Assembly: GCA_027036015.1 (NCBI GenBank)
Contig: JALVTH010000079.1
Coordinates: forward strand, 1 to 61,650
Direction: 5' to 3'
Length of the DNA stretch: 61,650 nucleotides
DNA from: Campylobacteraceae bacterium
GTDB taxonomy: Bacteria; Campylobacterota; Campylobacteria; Campylobacterales; Sulfurovaceae
Part shown: one piece after another, positions 1 through 61,650 of the stretch
How the letters are laid out: each line of letters starts with the position of its first letter
Numbering within the stretch: the stretch's first letter is position 1
Program-made: the position numbers and the translations under genes
Notes under the pieces: model-generated
Seen by the model: only the letters and a program-made list of their open reading frames with translations
What the model was told of the DNA's origin: nothing
The model's database searches: none

Positions 1-489
1 GCTTTATATACCGAACATATTCCTTTAAAAGAGGTTCCAAAACAAATTAAAAAGAAAAAACTAACAAAATTTCTTTTTGATTTAGATAACTCCTTACAAA
101 CAAACAAAGAAATTGCAGTGCTTGGACTTAATCCTCACGCTGGCGATGGAGGTGTGCTTGGTAATGAAGAAAAAACTATTGCTAAAGCCATTAAAAAAGC
201 TAATAAAAAGCTCAAATTTAAGCGCTTCATTGGTCCCATCGTGCCAGATGTTGCCTTTACTCCTGCAATGAGAAAAAAGTTTACATATTTTGTTGCAATC
301 TATCACGATCAAGGTTTAGCTCCTCTTAAAGCACTCTATTTTGAAGAAGCAATTAATGTATCACTTAATCTTCCAATTTTACGAACTTCAGTTGATCATG
401 GAACAGGATTTGATATTGCGTATAAGAAGAATAAAAAGCTCTCTTTAAGAAGTTATATTAATGCAATAGAGTTTGCGGCAAAGCATTAA
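1..489 (+). CDS. pdxA: 4-hydroxythreonine-4-phosphate dehydrogenase, C-terminal part (cut by window edge)
   Basis: PdxA oxidises 4-phosphohydroxy-L-threonine with NAD+, a step of de novo pyridoxal phosphate synthesis. The frame is open from base 1, so the gene enters from the left and only about 162 C-terminal residues are here. The family signatures are clear: a TEHIPLKEVPK stretch near the edge, then LNPHAGDGG, and later the DQGLAPLKAL and DHGTGFDIA segments near the end. Its stop TAA shares a TTAA palindrome with the stop of the convergent gene on the other strand. Identification is by family motifs and is secure. Confidence 0.93.
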   Translation, partial: ALYTEHIPLKEVPKQIKKKKLTKFLFDLDNSLQTNKEIAVLGLNPHAGDGGVLGNEEKTIAKAIKKANKKLKFKRFIGPIVPDVAFTPAMRKKFTYFVAIYHDQGLAPLKALYFEEAINVSLNLPILRTSVDHGTGFDIAYKKNKKLSLRSYINAIEFAAKH

Positions 490-938
490 CTTTGATGCTT
501 TGCCAAAAGCTCATCAATTTTTTTCATTGCATCTTTATAAAATGCAAAATTTTTGTAATCTTTTAAAGCACTTTTTGCTCTTAAAAGATTCTCTTTTGGT
601 TCATTAAACCACTCTACTCCCATTAAAAGGGTATAAATATAATCAACTCCAAAATATGCACTATCTTTCTCAACTAATTGCATACGAATTGAAAAAAGTT
701 CTTTATAAAGTTTAGTTACATCTTCACCCAATGCATGTTTAATTACAACTAAATTATTAAGAATAAGGGCATACTCTTCAAGATAGTTTCTATCTTCTTT
801 AATTTCATTTAACAATTCAGTATAAGCTTGTTCAGCTTGCAAAAATTTTTTTTCCTTCAAAAGGGTGGTTGCTTTTTTAATTTTTTCTTTAACCGCATCT
901 TTTCTTTTAAAAGATAAAAAGTTAAAAAATAATCCCAT
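486..938 (-). CDS. small helical TPR-like protein of unknown function
   Basis: A 150-residue protein I cannot assign. It is lysine/glutamate rich and predicted almost all helical, with a segment around residues 20-60 (KKATTLLKEKKFLQAEQAY) that looks like one or two tetratricopeptide-type helix pairs. There is no signal peptide or membrane span. A strong promoter lies upstream (TTGACT, 18-nt spacer, TATTAT) and a run of seven G lies between the -10 box and the start codon, at the expected transcription start. It overlaps the end of pdxA by 4 nt in convergent orientation. Function is unknown; a protein-protein interaction role is only a guess from the TPR-like look. Confidence 0.75.
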   Translation of the reverse strand: MGLFFNFLSFKRKDAVKEKIKKATTLLKEKKFLQAEQAYTELLNEIKEDRNYLEEYALILNNLVVIKHALGEDVTKLYKELFSIRMQLVEKDSAYFGVDYIYTLLMGVEWFNEPKENLLRAKSALKDYKNFAFYKDAMKKIDELLAKHQS

Positions 939-1150
939 TTTTTGCCTCTTTCACATCTCAACCCCCCCATTCATATAATAGCACTTTATTTATAAAAAAG
1001 TCAATAAAAAGAAATAATTTTTTTCAGTTTTTACATTTTGTTAACATATTTATAAGAACAAATTATGAGATAATCCAAATTTATTTAGATAATATGGAGA
1101 CATTCAAAAACAAAGAAGCAAAAATTGATGTTACTTTTTTCAACACTATT
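939..1150. other. intergenic stretch, no gene recognised
   Basis: Apart from the minus-strand promoter above I see no convincing gene. On the plus strand a 29-codon reading frame (1094-1183) runs from an ATG without a clear ribosome-binding site through the hairpin at 1151-1175. The spacing of an AT-rich promoter-like stretch around 1030-1060, about 100 nt and then a hairpin would also fit a small RNA, but nothing in the sequence identifies one. Confidence 0.3.
962..1004 (-). promoter_or_regulatory. sigma-70-type promoter with G7 initiation tract
   Basis: On the minus strand TTGACT (999-1004) and TATTAT (975-980) are separated by 18 nt, close to consensus and unusual in a clade that often lacks -35 boxes. 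Six nt after the -10 box comes a run of seven G (962-968), so RNA would start in or next to the run. Confidence 0.6.
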
Positions 1151-1175
1151 CAAAAGCCCAATGTAAGGGCTTTTG
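1151..1175 (-). terminator. hairpin directly after the metallopeptidase stop codon
   Basis: A perfect 9-bp inverted repeat (CAAAAGCCC / GGGCTTTTG, 7-nt loop) begins right after the minus-strand TAG stop at 1176-1178. The T run of its 3' arm provides only four U before AATAG, so it is a moderate intrinsic terminator. It could also end a plus-strand transcript. Confidence 0.5.
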
Positions 1176-2051
1176 CTATCTAAAAGTATTGCAAGCTCTT
1201 ATATCGCCACTTTTAAATCCCACTTCAAACCAATAGACTCTTTCTCTTGATGTTCCATGCGTAAAACTATCTGGCACAACATAGCCTTGTGAGCGTTTTT
1301 GTAATACATCATCACCAATTTGAGAAGCCGCATTAATAGCTTCTTTGATGTCTCCTGGCTCTAAACGACTTTGCACATAGTGAGCCCAAACTCCAGCTAA
1401 ACAATCAGCTTGCAATTCTACTGGAATTTGTAAATGATTTGCTCTTACTTTATTACCCATTTGCATAGCTTGCTGTTGCAAACGATGAATTTTGCTTAAT
1501 ATCCCTAAAATATTTTGCACATGATGCCCCACTTCATGGGCTAAAACATAAGCTCTTGCAAAATCGCCACCTGCATGTAAATTATTTGAAAGCTCATCAA
1601 AAAAGTTTAAATCAAGATATATCTTTTGATCCATTGGGCAATAAAAAGGTCCCATTTGTGCACTTGCATATCCACATCCACTACGCGTATGTCCTCGATA
1701 TAAAACTAAAACTGGATTACTATATCTATAGCTATACTTTGGTAAAAGATTGCTCCAAACCCGCTCAGTTGTTCGCAATACTTTTTTAATAAAAATAGCA
1801 TTTGCATCATCATTTCTTGCAACTTTATGGGAGCTTTTTCCACTAAAAAGAGCTAAAGGATTGCCAAAGTAAAAAAGTGCACCAATAATTATAATAACCC
1901 AGCCAATTTTTGTGCGAAGCAATGGACGAATCAAAGGCCATAAAAATAGAAGCCTTCCAATATTGCCTCCACCAACAAATCCTCCAAAACCACCGCGCTC
2001 ACCTCTTCTATCTTCAACATTTAGGCTCTCTTGTTCATCATCAAGTCGCAT
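1176..2051 (-). CDS. neutral zinc metallopeptidase, YpfJ family, membrane anchored
   Basis: This 291-residue protein belongs to the YpfJ/KPN_02809 putative neutral zinc metallopeptidase family. The start is ATG at 2051, giving the family-typical opening MRLDDEQESLNVEDRRG behind an AAAAGG site; a TTG five codons upstream would place the ribosome-binding site inside the gene. A glycine-rich region is followed by one membrane span (about residues 49-65), then the zinc motif HEVGH at about 172-176, with a further acidic ligand expected downstream in the ELQADCLAGVWAHY segment. The catalytic domain probably faces the periplasm. It is the last gene of a luxS operon and overlaps mnmD by 11 nt. Substrate is unknown. 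Confidence 0.85.
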   Translation of the reverse strand: MRLDDEQESLNVEDRRGERGGFGGFVGGGNIGRLLFLWPLIRPLLRTKIGWVIIIIGALFYFGNPLALFSGKSSHKVARNDDANAIFIKKVLRTTERVWSNLLPKYSYRYSNPVLVLYRGHTRSGCGYASAQMGPFYCPMDQKIYLDLNFFDELSNNLHAGGDFARAYVLAHEVGHHVQNILGILSKIHRLQQQAMQMGNKVRANHLQIPVELQADCLAGVWAHYVQSRLEPGDIKEAINAASQIGDDVLQKRSQGYVVPDSFTHGTSRERVYWFEVGFKSGDIRACNTFR

Positions 2052-2841
2052 AGTTATCCTTTTCAATCAAATCTTTATCGCTTAATGCTTTAGCTTTTGG
2101 ATTTCTTTGTTTTTTTAACTTAATATCTACCTTTTTTAAAGGCAAAGCATCATTTAAACTGGCTATTGTTGCTTTTCTTGTCTTTTCATTTTCTATCTCA
2201 TAAATGCTAAAACCATTTTCATATAAACTTAATCGAATAGAAGTTGCAACTGAATAAGTTGTTAAAATTGAGTTTTGATGCACTCTTTTTCTTATTTGGC
2301 TAAACCACTCTTTTGTCCATAGAGTAGGATTTTTTTTAGGGCTAAAAGCATCTTGATAGATAATATCAAAGGTAGTATCAATTTTTTTTATCTCTTCTCT
2401 TGCATCACCAAGTAAAATTTCTATTTTAAGAGATTCATCTTCGTAAAAAAAGTTTTCGCTTAAACTATGAATAATGTTTTTAAAGGGAGTAAACTCTTTT
2501 GGATAGCTAAAGTTACTAAGCCCTTGCACAAGCTCTTTATCTAACTCTGGCGAAATAATATGAAGTTTTTTTGATAAATTGTTTTGTCTGATATAAAAAA
2601 GTGTTGCTAAAGTATTAAACCCAAGCCCAAAACAAATATCTAAAATTGTGAGTTTTTCTTTATCTTTAAAAAAAGAAAAAGCTGGTATAACATGTTTATA
2701 TAAACTCTCATTAAACGCACCATCGTTGGTACTATGATAACATTCATCAAACTCTCTTGAATAAAGAGTATATGAGCCATCTTTTGTTTGAATAAGCTCT
2801 TTTTGAGCTCTTTTTTCAAGATTATAAAATTGCTCAAACAT
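2041..2841 (-). CDS. mnmD: stand-alone MnmC-type tRNA methyltransferase (MnmC1/MnmD)
   Basis: The 266-residue protein matches the methyltransferase domain of MnmC, which completes 5-methylaminomethyl-2-thiouridine at the tRNA wobble position by methylating the amino group. Landmarks are FDECYHSTNDGAFNES near the N-terminus, the SAM-binding LDICFGLGFNT, and IYQDAFSPKKNPTLWT, a family hallmark. The FAD oxidoreductase half of E. coli MnmC is absent, as in many bacteria with a split or MnmD-only system. The ATG at 2841 overlaps the previous gene's stop as TGATG, so translation is probably coupled. The preceding TTG codon is an alternative start. Confidence 0.85.
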   Translation of the reverse strand: MFEQFYNLEKRAQKELIQTKDGSYTLYSREFDECYHSTNDGAFNESLYKHVIPAFSFFKDKEKLTILDICFGLGFNTLATLFYIRQNNLSKKLHIISPELDKELVQGLSNFSYPKEFTPFKNIIHSLSENFFYEDESLKIEILLGDAREEIKKIDTTFDIIYQDAFSPKKNPTLWTKEWFSQIRKRVHQNSILTTYSVATSIRLSLYENGFSIYEIENEKTRKATIASLNDALPLKKVDIKLKKQRNPKAKALSDKDLIEKDNYAT

Positions 2842-3149
2842 CAAAGTCCTGCTTCATCAAGCTCTTTAAATTTAAAAGCTTCAATAAGCTCTTCAATGCT
2901 TTCTTGATCTTTGCGTCTAACTAAAACCATATAACCTTCATTTAAAAAATCTAAATAGTTTTCAAATTTATTTTCTAAAATAACAAAATCAAGCCAATCA
3001 ACTCCACTTTCTTGCCAAGAGGGAGCAAAATGAATATTTTTAATAACACCTTCATCAAATTCAATAATTGCCCAAAAAGAGGCTTCGTTCATTGGAGCTA
3101 TTTGAGAATTAATTCCATCTTCACTTTTAACTGGAATTGCTATATACAT
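2841..3149 (-). CDS. NifX/NifB-like (dinitrogenase Fe-Mo cofactor family) small protein
   Basis: A 102-residue protein beginning [19 protein letters not shown], which resembles the opening of the ribonuclease-H-like dinitrogenase Fe-Mo cofactor domain (NifX/NifY/NafY). The family binds iron-sulfur or Mo cofactor precursors in some members, but no nitrogenase gene is near and there is no conserved cysteine pair. The gene sits between luxS (10-nt overlap) and mnmD (TGATG overlap), so it is certainly co-translated with them. Its ribosome-binding site is AAGGAG. Function in this operon is unknown; the family assignment is moderate. Confidence 0.7.
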
Positions 3150-3664
3150 ACGTTTTTCTCCTTGTTTAACTTTTCTAAATCAAGTTTTAGTGCTTCATTA
3201 TCCATTATCCCAATACCTCTATCAAGCACACTTTTTGCTATTGCTTTAGCATCTTTTAATGAGTGCATCTTACAAGTGCCACATTGATAAATATTAAGTT
3301 CTGGAATATCTTCTTCGCTTTTTACATTTAATATATCTCTCATCGAAGCTTCCCACGCTTTTGCAACTTCTTGCTCACTTGGGCTTCCAATAACACTCAT
3401 ATAAAAACCGGTCCGACACCCCATAGGAGAGATATCAATAATTTCAACACTATCGCTATTTAAATGCTCTCTCATAAAACCAGCAAAAAGATGCTCTAAA
3501 GTGTGCGTTCCTTCTTGACTCATAATCTCTTGATTTGGTTTGCAAAAGCGCAAATCAAAAACTGTTATAGCATCAGAGCATGGTGTTTGCATTCTTTTTG
3601 CAAGGCGCACAGCAGGAGCTTGCATTTTGGTATGATCAACTAAAAAGCTATCAAGTAAAGGCAT
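3140..3664 (-). CDS. luxS: S-ribosylhomocysteine lyase LuxS
   Basis: LuxS cleaves S-ribosylhomocysteine to homocysteine and DPD, the autoinducer-2 precursor, in the activated methyl cycle. The 174-residue length is typical. Visible catalytic features are the HTLEH motif (metal ligands His54 and His58, base Glu57), the catalytic cysteine in GCRTGFYM (Cys83), and the third metal ligand in the QCGTC segment (Cys128). The upstream enzyme Mtn/Pfs is encoded at 29.5-30.2 kb, so both steps from S-adenosylhomocysteine are present. It is the first gene of a four-gene overlapping operon, preceded by an AAAAGG site and divergent from the FAH-family gene. Confidence 0.97.
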
Positions 3665-3722
3665 AAAAAATCCTTTTTATCTTTTTTTTCATATAATACT
3701 AAAAATTGTTAAAAGGAAAATT

Positions 3723-4331
3723 ATGAAACAAATCCTTTTTGAAAAAAATTGTGTCACTCCTTCAAAAATTATATGTGTTGGAAGAAATTATGTCGAGCAT
3801 ATTAAAGAGCTTAATAACAAAATTCCTAAAAAAATGGTGCTTTTTAATAAGCCAAATAGTGCTATATCAAATAAGCTTTTCTATTTTAATGATTTTGTGC
3901 GTTTTGAAGGGGAGCTTTGCTTTTTAATAAAAAATAAGCAAATTGCAGGAGTTGGCTTTGGGCTTGATTTAACCAATGCAAAAGAGCAAGAAGAAGCCAA
4001 AAAAAATGGTTTACCTTGGGAGAGAGCCAAAGCATTTGATAATTCTGCTGTTTTTAGCAAGTTTATTGCATTTGATGGTGATATAAAAAAACTTTCTTTT
4101 AAACTTTTTATTAATGATACTTTAGTGCAAGAAGGCAATTATGATTTAATGATTTATAAACCAAAAGAGATTTTGCAAGAGATTCAAAGCTTTCAAACTC
4201 TTCAAGACTATGATATTATAATGAGTGGCACACCAAAGGGTGTTGGCAATTACAAAAGAGGTGATATTTTTAGATGCGAAGTTTTTTATGATAAAGAGAA
4301 AATTTTAGAGCAAGAGTTTGTAGCAAAATAA
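3723..4331 (+). CDS. fumarylacetoacetate hydrolase (FAH) family protein
   Basis: A compact 202-residue FAH-domain protein. KIICVGRNYVEHIKEL at the N-terminus and later FEGELCF and IMSGTPKGVG are typical of the FahD/YcgM-like group, which includes acylpyruvases, oxaloacetate decarboxylases and oxaloacetate tautomerases. Metal-binding acidic residues are expected in the EGELCF segment and the downstream YDLMIY region. It stands alone, divergent from luxS and convergent with the ClC pair. The exact substrate cannot be read from sequence. Confidence 0.85.
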   Translation: MKQILFEKNCVTPSKIICVGRNYVEHIKELNNKIPKKMVLFNKPNSAISNKLFYFNDFVRFEGELCFLIKNKQIAGVGFGLDLTNAKEQEEAKKNGLPWERAKAFDNSAVFSKFIAFDGDIKKLSFKLFINDTLVQEGNYDLMIYKPKEILQEIQSFQTLQDYDIIMSGTPKGVGNYKRGDIFRCEVFYDKEKILEQEFVAK

Positions 4332-4334
4332 TTT

Positions 4335-4356
4335 ATAAATATTGAGCAATATTTAT
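4335..4356. terminator. AT-rich inverted repeat between convergent genes
   Basis: A 9-bp inverted repeat (ATAAATATT / AATATTTAT, 4-nt loop GAGC) lies a few bases after the FAH-family stop. It is all A/T, so the stem is weak; it may help end transcription from either side. Confidence 0.35.
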
Positions 4357-4397
4357 TACCTCTTTCAGCGTTTCTTTTTTCTTCTATTATAACCCAT

Positions 4398-6059
4398 TTA
4401 TCTAATTTTATAATCAAGCTTACAAAGTGAGAGCTCTTTTAAAAAGCGATTTAAATCAAGCATTCCTACATACTTGCCCTCTTCATCTACAAAAGGAATT
4501 TGCGTTACATTTAAAATACTAATTGCTTTAAAAATATCATCATTGCTTGAATTTTTATGAATAACAAATGGCTTTTTACTCATTATATCTTTGACTAAAA
4601 GCTTCTTTTTACTCATTATTAAAGCTCTTTTTCTGATATCTCGCAAAGAGACAATTCCAATTAAAATATCCTTTTCATCAACAACTGGCAGATAAAAAAA
4701 GTATTTTTTTCGAAAAATCTTGGCAGCCTTTTCAATAAAATCATTTTCTTTTAGTGTTGGAACTTTATAAATAAATCTCGTTACATCACACTCTTGCAAG
4801 TATTTGCGAATTGAGATATCATCAACATCAATTCCTTTTTGTAAAAGCGCTCTTTTAAAATAGCTTCCTGGCTCTAAGCGTGAGAGGAAAAAAACTGAAA
4901 TTGCACTTGAGAGTAATATGGGCAAAAGCAGTTGATATGAATGTGTTAACTCAGTGATAATAATTGAGCTTCTCATTGGAGCTTTTGAAATTCCAGCAAG
5001 TACAGCCGCACTTCCAATAAGTGCAAAGACTCTTGGATCAAAACCAAACGAAGCAAACTCACTTCCAAACCAATAGCCGCTAAAAGCTCCCAAAAAAATA
5101 GATGGAGACATCACTCCACCAAAGAGCCCACTACCAATACTTAATGCAACTGCTAAAAATTTTGCCACTGCAATTAAAAGAGCATGATAAGAGTAAAATT
5201 CGTTATTAAATAATCTTGAGACAAACTCATACCCTACCCCTCTTGCTTCTGGAACCAACGTTATAATAATTCCAACAAAAAGCCCCATAAAAATGACAAT
5301 ATAGCGCCACACTTTTCTAAACTTTGCCCTTGCTTGGCGAAGTTTTCTAAAAGAAAGTTTTAAAAAAAGTGCTATAATAGTAAAAAAAAGTGCTCCTAAA
5401 GGAATAAACCAAAAATATTCATCATTATAGTGTAAATGTGGAACATAAAAAGCAGTATAATAGCCAATATATTCTCTTGCAAAAAGGGTTGCCGTAACGC
5501 TTGCAACAATAAGAGGAATAACAATATATGAATTAATTTTTCCAATAATTATTTCTATTCCAAAAAAAATACCAGCAATTGGAGCGTTAAAAGTAGCCGA
5601 AATTGCCGAAGAGACCCCAGCGCTTAGATAGATTGGAATATTAATTCGCTCAATTTTAAATAACTTAATAAAAACTTCGCTAAATAAACCTCCCAACTTT
5701 GCAATTGGACCTTCCCTACCAACTGGCACTCCAAATCCAATACTAATAGAAGTAATTAATAAAACCAAAAAGCCTTTAAGTAGTGAAAACTTTCCAACCA
5801 TTAAAGAAATTTTCTTAGCAATCTCTTCAATGGTAACATTGGATGGATTTTTAAGCATTTTTGTAATTAAAATATGAGAAAAGAAAAAAATGAGTGGCAT
5901 TGTAATTAAATGAAAATATTGCCAATGGTCAACATTTAATAAATTATGAATATAAGCAAATAAATCAATTACCCTACGAAACAAAAGAGCCGAAGCTCCA
6001 CCAATTATTCCAATAATTATTGGAATAATAAAAAAGTGTTTTAAATCTTCAAATTTCAT
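4398..6059 (-). CDS. ClC-family chloride channel/transporter with C-terminal CBS pair
   Basis: A 553-residue ClC protein in the inner membrane, with about 10-12 membrane helices followed from roughly residue 430 by two CBS domains that usually bind adenine nucleotides. The selectivity-filter motif GREGP (114-118) carries the gating glutamate, and GSGLFGGVMSPS matches the helix-N region. The GSGIP serine motif of E. coli ClC is not seen. In FNAPIAGIFFGIEI the first of the E. coli EE pair is kept (Glu169), but the position of the internal proton glutamate is Ile170, so coupled Cl-/H+ exchange is doubtful. Its ATG overlaps the stop of the second ClC gene by 4 nt. Confidence 0.9.
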   Translation of the reverse strand: MKFEDLKHFFIIPIIIGIIGGASALLFRRVIDLFAYIHNLLNVDHWQYFHLITMPLIFFFSHILITKMLKNPSNVTIEEIAKKISLMVGKFSLLKGFLVLLITSISIGFGVPVGREGPIAKLGGLFSEVFIKLFKIERINIPIYLSAGVSSAISATFNAPIAGIFFGIEIIIGKINSYIVIPLIVASVTATLFAREYIGYYTAFYVPHLHYNDEYFWFIPLGALFFTIIALFLKLSFRKLRQARAKFRKVWRYIVIFMGLFVGIIITLVPEARGVGYEFVSRLFNNEFYSYHALLIAVAKFLAVALSIGSGLFGGVMSPSIFLGAFSGYWFGSEFASFGFDPRVFALIGSAAVLAGISKAPMRSSIIITELTHSYQLLLPILLSSAISVFFLSRLEPGSYFKRALLQKGIDVDDISIRKYLQECDVTRFIYKVPTLKENDFIEKAAKIFRKKYFFYLPVVDEKDILIGIVSLRDIRKRALIMSKKKLLVKDIMSKKPFVIHKNSSNDDIFKAISILNVTQIPFVDEEGKYVGMLDLNRFLKELSLCKLDYKIR

Positions 6060-7450
6060 TCATAATCTTTTATTTTTTTAACTCGATAGGAGCGAAAATC
6101 TTTTAAACTTCCTTTAAAGATATTTTCTTGCCCAAGATACATACTATAACCAAAACTACTCAAATAACTTGTAATAACAGCTGCAGTCATTGGAATAACT
6201 ACATCATCATGACTCATTTCAGTAATCATGACAATTGCAGCAAGTGGAGTCTTTGCAGCTGCAGCTAAAGCAGCACCCATCCCAGCAAGCGTAAACATTA
6301 CAAGCTCATTTGGAAAAATATGCCCAAAGATATTGCCAAGAGCTGCTCCAATAATTAAAACAGGTAAAATAAGCCCTCCAACTATGCCAAAACCAAGCGT
6401 TAAAGAGGTTATAATGATGGTGCATAAAATAATAACAAAATCTGCTGAGATACTAAATTGACTTTGAGCTAAGTTTGAGAGAATTTTCATATGCACCGGT
6501 GCAGCCAATAAATCTACATCGTTTGTATAAATATAAAGAAAATATAAAAATGGAATAGAAAGTAATGTTCCAATAAATGCTCTTTTTTTCACTTCAAATA
6601 CAAATGCTACTTTTCTTAATAAATGAAAAACAATTGTATAAATATAAATAACAATTGCAATTACAAATCCCATCGCAATGATATAAGGAATACTTGGCAA
6701 ATTCCAAATGGCTTTAGTATGAAGCATAATAAAAGCGTGATTGCCTCGAAAAAAAGAAAAGGTTAAATAACTAACAATTGAGGCAACAATCATTGGAATA
6801 AATGGGCGATAATTAAAGTCATAAGTATTTTCAAGCTCCATGGCAAAAATAGAACTTCCAAGAGGCGCTTTCAAAAGTGCTCCAGTAAAAGCTCCTGCTC
6901 CAATAAGTCCTAACATGCTCTTAAAGCGTTTACCAAAACCATAGGCTTTGCCAACCCACTCTCCAATTCCAACCCCAAGATAAAACGAAGGTCCTTCACG
7001 TCCTGCAATAAATCCGCCTGAAAGCGTTAAAATAGAGACAACAAGCTTTAGAAAGAGAGCTTTGAGTTTTAAATATCGCTTTGATTTTAAATGTAAAATT
7101 GAAAAACCAATTCCAGGTCCACCTATTTCGCGCTCTTTTTTAATGGCATAACCAGTAATAATTGCAACAATTACTGGATAGATAAAAAGTAAAATAATCT
7201 CACTACTTAGGACTTTATGAATATTTACAACCAATAAATCAACCAGCGAAGCAATAATTCCAGTCGTAATACCAATGGCAATAGAAAAAGGAAGCCACCT
7301 TCCTAAAAAAAAGATAATTGAAATAGTATCAATTTTAATTGGATGATCAATCACCTCATCTTTAAAAATACGCTTTAAATAGCTTTTAAAATGAGGCTCA
7401 CTTGTGCCAAATAAAAAGAAAAAAAGTTTTTCTTTCAAATTTTGCTTCAT
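6056..7450 (-). CDS. ClC-family chloride channel/transporter without CBS domains
   Basis: A 464-residue ClC homologue, first gene of a two-ClC operon. It has GREGP (150-154), KAPLGSSIFAMELEN (about 195-209) and GFGIVGGLILPVL, all family landmarks, plus GGPGIGFS where E. coli ClC has GSGIP. The residue matching the E. coli internal proton glutamate is Leu206, with acidic residues on both sides (Glu205, Glu207). No CBS domain follows the membrane core. Overlapping genes for two different ClC subunits suggest a heterodimer, since ClC proteins are dimers; that is inference. A promoter lies directly upstream. Confidence 0.9.
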   Translation of the reverse strand: MKQNLKEKLFFFLFGTSEPHFKSYLKRIFKDEVIDHPIKIDTISIIFFLGRWLPFSIAIGITTGIIASLVDLLVVNIHKVLSSEIILLFIYPVIVAIITGYAIKKEREIGGPGIGFSILHLKSKRYLKLKALFLKLVVSILTLSGGFIAGREGPSFYLGVGIGEWVGKAYGFGKRFKSMLGLIGAGAFTGALLKAPLGSSIFAMELENTYDFNYRPFIPMIVASIVSYLTFSFFRGNHAFIMLHTKAIWNLPSIPYIIAMGFVIAIVIYIYTIVFHLLRKVAFVFEVKKRAFIGTLLSIPFLYFLYIYTNDVDLLAAPVHMKILSNLAQSQFSISADFVIILCTIIITSLTLGFGIVGGLILPVLIIGAALGNIFGHIFPNELVMFTLAGMGAALAAAAKTPLAAIVMITEMSHDDVVIPMTAAVITSYLSSFGYSMYLGQENIFKGSLKDFRSYRVKKIKDYE

Positions 7451-7478
7451 TTACCTAACTTTAAACTTTATTATAATT

Positions 7479-7484
7479 ATTATA
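7479..7484 (-). promoter_or_regulatory. -10 box of the ClC operon
   Basis: TATAAT on the minus strand about 30 nt upstream of the first ClC start, in the only gap of the operon; no clear -35 box, as is usual in this clade. Confidence 0.5.
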
Positions 7485-7499
7485 CCATTTTTTTATGAG

Positions 7500-8162
7500 C
7501 TATTCTAAAAATGTGACAATATCTTTTAACTTTTGGCGTGTTTTTTTAGGCGGTTCTTTGAGTCGATAACCAAATCCAGCCATAACTGCAACTCCAAAAA
7601 GCTTTGTATCAACACTAAACTCATCTTGCATAATTTGCTCAATTTTTTCCATCTCAAAGCCTTCAACGGCACATGAATCAATCTTAAGCATTGCTGCAAC
7701 ACTCATCATATTAGCAAGTGCAATGTAACATTGCTTACAAGCCCAATCAAAAATGGCTCTTTCACTCTCAAGCAATTTAAAATCTTCTTCTTGAAACTTT
7801 TTATATTTCGCTCTTCTTGCTTCACCTTTTTCTTTCGTAAAGCCGTGCACGTCATAAAGCATATGAGTAATATAGTTGCTATTATAAAGCAAACTTGGCT
7901 TTTTGCGTGCTAAAATAATAACATAATGGCTTGCTGTTGGTAAAATATTTTGCGCTCCCCAAGTAACGCTTAAGAGTTTTTCTCTTTTTTGCATATCATT
8001 GACTACCAAAAAATGCCAAGGCTCAAAACCAAAAGAGCTTGGCGAAAGGCGCGCTGCTTCTAAAATAATTGCAAACTTTTCTTGCGGAATTTTTTTATTT
8101 TTATCAAAAATTTTGCAAGCATGTCGAAAATAAAAGCTTTTAATAATCTCTTGGTCACTCAT
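7500..8162 (-). CDS. NAD(P)H-dependent nitroreductase-family flavoprotein
   Basis: A 220-residue FMN-dependent nitroreductase-like protein of the NfsB/YdgI group. The N-terminal YFRHACKIFDKNKKIP and AARLSPSSFGFEPWHFLVV segments supply FMN phosphate-binding residues, and AVMAGFGYRLKEPPKKTRQ near the end is the usual family tail. Members reduce nitroaromatics, quinones or flavins; the natural substrate is not predictable. It is divergent from the phosphatase gene, with a shared promoter region of about 58 nt. It does not seem to be cotranscribed with an obvious partner. Confidence 0.85.
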   Translation of the reverse strand: MSDQEIIKSFYFRHACKIFDKNKKIPQEKFAIILEAARLSPSSFGFEPWHFLVVNDMQKREKLLSVTWGAQNILPTASHYVIILARKKPSLLYNSNYITHMLYDVHGFTKEKGEARRAKYKKFQEEDFKLLESERAIFDWACKQCYIALANMMSVAAMLKIDSCAVEGFEMEKIEQIMQDEFSVDTKLFGVAVMAGFGYRLKEPPKKTRQKLKDIVTFLE

Positions 8163-8220
8163 TTTGATTCCTTTAAGTTATTTTTTGCATAATTGTAACA
8201 AAATTTCGCAAGGAAAAGAG

Positions 8221-8889
8221 ATGAAGAAAAATAAACTCTTAATTTTTGATATGGATGGAACATTGATTGATTCTGCCCCAAGCCTTACAAATGCTATCAA
8301 TTTTATGCTCCAAAGTTTAGGCAAAGAGCCACTATCGCTTTCAAAAGTTAAAGAGTTTATTGGCAATGGCTCAAAAATGCTTGTTTTACGAGCTTTGCTT
8401 AATAAAAAAGATGTAAATGAAACAGAAATTGATAAAGAACTCTTTGAAAAAGCCCATCAAATCTTTTTAGATTATTATGGCAAAAATTTAACCAAAGATG
8501 CTAAAGTTTTTGATAATGTTCATTCTACTTTGCAAGCACTTTTGCCTTATTACAAAATGTGTGTTGTTACTAATAAGCCGCATCAATTTGTCCAAACAAT
8601 ATTAAGTGCTTTTGAACTTGATAAATATTTTGATTTTTTTGTAGGAGCAAATGAAAATTTACCCAAAAAACCAGATCCAGCTATGCTTTTCTTTGCTTGC
8701 GAAAAAGCTCAAACAACTCCAAAAAACTCTTTTATGATTGGTGATTCAAAAAATGATTTGCTTGCTGCTAAAAATGCTAATATAAAATCAATTGCTCTAA
8801 GTTACGGCTATAACAATGAAAATTTGCAAGAGTATCATCCAATTGCAATAAGTAATGACTTTAGCAAACTTAAACAAATTTTATTATAA
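8221..8889 (+). CDS. gph: HAD hydrolase, phosphoglycolate phosphatase-like
   Basis: The 222-residue HAD hydrolase starts at ATG 8221, which has an AAGGAA ribosome-binding site and puts the nucleophile motif FDMDGTLIDS at the N-terminus; an upstream in-frame ATG at 8164 would add a non-conserved tail across the promoter. Motif II is in VVTNKPHQF and motif IV in MIGDSKNDLLAAKNA. A helical cap between motifs I and II fits the Gph subgroup, which removes 2-phosphoglycolate, but other small phosphates are possible. The stop overlaps the next start as TAATG. Confidence 0.85.
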   Translation: MKKNKLLIFDMDGTLIDSAPSLTNAINFMLQSLGKEPLSLSKVKEFIGNGSKMLVLRALLNKKDVNETEIDKELFEKAHQIFLDYYGKNLTKDAKVFDNVHSTLQALLPYYKMCVVTNKPHQFVQTILSAFELDKYFDFFVGANENLPKKPDPAMLFFACEKAQTTPKNSFMIGDSKNDLLAAKNANIKSIALSYGYNNENLQEYHPIAISNDFSKLKQILL

Positions 8890-9719
8890 TGTGTTATATG
8901 AAAAAAATAGTTTTTATTTTAGTAACCATTATTGCAATTGTGAGCGAAAGCTTTATTAGTTTCGAAATCTATCAAAATGAAAAAGCATTAGATAAAGCCA
9001 ATAGAGCCTATTACTCCATCAAAAGCGACATAGACGAACTCTTAAAAATTCAAACAAAAGCATTTTTAAGCTCTCTTAGCTTTGGACTCGTTAAAGAAAA
9101 AAACAAAACAAAAGAAAAACTCTTACAACTTCAAGTAAAAATTGATACTCTTAAAGCAAAAGAAAAAAAACTTTTATACTACTTTTTAGGGGTTAATCTT
9201 TTTATATTACTCTTATTTTTTCTTTTACCAAAATTTTATTATGTTTTAACTATTACAATAAATTCATTAATTATGCTCTTTTTTGGAATTATGACACCAA
9301 TTTTATTAATTGTCATTCATAAAAACGTTAAAGTTTTAGGAGATGTAGTTTTAAGTTTTGAATCAAAAACAATTCTTGGTTCAATTTTGCATCTTTTAGA
9401 AAGTGGTAATTATCCAGTTGGACTTATTATTTTACTCTTTTCTATCGTCGTTCCTTTTATAAAAACACTTACAATGCTTTTAATTTTATATCTCAAAGAG
9501 TTTAACGTAGCTAAAAAGTTACTTGCTCTTTTTAAACATCTTGGGAAATGGTCTATGCTTGATGTGTTTGTTGTCGCACTTTTACTTGTTTATATTGGAG
9601 CTGGAAGTAGCCAAAATAGCTATTCACAAATTTTAAGTGGAACTTATCTTTTTGCAAGTTACGTGATTTTTTCAATTATAAGTTCAATTATCGTAGAAAA
9701 AATGCTATCAAGCAACTAA
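8889..9719 (+). CDS. PqiA-like integral membrane protein
   Basis: A 276-residue membrane protein with one N-terminal span, a lysine-rich coiled-coil stretch (about residues 30-90), then four spans. The last four match one paraquat-inducible protein A unit, including LESGNYPVGLIILLFSIVVPFIKT. E. coli PqiA has two such units and works with the MCE protein PqiB in lipid transport across the envelope; no MCE gene is seen here. The ATG overlaps the stop of gph (TAATG), and another ATG at 8898 is possible. Its own stop shares CTAA with the convergent gene. Confidence 0.8.
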   Translation: MCYMKKIVFILVTIIAIVSESFISFEIYQNEKALDKANRAYYSIKSDIDELLKIQTKAFLSSLSFGLVKEKNKTKEKLLQLQVKIDTLKAKEKKLLYYFLGVNLFILLLFFLLPKFYYVLTITINSLIMLFFGIMTPILLIVIHKNVKVLGDVVLSFESKTILGSILHLLESGNYPVGLIILLFSIVVPFIKTLTMLLILYLKEFNVAKKLLALFKHLGKWSMLDVFVVALLLVYIGAGSSQNSYSQILSGTYLFASYVIFSIISSIIVEKMLSSN

Positions 9720-9922
9720 AATCTGCTTGATAGCATCGAGCTTTGTTGAGAAGATAAATTTGCACATATAAGAGTCGTTAATTTTTCAATCTCTTCACTG
9801 AGCAAATCAGCAATTAACATATATTTTGGATCAATTGCTTTACTTATGCCATGAATTTGTATAAAAAGCTCTGGGTTTTGAAACATCTCATCTAAAAAAA
9901 TTTTTATTTTTTCTTTATCCAT
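9716..9922 (-). CDS. hypothetical small helical protein
   Basis: A 68-residue protein I do not recognise. ATG at 9922 follows an AAAGGAG site at ideal distance, so the longer frame reaching 9967 is not used. It reads as two or three helices, starts MDKEKIKIFLDEMFQNPE, has one cysteine and a serine/glutamine-rich end. There is no signal peptide or membrane span. A TATAAT box lies about 25 nt upstream. It stands alone, convergent with the PqiA-like gene by a 4-nt overlap. Confidence 0.7.
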   Translation of the reverse strand: MDKEKIKIFLDEMFQNPELFIQIHGISKAIDPKYMLIADLLSEEIEKLTTLICANLSSQQSSMLSSRF

Positions 9923-9946
9923 AATACTCCTTTGTTCTATAAGAAC

Positions 9947-9952
9947 ATTATA
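9947..9952 (-). promoter_or_regulatory. -10 box for the small helical protein
   Basis: TATAAT on the minus strand just upstream of the AAAGGAG site of the 68-residue gene. The rest of the gap up to 10121 is AT-rich and holds only another TATAAT on the plus strand (9999-10004) with no gene after it. Confidence 0.5.
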
Positions 9953-10121
9953 AGTATAGCATAACATTTTACAATAACACTTATTTTACACAATTTTTAT
10001 AATACTTGTTACATTTTTTCACAACGAAAAAAGGGGGCTATTTTAGATATTTTTGAAGATTTTTATCATTAAAATGTAATTTTTATTGATAAAGGTAAGG
10101 AAAGTTTAAGATAAAATGGGG

Positions 10122-11936
10122 CTACTTTCCTTTTTTCTCTCTTGCAGCTTTTCTTCTAAGTGCTGGGTCAAGATATTTTTTTCTAATTCGAATATTTTTT
10201 GGTGTTACTTCTACAAGCTCATCATCTTCTATCCACTCAAGTGCACTCTCAAGTGCAAGTTCGCGTGGCGGCACTAATTTAATTGCTTCATCAGCTCCTG
10301 CTGCTCTCATATTGGTTAAATGTTTAGCTTTGAGTGGATTTACTTCTAAATCTCCTGGGCGGCTATGTTCACCAATTACCATTCCATTATAAACTTTATC
10401 TTGTGGTTTTATAAAAAGCTCGCCTCTATTTTGCAAGTTAAACAGAGCATACGCTACAGCTTCTCCATCATCCATCGAAACAAGCGCACCTTGGGTTCTA
10501 TGCTCCACACTTCCGCTATATGGGCGATACTCTAAAAAGGAGTGGTTCATAATACCTTCACCTTTTGTATCAGTTAAAAATTCGCTTCTAAAGCCAATAA
10601 GTCCTCTTGCTGGAATTTCAAATTCAAGCCTTACACTGCCATCTGGCATCGGGGTTAATGAGGTCATCGTTGCTTTTCGTTTACCAAGCTTTTCAATCAC
10701 TACGCCTTGATATTGCTCTGGCACATCAATAACCAATAATTCAAATGGCTCTAATTTTACACCGTTTTCTTCTTTTATAATTACTTCTGGACGCGCCAAT
10801 AAAAACTCATACCCCTCTCTTCGCATATTCTCAGCCAAAATTGAAATTTGCAATTCTCCCCTTCCACTTACTTTAAAACTTGCCTCACCAAGCACTTCCA
10901 TCTTCATTGCAATATTTGTCTCAAGCTCTCTCTCAAGCCGCTCTTTTAATTTATTAGAAGTTACATGCTCACCTTCAGTTCCAGAGAGTGGTCCATCATT
11001 AACACTAAAAATAACTGAAAGTGTAGGCTCTTCTACATGCAATGGATCAAGCGCTTTTGGCTCATTTAAATCTGCAATTGTATCTCCAACATCAATATCA
11101 CTAAATCCAGCAATTGCTACAATATCTCCAGCTTCTGCTTCTTCAATCTCTTCTTTTTCAAGTCCAATAAAGCCAATTAGTTTACTAACTCTTGATTTAA
11201 CCTTACTTCCATTGGCTTTTAAAAGATAATATTCATCTCCTTTTTTAATTGTTCCATTAAAAACTCTTGCAATTCCAATGCGCCCAACAAAATTATCGCT
11301 ATCAAGTGTAAAAACTTGTGCTTGGGTAGGGTTTTCTTTTGAACCGCTTGGATAGGGAACGTACTCTAAAATAGCTTCAAAAAGTGGTGTTAAATCTTTG
11401 TTTTCATCTTCTAAATTCCACTTAGCATAACCATCTCTTGCTGCAGCATAAAGTACTGGAAATTCAAGCTGCTCTTCATTTGCATCTAATGCAACAAGCA
11501 AATCAAAAACCTCATCTACTACTCTATCAGGCTCGGCTCCAATTTTATCAATTTTATTAATTACAACAATTGGAACAAGCCCCAAATTAATTGCTTTTTT
11601 CAAAACAAATTTGGTTTGCGGCATCACTCCTTCTTGCGCATCTACAAGCAAAAGCACTCCATCAACCATCTTTAAAACACGCTCAACTTCACCACCAAAA
11701 TCGGCATGTCCTGGAGTATCAATTATATTGATTTTATGATCTTTATATTTAATAGCAGTATTTTTTGAAAGAATTGTAATGCCTCTTTCTTTTTCTAAAT
11801 CGTTACTATCTAAAACCCTCTCGCCTATTTCTTTGTGTGCAGCAAAAGTGCCGCTTTGTTTTAAAAGTTCATCAACAAGTGTAGTTTTGCCATGGTCAAC
11901 ATGAGCAATTACTGCAATATTTTTAATTTTTTGCAT
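10122..11936 (-). CDS. typA: ribosome-associated GTPase TypA/BipA
   Basis: TypA is a translational GTPase that binds 70S ribosomes and helps ribosome assembly and stress adaptation. The 604-residue length is standard. The G domain has HVDHGKTTL (P loop, near residue 10), the ERGITI switch [17 protein letters not shown] (G3) and NKIDK (G4). Domain II, an EF-G-like domain III/V pair and the TypA-specific C-terminal domain ending in a basic tail ([11 protein letters not shown]) follow. A short gap separates it from aroC upstream. An inverted repeat GGAAAG/CTTTCC spans the stop but is a weak terminator. Confidence 0.97.
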
Positions 11937-11984
11937 GCATAACCTTTTTTTGTTGCAATAGTAGCAAATTTGTGCTTAAGTGGT

Positions 11985-13058
11985 TTATTGATATATCTTT
12001 TTTAAATATTCCATTTTTGCACCCATATTTAAAAGTATCATATCAGCAAGAACCAAAGCCATCATCGCTTCAGCCACAATAACTCCCCTAATTGCAACGC
12101 AAGGATCATGACGCCCTTTAAGTTTAAAAGTTACTTCTTCGTTATTAATTGTTATTGTTTTTTGCTCTTGAAAAATAGAAGGCGTTGGTTTAAACCAAAC
12201 TTTTAAACTAAGTTCTTCTCCATTACTAATTCCTCCTAAAATCCCACCACTATGATTGCTCTCAAAGCCATTTAAAGTAATTGCATCATTATTTTGACTT
12301 CCTCTCATTTTACAAGCACTAATGCCATCTCCAATTTCAACAGCCTTTACTGCATTAATACTCATCATCGCTTCAGCTAACTTGCTATCAAGCTTATAAT
12401 AAATTGGCTCACCAAGTCCAACTGGAACATTAAAAGCTTTGACTAAAACTGCTCCACCAACTGAATCGTGTGCATTTTTCGCATCTTCAATTGCGGCAAT
12501 TTGTTTAGCTTCTACCTCTTTATCAAGCGAATTAATAATACTTTCTTTAGCAAAGTCAAAATCAATTTTTTGAGCCGCTATGCCATCAATTTCATAAATG
12601 CCCGCTTTAATTTCTATACCAAGCTCTTTTAGCATCAATTTAGCAATTGCTCCAGCAGCGACTCTTGCAGCGGTCTCTCTTGCAGAGCTTCTCCCCCCTC
12701 CTCTATAATCTCTTATTCCATATTTGTGCCAATAGGTAAAATCTGCATGCCCTGGACGAAAAAGCTCTTTAACATTGCTATAATCTTTGCTTTTTTGATC
12801 TTTGTTAAAAATAATCATTGTAATAGGAGTTCCAGTGCTTATTCCTTCAAAAACTCCAGATAAAATCTCTACTCTATCGGCTTCTTTTCTTTGGGTGGTA
12901 AATTTACTTTGCCCTGGACGTCTTCTATCAAGCTCACTTTGAATAAAGCTCTCATCTATTTTTAAGCCAGCTGGCACTCCATCAACAATACATCCAATTG
13001 CCTTGCCATGCGATTCACCAAAGGTTGTAAAACGAAATTTTAAGCCAAAACTATTCAT
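11985..13058 (-). CDS. aroC: chorismate synthase
   Basis: AroC converts 5-enolpyruvylshikimate-3-phosphate to chorismate with reduced FMN, the last shikimate-pathway step. The 357 residues carry the signatures [18 protein letters not shown] at the N-terminus, [19 protein letters not shown] in the middle, and [12 protein letters not shown] with its conserved RHDPC near the C-terminus. The start overlaps the end of rnc by 8 nt, so the two are co-translated, with rnhA and the TPR gene further upstream in the same run. Confidence 0.97.
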
Positions 13059-13737
13059 TATCTTCTTCCTTTTGCAATTTTTCTAAAGCAATTCTTGCTG
13101 CCTCTTTTTGTGCCATTTTTTTACTTTTGCCTTTTGCAGTCGAAATAAGATCATCTCTTAAAAACAAAGCCACTTCAAACTCTTTGTCATGATCTGGTCC
13201 TTTGGCACTTATTAGTTTATAAGTTGGTGTAATGCCATAAATTGCTTGCGTATACTCTTGCAAAGCCGTTTTATAATCTTTGCAAAGTGTTTGCAAATCA
13301 ATTTTTGGATAGGTTTTTTCAATCAATCCAATTGCAATTTCACGTGCCTTTTCAAGTCCAGCTTCTAAATAGATAGCTCCAATAAGTGCTTCAAAGGCAT
13401 TTGATAAAAGAGAGCTTTTTTCTCTTCCCTTATTGTTTTCTTCTGCATTAGAAAGAAACAAAAACTCTCCTAAACGAATTCTTTTTGCTAAACGCATAAA
13501 ACCCTTTTCATTTACAATTGCTGCTCGAATTTTAGAGAGTTTCCCTTCATCGCTTTTTGGAAACTTTTTAAAAAGATATTCACCCACAATCAAATCCAAA
13601 ACCGCATCGCCCAAAAACTCAAGTCGTTCGTTATTATAAGACTTTTTATAGCTTTTGTGCGTGAGTGCTTCAATGAGTAAATCCTTATTTTTAAAATGAT
13701 ATCCTACATTTTTTTCCAAATTTGATAAATCTTGCAT
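13051..13737 (-). CDS. rnc: ribonuclease III
   Basis: RNase III cuts double-stranded RNA and matures rRNA and some mRNAs. The 228-residue protein has the catalytic signature [20 protein letters not shown] (residues about 35-54) with a second acidic cluster in [14 protein letters not shown], then a C-terminal double-stranded RNA-binding domain from about residue 155 ending [15 protein letters not shown]. It overlaps aroC by 8 nt and meets the rnhA stop by a single base. The overlaps with both neighbours place it inside the rnhA-rnc-aroC operon. Confidence 0.96.
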
Positions 13738-14174
13738 TAACTCTCCTTTATCTGCTGTGCTTGTGCTCTTGCTAAAGTATCACATCGTTCATTCTCGCTA
13801 TGTCCATTATGCCCCTTTACCCACACAGCTTTAATATCATGAATTTTTCGTAAATTGACAAACTCTTGCCAAAGTTCTTTATTTTTTACTTTTTTAAAAT
13901 CTTTTTGAATCCAATTATCAAGCCACTCATTTATTGCATTTGCCACATAAGAGCTATCAGTTACTATTGTAACAGAGCATGGCTCTTTTAAGGCTTTAAG
14001 CCCTTCTATTACTGCCATAAGCTCCATTTGGTTATTGGTAGCTTGCTTGCTTGAACCACAAAGCTCTTTTCTTTTCCCTTTATAATCTAAAATACAAGCC
14101 CAACCCCCAGGACCTGGATTACCAAGACTTGAACCGTCACAATAAATCGTTACTTCTTTTTTCTTCTCTTGCAA
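13737..14174 (-). CDS. rnhA: ribonuclease HI
   Basis: RNase HI removes RNA from RNA-DNA hybrids. At 145 residues it is a single-domain enzyme. The acidic active site is visible as the first Asp in [14 protein letters not shown], Glu in NNQMELMAV, Asp in VTDSSYV and the last Asp in NERCDTLAR; the histidine in [11 protein letters not shown] is also kept. The likely start is TTG at 14174 behind an AAAGGTG site. It lies 38 nt inside the 3' end of the TPR gene upstream, implying coupled translation. Confidence 0.95.
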
Positions 14175-15135
14175 TTTGCACCTTTATTTGTAATTTATAG
14201 ACCCTATTGCAGTTTAAACATCTGCTAAAAAAGATTGGAAATTGCCGCTTGCAATGAGTGCAAACGTAGATAAATTCTAAAGTAGCGTTAAAATCTTTTT
14301 TAGCACTCTTAGCCAAAGCTAAAAGTTCTAATTCAAAAATATCGCTTTTTTTAAACGCTTTGCTTTGATTTTTTAAGAAAAAAAGTGTTTTTAAATTTTC
14401 ATCATTGATTGCCTCATACTCAATATGATTGTGATAAAAAAGATCCATTAAATAGAAAAAATCCTCATTTTTATAATAAGTAAACGCTTTTTGGGGATTG
14501 ATCAAAAAAAACTCTCGTAAAATGGGCCAACGCAATGAACTTTTTTTGAGCAACTCTTCTAAAATTGCTTCTTTATTAGGCAAAAACTTTGCCTCTAAAA
14601 GAGCTAAATGCGTTTTTAACTTCTCTACATCTTCACCTTGAGCTTGTAAAACCTCAATGACCTCTTTTGCTTCTTTTAATTTGCCAAGCTTTTCGTAAAT
14701 ATATTCAATTTTATAAAGCGCTTCTTTATCTCTTGGGCGTTTTGCAACGATTTCTAAAAAAACCTCTAACGCTCTTTTTAAAAAACCAGCTTTTAAATAG
14801 GCTTTACCTAAAAAAAGAAGCAGTGAGTCATCTTTGCTATGACGCAACAAATAAAGATAGATGTTGATACTTTTGCTATATTCACCACTGTTTAAATAGG
14901 CTGTCGCCAAAAGAAAAAGCGGTTTTTTCATCGATGCATCATAAGGCATATTTTTAGTATCTAACAAACACTCTTGCAAATCAAAATTTTTAATAAAACT
15001 TAGAAGCTCTTTTTGCTTTTTCTCTTGGCGATAAAGGGAGTAAACGTAAGAAAGCACTGCAACAATAAAAATTATCCCAAGCAGTAATAAGATACTAACA
15101 ATTGGATCATGATAATTAGGAAGAAATCTATCCAC
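14137..15135 (-). CDS. TPR protein with N-terminal membrane anchor and C-terminal zinc ribbon (LapB/YciM-like)
   Basis: A 332-residue protein with one N-terminal membrane helix (about residues 13-31), several TPR repeats (residues about 70-200) and a C-terminal CTHC...CLNC zinc-ribbon (about 290-310). That order is the plan of E. coli LapB (YciM), which tunes lipopolysaccharide synthesis by presenting LpxC to FtsH; ftsH is elsewhere in this window. Sequence similarity is low, so LapB is a structural analogy. The GTG start directly follows a leader with two competing hairpins, one enclosing the GGAG site. It heads the rnhA-rnc-aroC run. Confidence 0.8.
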   Translation of the reverse strand: MDRFLPNYHDPIVSILLLLGIIFIVAVLSYVYSLYRQEKKQKELLSFIKNFDLQECLLDTKNMPYDASMKKPLFLLATAYLNSGEYSKSINIYLYLLRHSKDDSLLLFLGKAYLKAGFLKRALEVFLEIVAKRPRDKEALYKIEYIYEKLGKLKEAKEVIEVLQAQGEDVEKLKTHLALLEAKFLPNKEAILEELLKKSSLRWPILREFFLINPQKAFTYYKNEDFFYLMDLFYHNHIEYEAINDENLKTLFFLKNQSKAFKKSDIFELELLALAKSAKKDFNATLEFIYVCTHCKRQFPIFFSRCLNCNRVYKLQIKVQIAREEKRSNDLL

Positions 15136-15137
15136 AT

Positions 15138-15213
15138 CAAACTCCGTTTTAACCTCTTGTTAAAACTGAGTTTGACAGAATATCAAAAATTGGTATTCTG
15201 CCAAATTCAGTTT
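15138..15213 (-). promoter_or_regulatory. two mutually exclusive leader hairpins over the TPR-gene ribosome-binding site
   Basis: In the minus-strand RNA, 15213-15163 forms a 22-bp near-perfect stem (AAACTGAATTTGGCAGAATACC against GATATTCTGTCAAACTCAGTTT, written as two 22-nt arms at 15192-15213 and 15163-15184: 19 Watson-Crick, 2 wobble, 1 mismatch). The second stem uses CAAACTCAGTTTTAAC (15159-15174) and GTTAAAACGGAGTTTG (15138-15153) with one mismatch. The two share 12 bases, so only one can form. The second stem contains GGAG, the only ribosome-binding site for the GTG at 15135. Confidence 0.6.
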
Positions 15214-15216
15214 ATA

Positions 15217-15233
15217 AAGCGGTAAAACCGCTT
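15217..15233 (-). terminator. hairpin at the end of the YidB-like gene
   Basis: AAGCGG / CCGCTT inverted repeat with a 5-nt loop overlapping the TAA stop of the upstream gene; it is followed on the minus strand by TATAAAC, so there is no long U run. It may be a weak terminator, and the TATAAA could serve as a -10 box for the next gene. Confidence 0.45.
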
Positions 15234-15675
15234 ATTTAAAAAAATTAGAAGCTAAATTAATTGCTCCCTCAATTCCACCAACTTTATCGAGTAAATCGCC
15301 TATTAAACTCTCTTCATTCGTTGCTTTATCAACAACTTCTGGCAATACGTCTGCTAATGCTTTTTTAGCACTCTCAACGCTTACGCCAAGTTCATTTGCA
15401 AAAGCTTCAATTTTTTCATTTCCAAGCAAATTGCTCACACTCTCTGGATCGATTGGAGCATTTTCTCCACTTCCAATCCACGATTTTACAATATCACCCA
15501 AGTTACCATCTGCTACTTTTTCAATGATTGCGCTTAAATCCAAACCACCTTCACTTGAACCAAAAATAGAGCCAAGGGCCGATGTAATTTTTTCTAAATC
15601 GATGTTAGTCGTTGCATCGTCATCATTATTTTGAATAAGCTGGGCTCCAATTTTTAAAAGATCTGAAAAATCCAT
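15232..15675 (-). CDS. YidB-like (DUF937-related) protein
   Basis: A 147-residue acidic protein of the YidB family. The family core is visible as GNLGDIVKSWIGSGENAPI (about residues 75-93), followed by SNLLGNEKIEAFANELGVS and a LADVLPEVVDKAT stretch. There is no signal peptide; it is probably cytosolic and helical. The molecular function is not known. It is divergent from dnaG, with a 55-nt promoter gap, and an AGGAGG site before its ATG. Downstream lies the hairpin-rich leader of the TPR gene. Confidence 0.8.
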   Translation of the reverse strand: MDFSDLLKIGAQLIQNNDDDATTNIDLEKITSALGSIFGSSEGGLDLSAIIEKVADGNLGDIVKSWIGSGENAPIDPESVSNLLGNEKIEAFANELGVSVESAKKALADVLPEVVDKATNEESLIGDLLDKVGGIEGAINLASNFFK

Positions 15676-15718
15676 AATAACCTCCTTTTATTATTCTTAG
15701 TATAGCATAAAAGTTTGT

Positions 15719-15724
15719 TATAAT
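15719..15724 (+). promoter_or_regulatory. -10 box placed 6 nt before the dnaG start codon
   Basis: TATAAT followed by TGCTTT and then the ATG at 15731. Transcription would begin at or within a base of the A of the start codon, so a transcript from this promoter would have no leader and no ribosome-binding site. Confidence 0.5.
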
Positions 15725-15730
15725 TGCTTT

Positions 15731-17383
15731 ATGATTGATCAAAATTCAATAGAAAAATTAAAAGCCACCATTGATATTGTTGATGTTATTGGAAATTATA
15801 TAGAGCTAAAAAAAGCTGGAGCAAACTATAAAACAAATTGCCCTTTTCATAGCGAAAAAACGCCAAGCTTTATTGTAAGCCCTCAAAAACAAATTTTCCA
15901 CTGCTTTGGATGCGGTATTGGGGGTGATGCAATAAAATTTGTCATGGAATACGAAAAACTCAGCTATCCAGAAGCAATTGAAAAACTTGCTTCAATGTAT
16001 AATATTTCACTTCATTATATTAAGGGCAAAAGTTCTTATGAGGAGTATAAGCGTATTTTAGAGCTTTTAAATCATTGGTATAAGCAAAACCTTTTACAAA
16101 ACAACATTGCCCTTACTTATCTCAAACAAAGGGGACTTAACCAAAAAAGCATCGAAAAATTTGAACTTGGCTATACACCAAGCTCACATGAAGTCCTTGC
16201 TTTTTTAAAATCGCACCAAATTCCTCTACCAAAAGCCTATGAAGCTGGCATACTAGCTCAAGGAGAAGATAAAAACTTTTATGCAAGATTGGTTGAGCGC
16301 ATCACATTTCCAATTTATAATAATTATGGCTCTTTGATTGGTTTTGGAGGAAGAACACTAACAAATCATCCGGCAAAATATATCAACTCTCCTCAAACAA
16401 AACTCTTTGATAAATCAAGAGTGCTCTATGGATACCACTTAGCAAAAGAGAGTATCTATAAAGAGCAAGAAATTATTATTTGCGAAGGATATATGGATGT
16501 TATAATGCTGCATCAAGCAAATTTTACCAATGCCGTTGCAACGCTTGGAACGGCTTTAACAACTTCACATTTACCCTTGCTAAAAAAAGGGGAACCAAAA
16601 ATTACTTTAGCTTATGATGGCGATAGTGCAGGAGTTAATGCTGCGCTTAAAGCTGCAAAAATCTTAAGTAGCAGCGGTTTTGAAGGAAAGGTAATCTTAT
16701 TTCCAAGTGGACTTGATCCAGCCGATTTAGTTGCAAAAAACGATTTGCAAACACTGCATCAGCTTTTTAAAGGTGGGCAAGATTTAGTGCTTTTTGTCTT
16801 AGAAAAGATTAAAGAACAATTTAACCTCAACAACCCACACCAAAAACAAAAAGCTCTTCTTGAAGCAAAAAACTATCTAAAAACACTAAATCCAATCCTT
16901 CAAGAAGCCTATGCGCAAAAAGCCGCCATAATTTTTGATTATTCTTCTGCTTTTTTTACCCAAAAAGGCAAGCTCTCTTTTGAAAATAAGCAAGTTAAAA
17001 AAGATATAGCTTGGGAGAGTATTTTAAAAACCCTTATGCAAAAACCATCTCTCATAGATGAGGTGCTAAATTATCTTGATTTTCATTTTGCAAGAGAATA
17101 TGAAGATGCTTTCAAAGCCTTAGCAAAAGGCAATTTAGACCATCCAATATTGCGTGGAATTGCTATTGATGAGAAGATTCCAATTTTAAATGAAGCAGAA
17201 TTAAAAAAGCAAATTTTACAAGAGCTTATTTTGTATTATAAGCAAAAGTTAAGAAAATTAACGCAAAATAGCACGATGGATTACAAGAAAAAAAGCTTTT
17301 TAATTCGAAAAATTAAATTAGATATTTTACCAAGATTACAAAAAGGAGAATTGGTTCTTTATGAAAGCGATTTCACTCTTTAG
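15731..17383 (+). CDS. dnaG: DNA primase
   Basis: DnaG makes RNA primers at the replication fork. The 550-residue protein has the N-terminal zinc finger with CPFHSEKTPSF and CFGCG (Cys-His-Cys-Cys), a catalytic core, and a TOPRIM fold with EGYMDVIML and the metal-binding YDGDSAG. The C-terminal helicase-interaction region is divergent, as usual. The start matches family length (IDIVDVIGNYIELKKAG about residues 12-28). A TATAAT box six bases upstream suggests leaderless mRNA. It overlaps the next gene by 23 nt. Confidence 0.96.
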   Translation: MIDQNSIEKLKATIDIVDVIGNYIELKKAGANYKTNCPFHSEKTPSFIVSPQKQIFHCFGCGIGGDAIKFVMEYEKLSYPEAIEKLASMYNISLHYIKGKSSYEEYKRILELLNHWYKQNLLQNNIALTYLKQRGLNQKSIEKFELGYTPSSHEVLAFLKSHQIPLPKAYEAGILAQGEDKNFYARLVERITFPIYNNYGSLIGFGGRTLTNHPAKYINSPQTKLFDKSRVLYGYHLAKESIYKEQEIIICEGYMDVIMLHQANFTNAVATLGTALTTSHLPLLKKGEPKITLAYDGDSAGVNAALKAAKILSSSGFEGKVILFPSGLDPADLVAKNDLQTLHQLFKGGQDLVLFVLEKIKEQFNLNNPHQKQKALLEAKNYLKTLNPILQEAYAQKAAIIFDYSSAFFTQKGKLSFENKQVKKDIAWESILKTLMQKPSLIDEVLNYLDFHFAREYEDAFKALAKGNLDHPILRGIAIDEKIPILNEAELKKQILQELILYYKQKLRKLTQNSTMDYKKKSFLIRKIKLDILPRLQKGELVLYESDFTL

Positions 17384-18347
17384 CGGTGGACTTGATAGTA
17401 TGCTTGCTATAAAGCTTATAACCGAACAAAACATTGAGGTAATTGCTCTGCACGTGGTAACTGGCTTTGGCTCAAGAAAAGATGTTTTAGAAAAATTAAA
17501 AGAGCGAGCTAAAATGGCTGGGGCTTCTTTTATGAGTATTGATGTAAAAGAAGAATATATCCAAGAAATTCTTTTTAGCCCTGTTTATGGCTATGGAAAA
17601 AATTTTAATCCTTGTATTGATTGTCATGGATATATGTTTAAAATTGCTAAAAAACTGATGAGAGATTTAGGTGCTTCTTTTTTAGTAACGGGTGAGGTTG
17701 TAGGACAGCGCCCAATGAGCCAAAGAAGAGATGCCTTAGATAAAGTAAAAAAGTTAGCCCAAGATGAAGATAATCTTATTTTACGCCCACTGAGTGCTAA
17801 ACTTTTGCCTCCTACAACACCTGAGATTAAAGGATGGGTTGATAGAGAAAAACTGCTTGATATTAGTGGAAGAAGCCGCGAAAGGCAACTTGCCTTAGCC
17901 AAACAATATGGCTGGAGAGATTATGAATCGCCAGCTGGTGGTTGTTTGCTGACCGAACCATCATTTAGTCAAAAATTGCAAGAATTTATTCAATTTGAAG
18001 AGTTTGGGGTTGAAGATATTGAGCTATTAAAATATGGCAGACACTTTAGACTTCCTAATGGAGCAAAACTTGTAGTTGGTCGCCACAAAGAAGATAACGA
18101 AGCACTCTTAAAGATTCAAAATAGCGATTATGTGCATTTTCGCGTTCCAATTACGGGTCCGGTTTCTTTAATTTATAAAAATGCTTCAAAAAATGACTTA
18201 GAGCTTGCAGCTAAAATTGCAATTACTTATGCTAAATCTAAAAAGGATCAAAGTTATACAGTTCAAATTTTAGATAAAACTTTTGAAGTTACCCCATTTA
18301 ACGATAAAAAAGAAGCTCAAAAATATTTTTTTAATAAGGAGCACTAA
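17361..18347 (+). CDS. PP-loop ATPase, MnmA/ThiI-like tRNA thiolation enzyme
   Basis: A 328-residue protein with the PP-loop motif SGGLDS (residues 8-13), which adenylates a substrate, usually a tRNA base or a carboxylate. A CIDCHGYMFK segment gives two cysteines that could carry persulfide sulfur, and FLVTGEVVGQRPMSQRRDAL is shared with the COG0482-like group annotated as a tRNA 2-thiouridine enzyme subunit. The last 100 residues look like the RNA-binding NFACT-R (DUF814) module, supporting an RNA substrate. It begins 23 nt inside dnaG. The modified base is not known, and it differs from true MnmA, which is longer. Confidence 0.75.
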   Translation: MKAISLFSGGLDSMLAIKLITEQNIEVIALHVVTGFGSRKDVLEKLKERAKMAGASFMSIDVKEEYIQEILFSPVYGYGKNFNPCIDCHGYMFKIAKKLMRDLGASFLVTGEVVGQRPMSQRRDALDKVKKLAQDEDNLILRPLSAKLLPPTTPEIKGWVDREKLLDISGRSRERQLALAKQYGWRDYESPAGGCLLTEPSFSQKLQEFIQFEEFGVEDIELLKYGRHFRLPNGAKLVVGRHKEDNEALLKIQNSDYVHFRVPITGPVSLIYKNASKNDLELAAKIAITYAKSKKDQSYTVQILDKTFEVTPFNDKKEAQKYFFNKEH

Positions 18348-19051
18348 TGAATAAGAGCTTGCTAACGCATATCATAGCAAGTATTATTTTAATTGCTTCT
18401 TTTTTTCTGCAAGAGCCTTTCAAAGAATATTTTTATTATGCCTCACTTTTTGCACTCTCAGGCGCTTTAACCAATCATTTAGCAATTTATATGCTCTTTC
18501 ACAAAGTCCCTTTTTTGTATGGTTCTGGGGTAATTGAGCTTAATTTCCAAAAGTTTAAAACTGCTATTAAAGAGCTTATTATGAAAGAGTTTTTTGCCAA
18601 GGAAAAGGTTGAACATTTTATAGAAAATGAATATAAAGAAATTGATTTTACAAAAATAGTTGAAACGATTGATTACTCACAAGTCTTTCAAGCACTCAAA
18701 GAAGGCATAATGGAATCTAAATTTGGACAACTTATTAATATGTTTGGAGGAGAAGAGACTCTAAATGGCTTAAAAGAGCCCTTTATTAACAAGTTAAAGC
18801 AATCACTAATGAAACTTACAAACTCTTCTACTTTTAAAGAAGAAGTGCAAAAACAATTAACAAATAGCAACATAAGTGAACACTTTTTAAAAAAAATTGA
18901 TATAATAATTCAAAAGCGCCTTGATGAGCTTTCAGCCAAAGAGGTGCGCAATATTATTGAAAACTTAATGAAAAAGCATTTAGAGTGGTTAGTAGTCTGG
19001 GGAGCCTTATTTGGAGGATTAATTGGGCTTTGCGCCCCTGCTTTTGCCTAA
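18347..19051 (+). CDS. DUF445 family membrane protein
   Basis: A 234-residue protein with two N-terminal membrane helices, the second reading GALTNHLAIYMLFHK, which is the DUF445 signature, and one helix at the C-terminus (WLVVWGALFGGLIGLCAPAF). The central part is soluble, helical and lysine/glutamate rich. Function is unknown in bacteria. It starts on the last base of the previous stop (TAATG), and the small lipoprotein gene follows after 10 nt, so all form one run with dnaG. Confidence 0.8.
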   Translation: MNKSLLTHIIASIILIASFFLQEPFKEYFYYASLFALSGALTNHLAIYMLFHKVPFLYGSGVIELNFQKFKTAIKELIMKEFFAKEKVEHFIENEYKEIDFTKIVETIDYSQVFQALKEGIMESKFGQLINMFGGEETLNGLKEPFINKLKQSLMKLTNSSTFKEEVQKQLTNSNISEHFLKKIDIIIQKRLDELSAKEVRNIIENLMKKHLEWLVVWGALFGGLIGLCAPAFA

Positions 19052-19061
19052 AGGAGGAAAA

Positions 19062-19268
19062 ATGAAAATAATTATAAGTTTATTTCTTTTACTCATTTTT
19101 GTTATAGGATGTGCAAACAATCAAAAAGCTATTGCTATGAACGAGCATCAACTAAATAGTGTAAATAGCTCTTCAAAAGTTAAAATGGTAACGCCCGAGC
19201 TTATAAAAGAAGTGCATTTAAGAAGAGAAAAGTTTCTAAAAGAGCATCCAGGCGTAATTTTGCCTTAA
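19062..19268 (+). CDS. small lipoprotein of unknown function
   Basis: A 68-residue protein with a textbook lipoprotein signal: MKIIISLFLLLIFVIGC, the lipobox Cys at residue 17. Cleavage would leave a mature peptide of about 52 residues without recognisable domain. The start is ATG 19062 behind AAAGGAGG; an upstream in-frame ATG lies inside the DUF445 gene. No family recognised. Its stop TAA shares TTAA with the convergent rmuC stop. Confidence 0.75.
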   Translation: MKIIISLFLLLIFVIGCANNQKAIAMNEHQLNSVNSSSKVKMVTPELIKEVHLRREKFLKEHPGVILP

Positions 19269-20584
19269 TCTTGAATAAGATTTTTTGGAAGCTCTTTTTT
19301 AGGTTTAATATTTGCTTTTTCTTTGAGCATTTCAATTTGACGCAATATATTGCCTTTACCACTACTTAATTTTTTAAAGGCATTTTCATAGCTTAGTTGT
19401 GCTGCATCAAGAGAGCTTCCAACTTTTTGAAAATCCTCTACAAAACCTCTTACCTTATCGTAAAGATTTTCTGCGTTTTTAACAACTTCTTGAATGGCTT
19501 TTGCCTGGTATTCATAGCGCCAAGAGCTCTCAATAGCTCTTAATGCTACAAGAAGCGTAGTGGGAGAGACTAAAATAACCCTTCTTTTAAAAGCATACTC
19601 AAAAAGTGTACTATCTTTTTCAAGTGCCAAAGTTAGGGCTTGCTCAATTGGAATAAACATAAAAATAAAATCTAAAGAGTTTATGCCTTCTAAATTTTCG
19701 TAATGTTTGCTTGAAAGCTTGTCGATATGGCGTTTAATTGAGGCGATATGTGCTTTTAAAAAACCCTCTTTAAGCTCTTTGTCTTGAGCTTCAATATAAC
19801 GTTTATAAGCAACTAAAGAAGTTTTTGCATCAATTATAACTTCTCTATTATTTGGCAAATAAACTATCACGTCTGGTCGATAGATTTTACCATCGCTACT
19901 TCGCAAAACTACTTCTGTTTGATACTCTCTATTTTTTTTCAAACCACTAAGCTCTAAAACGCGCTCTAACACAATCTCGCCCCAAATGCCTTGGGTTTTA
20001 TTATCGCCAGTTAGTGCAGCATTAAGCTCTTGTGTTTTTTTACTAAGAGTCTCGTTTAACTCTTTTAAATTTTTTAATTCATTTTGGAGGGCACTTAACT
20101 CTTTTGCCTCTTCTTTCGTAACTTTTAAAAGATACTCTTTAAATTCTTTCAATTCCCCTTCAAGCGGCTTTAAAAGATGCTCTAATTTACTTTGACTCTC
20201 TTTTTCAAACTGCTCTTTATTTTGTTGCAACACCTCATTTGCTAAAGTGGAAAAACTCTCTTTTAACTGCACTTTTAACTGCTCTTGAGATTCAAAAAGT
20301 TTGACTTTGAGTTGTTCTAACTCTTTTTCTTTTTCAATTTTTTCTTTTAAAAGCGTTTCATATTTTATTTGTAACTCTTTTAATTCCTCATAGTTTTTTA
20401 TAGACTCTTTTTTCTTTATCTCTTCATCTAAACGCTCTTTTGCTTTTTCTAAAAGGAGTTTACTTTTTTCATAAAGTGTTTTAAAATGAGCTGCTTTTGC
20501 TTGATAGCTAACATACCCATAAGCAAAATAAAGGAGCAAAAAAGATAAAAATAGAAAGATAAGAAAGATTAAAGAGCTACTCAT
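19265..20584 (-). CDS. rmuC: RmuC-family DNA recombination protein
   Basis: RmuC limits recombination between inverted repeats in E. coli and has a restriction-endonuclease-like core. This 439-residue protein has an N-terminal membrane helix (residues 3-21), a long coiled coil (about 25-190) and the RmuC core with QGIWGEIVLERVLELSG, DVIVYLPNNREVIIDAKTSL (nuclease-like acidic and lysine residues) and SPTTLLVALRAIESSWRYE. Length and order are normal. The stop and the start of the next-upstream peptidase gene overlap by 4 nt, giving a run with the glycosylase. Confidence 0.93.
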   Translation of the reverse strand: MSSSLIFLIFLFLSFLLLYFAYGYVSYQAKAAHFKTLYEKSKLLLEKAKERLDEEIKKKESIKNYEELKELQIKYETLLKEKIEKEKELEQLKVKLFESQEQLKVQLKESFSTLANEVLQQNKEQFEKESQSKLEHLLKPLEGELKEFKEYLLKVTKEEAKELSALQNELKNLKELNETLSKKTQELNAALTGDNKTQGIWGEIVLERVLELSGLKKNREYQTEVVLRSSDGKIYRPDVIVYLPNNREVIIDAKTSLVAYKRYIEAQDKELKEGFLKAHIASIKRHIDKLSSKHYENLEGINSLDFIFMFIPIEQALTLALEKDSTLFEYAFKRRVILVSPTTLLVALRAIESSWRYEYQAKAIQEVVKNAENLYDKVRGFVEDFQKVGSSLDAAQLSYENAFKKLSSGKGNILRQIEMLKEKANIKPKKELPKNLIQD

Positions 20585-21138
20585 ATGATCCTTTCAAATT
20601 CTCTCAAGCGCTTTCGACGCTCTTTATAATCAGGCATAAATTGAGCCAAAAATGCCCAAAATTTGCTTGAGTGATCTTTATGTTTAATATGTGCTAGCTC
20701 ATGAGCTACCACATATTCAATTAACTCTATTGGTAGTTTAGCTAAATAGTTATTAAAAGTTAGGCTATTTTTATAAGAACAACTTCCCCATCTTGTTGAA
20801 TTGAAACGAAAACTCACTTTACTTGGGATAAGTTGCATCTTTTTTGAATACTTTTCTATAATTGGAAAAATGACTGTTGGCAAAATCTCTTTATAGATAT
20901 TTTTATCAATCTCACCTTTTATTTTTTGACCAAAAAAATAGTAGTAATCTTTTGGTTTAAGTGACTCAATAAATTTTGGCGCTTTTTGTAAAATAAAACT
21001 TTTTATAAACTCTTCACTAAAATCATTTGAACAACTAATCTCTACAAAGTCTTCTTTGACTCTTAAATAGAGATTTTTAATTTTTTTACGCTTAATTTTA
21101 TATGGAATTTTTTGCCCTTTAAACTCAACTATATTCAT
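20581..21138 (-). CDS. YgjP/WLM-like zinc metallopeptidase (DUF45)
   Basis: A 185-residue protein of the DUF45 (YgjP) group, which resembles M48 and SprT metallopeptidases. The active site is HELAHIKHKDHSSKFW (about residues 142-157), with the zinc histidines in HELAH and the third ligand in the following KDHS segment. The upstream RFNSTRWGSCSYKNSL block is the other family hallmark. No signal peptide. It overlaps rmuC and the DNA glycosylase gene by 4 nt each, suggesting a joint role in DNA or protein maintenance; that is inference only. Confidence 0.88.
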   Translation of the reverse strand: MNIVEFKGQKIPYKIKRKKIKNLYLRVKEDFVEISCSNDFSEEFIKSFILQKAPKFIESLKPKDYYYFFGQKIKGEIDKNIYKEILPTVIFPIIEKYSKKMQLIPSKVSFRFNSTRWGSCSYKNSLTFNNYLAKLPIELIEYVVAHELAHIKHKDHSSKFWAFLAQFMPDYKERRKRLREFERII

Positions 21139-21752
21139 TTCATATACTCCACAATTTTACCATGAAACCTTGCAAAAGCTAAATTTAAATCATTTTCATA
21201 AAACTTCTTTATTTTATCCCAATGTTCATAAATTCCACTACTTAACCACTCTTGCATTGCATGATACTCATCAAATTCATACCCAAACTTTGCTAAAAGC
21301 CGTTTTGTATAAGCATCAACCACCATAACTTCTCTTTTGCACGCATAACATAAAATAGCATCTGCACTCTCAAAGCCAATTCCTCTTTGCTCTAAAAGCC
21401 ACTCTCTTGCTACTTCTTCTTGAAAGGTTGCAAAATCATTAAACTCATTTTTAATATTTTGTGCTAATAAAAGTAAGTTTTTTGCCTTTTGTCTATAAAA
21501 GCCTGTTGTTTTAATTGCCTCTTGTAAAGCACTCTCATTTAAGCTTAAAAACTTCTCAAGCTCTAAAAACTCTTTTAAATTATTGAGTGCAACTTCAACT
21601 CTTTCCCATTTTGTATTTTGTGTTAAAATTGCTCCAATGACCACTTCAAAACTAAAAGCATTTGGCCACCAATATTTTGGTTTATCTTTTAAAAGATTTT
21701 GTTCTTTTAAAAAGAGTAAAAGCTCATACGAATTTGCAATCTCCACCTGCAA
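21135..21752 (-). CDS. HhH-GPD base-excision DNA glycosylase, EndoIII/MagIII-like
   Basis: A 205-residue DNA glycosylase of the endonuclease III superfamily. The helix-hairpin-helix is in LLEQRGIGFESADAILCYAC, and the catalytic aspartate follows in VMVVDAYTKRLL. The C-terminal four-cysteine iron-sulfur loop of EndoIII is absent, as in Helicobacter MagIII, a 3-methyladenine glycosylase, so an alkylation-repair role is more likely than an oxidised-pyrimidine one. That call rests on clade knowledge and the missing cluster. Overlaps the YgjP-like gene by 4 nt. Confidence 0.82.
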   Translation of the reverse strand: MQVEIANSYELLLFLKEQNLLKDKPKYWWPNAFSFEVVIGAILTQNTKWERVEVALNNLKEFLELEKFLSLNESALQEAIKTTGFYRQKAKNLLLLAQNIKNEFNDFATFQEEVAREWLLEQRGIGFESADAILCYACKREVMVVDAYTKRLLAKFGYEFDEYHAMQEWLSSGIYEHWDKIKKFYENDLNLAFARFHGKIVEYMK

Positions 21753-21785
21753 CCTTTATTGCATACAAAAAATTAAAATTTTAGT

Positions 21786-21797
21786 TATAATTATAAT
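21786..21797 (+). promoter_or_regulatory. doubled TATAAT boxes
   Basis: Two adjacent TATAAT copies (21786-21791, 21792-21797) about 30 nt before the ATG of the small plus-strand gene; either could be its -10 box. Confidence 0.45.
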
Positions 21798-21827
21798 CAA
21801 ATTTTTACAATTATCAAAGGAGCAAAA

Positions 21828-22058
21828 ATGAGTAAACTCTCAAAAGTTATTAACGAATTCCCATTAAGTGGAACTGAAAATGGAAAAATAGAAGTTGGAA
21901 TTATTGAAGAACCATATGGAAAAGATACCCCAAGTGTTGCAAGTATTGGTATTTTTTTAAATAAAGAAAATAATGAGCCAGATTGGAAAGTGCATATTCC
22001 AAAAGAAAATATCGATGATGTAATTGAAGCTTTACAAAAAGCAAAAGAAAAGCTTTAA
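21828..22058 (+). CDS. conserved hypothetical small protein
   Basis: A 76-residue acidic protein with an AAAGGAG site. It reads as a beta-rich half (KIEVGIIEEPYGKD, SVASIGIFLNK, WKVHIPK) and a C-terminal helix (ENIDDVIEALQKAKEKL). The strand-then-helix end is reminiscent of PC4-like single-stranded-DNA-binding proteins, but the resemblance is too weak to call. It is a stand-alone gene convergent with the dGTPase-like gene, sharing a TTAA stop. Confidence 0.7.
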   Translation: MSKLSKVINEFPLSGTENGKIEVGIIEEPYGKDTPSVASIGIFLNKENNEPDWKVHIPKENIDDVIEALQKAKEKL

Positions 22059-23161
22059 AGTCTAAAGCCATAAAGCTCGTGATAGAGCTTCATGGCATAT
22101 CTATCTGTCATTGATGCAATAAAATCTGCAATGACTCTATGTTTTTTTCTTTTTGCTAAAAGCTCTTGATATTGCTTTGGCAAAAGAGCTTCTTCACTCA
22201 TGAATGCTTTATATAAAGCCTTTACACACTCTTTGCCAGCATGTATCTTTTGGACAATAAAATGGTGGCGATAAAGCTTTTTATATAGAAGCGCTTTTAA
22301 AGATTTTAACTCTTTGGCAATAACTTTTGAATGACCAAATGGAAGTTTTTCTTCAGCTTTAAAAGTTTTAACCAAATACTTTTTTTGTGGTAGATTTTGT
22401 ACAAAATCTTTTGAGTAATTTATAAAATCTTCAACTAAAATATGAATAAGCGCCGCTACCAAGCGATGTCTGAACAAATGTTCATTCTCTTTAACTCCCT
22501 CTTTTTTTACCAACTCCCTAGCTCTTTGAATAAGAGAAGCATCTTTGATATCTTCAAAAGAGATTAAGTTATACTTAATCCCATCATCTATATCGTGGCT
22601 TACATAAGCAATAGCATCAGAATAATCAACTACTATTGCCTCTAAAGAGGGATGAAAATCCAAAAAAAACTCCTCTTGAATCCAAGCTGGGAAAAAACTT
22701 TTTTTGTAAGGGTATGAGTGTTTTAAAATACCCTCAAGCGTTGCATAGGTTAAATTGAGCCCATCATACTCCTTGTAGCGCTTCTCAAGTGTAGTTAAAA
22801 CTCTAAAAGATTGAAAGTTATGTTCAAAGCCATTTTCAAATCCATCTTCTTTTAATAATCTATCAAGTTCATCTCCTCCAACATGCCCAAATGGAGTATG
22901 CCCTAAATCGTGACTAAGTGCTATTGCTTCGCTTAAACTCTCACATAGTCCCAAATTTTTAGCCAAAGTTCTTGCAATTTGTGCAACTTCTAAAGAGTGT
23001 GTTAGCCTGGTTCGAAAATAATCTCCTTCATGATTGATAAAAACTTGCGTTTTATATTCAAGTCTCCTAAAAGAGCTTGAGTGAATGATTCTATCTCTAT
23101 CTCTGCTAAAAGGGTCTCTAAAATCTTCTTTCATTGGGAAAAAACGCCTAAAAGCCAACAT
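22055..23161 (-). CDS. dgt: deoxyguanosinetriphosphate triphosphohydrolase-like protein (HD domain)
   Basis: A 368-residue HD-domain protein of the dGTPase-like family, which splits dNTPs into nucleoside and triphosphate. The N-terminal DPFSRDRDRIIHSSSFRRL and the metal motif LSHDLGHTPFGHVGGDEL (His-Asp at about 84-85) are clear, with a later conserved D in VDYSDAIAYVSHDIDDG. It is divergent from thyX, so two nucleotide-pool genes sit side by side. Which dNTP is preferred cannot be read from sequence. Confidence 0.9.
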   Translation of the reverse strand: MLAFRRFFPMKEDFRDPFSRDRDRIIHSSSFRRLEYKTQVFINHEGDYFRTRLTHSLEVAQIARTLAKNLGLCESLSEAIALSHDLGHTPFGHVGGDELDRLLKEDGFENGFEHNFQSFRVLTTLEKRYKEYDGLNLTYATLEGILKHSYPYKKSFFPAWIQEEFFLDFHPSLEAIVVDYSDAIAYVSHDIDDGIKYNLISFEDIKDASLIQRARELVKKEGVKENEHLFRHRLVAALIHILVEDFINYSKDFVQNLPQKKYLVKTFKAEEKLPFGHSKVIAKELKSLKALLYKKLYRHHFIVQKIHAGKECVKALYKAFMSEEALLPKQYQELLAKRKKHRVIADFIASMTDRYAMKLYHELYGFRL

Positions 23162-23208
23162 TTAATAAACCTTTTGCAATCTTTTTTTACTAATTAATAT
23201 TACTATGC

Positions 23209-23214
23209 TATAAT
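23209..23214 (+). promoter_or_regulatory. extended -10 box of thyX
   Basis: TGCTATAAT about 38 nt before the thyX ATG, preceded by an AT-rich stretch without an obvious -35 box. Confidence 0.55.
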
Positions 23215-23251
23215 TTTTCTAATTTTATCAAAAATTTCTCAAAGGGCGTAA

Positions 23252-23875
23252 ATGAAGGTTAAATTGCTCCACTATACACCGCTTGAAGTTTGTGCACATG
23301 CTATTAGAACTTGTTGGCAAAGCTTTGATAAAAGCGATCATGGAGGCGAAGTTGATAGAGCTTTAATTGATAGAGTGGGAAATAAATATAAACATGCTTC
23401 TACTTTGGAACATTTAGTCTATACCTTTTATATTCAAGGCATTTCAAGAGCACTTTTGCAAGAGTTAGCAAGACATCGTATGGCAAGCTTAAGTGTAAAA
23501 TCTACACGTTATACTCTTAAAGAGTTAAAAGAACTTGAACCATTTGATATAAATGATTTTGAAGCTGCTTCTAAATATATTGTTTTAACTGAAAATAAAG
23601 AGGTAAATAAAGCTTCTATTATGGCGCTTAATAACCTTCAAGCCCTTTTAAAGCAAGGCATTAGCAATGATATTGCAAAATATGCTTTGCCAGAGTGCTA
23701 TAAAACAGAACTAACCTGGACAATTAATGCAAGAAGTTTACAAAACTTTTTGGCTCTTCGCAGTGCTAAAAGTGCATTATGGGAAATTAGAAGCCTTGCT
23801 ACAAAAGTTTTTAATGCCCTGCCAAAAGATCATAAATATCTTTTTGTTGAATACATGGCCAATTTAAGTGAGTAA
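23252..23875 (+). CDS. thyX: FAD-dependent thymidylate synthase
   Basis: ThyX makes dTMP from dUMP using methylenetetrahydrofolate and reduced FAD, replacing ThyA. The 207-residue protein has the ThyX motif as RHRMASLSVKSTRY (about residues 74-87), and the N-terminal HYTPLEVCAHAIRTCW and C-terminal LRSAKSALWEIRSLA segments fit. Organisms with ThyX usually lack ThyA and often DHFR FolA; these are not in the window. The L,D-transpeptidase gene follows after 3 nt. Confidence 0.96.
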   Translation: MKVKLLHYTPLEVCAHAIRTCWQSFDKSDHGGEVDRALIDRVGNKYKHASTLEHLVYTFYIQGISRALLQELARHRMASLSVKSTRYTLKELKELEPFDINDFEAASKYIVLTENKEVNKASIMALNNLQALLKQGISNDIAKYALPECYKTELTWTINARSLQNFLALRSAKSALWEIRSLATKVFNALPKDHKYLFVEYMANLSE

Positions 23876-23878
23876 ACA

Positions 23879-25492
23879 ATGAAAAAGATAATTTTACTTA
23901 TACTACCTCTTATAACACTTTTTGCCAATGTCTCCAATGCAATCATTGATGCCTTGCCTTTAAAAGAAAAGGCTTTAGTCAAACAACTCTATGCGCTTAA
24001 TAACCATCAATATCTTTGGTTAAATCACCCTCTTAAACTATCAAAAGCAGTGCATGCTCTAAGCAATGGCTATTTTAATTACAAAAACAAAAATTATCAT
24101 CAAGTTCAAATTACTCAGCTCCTCTACCTTTTAGATGCTGGAGGTTTAAGTGAATATCAAAAAGCAAAACTTGATGTTCTCATTAGTGATGGTTATATTG
24201 CTTTACTTCGTTTTATTCGTCAAGGAGATGTTGATTGGAATTTAGTCAAGCAAAAACTCAATAATTTAAAAACAACTTACGATATAAATGCAGTCTGGGA
24301 GATACATCCAAAAGCGATGGTAAGCGCTTCTACTATTTTACGTTTTATTCAAAGTGGAAGAGTCAACGCCCTTTTACAACAAAGCGTAGGATTGCACGAT
24401 CGTTACAAATCTTACATCGACATTTTACAATATTATAGAAAAATTCCCGAGTTTAAAAAAGTTCCATATGGTCCACTCATTCAATATGGACATAGAGACA
24501 AAAGAATTTACGAAATAAAAAGGCGCCTTTTAGTTTTGGGATACTTTCCAAGACATGGAAGCATTAATAGAAAGTATGATAAAGATTTATATATAGCTAT
24601 TAGAAAATTTGAGAAAAGCTTTAATTTACCACTTAAAACAACAATTGATAATAAACTAATTGCATATATCAATTTACCAAAATCTTATTACATTAAAAAA
24701 ATTATTATTAATTTAGATAAAACCAAACTCTACCCTTACTCATTTGAGCCAACGTACGTAGAAGTTAATGTTCCAGAATTTATGATGCGCTTTTATCAAA
24801 ATGGACAAGAAGTTTTCTCTTCTCCAGTAGTTGTTGGAAAACTTGACTCACCAACACCAATTTTTAGTGATTACATCGAATATATCGTTATTAATCCAAC
24901 ATGGACTGTTCCAGAAAATTTAATTAAAAAAGAGTTAATTCCTACTTTAAAACAATATCCAAATCTTTTTGAGATGGCTCATTTAAGAGTCTATCAAAGA
25001 GGAAGAGAAGTAAAACCCAATATTCAAAAACTTTTAGCGCTTGAAGGAACAAACAAACCCTCACCCTATCGTATTGTGCAAGATCCAGGGCCTGATAATG
25101 CACTTGGAAGAGTTAAATTTATGTTTCCAAACAAATATTCGGTCTATTTGCATGATACTCCAGAAAAAGGGCTCTTTAACCATCGCTACCGCTATAATAG
25201 TTCTGGTTGTATGAGAATGGAAAATCCTCTTGGTTTTTTAGAGTATTTAAGACCTTATTTAACCAGAGATTATGAAAATGCCTTAAATAGTGGGAAAACA
25301 CTTCGAATAAACTTAAAAAGAAAAATTCCAATTCACATTGTCTATTTTACTCTTGATTTTACTTATGATGGTTCACCAAAATTTATGTATGATGCTTATA
25401 TGTATGATAAAATTATAGAAGAGTCAACAAAGGGTAATATCAAATACACTTTTGAAATGCCAAAAGTTCGGTTAAAAGAAGTTGGGAAATAG
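23879..25492 (+). CDS. L,D-transpeptidase, YcbB-like, exported
   Basis: A 537-residue periplasmic enzyme that would form 3-3 peptidoglycan crosslinks or trim peptides. It has an N-terminal signal peptide (residues 1-16, LLILPLITLFA), a helical region, a peptidoglycan-binding domain around 200-260 (RRLLVLGYFP, KFEKSFNLP) and a YkuD catalytic domain from about 290. The active site SSGCMR with upstream HDTPEKGLFNH gives the catalytic Cys and His. In Campylobacter and Helicobacter relatives (Pgp/Csd family context) such enzymes affect cell shape, but Csd homology is not claimed. It follows thyX by 3 nt. Confidence 0.9.
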   Translation: MKKIILLILPLITLFANVSNAIIDALPLKEKALVKQLYALNNHQYLWLNHPLKLSKAVHALSNGYFNYKNKNYHQVQITQLLYLLDAGGLSEYQKAKLDVLISDGYIALLRFIRQGDVDWNLVKQKLNNLKTTYDINAVWEIHPKAMVSASTILRFIQSGRVNALLQQSVGLHDRYKSYIDILQYYRKIPEFKKVPYGPLIQYGHRDKRIYEIKRRLLVLGYFPRHGSINRKYDKDLYIAIRKFEKSFNLPLKTTIDNKLIAYINLPKSYYIKKIIINLDKTKLYPYSFEPTYVEVNVPEFMMRFYQNGQEVFSSPVVVGKLDSPTPIFSDYIEYIVINPTWTVPENLIKKELIPTLKQYPNLFEMAHLRVYQRGREVKPNIQKLLALEGTNKPSPYRIVQDPGPDNALGRVKFMFPNKYSVYLHDTPEKGLFNHRYRYNSSGCMRMENPLGFLEYLRPYLTRDYENALNSGKTLRINLKRKIPIHIVYFTLDFTYDGSPKFMYDAYMYDKIIEESTKGNIKYTFEMPKVRLKEVGK

Positions 25493-25605
25493 TCTCAACT
25501 TTTATAGCAATAATTTTTTATAAAACTTTATTTGATCCTATAAAAAACTTGCAATTTTTTTTATTTTATGCTATTAAAAATAAAATCTCTTAAAAGGAGG
25601 CTACC

Positions 25606-26682
25606 ATAAGCATAAAATATTTAACAAAAATTGCAAAAGTTGATGGATTAAGTTCAAGTGAAAAAGAAAATCTCAAAGCCGTAGAAAAAAAATTTAAATT
25701 TCGCTCCAATAGTTATTATAACTCATTGATTGATTTTTCAAACCCAAATGATCCAATTAAAAATATTATTATTCCAAGAGTTGAAGAGTTAGATGAAACC
25801 TACAACGACTTAGACCCCTCTGGCGAGCATAACTATATGGTAGTGCCTGGACTTGAACATAAATATGAAGATACGGCATTGGTGCTTTTTAATAATGTAT
25901 GTGGAGGCTATTGTAGATTTTGCTTTAGAAAAAGACTCTTTTTAGATGACAATGATGATACAATTAATGATTTAAGTGAAGCTCTTGAATATTTAAAAGA
26001 GCATAAAGAGATTAAAAACTGCTTAGTAACTGGAGGAGACCCTTTTATTACCGGTAGTAAAAAAATCACCAACTTTTTAGAAGAGTTAAGCAAGATAGAG
26101 CATTTACAATTTATTCGAATTGGCTCTAAAATGCTTGCATTTAACCCTTTTGTCTTTTTAGAAGGTGATTTAGTTGAGCGTTTAGCAAAAATTCATCAAA
26201 AGAAAAAATTAAAAATTATGGCTCATTTTAATCATCCAAATGAAATTACAAAAGATACCATCAAAGCAATTGAAAAAATTAGAAAAATAGGAATTATGAT
26301 ATATAATCAAACTCCAATTATCAAAGGCGTAAATGATAACGCTAAAACTATTGTTGAACTCATTAGTAAACTCATAGAAGTTGATGTTATACCTTATTAC
26401 TTTTTTCAAATGCGTCCAACTGCAGGTAATTATGGCTATTCAGTTGCAATAAATAAAGTCTTAAATATTTTACAAGAAGCCTTTAAAGAACTTCCTGGAG
26501 TTTTTAAAAACATAAAATATACAATGAGCCACGTTACTGGAAAAATTGAGATTATAGGAGTCGTTGAAGATAAAATTATTTTTAAATACCATCGCGCCGC
26601 AAAAAAAGAAGATACAAATAAAGTTTTTATGCGAAAAAATAATCCTACTGGACGCTGGTTAGAAGAGTTTGAGGAGATTTAA
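25606..26682 (+). CDS. KamA-family radical SAM protein (lysine 2,3-aminomutase/EpmB-like) with ATA at the start position
   Basis: A radical SAM enzyme with CGGYCRFC (cluster cysteines at 99, 103 and 106 counted from the ATA). LIDFSNPNDPIKNIIIPRVEEL is the lysine 2,3-aminomutase family N-terminal block; members move the amino group of lysine or, as EpmB, act on a lysine for EF-P. At 358 residues it lacks the extra C-terminus of clostridial KamA. The conserved frame opens after an in-frame TAA (25591-25593), with AAAGGAGG at ideal distance before ATA at 25606. No ATG, GTG or TTG occurs before the TTG at 25726, which would cut away 40 family-typical residues. Convergent TTAA stop. Confidence 0.8.
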   Translation: MSIKYLTKIAKVDGLSSSEKENLKAVEKKFKFRSNSYYNSLIDFSNPNDPIKNIIIPRVEELDETYNDLDPSGEHNYMVVPGLEHKYEDTALVLFNNVCGGYCRFCFRKRLFLDDNDDTINDLSEALEYLKEHKEIKNCLVTGGDPFITGSKKITNFLEELSKIEHLQFIRIGSKMLAFNPFVFLEGDLVERLAKIHQKKKLKIMAHFNHPNEITKDTIKAIEKIRKIGIMIYNQTPIIKGVNDNAKTIVELISKLIEVDVIPYYFFQMRPTAGNYGYSVAINKVLNILQEAFKELPGVFKNIKYTMSHVTGKIEIIGVVEDKIIFKYHRAAKKEDTNKVFMRKNNPTGRWLEEFEEI

Positions 26683-27752
26683 CTTTTTTTCTCCTCATTT
26701 TGCTTATTTTCTTCTTTTTTTTCCTCTTTTTTCTCATTTGGATTTTCGTTATTTTCTTGTTTCTCTTGGGATGCTGATTCTTTGAGTGGCTCTTTTTCTT
26801 GAGCCATTTCTTCTCGTTTTTGTAAAATACTTTCATAAATCAATTGTTCGTGCATTTTGCCTAATCTTTGGCGTTCGGTAATTCTCAATCTCTTTTTAAT
26901 CTCCTCAACTAACTCTTTTGAATCAGGTGGCTTTTTAACAAAAATTTTAATAGGCTCTTCTTTCTCATCCCAAAAAACAATCATTACATATTGATCCTTA
27001 TAAAAAACAGTTTTTATTTGTGAATAATACACCTCCCTACAAGCACCCATCTTTCTTGCTAAAGCACACTGTTTTTTAGGCTCTTCTCTAACTGGTTTTA
27101 AAAGATTAAAAGGTGTTGGATTTGGACAAGCTAATAAAAAATCTGGAGCAACTACTACAAATTGCATTGTTCTTTTAATTACAACGTCTCTTTTTTCTGG
27201 AGGAATGTCAATAAAAGGAGGATATTGAGCTTTTTCAACATCTTTAGGATGTTTAATTATTTTATAATCCATATAAGTATGTTTATCTTGATGTCGAAAA
27301 GATTGAATAGGTGTATCATGCATTTCAACATGTTTTTTAATGGCATTTTCAATAGCCTCTTCATGCTCTTTCAGTTTTTGAGCTACAATTTTTGGAAATT
27401 CAAAATATTTATCATAAACAAATTTAATAAACCAAATATACAAAATAAAAAAAATCAATGCTAAAATTAAAGAAGAAATCGTATTTATAACTATTAAAAT
27501 AAGTTCAATAAAAAAACCGGCAACTACTACTGTTACTATAAATTTCGGATAGAGCCAAATTAAATTGGTATATCGATTCCACTTCCCTTTCCATCGTATT
27601 TTTGTACAAATCCATTCATTTTCCCATTGCGTTTTTTTAACGGTTAATTTTTTTTTGATAGCATCAATATAAATATTATATAAAAAAGTAAAAGTTAAAG
27701 TGATAAATAAAAGAAATAAAATAAAAATAAGAATAAAAGAGAGCGTGCTCAT
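26679..27752 (-). CDS. unknown membrane protein with cytosolic domain and charged tail
   Basis: A 357-residue protein I do not recognise. The N-terminal helix (residues 5-28) and two more spans around 70-120 anchor it; a conserved-looking soluble domain follows (about 150-300) with cysteines in LLACPNPTPF, KKQCALARKMGAC and a FWDEKEEPIKIFVKK strand. The final 50 residues are almost pure Glu, Lys, Asn and Gln. The tail looks disordered. It is convergent with the KamA gene and one base from the HAD gene upstream on the same strand. Function is unknown. Confidence 0.7.
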   Translation of the reverse strand: MSTLSFILIFILFLLFITLTFTFLYNIYIDAIKKKLTVKKTQWENEWICTKIRWKGKWNRYTNLIWLYPKFIVTVVVAGFFIELILIVINTISSLILALIFFILYIWFIKFVYDKYFEFPKIVAQKLKEHEEAIENAIKKHVEMHDTPIQSFRHQDKHTYMDYKIIKHPKDVEKAQYPPFIDIPPEKRDVVIKRTMQFVVVAPDFLLACPNPTPFNLLKPVREEPKKQCALARKMGACREVYYSQIKTVFYKDQYVMIVFWDEKEEPIKIFVKKPPDSKELVEEIKKRLRITERQRLGKMHEQLIYESILQKREEMAQEKEPLKESASQEKQENNENPNEKKEEKKEENKQNEEKKS

Positions 27753-28577
27753 TTATACTCCGCCTAATAGCTTTTTTTCTAAATATTTTGCTACTGCATC
27801 TTCATCGTTACTCCAAGGAAGTATTATATCAGCTTTTTCTTTTAACTCATCTATTGCATTTGCTACAGCAATTTTAACTCCTGCTACACTAAAAAGCCCT
27901 AAATCATTATGACTATCACCAAATACAGTTGTTTGAGAGATTGATACATTTTCTATTGCTTCAAGCTTTTTAAGAGCATGCGCTTTGTCCCCTTCTTTAT
28001 GTAAAATTGTTGTAAAATAACAATCATAATAGGGATCAAGTGCAGATTTTACTTCAATTGATTCAGAAAAATTTTCCTTTAAATAGCTCAAAAGAGCTTT
28101 TGTTATTTGTTCATTGGCTTGGTAGACAATTTTTAAATTTTTCTTCTTTGCTCTTATTTCTCCCTCACAAAAAATGCGTTTTCTAAGCTCCATCGATTTA
28201 ATAAGCTCTTTTTGATATTTATTAAGTTTTTTTGGATAGTAAAAATGTTCGCTATTATCTTTGTATGCAACAATTAAAGGTTCAACTGCAAGCTCTTTTT
28301 TTACTCCATAAATTATAGTATTAGCAAGCTCTTTGTCTAAAGCTGCCATATGCAAAATCTCTCCATCTGGCTTTGCAATGATAGTTCCATCAAGTAAAAT
28401 TAAAGGCTCTTTTAACTCAAGCCCTTTTAATAACTCTTTTACCCCTGTATAACTTCTTGCTGTTGCAATGGAAAGTTTTGCTTTCTTATTAGCTTTGTTC
28501 CAAATTTCTTTTGTAAAATTACTTAAACTCGTATCACTTCTTAAAAGCGTAAAATCTAAATCACTTAAAAATAACAT
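27753..28577 (-). CDS. Cof-type HAD hydrolase (class IIB)
   Basis: A 274-residue HAD phosphatase of the Cof/HAD-IIB type: LSDLDFTLLRSD supplies motif I (Asp nucleophile and general acid), TARSY motif II and GDSHNDLGLF motif IV, with a cap domain between about residues 85 and 190. Family members dephosphorylate sugar phosphates, flavins or pyridoxal phosphate. It ends one base before the unknown membrane protein begins and overlaps the TtcA-like stop by one base, so it is probably cotranscribed with both. Confidence 0.85.
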   Translation of the reverse strand: MLFLSDLDFTLLRSDTSLSNFTKEIWNKANKKAKLSIATARSYTGVKELLKGLELKEPLILLDGTIIAKPDGEILHMAALDKELANTIIYGVKKELAVEPLIVAYKDNSEHFYYPKKLNKYQKELIKSMELRKRIFCEGEIRAKKKNLKIVYQANEQITKALLSYLKENFSESIEVKSALDPYYDCYFTTILHKEGDKAHALKKLEAIENVSISQTTVFGDSHNDLGLFSVAGVKIAVANAIDELKEKADIILPWSNDEDAVAKYLEKKLLGGV

Positions 28578-29353
28578 TACTCTCCTTTAATATCCTCTCT
28601 TACCCATTTGCTTGGATCTAAAAAAGTTTCTTCATGAATATTGGCAAATGCGGCTTTAATAATTGTAAACAAGTTTTCATGCTCTTGCTCAAGCTCTCTT
28701 AGCCACTCTTTGGTTTGTGCTCTATTATAAGGCATTTTAGCAGTAATTCTCATTGCTGGACACGCTTCATCACCTATTGTTTTAAAATTATTTTCTTTAA
28801 CGAAGTTTCTTAACTGTTCCTCACGCATCTCGATTAATGGACGAATCACATGAATTCCTCTTTTTGCTTTATAAATTGGCGGCATTGAACGAAGTGCACC
28901 ATTATAAAAAAGATTCATAAAAAACGATTCTACTGCATCATCTAAATGGTGTCCCAACGCTAATTTGTTAAAACCTCTCTCAAGTGCATAAGTATAAAGC
29001 GCTCCTCTTCTCATTCTTGAAAAATAGCTACAATATGAGCTTCCTTCTCGCATCGTCTCTTGCGAAATATCATAGATATTGGTTTCATAAACTTCGTAAG
29101 GAATATTAAATTTTTTACAATGCTCTTTTAAAAAGCTATAATCTTCACCCTCCATTCCATAACTAATAGTGCAGGCTTGAAATTCAAAAGAAAAAGGAGC
29201 ATGCTGACGCATATTATGAATTAAATGAAGCAGTGTTAAAGAATCTTTTCCCCCACTTAGGGCAACTAAAACCTTATCACCTTCTTGAATAAGTTTAAAT
29301 CTTGCATTGGTTTTGCCAAAATTTCGAAGCAATCTTTTTGAAAATTTAACCAT
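28577..29353 (-). CDS. TtcA-like tRNA 2-thiocytidine-type enzyme missing one cluster cysteine
   Basis: A 258-residue PP-loop protein resembling TtcA, which thiolates C32 of some tRNAs using a [4Fe-4S] cluster. SGGKDS (33-38) is the PP loop, and GHHLDDAVESFFMNLFYNGA matches TtcA well. E. coli TtcA has its two N-terminal cluster cysteines in CSLC; here the segment reads CSYF, so Cys108 is kept and the second position is Phe111 (codon TTT). A later Cys198 may match the third ligand. Either the cluster is held differently or the enzyme does another thiolation. Preceded by a promoter and the 29.4-kb heptamer array. Confidence 0.78.
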   Translation of the reverse strand: MVKFSKRLLRNFGKTNARFKLIQEGDKVLVALSGGKDSLTLLHLIHNMRQHAPFSFEFQACTISYGMEGEDYSFLKEHCKKFNIPYEVYETNIYDISQETMREGSSYCSYFSRMRRGALYTYALERGFNKLALGHHLDDAVESFFMNLFYNGALRSMPPIYKAKRGIHVIRPLIEMREEQLRNFVKENNFKTIGDEACPAMRITAKMPYNRAQTKEWLRELEQEHENLFTIIKAAFANIHEETFLDPSKWVREDIKGE

Positions 29354-29379
29354 AAATAGCCTTGCAATTTTTTTGCAAA

Positions 29380-29385
29380 TTATAC
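29380..29385 (-). promoter_or_regulatory. -10 box of the TtcA-like gene
   Basis: TATAAT on the minus strand, 26 nt before the ATG, just downstream of the heptamer array. The short leader holds a TTGCAA / TTGCAA repeat next to the AAGG site. Confidence 0.5.
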
Positions 29386-29400
29386 TTTATTTGAAGTTAA

Positions 29401-29477
29401 ACCCTCCCTTCTCTTCTTACTTCCTACTTCTTACTTCTTACTTCATACTTTTAACTTTTAACTCTTAACTTTTAACT
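29401..29477 (-). repeat. AGTNNNN heptamer array A (11 units)
   Basis: On the minus strand 77 nt divide into exactly eleven 7-nt units: AGTTAAA, AGTTAAG, AGTTAAA, AGTTAAA, AGTATGA, AGTAAGA, AGTAAGA, AGTAGGA, AGTAAGA, AGAGAAG, GGAGGGT. The first unit begins with the last sense codon of mtn (AGT) and contains its TAA stop. The array ends about 16 nt before the promoter of the TtcA-like gene. Confidence 0.85.
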
Positions 29478-30170
29478 AATTTTCCCAACTTCTTCTACCA
29501 TTTCCAAAATAAAATCGGCACTAATTTTTGCTGATTTTTCTAAAAATCTATCAAAATCAAAACTAGCATCCATATCTGCTGCATCACTAATTGCTCGCAA
29601 AATAAAAAATGGAACATCAAGTGCATCACAAACTAATGCAACACTATAGCCTTCCATCTCTATTGCATCCGCACCAAAAGTTTTTTTGATTTTCTCTTTT
29701 ATTTGAGGTGACTCAATAAATTGATCACCAGTTGCAATAATACCCTCTTTTAGAGCAATTTCTCTTTTTTTGGCAACTTTTTTAGCAATTTCAATAAGTT
29801 TTTGGTCTGCTTCAACAAAAACTTTCCCTTCAGGCACATATCCTGGTGGATATCCAAAAGCTGTAATATCTAAATCGTGTTTGCAAAGTTTACTCGCATA
29901 GATTAAGTCGCCAATTTTAAGTGCTTCATTTATTGCTCCAGCAACACCGCTAAAAAGCAAAATATCACATTTAAAATGTTCAATAAGCATTGCAGCACTT
30001 AAAGCTGAAAAAGTGCATCCTATTTTAGAATAAGCAATAACTACATCAGCTCCAGCATATTTTGCTTCATAATAGCTGTTTTTTGCATACTCTATCTTTT
30101 TAACATCATTTACTTTTTCTAAAAGCGGTTCAATCTCTTCTGGCATAGCTCCTAAAATTGCAATCTTCAA
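29472..30170 (-). CDS. mtn: 5'-methylthioadenosine/S-adenosylhomocysteine nucleosidase (MTAN, Pfs)
   Basis: MTAN hydrolyses methylthioadenosine and S-adenosylhomocysteine, supplying S-ribosylhomocysteine for LuxS. In Campylobacter and Helicobacter the same enzyme also splits 6-amino-6-deoxyfutalosine for menaquinone synthesis (MqnB role), which is likely here too. The 232 residues start MKIAILGAMPEEIEPLLE (catalytic Glu12); VEMEG appears as AIEMEGYSVALV and the catalytic Asp lies in AISDAADMDA. It lies nine bases after fabD, and its stop codon opens heptamer array A. Confidence 0.95.
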   Translation of the reverse strand: MKIAILGAMPEEIEPLLEKVNDVKKIEYAKNSYYEAKYAGADVVIAYSKIGCTFSALSAAMLIEHFKCDILLFSGVAGAINEALKIGDLIYASKLCKHDLDITAFGYPPGYVPEGKVFVEADQKLIEIAKKVAKKREIALKEGIIATGDQFIESPQIKEKIKKTFGADAIEMEGYSVALVCDALDVPFFILRAISDAADMDASFDFDRFLEKSAKISADFILEMVEEVGKIS

Positions 30171-30179
30171 ATTGGCTCC

Positions 30180-31118
30180 TTACATATCTTTTAGTGCATC
30201 GATAGTTGCTTCAAGTGATTCCAAATTAGAAATATTAAAATGTGGCTTTTTAGTAATTTTTCTATTAAGCCCTTTTAAAACATTGCCATGACCAAACTCA
30301 ATATAGCAATCTACCTCATCATCAATATTTTGAATTGATTGTTTATAAAGCACTGGAGAGACTAACTGTTTTGGCAAGAGTTCAAGCGCTTCTTCTTTGC
30401 TTGCATATGGCTTTGCTGTTACATTAGAAATTACTGGAGCTTTAAACTCATCTTTAATCACCTTTTCAAGCTCTGTTTTAAAAGGCTCAACTGCACTATT
30501 TAAAAGTTCACAATGGCTTGCAACAGACATTGCAAGAAGCATTGCGCGTCTTGCACCTGCATCTTTTAATTTCCCTTCAAGCTCAAGCAAATCTTTTTTT
30601 GCTCCTGCAATTACAATTTGCCCATCGCAGTTATAATTAACCGGCCAAACCTTTGCACCTTGAGCTCTTGCTTCATTGCAAACTTCCTCTACTTTTTCAT
30701 CACTAAGTCCCAAGCTAACCAGCATTCCAACCTCTTGATTTTCACATGCTTTTGCCATCAACTCCCCTCTTTTTTTCACCAAATTAATGGCATCATACAT
30801 TTCAATTGCTCCAACAGCACTTAATGCACTTACCTCACCAAGCGAATGTCCTAAAGCATAAAGTGGCTTTATTGGAAGCTCTTCTTCAAAAAGTTTATGT
30901 GCTATTAAGCTAATAAGTAAAATTGCTGGCTGAGTAAATTCAGTTTTATCAAGGTCACTATTTGAAGTAAACCAAAGCCTTTCAAAGTCAATTCCACTTA
31001 CCTCACTTGCTTTATCAAAAATTTCTCGAACGCGACTTGAGCCTTTATAAAAATCTTCACCCATACCAACTGCTTGAGAACCTTGACCTGGAAACAAAAA
31101 GACACACTTCATTGCCAT
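30180..31118 (-). CDS. fabD: malonyl-CoA:ACP transacylase
   Basis: FabD loads malonyl groups onto acyl carrier protein for fatty acid synthesis. The 312-residue protein has FLFPGQGSQAVGMG at the N-terminus, the nucleophile motif GHSLGE (Ser about 92) and the catalytic histidine in SVASHCELLN, then FGHGNVLKGLNRK near the end. The first ATG (31118) has an AAAGGAT site at good distance and overlaps the previous stop by one base (TAATG). It is in a row with mtn and three small genes. Confidence 0.96.
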   Translation of the reverse strand: MAMKCVFLFPGQGSQAVGMGEDFYKGSSRVREIFDKASEVSGIDFERLWFTSNSDLDKTEFTQPAILLISLIAHKLFEEELPIKPLYALGHSLGEVSALSAVGAIEMYDAINLVKKRGELMAKACENQEVGMLVSLGLSDEKVEEVCNEARAQGAKVWPVNYNCDGQIVIAGAKKDLLELEGKLKDAGARRAMLLAMSVASHCELLNSAVEPFKTELEKVIKDEFKAPVISNVTAKPYASKEEALELLPKQLVSPVLYKQSIQNIDDEVDCYIEFGHGNVLKGLNRKITKKPHFNISNLESLEATIDALKDM

Positions 31119-31504
31119 TATATATCCTTTATGTGATTTTTATAAATTACGCCATCTATAAAAGCTTTGGCAACAACTTCTAACTCACTATCTTTTGAAA
31201 TTGTTACCAAAACTTTCATATCCCATAAATACTCATTTGCCAAAATTTGCACCTCTTTTGCCAAATCAAAATTTGCAATGACAAATTGCGCTCCTAAAGC
31301 ATTCGCAAAAAGTGCTTCTTTAAGCGTTGTAATTTCTATGGCAAAACTTAGTTCATTTTCTTGTAAAAAATAAACGATATCAATATTTTCAAAAAGATTA
31401 TTTACTACAATAATCGAATTTGGCAGCGTTTTTTGGATTTGTTCAATCGTTTTTACTCTAAAAAAAGGTGTGCTTTTAACTCTTTTATCTCCAATAATTA
31501 GCAT
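31118..31504 (-). CDS. conserved hypothetical protein, alpha/beta
   Basis: A 128-residue protein I do not recognise by name. It alternates strands and helices (IIVVNNLF, ELSFAIEITTLKEALFANALGAQFVIAN, MKVLVTIS) like part of a phosphate-binding barrel, ending FIDGVIYKNHI. No catalytic motif is evident. It is packed between fabD (1-nt overlap) and the small zinc-ribbon gene (adjacent), so it is in the same transcript. Confidence 0.7.
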   Translation of the reverse strand: MLIIGDKRVKSTPFFRVKTIEQIQKTLPNSIIVVNNLFENIDIVYFLQENELSFAIEITTLKEALFANALGAQFVIANFDLAKEVQILANEYLWDMKVLVTISKDSELEVVAKAFIDGVIYKNHIKDI

Positions 31505-31723
31505 TTACTTTTCCTTTGCACACTCATCACAAAAAATTTTACCCTTTTTAATGATTGCCTCTTTTTTAGTGATGTAAACATGACATTTACTGCACTCAAG
31601 CAAAGTATTATCATCTTCACTATTTACTTTATTATGTTTTTTTTTAGGCAATGCTATTTCACCGCCTAAAAGTTTATATAAACCATAAACAATCAGCAAA
31701 ATCAAAAGAAGTTTAAGAATCAT
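31505..31723 (-). CDS. small membrane-anchored zinc-ribbon protein (PP0621-like)
   Basis: A 72-residue protein with an N-terminal membrane helix (residues 2-20) and a four-cysteine zinc-ribbon: CSKC at about 49-52 and CDEC near the C-terminus. This matches the PP0621 family in plan. Role unknown. It starts within the 3' end of rsmG by 11 nt and directly precedes the alpha/beta gene, so it is translationally tied to both. Confidence 0.75.
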   Translation of the reverse strand: MILKLLLILLIVYGLYKLLGGEIALPKKKHNKVNSEDDNTLLECSKCHVYITKKEAIIKKGKIFCDECAKEK

Positions 31724-32309
31724 CTTGCCCTTTTATATAAAGATAATTTCGTTTTTCCTTTTGAACTATATCATAATTTAGCTTGCCTTTTAGAGAATCT
31801 AATTCTCTTAATAAAGAGCTTCCTTTATAAAAAAGATAGTGTGTATTTTTATTTGCAAGATGCGAAGTTAAACTTAAAAGCATTTTTGCATTCGTTACGG
31901 CTCTTGAAGTGATGAGATTATATGGTTCATCTTGAAGTTGCTCTACCCTATTTTTAAATACTTTTACATTTTTTAAATCTAAATTTGCAATCATTAATTT
32001 CAAAAAAGAAACCCTTTTTTGTAAAGGTTCAGTTAGTGTTACAAAAGTTCCCATCCAAGCAATTGCTAATATAAGTCCAGGAAATCCAGCCCCAGTTCCA
32101 ACGTCTAAAAGCCGTTTAGGCTTTTGCACAAAAGTAATTGGAATTAAGCTATCTACAATGTTACGAATTACCTCATCTTCACTTCTAAGTGCTGAAATAT
32201 TATGCACTCTATTATACCAAAGTAGTTTTTTTGTAAAGCTATCTAACTTTTCAAGTTGCTCTTTTTCTAAAAAAATATTTTCTTGTTCTAAGGCTTCTTG
32301 CAATTTCAC
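31713..32309 (-). CDS. rsmG: 16S rRNA (guanine-527-N7) methyltransferase
   Basis: RsmG (GidB) methylates G527 of 16S rRNA; loss gives low-level streptomycin resistance in other bacteria. The SAM-binding LLDVGTGAGFPGLILA and LTEPLQKRVSFLK are clear, and ITSRAVTNAKMLL fits the family. The start is most likely GTG at 32309 (198 residues), behind AAAGGA; an upstream GTG at 32333 would place this site inside the gene and the protein inside the repeat array. The array lies directly upstream. Confidence 0.9.
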   Translation of the reverse strand: MKLQEALEQENIFLEKEQLEKLDSFTKKLLWYNRVHNISALRSEDEVIRNIVDSLIPITFVQKPKRLLDVGTGAGFPGLILAIAWMGTFVTLTEPLQKRVSFLKLMIANLDLKNVKVFKNRVEQLQDEPYNLITSRAVTNAKMLLSLTSHLANKNTHYLFYKGSSLLRELDSLKGKLNYDIVQKEKRNYLYIKGQDDS

Positions 32310-32331
32310 ACTCTTTCCTTTCTCTCCCACC

Positions 32332-32408
32332 ACTTACTCATCACTCCCCACTCTCCACTAATCACTAATCACTAATTACTAATCACTAATTACTTTTTAC
32401 TATTCACT
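32332..32408 (-). repeat. AGTNNNN heptamer array B (11 units)
   Basis: On the minus strand 77 nt read as eleven units all beginning AGT: AGTGAAT, AGTAAAA, AGTAATT, AGTGATT, AGTAATT, AGTGATT, AGTGATT, AGTGGAG, AGTGGGG, AGTGATG, AGTAAGT, then decay to GGTGGGA and GAGAAAG at the rsmG ribosome-binding site. It begins five nt after the ribA stop codon. Confidence 0.88.
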
Positions 32409-32413
32409 CATTC

Positions 32414-32980
32414 CTAAATCAAATGCCCCATTTTCTCTTTTTTTACTTGTAAATACTTTTTATTATTTTTATTTGGTTCAATAACTAAAGGCACTCTCTT
32501 AACTACTTCAAAATCATTTAATGCTTCGATTTTTTTAGGATTATTGGTTAAAAGACGCAATTTTTTTATCTTAAAATGCTCTAAAATCTTTTTTACAATA
32601 TCATAGGTTCGCTCATCAGCCGCAAAACCTAATTGATGATTGGCTTCTATTGTATCAAATCCCTTATCTTGCAGTGCATAAGCATTCACTTTATTAAAAA
32701 GTCCTATGTTTCTTCCTTCTTGACGATGATAAATTAAAACTCCTCCTTCTTTGCCAATAAGCTCCAAAGCTTTTTGCAACTGCTCTCCACAATCACACTT
32801 GCGTGAACCCAACGCATCTCCAGTAAGGCACTCAGAATGAATTCTTACAAGCGGTATTTTGGGGAGAGGTTCAGTAAAAAGTACTAAGTGCTCTTTATTA
32901 CCCTCTTTAAATGCTTGCATTTTAAAATCACCAAATTTTGTTGGTAAATTTGCCACTTGAGAAATCTCTTGCTCTTGCAA
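32414..32980 (-). CDS. ribA: GTP cyclohydrolase II
   Basis: RibA opens GTP at the first step of riboflavin synthesis. The 188-residue single-domain protein has the zinc site in [16 protein letters not shown] (three cysteines) and the catalytic [14 protein letters not shown], then [14 protein letters not shown], all standard. The likely start is TTG at 32980, with an AAAGG site nine to ten bases upstream. It has no fused DHBP synthase (RibB) domain. Its stop is followed after five bases by heptamer array B, and it is divergent from ccoI. Confidence 0.94.
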
Positions 32981-33075
32981 TTTCTTTTACCTTTAAAAAA
33001 AATTTTTTTGATTATACTAATTTTTTTGCTACTTTTAGATAAAATCTTATAAGAAAAAAAATAAAAAGGAAAATT

Positions 33076-35490
33076 TTGGCAAAAGTTGCTTGCTCGCACT
33101 GTAAACTTGAGTTCGATGAATCGGTAATGATAAAAAAAGAGGTCAATGGCAAAGAGTGTTATTTTTGTTGTAAGGGGTGCGAGGGCGTTTATGAACTTTT
33201 AAATAGTAAAAATTTGGAAAGTTTTTATGAAAGACTTGGAAACAACAAATTAGAACCAGTTGAGACAAAGTTTGATGATTTAGAGCGCTTTGACGCTCCA
33301 GGTTTTTATCAAAAATATGTAAAAACAACAAAAGAAGGCTTCAAAGAGATTAATTTAATTATTGAAGGAATTCATTGTTCAGCCTGTGTGTGGCTTAACG
33401 AAAAGGTTTTACACCAAACACCTGGTGTTATTGAAGCAGTGCTTAATTATAGCAACCACAAAGCAAAAGTTATTTGGGATGATGATGAGATAAAACTCTC
33501 TAAAATTATTGAAACAATCAGAGCTATAGGATACAATGCTTATCCTTACGATCCAGCCATTCAAGAAGAAAAGGCAAAAAAACTTCGCAATGAATACTAT
33601 ACGCGCATTTTAGTGGCCATTTTTGCTACAATGAATATTATGTGGATTGCCATTGCTGAATATACAGGCTATTTTACCGGAATGGAGCAAAGTAAAAAAA
33701 ACATTTTAAATATTGCAGAATTCGTTTTAGCAACACCTACACTTTTTTATAGTGGATGGATCTTTTTTCGAGGCGCTTATTATGGCTTAAAAAATCGCTT
33801 TATTAATATGGATTTTTTAGTCAGTGCTGGAGCACTTTTAACTTATCTTTATTCTATTTGGGCAATGGTTACGCACAAAGGCGAAGTCTATTTTGACTCA
33901 GTTACAATGATTATTACTTTTGTGCTCGTTGGCAAATATTTAGAAATTTTAAGTAAACGCCAAGCAGTTGATGTTTTAGATAAAATTATAGGCTCAACTC
34001 CAACTGAGCTTATGGTAATAACAAGTGAGGGCAAAAAGCTTACTCCAATAGAAAACATTGAAATTGGCAGCACAATTGAATTAAAAGCTGGGGATAAAGT
34101 AGTCATTGATGGAGTGCTTAAAAATGGCTCAGCCTCTTTTGAGATGAGTGCTTTAACTGGAGAGAGTGAGCCAGTGGTTAAAGAAGCTGGAGATGAAATT
34201 TTAAGTGGTTCAATTGTATTAGATAGCAAAATAGAATATCTTACTACCAAAAAAGCCAATGAATCGCTTCTTTTTACTATTAATGAACTCTTAAGTGATG
34301 CTGTAACTAAAAAACCGCATATTGAACAATTAGCAAATAAAATTAGTGGCTATTTTAGTGTTATTATTCTAAGTATTGCGCTTTTAACCTTTATTGGATG
34401 GTATTTTTGGCTGGGTGTCTCATTTGAAAAGGCTTTAATTATTTCAATCAGTGTCATCGTTATTGCTTGTCCTTGTGCTCTTGGGCTTGCTACTCCTATG
34501 GCAACGTTGGTTGGTATATCGCGCCTTGCAAAAGAAGGTATTGTTTTTAAAGAGGCAAGAAATCTTGAAACAATGGCAAAAGCCACGCTTTTAGCTCTTG
34601 ATAAAACTGGAACCCTAACCCAAGGCAAACCACAAGTTGTAAACTTTATTAAATTAAAAGAATTTGATGCTTCTATCCTTTATACTTTAAGCAAGCTCTC
34701 TAAACATCCAATTAGCCAAGGCGTTGCAAAATTTTTACAAGAGCGTTTTAGTAATCTAAAAGAGCTTGAAGCAAATGAGGTTAAAGAGCTTCGCGCAAAA
34801 GGAGTAGTTGCAACAATTAATGACAAAAGAGTGCTTGGAGGAAATCTTGCCCTAATGCAAGAATTTAATATTCAAATTGAACATAAAAGTTCCAATTCAC
34901 TCTATATCGTTGCAATAGAAAACGAAGTTGTAGCAATTTTTGAACTTCGCGATACAATAAAAGCTAATGCAAAAGAGTTTATTACTTCCATTAAAAAGCT
35001 TGGTATTAAAGTTGCAATGCTAACTGGAGATAAAAAAGAAGTGGCCCTCAATGTTGCTAAGGAGCTTAATATTGAGGAAGTTTATTACGAACTGCTCCCT
35101 CAAGATAAAGCCGCTTTGATAGAAAAGTTTCATCAAAAAAAAGAAATCGTTGTTATGGCTGGCGATGGTATTAATGACTCCATTGCTTTAGCAAAAAGTG
35201 ATATTGCAATTGCTATGGGAAGTGGAGCTGATGTTGCTTTGGAAGTTAGTGATGTTGTGCTTTTAAATAACTCTTTACATTCACTTAAACACGCTTTTAT
35301 CTTAAGTAAAAAAGTTTTTCATACCATTAAAGAAAATTTAGCTCTAAGTTTATTGTATAATAGCATTACTATTCCTTTGGCTGTGCTTGGTTTTGTTATT
35401 CCACTTGTTGCAGCATTGGCTATGAGTCTTAGCTCTTTAATTGTTGTAGGAAACTCTTTTAGAATTTTTAAGTATAAAATAAAGGATTAA
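33076..35490 (+). CDS. ccoI: copper-transporting P1B ATPase for cbb3 oxidase assembly
   Basis: CcoI/FixI delivers copper for the cbb3-type cytochrome oxidase. The 804-residue protein has an N-terminal cysteine cluster (CSHC, CYFCCKGC, residues 6-35) typical of this subgroup, an HMA domain with CSAC (101-104), about eight membrane helices, the CPC metal site in VIACPCALGLATP, DKTGT phosphorylation motif, TGE in LTGESEP, and a GDGINDS hinge. The start is TTG at 33076 behind AAAGGAAAA. CcoS follows after one base, supporting the CcoI rather than general CopA role; the oxidase genes are outside the window. Confidence 0.92.
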   Translation: MAKVACSHCKLEFDESVMIKKEVNGKECYFCCKGCEGVYELLNSKNLESFYERLGNNKLEPVETKFDDLERFDAPGFYQKYVKTTKEGFKEINLIIEGIHCSACVWLNEKVLHQTPGVIEAVLNYSNHKAKVIWDDDEIKLSKIIETIRAIGYNAYPYDPAIQEEKAKKLRNEYYTRILVAIFATMNIMWIAIAEYTGYFTGMEQSKKNILNIAEFVLATPTLFYSGWIFFRGAYYGLKNRFINMDFLVSAGALLTYLYSIWAMVTHKGEVYFDSVTMIITFVLVGKYLEILSKRQAVDVLDKIIGSTPTELMVITSEGKKLTPIENIEIGSTIELKAGDKVVIDGVLKNGSASFEMSALTGESEPVVKEAGDEILSGSIVLDSKIEYLTTKKANESLLFTINELLSDAVTKKPHIEQLANKISGYFSVIILSIALLTFIGWYFWLGVSFEKALIISISVIVIACPCALGLATPMATLVGISRLAKEGIVFKEARNLETMAKATLLALDKTGTLTQGKPQVVNFIKLKEFDASILYTLSKLSKHPISQGVAKFLQERFSNLKELEANEVKELRAKGVVATINDKRVLGGNLALMQEFNIQIEHKSSNSLYIVAIENEVVAIFELRDTIKANAKEFITSIKKLGIKVAMLTGDKKEVALNVAKELNIEEVYYELLPQDKAALIEKFHQKKEIVVMAGDGINDSIALAKSDIAIAMGSGADVALEVSDVVLLNNSLHSLKHAFILSKKVFHTIKENLALSLLYNSITIPLAVLGFVIPLVAALAMSLSSLIVVGNSFRIFKYKIKD

Positions 35491-35491
35491 A

Positions 35492-35731
35492 ATGAGCGAT
35501 AACATTATTGCCGTTATGCTTGGTATCTCAACGGCACTTGGAGCGTTTGGCCTTTTTGCGCTGATTTGGGGAATTAAAACAGGACAATTTGATGATGTGA
35601 ATAAATTTTTAGATGGTGCAAGGTTTGATGGTGAAGATGAGCTTAAAGATGCTGTGATGATGGAGAAAAAAAAGCAAGAAGCACTTAAGCGTAAAAAAGA
35701 ACGCGAGAAAAATTATATGCCTAATGATTAA
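35492..35731 (+). CDS. ccoS: cbb3-type cytochrome oxidase assembly protein CcoS
   Basis: A 79-residue protein with one membrane helix (about residues 5-27) followed by FALIWGIKTGQFDDVNKFLDGARFDGED, the CcoS/FixS signature. CcoS is needed to build the heme/copper centre of cbb3 oxidase in the inner membrane. The C-terminal half is very lysine-rich, longer than in many homologues. It lies one base after ccoI. The next gene's ribosome-binding site overlaps its stop. Confidence 0.9.
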   Translation: MSDNIIAVMLGISTALGAFGLFALIWGIKTGQFDDVNKFLDGARFDGEDELKDAVMMEKKKQEALKRKKEREKNYMPND

Positions 35732-35741
35732 AGGAGTTTTT

Positions 35742-36578
35742 TTGAATCTTTTTGATTTTGATTTTAGTAAAGAAAAAGGTGAGAGTAAACTCATTTTTTT
35801 TGATACCGAAACAACTGGAAATGGTAAAGATGATGAAATTATCCAAATTGGAGCAATTGTTGAGGATTTAAATGGTAATTTGATTGAATATTTTGATGAA
35901 CTCTGTAGTAGCAATAAACTCATTGCTCCTGAGGCAATGGCTACTCATGGTATCAGAAATGAAGATTTACTTGGTAAGAAACCTTTTACTCAAAGTACCT
36001 TTTGGCAAAAAATTGATACCTTTAATAGAAAACAAAACTATTTTATTGCCCATAACCTTCCTTTTGATTTAGAACGTTTACAATTTTATGGCTTTAGACC
36101 AAAAGCAAAACTAATTGATACTTTGCAGTGTGCCAAACATCTTTTTAAAGAAGATGAAATTTTAGGCGAATATAATTATCCATTGCCAAATTATAAACTT
36201 CAAACCTTTCGATATATTCTTTTTAATAAAGCTAAGGAAGAGGCTGAGGCTAAAAAGTTTGGCATTACCCTTCAAGCACACTCAGCACTAAGTGATGTTA
36301 TTATTTTAAAAATGTTTTTTAATGAACTTTTAAAACGTGTATGTCAAGAATGCACCAAAAAAGAGGCCCTTGAGAAATTAGTAGAGCTTAGCACCAAACC
36401 TGTTTTAGTAGAAAAGTTTAAATTTGGTAAATATAAAGGCCAAAAAATCCAAGATATCGTTACTTTAGATAGGGGATATGTTGAGTGGCTCTATAATGAT
36501 ATGCTAAAGCGCCAAAAAAATGGCGAAAGTGTTGATGAAAATATCTTTCTATCGTTAAAATTTTATTTGGAGGCTTAA
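35742..36578 (+). CDS. DnaQ-like 3'-5' exonuclease with C-terminal DUF3820 module
   Basis: A 278-residue DEDDh exonuclease. FFDTETTGNGKDDEII gives the first Asp-Glu pair, HNLPFDLERL the next acidic residue and HSALSDV the last His-Asp. The C-terminal KFKFGKYKGQKIQDI and GYVEWLYNDM segment is a DUF3820-type module found behind several such nucleases. The start is the TTG at 35742, with AAGGAG five bases before it, rather than the in-frame ATG at 35724 inside ccoS. It could act in repair or proofreading; it is not clearly the Pol III epsilon subunit. Confidence 0.85.
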   Translation: MNLFDFDFSKEKGESKLIFFDTETTGNGKDDEIIQIGAIVEDLNGNLIEYFDELCSSNKLIAPEAMATHGIRNEDLLGKKPFTQSTFWQKIDTFNRKQNYFIAHNLPFDLERLQFYGFRPKAKLIDTLQCAKHLFKEDEILGEYNYPLPNYKLQTFRYILFNKAKEEAEAKKFGITLQAHSALSDVIILKMFFNELLKRVCQECTKKEALEKLVELSTKPVLVEKFKFGKYKGQKIQDIVTLDRGYVEWLYNDMLKRQKNGESVDENIFLSLKFYLEA

Positions 36579-37186
36579 TGATAGCAATAGTAAATTATAA
36601 TATGGGGAACTTAGGCTCAGTTTTTAATGCTTTTACTAAAATTGGAGCTAAAGCTAAAATTGAAAGTGATGCTTCTAAATTGAAAAACTATGATAAGCTC
36701 ATCCTTCCAGGCGTTGGAGCATTTGGCGATGCAATGGAGCATTTAAATAAAACGGGGCTCAAAGATGCAATTATAGAATTTGCAAAAAGTGGTAAATATA
36801 TTTTAGGAACTTGCCTTGGTATGCAGCTTCTATTTGAAAGTAGTCTTGAATTTGGCAAACATGAAGGGCTTGGACTAATTGAGGGAGAAGTTGTTCCTTT
36901 TAATAAGAGTAAACTTCATAATCTCAAAGTGCCACATATGGGATGGAATGAACTTTTTGTTCAAAAAAAAGATCCTATTTTTAATAATTTGCCAAATGAG
37001 TTTTATCTTTATTTTGTCCACTCTTACCACGTTGTATGTGATGATACCTTTGCAATTGGCAAAACTATTTATGGCTATGAATTTATTAGTGCTGTTAAAA
37101 AAGATAACATCTATGGCTTTCAACCTCATCCAGAAAAAAGCCATAATAATGGATTACAAATATTAAAAAATTTTATTGAGTTTTAG
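36578..37186 (+). CDS. hisH: imidazole glycerol phosphate synthase glutaminase subunit
   Basis: HisH releases ammonia from glutamine for HisF in histidine synthesis. The 202-residue class I amidotransferase has [12 protein letters not shown], the nucleophile elbow [11 protein letters not shown] (Cys about 80) and the catalytic His-Glu in FQPHPEKS. It shares one base with the end of the exonuclease gene and precedes hisA by eight bases. hisF is not adjacent. Confidence 0.96.
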
Positions 37187-37194
37187 GAGTAAAT

Positions 37195-37905
37195 ATGACC
37201 ATTCTTCCAGCAATCGATTTAAAAGATGGTAAAGCAGTTCGTCTAACAAAAGGCATAATGGAAAGTGCTAAAATTTATAGCACTGAGCCATGGGAATTAG
37301 CCAAACATTTTGAAGAGCTTGGGAGCAAATGGCTTCACTTAGTCGATTTAAATGGAGCATTTGCTGGCGAGCCAAAAAATTTAGAGCAAATTAAAAAAAT
37401 TCGCAAAAACACCAACTTAAAGCTTGAACTTGGTGGTGGAATTCGTGATGAAGAGACAATAAAGATGTATCTTGATTTAGGAATTGATAGAGTAATTTTA
37501 GGCTCAATTGCTGTTAAAAATCCTCATTTTGTAAAAGAAATGGCCAAAAAATATCCAATAGTTGTTGGAATTGATGCAATCAATGGCTATGTTGCAGTTG
37601 AGGGATGGGCAAAAGTTAGTAAAATGAAAGCTGTTGATTTGGCAAAAGAGTTTGCAAATGTGGGAGTTGAAGCAATTATTTGCACTGATGTAAATCGTGA
37701 TGGGATGCTTAGTGGCATTAATATTGAATTTACTAAAGCTATAAAAGATGCAAGCGGCCTTGAGACAATTGCAAGCGGAGGCTTAAAAGATATCGATGAT
37801 ATTAAAGCTTTGCTTGAAGCTGGTATTGATGGAGTTATTGTTGGTAAAGCTTTTTATGAAGGCACTTTGGATTTAAAAGAGGCGTTTGAGCTGGTAAATG
37901 AGTAA
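37195..37905 (+). CDS. hisA: ProFAR isomerase HisA
   Basis: HisA isomerises phosphoribosylformimino-AICAR-phosphate in histidine synthesis. The 236-residue barrel has [17 protein letters not shown] with the first catalytic Asp, [25 protein letters not shown] with the second Asp, and phosphate-binding [10 protein letters not shown] and [11 protein letters not shown]. It follows hisH in the run. Its TAA stop lies within the first unit of heptamer array C. Confidence 0.96.
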
Positions 37906-37949
37906 AGAGTACTGAGTAAAGAGTAATGAGTAATTAGTGATTAGTAAAA
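37901..37949 (+). repeat. AGTNNNN heptamer array C (7 units)
   Basis: Forty-nine nt read as seven units, all beginning AGT: AGTAAAG, AGTACTG, AGTAAAG, AGTAATG, AGTAATT, AGTGATT, AGTAAAA, followed by AAGGATG, the prmA ribosome-binding site. The hisA TAA is inside the first unit. It shares the 19-mer AGTAATTAGTGATTAGTAA with array B at 32 kb. Confidence 0.85.
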
Positions 37950-37960
37950 AAGGATGGATA

Positions 37961-38749
37961 TTGAAAGATACTTATTTTGAGCTAACAATTTTTGCAAAAG
38001 AGAGTTTAATTGAATTTTTAGCCGATTTTATTATGAACTTTACCAATGAAGCAGTTGAAATTGGTAAAGAAAAAATTATTTTAAGAACTACTCAAGATAC
38101 AACGGCTTTAGAAGAAGCTCTTAAAGAATTTGATTGCAAAATAATAAAAGAAGAAAAAGAAAATGTCGATTGGATTAAAGCCTATCAAGACTCAGTTACT
38201 CCAATTGAAGCTGGCAAATTTTACATTCATCCTTCATGGCACAAGCCAAAAGAAAACAAAATCAATATTATTATCAACCCAGCTTTAGCTTTTGGCTCTG
38301 GACATCACGCTACTACTTTTACTTGTTTAGAGGCAATTAGTAAATATGTCAAAGAAAATAATACACTTTTAGACGTTGGATGTGGAAGCGGTATTTTAGC
38401 TTTGGCTGCAAGAAAATTAGGAGCAGTTGTAGATTTATGTGATACTGACCCCTTAGCCATTGAAAGTAGCAAAGAAAATTTTGCTCTAAATAATGAGAGC
38501 TATCGAAACATTTGGGTTGGCTCAATTAATAAAAGTAAAGAAAAATATGATATTGTAATAGCAAACATTATAGCAGATGTTTTAGTCGCAATTAGTAGTG
38601 AACTTAAAGCAAAATTTAAAGAAGTTTTAATATTATCTGGAATCTTAGATACTAAAGAAGCAAAAGTGCAAAAAGCTTTTGAAGATTTAAAATTGCTTAA
38701 GCGCATGCAAAAAGATGAATGGGTTACACTCATTTTTCAAAAAGTTTAA
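37961..38749 (+). CDS. prmA: ribosomal protein L11 methyltransferase
   Basis: PrmA trimethylates lysines of ribosomal protein L11 (rplK is at 55.6 kb). The 262-residue protein has an N-terminal substrate domain and a methyltransferase domain with PALAFGSGHHATT, LLDVGCGSGILALAARKLGA and IVIANIIADVL. TTG at 37961 behind AAGGATG is the best start; a GTG at 37937 would lie inside the heptamer array. It is preceded by array C, followed by ftsH. Confidence 0.93.
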   Translation: MKDTYFELTIFAKESLIEFLADFIMNFTNEAVEIGKEKIILRTTQDTTALEEALKEFDCKIIKEEKENVDWIKAYQDSVTPIEAGKFYIHPSWHKPKENKINIIINPALAFGSGHHATTFTCLEAISKYVKENNTLLDVGCGSGILALAARKLGAVVDLCDTDPLAIESSKENFALNNESYRNIWVGSINKSKEKYDIVIANIIADVLVAISSELKAKFKEVLILSGILDTKEAKVQKAFEDLKLLKRMQKDEWVTLIFQKV

Positions 38750-38760
38750 TTGCATTTTGT

Positions 38761-38766
38761 TATAAT
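38761..38766 (+). promoter_or_regulatory. -10 box of ftsH-pssA
   Basis: TATAAT about 27 nt before the ftsH start in the 43-nt gap after prmA. The gap holds nothing else but the AAAGGATG site. Confidence 0.55.
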
Positions 38767-38792
38767 TTTGCTTTATTATATAAAGGATGAAA

Positions 38793-40736
38793 ATGGAGAA
38801 AAAACCACAAAAAGAGAACAATAATAATTTTTTTAAAGACAATCCCCTTTTAGCATTTGCTATCTTTTCAATTATCGTTATTATTATTTTTAAAATTTTT
38901 ATTGGCAATACTCCAATGGCAAGTGGAGCTTTTATCCCACAAAATGGGCAAATTATTCAAACAAAACACGTTAGCTATTCTGATATTAAAGAGCTTGTTA
39001 AAGAAGATAAAATTAAACAGCTTAAAATTACTCCAAGCGTTATTGAAGCAGTGGGAGAAAATACGCGCTACATTGCCGAAAAAATTCCAGCAAGCGATCC
39101 TGAATTTATTAAATTATTAGATAAACACCATGTTAAATATTCAGGCGTTGTTGGTAATGGCTTAGTAAGTGAGCTTTTAACTTCTGTTTTACCAATCATT
39201 TTATTTTTTGCTATTTGGATCTATTTAGCCAAACGAATGAGCAAAGGCGTTGGTGGCGGAATTTTAGGTGTTGGGAAGGCTGGAAAGTTAATTAACTCAG
39301 AAAAACCAAATGTAAAATTTGATGATGTTGCTGGAGTTGATGAAGCAAAAGAAGAGGTTAAAGAGATTGTTGACTTTTTAAAATATCCAGAGCGCTATAT
39401 TGAGCTTGGAGCTAAAATTCCAAAAGGCGTGCTATTAGTTGGACCTCCAGGAACAGGAAAAACTTTGCTTGCTAAAGCAGTTGCTGGTGAAGCAAATGTT
39501 CCATTTTTCTCAGTAAGTGGAAGTAGCTTTATTGAAATGTTTGTTGGAGTTGGTGCAAGTAGAGTAAGAGATTTGTTTGAACAAGCTAAAAAAGAGGCTC
39601 CAAGTATTATTTTTATTGATGAAATTGATGCTATTGGAAAAAGCAGAACCGCTGGAGGTCCACTTGGCGGAAATGATGAAAGAGAGCAAACACTCAATCA
39701 GCTTTTAGCCGAAATGGACGGTTTTGGAAGTGACACGCCAGTTATTGTGCTTGCAGCTACAAACCGTCCAGAAGTGCTTGATCCAGCCTTGCTTCGAGCT
39801 GGACGCTTTGATAGACAAGTATTAGTTGATAAGCCAGATTACGAAGGACGCTTGGCCATTTTAAAAATTCACTCAAAAGGCGTTAAGTTAGCTCCAGATG
39901 TTAGCTTAGAAGAGGTAGCAAAAGCAACGGCTGGGCTTGCTGGGGCTGATTTGGCAAATATTATTAACGAAGCAGCATTGCTTGCTGGGCGACAAAATAA
40001 AAAGCAAATTGAACAAAGCGATTTAATGGAAGCAATTGAGCGAGCCTTTGTTGGACTTGAAAAGAAAAATAGAAAAATTAATGATTTAGAGAAAAAAATT
40101 GTTTCATACCACGAAAGTGGTCATGCTTTAATGGCAGAGTTAACCAAAGGTGCAACAAGAGTTACAAAAGTTTCAATTATTCCAAGAGGGCTTGGTGCCC
40201 TTGGGTATACTTTACATCTTCCAGATGAAGAGAATCGCTTTTTAAAACAAAAGCACGAACTTATGGCTGAGATTGATGTATTACTTGGTGGGCGTGCTGC
40301 TGAAGAGGTTTTTATTGGTGATATATCAACTGGGGCAGGAAACGATTTGCAAAGAGCAACTGATATTTTACGCGATATGATTACCAAATATGGTATGAGT
40401 GATGTTGCAGGATTAATGGTGTTAGAAAAAAATGTAGGAGGCGCTTTTTTAAATGGTGGTCAAGTAGTAAAAGAGTATAGCGAAAAGATGGCTGAAGCAA
40501 TTGATGAAAAAATTAAAGCAATTTTGCAAAAACGCTATGAATATGTCAAAGAAACACTCAAAGAATATAGTGAAGCAATTGAAAATATTGTAAAAGAGCT
40601 CTTAGAAAAAGAGGTCATTGAAGGAAAAAGAGTTCAAGAAATTATTAAAGAGTTTGAGCAAAAATATAATAAACCTTCACGCTTAGCTCATATTAATGAA
40701 GAAGAAAACAAGCAAAGTGATGAACAAGCAAATTAA
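38793..40736 (+). CDS. ftsH: ATP-dependent zinc metalloprotease FtsH
   Basis: FtsH is the membrane-bound AAA protease that removes damaged membrane and regulatory proteins. Of two nearby ATGs, 38793 is five bases past the AAAGG site and is preferred over 38787 (647 residues). Two membrane helices (about 19-37 and 134-152) flank a periplasmic domain; the AAA module has GPPGTGKT and the second region of homology [19 protein letters not shown]; the protease has HESGHA (zinc) and a downstream Asp in [12 protein letters not shown]. It overlaps pssA by 17 nt, as in the Helicobacter ftsH-pss arrangement. Confidence 0.97.
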
Positions 40737-41427
40737 ACTAAACTACATACTTCCAAATCTTTTTACTGCATCTTCTATCTTTGCTGCAGTAATTAGTATC
40801 ATTTCTGCGGCAAAAGGTGAATTTAGCAAAGCTGCTTGGCTTATTATTATAAGTCTTTTTTTAGATGGGCTTGATGGAAAAATTGCAAGGCTAACTAAAG
40901 GTGAGAGCAAATTTGGTGTTGAATTTGATTCCTTAGCTGATATCGTTGCCTTTGGCGTTGCTCCAGCAATTTTAATTTATTTTCAAATAGGTTTTCAATA
41001 TGGACGATTTGGCATTTTAATAGCCGCACTTTATGTAGTATTTGGAGCAATACGACTTGCAAGATTTAATATAACCACTTCAAAAATTGATTCATCAATT
41101 TTTATTGGACTTCCAATTCCATCAGCTGCACTTTCTTTGGTTGCACTTTCACTTTTGCAAAGTAAATATCAAATAGAATTTTTAAAGCCTTTAATTTTAC
41201 TTTTTTCTTTATTTGTTGCGCTATTAATGGTGAGCAATATTCGCTATTTTTCAATTAAAAAAATTTCCCTTAAAAAAGCTATTAGTTTTAAAGTTTTTAT
41301 TCTCTTAACAATCGCACTTGCACTTATTTATCTAAAACCTATTGAAGCAATAAATCTCATTTTTTTAAGTTATGTTTTTGGAGGAGTTTTTAGAGCTTTT
41401 TATGTTTTTTTTAAGAGGAAAGCTTAA
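40720..41427 (+). CDS. pssA: CDP-diacylglycerol-serine O-phosphatidyltransferase
   Basis: PssA makes phosphatidylserine, the precursor of phosphatidylethanolamine, in the inner membrane. The 235-residue protein has the CDP-alcohol transferase motif DGLDGKIAR, then G and FDSLAD with correct spacing (about residues 43-68), and about six membrane helices. The start is ATG at 40720, inside the end of ftsH; an upstream in-frame GTG-type extension is unsupported. The gene is the type II, membrane-integral enzyme. Its stop shares TTAA with the convergent pseudopilin gene. Confidence 0.95.
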   Translation: MNKQIKLNYILPNLFTASSIFAAVISIISAAKGEFSKAAWLIIISLFLDGLDGKIARLTKGESKFGVEFDSLADIVAFGVAPAILIYFQIGFQYGRFGILIAALYVVFGAIRLARFNITTSKIDSSIFIGLPIPSAALSLVALSLLQSKYQIEFLKPLILLFSLFVALLMVSNIRYFSIKKISLKKAISFKVFILLTIALALIYLKPIEAINLIFLSYVFGGVFRAFYVFFKRKA

Positions 41428-41810
41428 TTTACTTTTATTTTTGTTCCACCAAATTTATGGATACCATTAAAATCTTTTTGTAATCCTATCTCTTTAACTT
41501 TGTCACAATATTTTAGTTTTGTCTTTTGACTATTTAAAAGAGTTATTTTAATTATGCCATCTTTATTATTTCCAAACTCAATATTTGCACATTTTATTTC
41601 ATTACACGCCATAATTTTTGATTTGTCTTCTTTTTCTAAAGCCGTGTAGTAAGTAGCACTCTCATTGATACAATTTGCAATAAGTTTAAGCTCTAATGCC
41701 ACTTTTGCATCTTCTCTTGTAGCTAAAAATTTTAAAATGGCAATAACTGCTAAAATTCCAAAAATTACAATTAAAAAAATCAGTTCAATTATAGAAAAAG
41801 CTTTTTTCAT
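41424..41810 (-). CDS. divergent N-methylated pseudopilin-like protein
   Basis: A 128-residue protein with a type IV pilin-like N-terminus: MKKAFSIIELIFLIVIFGIL, then a long helix. The leader's -1 residue is Ala, not the usual Gly, and the typical Pro22 is Leu in AVIAILKFLATREDAK. Two or three cysteines lie in the globular part (ANCINES, MACNEIKCAN, LKYCDK). It resembles the neighbouring pseudopilin and seems to be a diverged tandem copy. No assembly genes are near. It may be a minor pseudopilin, or poorly processed. Confidence 0.82.
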   Translation of the reverse strand: MKKAFSIIELIFLIVIFGILAVIAILKFLATREDAKVALELKLIANCINESATYYTALEKEDKSKIMACNEIKCANIEFGNNKDGIIKITLLNSQKTKLKYCDKVKEIGLQKDFNGIHKFGGTKIKVN

Positions 41811-41903
41811 ACAAAAAACCTATTTTTCTTTTAAGTATAACAAATATAAAGATTGCAAAGAGATTTTTTGTCAATTTGTAAAGTAAAGAAGTAAAAAAGA
41901 AGC

Positions 41904-41928
41904 AAAAGCACTCATTAAGAGTGCTTTT
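41904..41928 (-). terminator. intrinsic terminator of the pseudopilin gene
   Basis: A perfect 10-bp stem (AAAAGCACTC / GAGTGCTTTT, 5-nt loop) begins three bases after the minus-strand TAA stop, and the T stretch continues TTTTGCTTCTTTTTT. It would insulate the second pseudopilin gene downstream. Confidence 0.75.
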
Positions 41929-41930
41929 TA

Positions 41931-42344
41931 TTAAAATTTAACTCCATGACCACCAATTTGGAATTTTTTAGGTTTTCCACCTTTTTCTAATAATCCATTT
42001 TTAGCAGCCATTTCTAACAACTTATTTTGAGCATCAGCATTTGTAATGCCGCAATCTTTACTTTTTACATTATTGTCAATTGTTAACTCAGCTTTTTTGC
42101 TATCGAAACTATATTTAAAACAAGGTGCTGCTTGATTAGCTTTAGTAATTGAATCTGTTGCTAATTCACCTTTAGCAGTATACTCAGATGTTAAGTTATC
42201 TAACACTTGTTTTGCACTATCAACTGCTGCAACTACTTTCGCATCATCTCTTGTTGCAGTTAGTTTGGGAATCGCAATTACTGCTAAAATTCCAATAATT
42301 ACGATAACAAAAATTAATTCAATCATCGTGAAACCGCGTTTCAT
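41931..42344 (-). CDS. type II secretion/type IV pilus-like major pseudopilin
   Basis: A 137-residue prepilin-like protein: MKRGFTMIELIFVIVIIGIL, cleaved after Gly4 by prepilin peptidase, Glu5 position kept, then the usual Pro in AVIAIPKLTATRDD. The two cysteines (AAPCFKYSF, SKDCGITN) may form a disulfide. The ATG at 42344 is favoured over 42350 because AAAGG touches the latter. It has its own promoter and terminator. It could belong to a transformation, T2SS or pilus system; none is in the window. Confidence 0.9.
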   Translation of the reverse strand: MKRGFTMIELIFVIVIIGILAVIAIPKLTATRDDAKVVAAVDSAKQVLDNLTSEYTAKGELATDSITKANQAAPCFKYSFDSKKAELTIDNNVKSKDCGITNADAQNKLLEMAAKNGLLEKGGKPKKFQIGGHGVKF

Positions 42345-42375
42345 CTTCATCCTTTCAAAATTAATTTGTGTATAA

Positions 42376-42381
42376 ATTATA
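42376..42381 (-). promoter_or_regulatory. -10 box of the pseudopilin gene
   Basis: TATAAT on the minus strand about 30 nt before the pseudopilin start. Further upstream in the same gap a perfect 11-nt tandem repeat (TCTATACTTTT twice, about 42465-42486 on plus) lies directly after the next gene's stop. Confidence 0.55.
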
Positions 42382-42487
42382 ACAAGTTTTTATAAGAAAA
42401 AAATTAATAATTTCACTTTTTATTCGATTTTATCCAACTTCTTATTACAAATTTGCCATTTTATCTATACTTTTTCTATACTTTTAT

Positions 42488-42706
42488 TTAACTTTCAATA
42501 TCTTTTATAATGTTTTCAATCTCTTTATCATAATTGTATTGTTTAGCAGCTAAACGCAAATAAGCAGTAAAAAGTGCTTCTATAGAATTATCTCTTGTAA
42601 TTTCAATACCCGATTTTGCCAAATCCTCAATTAAAAAGTTATAAAACTCATCATCTAACTTTTTTGCCTTAATTCTTAATCCTTTAATGCTTAGTGTTAA
42701 ATCCAT
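42488..42706 (-). CDS. conserved hypothetical small protein
   Basis: A 72-residue protein without a known domain. The N-terminal strand (LTLSIKGLRIKAKKL) is followed by helices (FYNFLIEDLAK, IEALFTAYLRLAAKQYNYDKEIENIIKDI). It is in the same strand order as the coiled-coil gene 9 nt upstream, so the two probably make one transcript divergent from uvrB. I see no toxin or antitoxin motif and no signal peptide. Confidence 0.68.
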   Translation of the reverse strand: MDLTLSIKGLRIKAKKLDDEFYNFLIEDLAKSGIEITRDNSIEALFTAYLRLAAKQYNYDKEIENIIKDIES

Positions 42707-42715
42707 GTTCCCTCC

Positions 42716-42949
42716 TTAATCTAACAATTCTTCTAAGTTATCTAAAATAGCTTCCATTTCCATCTCTTTTTCTTCTATCTCTTGTTTGAGGCGCTTCACT
42801 TCTAATTCAAGCTGTTCAATTATTTCTTGACAATTGTCTTTAGAGCCTTTTTCTAACTGCTCTTTTAATTTTTTATTCTCCTCTTCTAATTCTTGATAAG
42901 ATTTTTTCAATTCGTTGATTTTTATTTTGAGTTTATCCAAAACGCTCAT
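42716..42949 (-). CDS. short coiled-coil protein (ZapB-like in form)
   Basis: A 77-residue protein that is almost one continuous coiled coil, with leucines and isoleucines in heptad spacing from residue 5 to the end (LKIKINELKKSYQELEEEN, then ELEVKRLKQEIEEKEMEME) and one Cys in the middle. The ATG at 42949 lies five bases past the AAAAGGG site. Small coiled coils such as ZapB act in cell division, but the likeness is of form only. It precedes the 72-residue gene and is divergent from uvrB. Confidence 0.65.
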   Translation of the reverse strand: MSVLDKLKIKINELKKSYQELEEENKKLKEQLEKGSKDNCQEIIEQLELEVKRLKQEIEEKEMEMEAILDNLEELLD

Positions 42950-43034
42950 TTGCACCCTTTTTTATCATTTATTTAGCTAATCATAACATAAAGTAAATAA
43001 AATAGTAAAAAAAATTATCTAAAGGATATTTTTG

Positions 43035-45011
43035 ATGGCAAATTTTAGCCTAAAAAGCAACTATAAACCTTCGGGCGATCAACCAGAGGCAATTGAGAAA
43101 CTCACAAAATCAATCTTACAAAAAAATCGCTATCAAACCCTGCTTGGTGTTACTGGAAGTGGAAAAACCTTTACGATGGCAAACATCATTGAAAAAACCA
43201 AACGACCAACACTTATCATGACTCATAACAAAACATTAGCCGCTCAGCTCTATAGTGAATTTAAAAGCTTTTTCCCAAATAATCATGTTGAATATTTTAT
43301 TAGCTATTACGATTACTATCAGCCAGAAGCTTATTTACCTCGTCAAGATTTATATATAGAAAAAGATAGCTCTATTAATGCTGAGCTTGAGCGGCTTCGC
43401 CTTAGTGCAACAGCAAGTATTTTAAGTCATGATGATGTTATAGTAGTAGCTTCAGTTTCAGCAAACTATGGACTTGGAAGTCCCCAAGATTATCAAGAAA
43501 TTGTGCAAACTTTAGTTGTAGGCAAAGAATATTCGCAAAGAGCACTTTTACTGCGACTTGTTGATATGGGATATAAAAGAAATGATACCTTTTTTGATAG
43601 AGGTGATTTTAGAGTAAATGGCGAAGTTATTGATATTTATCCAGCCTATAGTGAAGAGGTAGCTTATAGAATCGAATTTTTTGGTGATGAAATTGAAGCA
43701 ATTTATAGTTTTAATACCTTAACGAATGAAAAAATAGCTGATTTTAAAGAAATTACTATCTATTCTACAAATCCTTTTATTGTAAGTAAAGAAAAGCTTG
43801 CACGTGCTATTAAAAGTATTGAAGAAGAGCTTGCAAAAAGGCTTGCTTTTTTTAAAAAAGAAGGCAAAATGGTTGAATATAACCGCTTGAAACAAAGAAC
43901 TGAGTTTGATTTAGAAATGCTTGAGAGTACCGGAACATGCAAAGGAATTGAAAACTATTCGCGCCATTTAACAGGCAAAAAACCAGGCGAAGCGCCTTAT
44001 TCTTTACTTGATTATTTTGAAATGCGTTTTGGCAATGATTATTTATTAATTGTTGATGAATCGCATGTTTCCCTTCCACAATTTAGAGGAATGTATGCAG
44101 GAGATAGAAGTAGAAAAGAGGTTTTAGTAGAACATGGTTTTAGACTCCCCAGCGCTCTTGATAATAGGCCTTTAAAATTTGAAGAGTTTATTATAAAAGC
44201 TCCAAGCTATCTTTTTGTTTCAGCAACTCCAGGTGAATTTGAAATAAAAAATTCAAGTGTTATTGCTGAGCAAATTGTTCGTCCAACAGGGCTTCTTGAT
44301 CCCAAAATAGAAGTTATTGATAGCAACAATCAAGTAGCTCATTTATATGATGAAATTAAAAAAGTTATTAAAAGAGGTGATAAGGTTTTAGTAACCGTAT
44401 TAACCAAAAAAATGGCAGAAGAGTTAACCACCTTTTATAACGATATGGGAATAAAAACAAAATATATGCATTCAGACCTTGATGCAATTGAGCGCAATCA
44501 AATTATTAGAGGTTTAAGAAGCGGGGAATTTGACGTTTTAATTGGAATTAACCTTTTAAGAGAAGGGCTTGATATTCCAGAAGTTGCTCTTGTTGCTATT
44601 TTAGATGCAGATAAAGAGGGCTTTTTACGCTCAACCACGGCTTTAATTCAAACAGCAGGTCGTGCAGCAAGAAATGCTAATGGAAAAGTTTTAATGTATG
44701 CAAAAAAAATAACCAAATCGATGCAAGAGACCATTGAAATTACCCAAAAAAGACGCAAAAAACAGATGGAGTATAATAAAAAGCATGGCATTATTCCTAA
44801 AACCACAAAAAGAGCTCTTGATACCAATTTAAAAAGCGAAGATAATACTACACTTCATTTTAAAGCAAAAAATGCACAAAAAATGCCTGCAAGTGAGCGA
44901 CAAAAAATTATTAAAGAGCTCAAAGCTAAAATGCTTGAAGCTGCTAAAAAGTTAGAATTTGAAGAAGCTGCAAGACTTCGAGACGAAATTGCAAAATTAA
45001 AAAAGCTTTAA
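43035..45011 (+). CDS. uvrB: excinuclease ABC subunit B
   Basis: UvrB is the damage-verifying helicase-like subunit of nucleotide excision repair. The 658-residue protein has the Walker [14 protein letters not shown], the beta-hairpin region [22 protein letters not shown], the VSATPGEFE motif, the helicase domain [12 protein letters not shown] and a C-terminal UVR motif ([14 protein letters not shown]) that binds UvrC. ATG 43035 is preferred; a TTG three bases earlier is also possible behind AAAGGAT. It is convergent with rpoC across a shared hairpin. Confidence 0.97.
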
Positions 45012-45031
45012 TTTGCACCAAAAGGTGCAAA

Positions 45032-45033
<2 letters not shown>
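45010..45033. terminator. bidirectional terminator between uvrB and rpoC
   Basis: AATTTGCACC / GGTGCAAATT, a perfect 10-bp stem with a 4-nt loop, whose arms contain the last bases of both stop codons. Both strands continue into AT-rich sequence (ATTCTTCTTC on plus, AAAGCTTTTTT on minus), so it can end transcription from either side. Confidence 0.75.
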
Positions 45034-53723
<8,690 letters not shown>

Positions 53724-53753
53724 TTATTTTAAGTTTGGTTTAGTAGTAGAATA

Positions 53754-53799
53754 TATCGCATGCGATACACAAATAAATTATTTCAAATAACTTATTTGT
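53754..53799 (-). promoter_or_regulatory. stacked inverted repeats in the rplL-rpoB spacer
   Basis: A 14-bp perfect palindrome TATCGCATGCGATA (53754-53767) adjoins a long AT hairpin (53769-53799; ACAAATAA / TTATTTGT with an inner TTATT / AATAA stem). In E. coli the same spacer holds an RNase III processing site and attenuator; these stems could serve that purpose, with rnc present at 13 kb. Confidence 0.5.
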
Positions 53800-53811
53800 A
53801 TATCTTTAGGA

Positions 53812-53843
53812 GAAAAACAAGGTTGAGCTTATTTAAGCTCAAC
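53812..53843 (-). terminator. terminator-like hairpin at the rplL stop (attenuator candidate)
   Basis: GTTGAGCTTA / TAAGCTCAAC (53822-53843) encloses the rplL TAA with a 2-nt loop and is followed on the minus strand by CTTGTTTTT. It resembles a partial intrinsic terminator that would lower rpoBC relative to ribosomal protein transcription. Confidence 0.6.
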
Positions 53844-54200
53844 ACTTGCACCTGCTTCTTCAAGTTGTTTTTTAATTTCTTCAGCTTCTTCTTTAGAAAC
53901 GCCTTCTTTAATAACTGTTGGAGTTTCTTCAACTGCAGCTTTAGCCTCTTTAAGACCAAGGCCAGTAATTTGTCTAACAACTTTAATAACGTTAATTTTC
54001 TTAGCACCAGCTCCAGTTAATACAACATCAAATTCAGTTTTTTCTTCTTCTTGCTCTGCAGCTGCACCTGGAGCAGCAGCAACAACAGTTGCTTGAGCAC
54101 TAACGCCAAATTTTTCTTCGAACTCTTTTACAAGCTCAGATAATTCCAAAACACTTAGGTTTGAAATATACTCTAATACATCTTCTTTTGTAATTGCCAT
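53829..54200 (-). CDS. rplL: ribosomal protein L7/L12
   Basis: The 123-residue stalk protein recruits translation factors to the ribosome. The N-terminal dimerisation helices ([21 protein letters not shown], 19 residues from [10 protein letters not shown]) are followed by an alanine hinge and the conserved C-terminal domain with [20 protein letters not shown]. Length is typical. It follows rplJ in the usual order. The last codons and stop form the left arm of a terminator-like hairpin. Confidence 0.97.
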
Positions 54201-54253
54201 TTTCCCATCCTTTTTTAATTTTTTATTTATTAATCCCTAAGTTTCTTAAATTA

Positions 54254-54739
54254 TTATGCTTCTTCTTCGCGTTTTTTTCTTAATGCGTCAAGCCCAATCG
54301 TAAAGTTTCGAATTGGAGCTTGCCATACATTAAGAAGCATACCAAGAAGCTCTTCACGGCTTGGCAATTTCGCCATTGCAATAATTGTTGCCAACTCAAC
54401 TGCTTTGCCTTCAAGCGCACCAGCTTTAAGAACAAATTTGTCCTTAAATTCAGTTGCGGCTTTGTCAGCAACTTTACAAGTTGCAATTTGATCTTCGCCC
54501 CAGACTAAAAGATTAGTATCTTTTAGTTCAAGGCCTTCAATTCCAGCATTTTTCAAAGCCAATCTTGCTAATGTGTTTTTAACGACTTTTACATGAGCAT
54601 TGTTTTGGGCCGCAAGCGCACGAACGCTTTCAAGCTCTTGACAAGTCATGCCTTTGTAGTCACAAACAACAATAGCATTTGACTCTGAAAAAGCAGTCGA
54701 TAAAGCAGCAACCAACTGCTCTTTTTCAGCTCTTGTCAT
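54254..54739 (-). CDS. rplJ: ribosomal protein L10
   Basis: L10 anchors the L7/L12 stalk to 23S rRNA. The 161-residue protein starts MTRAEKEQLVAALSTAF, has the conserved VVCDYKGMT and VKNTLARLAL segments, and a C-terminal helix (WQAPIRNFTIGLDALRKKREEE) that binds L12. ATG is preceded by AAAGGAG. The upstream leader can fold as an L10-binding autoregulatory RNA. Confidence 0.97.
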   Translation of the reverse strand: MTRAEKEQLVAALSTAFSESNAIVVCDYKGMTCQELESVRALAAQNNAHVKVVKNTLARLALKNAGIEGLELKDTNLLVWGEDQIATCKVADKAATEFKDKFVLKAGALEGKAVELATIIAMAKLPSREELLGMLLNVWQAPIRNFTIGLDALRKKREEEA

Positions 54740-54845
54740 TCTTTCTCCTTTCAGACCTCTCCAACAGGGTTAGAGCTTTTGCAAAAGAAGCAAAAGCTTT
54801 AATTTTAAGTCGAATTCGACCCCCGTTGTCTTCAGTCTAAGATTA
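54740..54845 (-). promoter_or_regulatory. rplJ leader, L10-autoregulation RNA candidate
   Basis: The 106-nt rplA-rplJ gap has the pieces of a ribosomal protein L10 leader: a closing AGAC/GTCT pairing between its two ends, a purine-rich bulge with GGGGGTCGAATTCGAC, an AGCTTTTGC / GCAAAAGCT hairpin, and a conserved-looking end next to AAAGGAG. The placement matches the known L10 leader family. I inferred the fold by eye. Confidence 0.55.
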
Positions 54846-54849
54846 AAAT

Positions 54850-55557
54850 TTAATTTTTAATATCCATTAATTCTTGAGTATCTAAATAAATAGATGGACT
54901 CATTGTTAAAGATAAAGCCGCATTGGTAATATACTTACCTTTTGCGCTTGCTGGCTTTAACTTATTAACTTTTGCAACAAAAGTTCTTAAATTCTCTTCA
55001 AGTTTATCGGTATCAAAACTTGCTTTTCCAATTCCAGCGTGAATATTACCTTTTTTATCAGTTCTAAAATTAACTTGTCCGCCTTTTGCATTTTTCACAG
55101 CTTGTGCAATGTCCATTGTAACTGTTCCAGTTTTTGGGTTTGGCATTAAACCTTTTGGTCCTAAAATTCTTGCAACTCTACCAAGAACACCCATCATGTC
55201 TGGAGTAGCAATTACAATGTCAAAATCAATCTCACCATTTTGAATTTTGGCTAATAATTCATCATCGCCAATAATGTCTGCTCCAGCCTCTTTAGCCTCG
55301 TCAATTTTTGCACCTTTGGCAAAAACAGCAACTTTTACTTTTTTACCTGTTCCATGAGGAAGTACCACTGAGCTTCTAATCATTTGATCAGCATGTCTTG
55401 GATCAACATTTAAATTGAGTGCAAGTTCAACAGTTTCATCAAACTTAGCAGACTGAAGCTCTTTAACTTTCTCAACTGCTTCTTTTATAGAATATCTTTT
55501 TGTTCTATCAATTTTTTCAAGTAGTGCTTTTTTTCTTTTACTAATCTTCTTTGCCAT
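54850..55557 (-). CDS. rplA: ribosomal protein L1
   Basis: L1 binds 23S rRNA at the mobile stalk by the E site. The 235-residue protein has the expected [20 protein letters not shown], the family signature around [17 protein letters not shown], and a C-terminal [15 protein letters not shown]. It follows rplK and precedes the rplJ leader. In other bacteria L1 also represses translation of the rplKA mRNA. Confidence 0.98.
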
Positions 55558-55606
55558 CTTTCACTCCGCTATTAAATTGCTCCCACAATTATCCGTGTGG
55601 TTCGGA

Positions 55607-56032
55607 TTAATCAACAACTTCAATACCCATGCTTCTGCATGAGCCTTCAATAATTTTTGCAGCTTTTTCTCTATCGTTAGTATTTAAATCACTTATTTTA
55701 ATATCAACGATTTTATAAATTTGCTCTTTTGTTAATTTTCCTACTTTATTTAAAAGAGGATTATCACTTCCTTTTTTAATACCTGCTTCTTTCATAATTA
55801 AATCTGTTGCAGGCGGTTTTTTTGTCTCAAATGTAAAACTTCTATCACTATACACAGTAATTTCAACTGGAATTTTAAAGCCCATTTGATCTTTTGTTTT
55901 TTCATTAAAGGCTTTACAAAATTCCATAATATTAACACCTCTTTGCCCAAGTGCTGGACCAACTGGTGGTGATGGATTAGCTTGACCAGCTTGAATCATC
56001 AGTTTAAACTTTTCAACAACTTTTTTAGCCAT
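55607..56032 (-). CDS. rplK: ribosomal protein L11
   Basis: L11 forms the GTPase-associated centre with 23S rRNA and is the PrmA substrate (prmA at 38 kb). The 141 residues include [20 protein letters not shown] at the N-terminus, a Lys-rich linker and the C-terminal RNA-binding domain with [18 protein letters not shown]. Standard length and position between nusG and rplA. Confidence 0.98.
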
Positions 56033-56051
56033 TTATTTTCCTTTTTATGAA

Positions 56052-56582
56052 TTAAATAATTTTCTCTACTTGAGAATAGAGAATTTCAACAGGCGTGTTT
56101 CTACCAAAAATAGAAACATTTAAGCGTAACTTCCCATGATCTAAATCATACTCTTCAACTACACCGGTAAAGTTAGCAAAAGGCCCTTCGGTAATTCGAA
56201 CCATTTCGCCTTTTTCAAAGTCAACTTTTGGCTTCGGTGGTGCTTTATGCTCTAATTTTTCCAAAATTAAAGCAATGTCTGATTCACTTAATGGAGTAGG
56301 TGTTTTTTGTTCCCCTATAAATCTAGATACTTTTGGAAGAGATTGAATCTTATGCCATAAATCAGTATCTAAATCTATATGGGCAAATACATACCCCGAA
56401 TAGAGTGATCGCTCAACAATTCTTTTTTTACCATTTTTAACTTCAATTACCTCTTCAGTTGGAACAACAACTTTATCAATCTTATCTTGCAAGCCGTAAT
56501 CAATTGCCATTTGCTCAATCGCTCTTTTAACAGCTCTTTCACTGCCAGCATATGTTTGAATAGCATACCATTGATGCGCCAT
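56052..56582 (-). CDS. nusG: transcription termination/antitermination factor NusG
   Basis: NusG binds RNA polymerase and links it to Rho or the ribosome. The 176-residue protein has an NGN domain (WYAIQTYAGSERAVKRAIEQ, LYSGYVFAHIDLD) and a KOW domain (KGEMVRITEGPFANFTGVVEE). Standard length; preceded by secE with a 3-nt gap and followed by rplK. Confidence 0.97.
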   Translation of the reverse strand: MAHQWYAIQTYAGSERAVKRAIEQMAIDYGLQDKIDKVVVPTEEVIEVKNGKKRIVERSLYSGYVFAHIDLDTDLWHKIQSLPKVSRFIGEQKTPTPLSESDIALILEKLEHKAPPKPKVDFEKGEMVRITEGPFANFTGVVEEYDLDHGKLRLNVSIFGRNTPVEILYSQVEKII

Positions 56583-56585
56583 TTC

Positions 56586-56771
56586 TTAACCTTTTAATGA
56601 TGCGCTTACAATTGCTGACATCAATAGATCTACTAATGCTAAATATGCTGCAATTACAGCAACAACTATTAAAACAGCAATAAAGGCTTGTTTGACTTGA
56701 ATTTTTGTTGGGAAAATTACTTTATCTAATTCAACTTTCGATGCTTTAATAAATTGGATGACTCTATTCAT
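56586..56771 (-). CDS. secE: preprotein translocase subunit SecE
   Basis: A 61-residue single-span SecE: a short amphipathic N-terminal helix (IQFIKASKVELDKVIFPTK), then the membrane helix (AFIAVLIVVAVIAAYLALVDLL). It stabilises SecY in the Sec translocon. The short form without extra N-terminal spans is normal for this clade. It lies between tRNA-Trp and nusG. Confidence 0.95.
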   Translation of the reverse strand: MNRVIQFIKASKVELDKVIFPTKIQVKQAFIAVLIVVAVIAAYLALVDLLMSAIVSASLKG

Positions 56772-56785
56772 TTTTTACCTTTTTA

Positions 56786-56861
56786 TGGCAGGCCAAGAGG
56801 GACTTGAACCCCCGACACCCGGTTTTGGAGACCGGTGCTCTACCAACTGAGCTATTGGCCT
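56786..56861 (-). tRNA. tRNA-Trp (anticodon CCA)
   Basis: 76 nt with encoded 3' CCA. Acceptor AGGCCAA pairs with TTGGCCT; anticodon stem CCGGT / ACCGG with loop CTCCAAA gives anticodon CCA; GGTTCAAGTCC T arm present. It sits between rpmG and secE, as in several other bacteria. Confidence 0.97.
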
Positions 56862-56889
56862 ATTTTAAAATTAGAATTTAGAGAGAAGC

Positions 56890-57042
56890 TTACAGCTTCA
56901 TCTCTTTATGAATTGTATGTTTTTTACACCACTTACAATATTTTTTTAACTCAAGTTTTTGAGTCGTCGTTTTTTTATTTTTGGTGGTGTGATAATTTCT
57001 TCTTGAGCACTCTGTGCATCCAAGATGAATAATTTCTCTCAT
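56890..57042 (-). CDS. rpmG: ribosomal protein L33
   Basis: A 50-residue protein, [20 protein letters not shown] at its start and [16 protein letters not shown] at its end. The two CxxC pairs (CTEC, CKWC) mark the zinc-binding form of L33; sequence and size are typical. The ATG at 57042 is preceded by an AAAGATGAG-rich site near the tuf terminator region. It lies between tuf and tRNA-Trp. Confidence 0.94.
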
Positions 57043-57077
57043 CTTTTCTCCAATCTAAAAGGAGCTAAAGCTCCTTC

Positions 57078-58286
57078 TTATTCAATAATTTTAGTTACAA
57101 CACCAGCTCCAACTGTTCTACCACCTTCGCGGATAGCAAATCTTGTACCTTCTTCAAGAGCAATTGGTGCAATTAGTTCTACGTTTAATTTAACGTTATC
57201 ACCTGGCATAACCATTTCAGTGCCTTCTGGCAATGTAATAGTACCAGTTACATCAGTTGTTCTTACGTAAAATTGTGGTCTATAGTTATTAAAGAATGGT
57301 GTATGGCGTCCACCTTCTTCTTTAGTTAATACGTAAACTTCTGCTTCAAATTTAGTGTGTGGTGTGATTGAACCTGGTTTACAAAGTACCATACCTCTTT
57401 GTACTTCATCTTTAGCAATACCTCTAAGAAGTACACCAACGTTATCACCAGCTTCACCACAATCCATCTCTTTTCTAAACATCTCAACACCAGTAACTGT
57501 AGTTTTTTTAGTCTCTTTAAGACCAACAATTTCTACTTCGTCACCAACGCAAACTTTACCTCTTTCGATTTTACCAGTTACAACAGTACCTCTACCTTGA
57601 ATTGAGAAGATATCCTCAATTGGCATTAAGAAATCTTTATCAGTATCTCTTTCTGGTGTTGGAATATACTCATCTACTGCATCCATAAGTTGAAGAATTT
57701 TTTCACTCCATGGACCAATTTGACCTTTTTTCGCTTCTTCAAGTGCCATGTAAGCTGAACCAGTAATTACTGGAGTTTCGTCACCTGGAAAGTCATACTC
57801 ATTTAGAAGTTCTCTAACTTCCATTTCAACAAGTTCAAGCATTTCTTCTTTATCTTCTTCATCAAGTTGGTCTTCTTTATTCAAAAATACTACAATGTAT
57901 GGAACACCAACTTGGCGAGATAATAGAATGTGCTCTCTTGTTTGAGCCATTGGACCATCAGTTGCAGCAATAACCAAAATAGCACCGTCCATTTGCGCAG
58001 CACCAGTAATCATGTTTTTAACATAGTCTGCGTGTCCTGGACAGTCTACGTGAGCATAGTGTCTTTTATCAGTTTCATACTCTACGTGAGAAGTAGCAAT
58101 TGTAATACCTCTTTCTCTCTCTTCTGGAGCGTTATCGATTTGATCATAATCCATAAATTGAGCATTGTTTTTTGTTGCAAGTACAGCTGTAATAGCAGCA
58201 GTTAATGTTGTTTTACCATGGTCAACGTGACCGATTGTACCGATGTTTACGTGTGGTTTGGTACGTTCAAATTTTTCTTTAGCCAT
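57078..58286 (-). CDS. tuf: elongation factor Tu
   Basis: EF-Tu carries aminoacyl-tRNA to the ribosome. The 402-residue protein has [11 protein letters not shown] (P loop), [15 protein letters not shown] (switch I), DCPGHADY (G3) and NKED (G4), then domains II and III ending AGVVTKIIE. It has an AGGAG site and its own promoter, and is preceded by four tRNA genes. It is probably one of the most highly expressed genes in the window. Confidence 0.98.
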
Positions 58287-58320
58287 TTTATTCTCCTAGC
58301 TTTTTAAAATTACGCGTGGC

Positions 58321-58326
58321 ATTATA
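58321..58326 (-). promoter_or_regulatory. -10 box of tuf
   Basis: TATAAT (in GGTATAATGCC) on the minus strand, about 35 nt before the tuf start, downstream of the hairpin that follows the tRNA cluster. Confidence 0.6.
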
Positions 58327-58368
58327 CCAAAGTTAACTTAATAACTAACTAAAACTTTGCCATTTTTT

Positions 58369-58414
58369 AGATAGACAGGAGTTTAACCTTTCAAAGTTAA
58401 ACACTTCTCTATCT
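58369..58414 (-). terminator. long hairpin between tRNA-Thr and tuf
   Basis: Outer stem AGATAG / CTATCT and inner 10-bp stem GTTTAACTTT / AAGGTTAAAC, separated by a 6-nt internal loop. It is followed by A, not T, on the minus strand, so it looks more like a tRNA-processing or attenuation structure than a classical intrinsic terminator. Confidence 0.5.
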
Positions 58415-58420
58415 TTAGCC

Positions 58421-58495
58421 TGGAGCCTGGAAGCGGATTTGAACCGCCGACCTCTTCCTTACCAAGGAAGTGCTCTGCCCCTGAGCTATCCAGGC
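58421..58495 (-). tRNA. tRNA-Thr (anticodon GGT)
   Basis: 75 nt with encoded CCA. Acceptor GCCTGGA / TCCAGGC; anticodon stem CTTCC / GGAAG with loop TTGGTAA gives GGT. Last of the four tRNAs before tuf. Confidence 0.97.
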
Positions 58496-58632
58496 AAAAA
58501 TAAAAAATAAATATATACTTTTATTTTTAATATTAAAATAACAAAAATAAATACACACCAATGATTTTTTAAAACTTGAGAGCCAAAACAACAATTAAAA
58601 ACCAAAACAATTTTAACTCAGCTCCCAGTTTT

Positions 58633-58709
58633 TGGAGCGGGTGACCGGACTCGAACCGGCGACAACCTGCTTGGAAGGCAGGAGCTCTAGCCAACTGAGC
58701 TACACCCGC
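58633..58709 (-). tRNA. tRNA-Gly (anticodon TCC)
   Basis: 77 nt with encoded CCA. Acceptor GCGGGTG / CACCCGC; anticodon stem CCTGC / GCAGG with loop CTTCCAA gives TCC. Between this gene and tRNA-Thr(GGT) lie 137 nt of AT-rich DNA in which I see no gene. Confidence 0.97.
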
Positions 58710-58716
58710 ATCTTCG

Positions 58717-58802
<86 letters not shown>

Positions 58803-58833
58803 AGCCTCTTCACTGGTCAAACACTGATTTTCG

Positions 58834-58910
58834 TGGAGCTGATGGTGGGACTCGAACCCACGACCTGCTGATTACAAATCAGCTGCTCTAGCCAACTGAG
58901 CTACATCAGC
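58834..58910 (-). tRNA. tRNA-Thr (anticodon TGT)
   Basis: 77 nt with encoded CCA. Acceptor GCTGATG / CATCAGC; anticodon stem GCTGA / TCAGC with loop TTTGTAA gives TGT. First of the Thr-Tyr-Gly-Thr series, the same order as upstream of tufB in E. coli. Confidence 0.97.
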
Positions 58911-58946
58911 ATCTTTTTCTTTCTCACCTCTTGATGAGTGATTGGA

Positions 58947-58952
58947 ATTATA
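58947..58952 (-). promoter_or_regulatory. -10 box of the tRNA-tuf transcript
   Basis: TATAAT (GAGTATAATTCC) on the minus strand, 36 nt before the first tRNA. The RNA would carry a short AGAGGTGAGAAAG leader. Confidence 0.6.
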
Positions 58953-59012
58953 CTCACTCAAACCTTAAAGTTTTATTAAACTAAAGCTTTTTTAAAAAAA
59001 ATTGCAAATTTT

Positions 59013-59040
59013 TCAAAAAAGCTAAAAATAGCTTTTTTGA
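59013..59040 (-). terminator. intrinsic terminator after the S24 regulator
   Basis: TCAAAAAAGCTA / TAGCTTTTTTGA, a perfect 12-bp stem with a 4-nt loop and U run, starting one base after the minus-strand TGA region of the repressor gene. It separates the moa/regulator transcript from the tRNA promoter. Confidence 0.78.
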
Positions 59041-59041
59041 A

Positions 59042-59713
59042 TCATAGTCTTTCTACTTCTCCAATAACTTTTCCAACGATTCTAACTTCTTCAGGAGAGA
59101 GCACCTCTGGAGAGTAGAGTCTATTATCTGAAATGAGTTCAATTGAACCATCAACTTTTCTATTTAAGCGCTTAATAAAAAGTCCTCCTGGCGTTGAGAC
59201 AACAAATATTCCATCTTTAGAAATATGTTTTTTCGTTCTATCAACAAAAACGATTGAACCGTTTTTTAAAGTTGGTTCCATCGATTCACCATCAACTCTA
59301 ATTGCTTCAATAACTTTATTTTCTAACTCTTCTTTTGGAATATCTTTAAAAATCTCTTTAAAAAGTCTTCTATCAATATTAATAATTTCATAATCTTCAC
59401 CAAAACCTTCTGCCCCACCACCAGCACTTGCTCTAACGTTGCTAAAATATCGAACTTGAAAAAACTTCTCAGTCTCTTCTAAAAGCATATTTGCTGGTTG
59501 ATCAAAAAAGAGCCAATTAATGCTTATCTTTCTTCTTGCACAAAATTCCATTAATTCTTTATATGGAATTGCACCACGCTTTTTCATTGTTGCAAAAGTA
59601 GCTTGCGAAATTCCAAGTTCAGCTGCAACATCTTTATCAAAAACTTTTCCACTTTTTACTTCATTAGAGATAATATCTTTTACTTTTTCTATAATTTCGT
59701 TAAAGCTATTCAT
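59042..59713 (-). CDS. CI/LexA-like repressor with S24 self-cleavage domain
   Basis: A 223-residue regulator. The N-terminal helix-turn-helix is of the phage CI type (DKDVAAELGISQATFATMKK, about residues 30-49), and the C-terminal S24 domain has the nucleophile Ser in DGESMEPTL and general base Lys in GGLFIKRL. A likely cleavage site is the Ala-Gly in RASAGGGAEGF (about residue 95). ATG 59713 has a GGGGGAG site; the longer frame reaching 59743 lies inside moeA. It overlaps moeA by 8 nt, so it is co-translated with molybdenum cofactor genes. Campylobacterota mostly lack classical LexA; its targets are unknown. Confidence 0.85.
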   Translation of the reverse strand: MNSFNEIIEKVKDIISNEVKSGKVFDKDVAAELGISQATFATMKKRGAIPYKELMEFCARRKISINWLFFDQPANMLLEETEKFFQVRYFSNVRASAGGGAEGFGEDYEIINIDRRLFKEIFKDIPKEELENKVIEAIRVDGESMEPTLKNGSIVFVDRTKKHISKDGIFVVSTPGGLFIKRLNRKVDGSIELISDNRLYSPEVLSPEEVRIVGKVIGEVERL

Positions 59714-60938
59714 TTGCTCCCCCTTTTTTAAAGTTACAATCATAAATTAATACCTTCATTTCTTCGCCCATTTTCTTATCTCCTTCGTCTGGTTTAGTTA
59801 TAGCTAAGGCTGTATGCCCTAACATATTAGTCATTATGGCACTTGTTCCACTTTTTTTGCCAATAAAATCAATAAAAAACTTACCATCAATCAAACTAAT
59901 ATTGCATGGTGCAAACTCTGTTTTTGGGCTCTTCTTTTTATAATTTGAAAGCAATGTTGCATTTATAATATTGTGTTTATACTCAACTCCTTGCATTTTA
60001 TAGATTAATGGTATTAAATATAATAGTGCTGTAACGGTTGAAGAGTAAGCAAAGCCAGGTAAAGCTAAAATGATTTTTTGATTCTTTTTTGCAAGCATAA
60101 TGTGTTGTCCCGGTTTTATAACAACACCTTTAAAAATAACATCAGCTCCAAGATGCTCCTTGATTATATCTTTTACAAAATCAAAATCTCCAACGCTTAC
60201 TCCTCCGGTACTTACTACAATATCACTTTGTTCAAGCGCTATCGTAAAAACTTCTTTTAGTTTATGAATATCATCACCTACACAACCAAATTGTAAAGGC
60301 TCACCACCAAATTTTTTTACTAATGCCTCTATAGTATAATTATTTGAGCTTCTAATTTGAGTTGGTCTTGTTTGTTCTTCTCCAAGTTCAAGTAGCTCTT
60401 CTCCCGTTGCAATAATGGCAACTTTTGGTTTTTCGTACACTTCAACTTCCGTTACATTGAGCGAAGCCATCACCCCAATTTCGGCAAAATCAATAATGCT
60501 TCCTTTCTCAATTAATACTTCGCCTTTTTTAAAGTTTTCTCCAACTTCTCGAACACTAAAGCCCTCTTCTATCTCTTTTTCAATAAGAATATAGCCATCT
60601 TTTTCTTCTACAAATTCAATTGGAATGAGCGTATCGCTATTTTGGGGCATTAAAGAGCCCGTAAAGGTTTTTATCGCTTTACCAGCAATTAAAGTTGGCA
60701 CTTCAACAGCACCTGCTGGATTTATTGCTTGAATTTTAAGCTTTTTTAAAGCTTGATCGGCAGCTTTAATCGCATATCCATCCATTGCCGCCGTTGGATA
60801 CTCTGGCGAATTGTATGAAGCCACGATATCTTGCGCTAAAACAAAACCTAACGAATCCATTAAAGGTAGTCTTGTTGTCTCTTTTGGTAAAATCTCTAAA
60901 TTATAAAGTCGTTTCATTGATTCATCAAAGCTAATCAT
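59706..60938 (-). CDS. moeA: molybdopterin molybdenumtransferase
   Basis: MoeA inserts molybdate into adenylated molybdopterin. The 410 residues have the N-terminal ATTRLPLMDSLGFVLAQDI-like DSLGFVLAQDI segment, ATGEELLELGE and STGGVSVGDFDFVKD in the MoaB-like central domain, GQHIMLAKKNQKIILALPG, and a C-terminal beta domain. It overlaps moaE by 4 nt and the S24 repressor by 8 nt. The pathway likely serves nitrate or formate enzymes; none is in the window. Confidence 0.95.
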   Translation of the reverse strand: MISFDESMKRLYNLEILPKETTRLPLMDSLGFVLAQDIVASYNSPEYPTAAMDGYAIKAADQALKKLKIQAINPAGAVEVPTLIAGKAIKTFTGSLMPQNSDTLIPIEFVEEKDGYILIEKEIEEGFSVREVGENFKKGEVLIEKGSIIDFAEIGVMASLNVTEVEVYEKPKVAIIATGEELLELGEEQTRPTQIRSSNNYTIEALVKKFGGEPLQFGCVGDDIHKLKEVFTIALEQSDIVVSTGGVSVGDFDFVKDIIKEHLGADVIFKGVVIKPGQHIMLAKKNQKIILALPGFAYSSTVTALLYLIPLIYKMQGVEYKHNIINATLLSNYKKKSPKTEFAPCNISLIDGKFFIDFIGKKSGTSAIMTNMLGHTALAITKPDEGDKKMGEEMKVLIYDCNFKKGGANE

Positions 60939-61378
60939 TTTTCTACTCCTAAAATTCCAGCTCCCTCCATTGGAGTGCTTCTATCTTTTGCATAAACTCT
61001 TTTTCCATCAATAACATCATATTTCCAAATTGGAGCATTTGCTTTAAAATCTTCTACAAATTCATTAATAAGTCTTAGAGCCACTTTTCTTTTAGGTGAT
61101 GCAACAGCACCTATAAATGAACTCTTATGAAGAGCTACATCACCAAGTGAATGTGCCATTTTAATTAAAGCACCCTCTTTTTTGGCTCTTTCTTGCCATT
61201 TATTAAACCACTCTTGCAAAACTGGCTCATATATATCAAAACTTAACGCTTCAATCCCTCCTTCTTCCCGAACAATACCAATAAAAGGTATAAAAACCCC
61301 ATAATTTTGCTTTGCAATCTCTTGATACCATTTTGCTAAAATGACTTCTACTTCTAAAGCGCCTTGAAAAAGCTCCAT
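60935..61378 (-). CDS. moaE: molybdopterin synthase catalytic subunit
   Basis: MoaE adds two sulfurs to precursor Z together with MoaD. The 147-residue protein begins MELFQGALEVEVILAKWY and has FIGIVREEGG, HSLGDVALHKSSFIGAVASPKR with conserved catalytic lysines, and KYDVIDGKRVYAKD. ATG 61378 is chosen because GGAGGA, which codes the last two glycines of MoaD, is its ribosome-binding site; an upstream extension lies inside moaD. It overlaps moeA by 4 nt. Confidence 0.94.
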   Translation of the reverse strand: MELFQGALEVEVILAKWYQEIAKQNYGVFIPFIGIVREEGGIEALSFDIYEPVLQEWFNKWQERAKKEGALIKMAHSLGDVALHKSSFIGAVASPKRKVALRLINEFVEDFKANAPIWKYDVIDGKRVYAKDRSTPMEGAGILGVEK

Positions 61379-61379
61379 T

Positions 61380-61601
61380 TTATCCTCCACAAACTGGTGG
61401 CAATAAAGAAATTTTATCGCCATCTTTTAATGGTATATCAACTGAATGAACTATTTTATCATTTACTGCCACTGCACAGTTTTTGAGCCACTCTTTTAAC
61501 TCTAAATCTTTTTGCAAAATAGCTGCAACTTCTTTTAAATTATTAGCTTCTATAAAGATGGACTCTTTTTTTATTGGACCAAGAAATTCAATTTTTATCA
61601 T
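61380..61601 (-). CDS. moaD: molybdopterin synthase sulfur carrier subunit
   Basis: MoaD is the ubiquitin-like sulfur donor to MoaE. The 73-residue protein ends LLPPVCGG, the required C-terminal Gly-Gly that is thiocarboxylated. The beta-grasp pattern (IKIEFLGPIKK at start, AVNDKIVHSVDIPLKDGDKISLLPP at end) is typical. The TAA stop is one base before the moaE ATG. It is the first gene of moaD-moaE-moeA-repressor, with an AAAGG site. Confidence 0.94.
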   Translation of the reverse strand: MIKIEFLGPIKKESIFIEANNLKEVAAILQKDLELKEWLKNCAVAVNDKIVHSVDIPLKDGDKISLLPPVCGG

Positions 61602-61641
61602 TCTTTTTTTGCCTTTAATAAATTTTATAAGATTTTATGTT

Positions 61642-61647
61642 ATTATA
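61642..61647 (-). promoter_or_regulatory. -10 box of the moaD operon
   Basis: TATAAT (GCATATAATAAC) on the minus strand about 40 nt before the moaD ATG, at the very edge of the window, so any -35 region is cut off. Confidence 0.45.
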
Positions 61648-61650
61648 TGC

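Follow-up and report, generated by a model that had tools for sequence, protein, structure and literature searches.

Between ribA and rsmG, within the 61,650-nt stretch of DNA analysed here (the window), lies a tandem series of AGT-cored heptamers, and its position raises the question of whether the series serves the downstream gene or belongs to a class of repeats with its own mode of growth and placement. The features concerned are collected in Table 1.

Table 1. Genes, putative ribosome-binding site and heptamer arrays considered in the window.
Feature	Coordinates	Strand	Remarks
ribA, GTP cyclohydrolase II type ORF, 188 aa	32414..32980	-	stop TAG 32414-32416; RibA-type relatives
rsmG, 16S rRNA methyltransferase type ORF	31713..32309	-	likely start GTG 32309
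Probable rsmG ribosome-binding site GAGAAAGGA	32315..32323	-	read from sequence
Heptamer array B, 11 AGT-phased 7-nt units	32332..32408	-	sense strand of ribA and rsmG
Heptamer array A, 7 AGT-phased units	37901..37949	+	upstream stop TAA (37903-37905) inside first unit
Third heptamer array, 9 AGT-phased units (AGTTAAA/AGTAAGA)	29415..29477	-	upstream stop inside first unit

The array at the ribA–rsmG junction

Array B comprises 11 consecutive in-phase AGTNNNN heptamers, exactly 77 nt in all, in the order AGTGAAT, AGTAAAA, AGTAATT, AGTGATT, AGTAATT, AGTGATT, AGTGATT, AGTGGAG, AGTGGGG, AGTGATG and AGTAAGT. In-phase AGT runs in 30 order-2 Markov shuffles of the window reached a maximum of four, seen once, so the 11 units of array B are not a product of chance; a scan of periods 4–12 found above-threshold regions (n = 3) at period 7 only. 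Five bases (GAATG) separate the ribA stop codon from the first AGT, and the stop TAG, as read from the sequence, shares the 7-nt register with the TAGT of the array. At the opposite end, the phase fades at GAGAAAGGA. Reading of the minus strand together with the shuffles therefore bears out an earlier, sequence-only reading of this DNA, which had described 11 AGT-phased units on the coding strand, beginning five bases past the ribA stop and fading at the rsmG ribosome site.

Both flanking genes have recognizable relatives. RibA-type proteins share up to 74% identity with the ribA ORF, and the C-terminus is conserved as far as the stop. For rsmG, the mechanically called ORF starts at 32333, a GTG at the end of array B, but this codon and the in-frame GTG at 32330 are unlikely starts; initiation is likely at the GTG behind GAGAAAGGA, with which the first aligned RsmG residues of relatives agree. 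The suggestion that GTG codons inside the array are false starts is thereby upheld, and serves as a warning that rsmG starts in this window should not be called within array B.

The two genes overlap or directly adjoin each other in most relatives. The same-genus genomes G002, G003, G007 and G008 have ribA–rsmG gaps of -16 to +8 nt and no array, G004 and G006 (also of the same genus) carry AGT-phased units at this junction, and the same-genus G010 and G001 carry a different heptamer, TTTTGAA. The sister species G004 and G006 differ by exactly 14 nt, or two whole units, with matching flanks, and the TTTTGAA arrays of G010 and G001 show a difference of 20 nt; unit number is thus variable between relatives, as judged from sister species with one genome per species. 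These differences, together with the relatives that have no gap, indicate that the junction array changes mainly by whole units and is not a conserved element. Accordingly, of the expectation that a 7-nt phase would be found in the same gap of close relatives, the recurrence of the phase stands (AGT in two genomes, TTTTGAA in two others), whereas conservation of the array does not.

Placement and polarity across genomes

The genome containing the window (G000; 1.69 Mb in 79 contigs) holds about 20 AGT-phased arrays, between 4 and 15 units long and with shared unit dialects, most of which begin at or within the stop codon of the upstream gene and on the same strand. Neither of two proposals on array length is supported: array A, thought to equal array B, has seven units by the strict criterion and the third window array nine, and a limit on array length likewise finds no support. 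Related genomes also carry many heptamer arrays, although their distribution is patchy (65/117 genomes of the family and 34/150 of the order). A reversed-pattern control was set aside as the null in the AGT searches, since AGTGATT arrays, with their phased TGA, are hits of the reversed pattern too. One dialect recurs at numerous unrelated stops, which suggests that arrays spread from locus to locus instead of arising separately at each.

Several arrays merit separate mention. The longest in G000 (L149; G000:C46, locus 2951-3077), with 15 units, lies between divergent genes directly past GGTATAAT and just after TATAAT, as if a transcript started within it, and is an exception to the stop-edge placement. 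Two AGTGTTG/AGTGCTG arrays (L146; G000:C21:39752 and 40241) run antisense within a 467-aa ORF. Genomes G199 and G220 each have identical AGT-phased arrays at three loci with constant spacing, perhaps beside multicopy operons.

Placement relative to genes was evaluated in a set made up of four same-genus genomes and genus g10. Of the arrays in co-directional gaps, 36 were in sense and 5 in antisense orientation (p = 8e-7). Where the slack was 60 nt or more, every sense array (23 of 23) was nearer the upstream stop, and in 14 of the 17 convergent cases the array was nearer its own sense stop. These counts bear directly on control of rsmG by the array, whether as a 5′ untranslated element, a ribosome standby site, a means of translational coupling or a copy-number rheostat. 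Such control would suit the end of array B at the rsmG ribosome site, the difference in unit number between species and the start-codon position of the Beggiatoaceae TAACTGA repeats (PMC4679880), but several relatives have no array at the junction, and same-genus arrays follow the upstream stop rather than the downstream start, even when the next gene is 150–300 nt away or convergent. Two arrays of G000 itself (L141 and L145) come before convergent genes, so that a downstream start is not required for an array. Because arrays track the upstream stop despite large downstream slack, regulation of rsmG is rejected as a general role, and the effect on rsmG envisaged in the sequence-only reading is unsupported; for array B in particular, we regard it as highly improbable.

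Stop edges dominate in the host genus, but the general rule is wider. In a 600-kb sample of the complete genome G045, picked regardless of arrays, the G-rich strand had its 5′ end closer to the gene edge than its 3′ end in 25 of 30 intergenic arrays. Of the 25 arrays within 30 nt of a gene edge, 15 were at starts and 10 at stops, indicating that the rule applies to the edges of genes at either end. In 144/172 arrays, drawn as eight sets from three families, the G-rich strand starts at the gene edge and points away from the gene (p = 5e-20), a count in which ORFs were called mechanically, strand was assigned by G over C, every set except that of G045 was selected by AGT pattern, and arrays of one genome are not fully independent. 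In the same sets, the polarity holds for 91 of the 105 arrays in gaps of at least 150 nt, and 42 of 51 pairs of adjacent arrays sharing a gap are in facing orientation. This polarity counts against plain neutral slippage, which predicts random orientation. Members of a facing pair resemble each other no more than arrays paired at random do, and therefore are not inverted copies of each other; inverted duplication is out as the origin of facing pairs.

The stop-edge placement in G000 also invites a translational explanation, in which the array is a safety strip that supplies stops in all frames right after the gene's own stop and so catches readthrough and frameshifted ribosomes. The arrays do begin at the stop codon, and all 14 G000 arrays of at least 42 nt have three-frame stops on the sense strand (5/14 on the complement), a property seldom matched by column-permuted arrays (P = 0.004). 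However, G005, G006, G004 and G045 show no enrichment over column permutation, and more than half of the edge-adjacent arrays of G045 lie at starts and are antisense. With significance confined to G000, the all-frame stop strip was dropped, and we judge it very unlikely.

Growth of the arrays and their association with hairpins

In 26 arrays of at least seven units, agreement at the four variable positions is higher between neighbours than between distant units (0.76 at lag 1 versus 0.65 at lag 7), a contrast reached by none of 2000 shuffles of unit order and found equally with G000 alone. The greater likeness of neighbours implies array growth by stepwise tandem duplication rather than from a fixed external template. 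Within G000, identity between adjacent units is 0.85–0.96 at the AGT positions compared to 0.59–0.75 at the other four, and this lower variation is not predicted by neutral drift within the unit. Insofar as G045 favours other units (e.g. GAGGAAT), AGT represents a dialect and not a universal core.

These observations bear on a telomere-like process, whereby breaks in intergenic DNA would be extended at their 3′ ends with G-rich heptamers by an enzyme, leaving arrays that face each other. The polarity, the facing pairs and the lack of special likeness between pair members all agree with such addition, but the local likeness of adjacent units points to self-copying instead of a fixed template. 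Moreover, reverse transcriptase (RVT_1) is absent from the array-rich G000, G005, G006, G045 and G082–G084, the Y1 transposase from G082, G083 and G085, and Ku from all 117 genomes. Reverse transcriptase, Y1 (REP) transposase and Ku were each rejected as the maker of arrays, being missing in array-rich genomes, and telomere-like addition is the explanation to which we give least credence.

A role for RNA structure was likewise dropped. Fold z-scores of -4.0, -2.0 and +0.7 for the three window arrays show that no RNA fold is common to them, and a search of Rfam 15 with the array gave no covariance-model match up to E = 1. Array B contains no palindrome, and folding of 83 nt gave only a weak, AU-rich structure (-9.8 kcal/mol).

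Taken together, array B is probably a lineage-wide heptanucleotide simple-sequence repeat that grew by slippage at a tolerated edge of ribA, and not a regulator of rsmG. An AGT-cored 7-nt unit would have become fixed at the ribA 3′ edge, and whole units, singly or several at a time, would then have been duplicated in tandem over and over, through polymerase slippage or unequal exchange. The array may have been kept where insertion harms neither gene, in the space separating the ribA stop from the rsmG ribosome site, and we propose that it persists since this is the only spot here that tolerates an insertion that is not a multiple of three. It displays the fixed polarity of its class, with the G-rich 5′ end at the edge and pointing away from the gene, and need not serve rsmG. 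The array and its siblings in the genome, their polarity, the change of length by units between sister species and the signature of duplication are observed; slippage as the process and tolerance as the reason for placement are what we infer.

Hairpins accompany many arrays in related genomes. In five same-genus genomes, the hairpin GGAAACATTGCTTYGCAATG (allowing up to 2 mismatches) has heptamer-like sequence directly upstream in 22/22 copies, of which 18 have at least three in-phase AGT and one has 17 units. At the loci of this hairpin (L377-L398), a T-run was also observed along with preceding AGTGAAT-type arrays of about 1 to 17 units, and the whole resembles an intrinsic terminator in which heptamers form the spacer. 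The complete genome G027 carries an ~80-nt two-hairpin element in 23 places (L354-L376; e.g. L325, L326, L317), most of which have AGTGRRN-type arrays to one side of the element and, to the other, GGNCATT-type arrays in inverted orientation, so that the two types face inwards; the element was not found in the four same-genus genomes searched, nor in G000 or G045. Palindromes resembling the CGTC and GTAG types follow arrays in G004–G006. At the loci listed for G004 and G006 (L193-L202, L274-L292), intergenic heptamer arrays are succeeded by GTCATTCTGAGCG...CAGAATGAC (CGTC-type) and GTAGGGG... (GTAG-type) palindromes. The arrays in relatives are variable-length tails 5′ of dispersed hairpins.

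More broadly, the heptamer arrays of the order might be variable-number tails of dispersed array-plus-hairpin modules, placed at gene edges with fixed polarity and with a dialect specific to each hairpin family, among which array B would be a solo tail. We hold this possible but, on balance, unlikely; if true, array B would belong to a bacterial repeat element that combines a growing 7-nt stutter with a hairpin. That the ribA–rsmG array itself arose in this manner, from a module spreading as a unit into gene edges whose hairpin was lost or never present, is quite unlikely in our estimation. Both the hairpin GGAAACATTGCTTYGCAATG, in its regular company of upstream heptamers, and the array-flanked element of G027 favour such an origin. 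Against it, no hairpin follows array B, and the only G000 array that carries GGAAACATTGCTTYGCAATG sits in a block (L141; G000:C1:2500-8600) that is 84–88% identical to its counterpart in G005 (L392; G005:C132), although the RsmG proteins of the two genomes share only 59% identity. This block was probably acquired by horizontal transfer.

Comparison with known repeat systems

Cyanobacterial STRRs resemble the present arrays in that a seven-nt unit is favoured and slippage has been proposed. The same likeness extends to the long simple repeats surveyed by Mrazek et al., among which, as summarised in PMC4679880, 7-nt units are the most abundant class in most bacterial genomes, slippage again being proposed; AGT cores and facing pairs are not described in that summary.

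The GTAG- and CGTC-tagged REP palindromes, both reported in Sulfurovum NBC37-1, are situated near the 3′ end of the preceding ORF, whose stop codon they may provide (PMC3733652), but unlike these REP and REPIN elements array B is neither palindromic nor accompanied by a hairpin. The TAACTGA direct repeats of Beggiatoaceae, in which one exact unit occurs in 2–6 copies at start codons (MacGregor 2015; PMC4679880), are also intergenic heptamers with fixed gene orientation, interrupted by related heptamers. In contrast, the present arrays are stop-edge and built of degenerate units; array B does not read TAACTGA on the coding strand but AGTRATT and variants, and whereas TAACTGA-type repeats lie upstream of a start and replace the ribosome site, the rsmG ribosome site is present and arrays of the genus are anchored at stops.

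The intergenic heptamer repeats of Xanthomonas and Nostoc, GGGAATC and GGGGA(C/T)T, for which no function was found (Rehm et al. 2015; PMC4692102), provide a close parallel: they too form genome-dispersed tandem arrays whose length varies among related species, and the stop-edge, coding-strand placement of the Xanthomonas repeats is already published (PMC4692102). They differ in phylum, in their preference for 4 units (versus 4–17 here), and in core. With an AGT core and almost no G-runs, the present arrays are not of the quadruplex type; a quadruplex would call for G-tracts of at least three per unit, and AGTGGGG is the sole unit of array B with such a run. Array B otherwise agrees with the dispersed intergenic heptanucleotide repeats of the Rehm and Mrazek type, having exact 7-nt tandem units, many intergenic copies in the genome and a position on the coding strand no more than 50 nt from the upstream stop. 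It is a real heptanucleotide array of a known, poorly understood kind, and neither a TAACTGA nor a quadruplex repeat.

Among the papers searched, none described heptamer arrays in Campylobacterota. Three features look new, no earlier description of them having been found: the facing-pair rule, the array-plus-hairpin modules and the use of an AGT dialect in this order. The facing pairs and the hairpins distinguish a role in translation, for which only stops should matter, from a process acting on DNA at the edges of genes, and so bring within reach of test the questions of why the unit is seven, why the arrays are intergenic and why they are oriented. Polarity and modules are the part worth pursuing, and array B is not to be read as a control element of rsmG.
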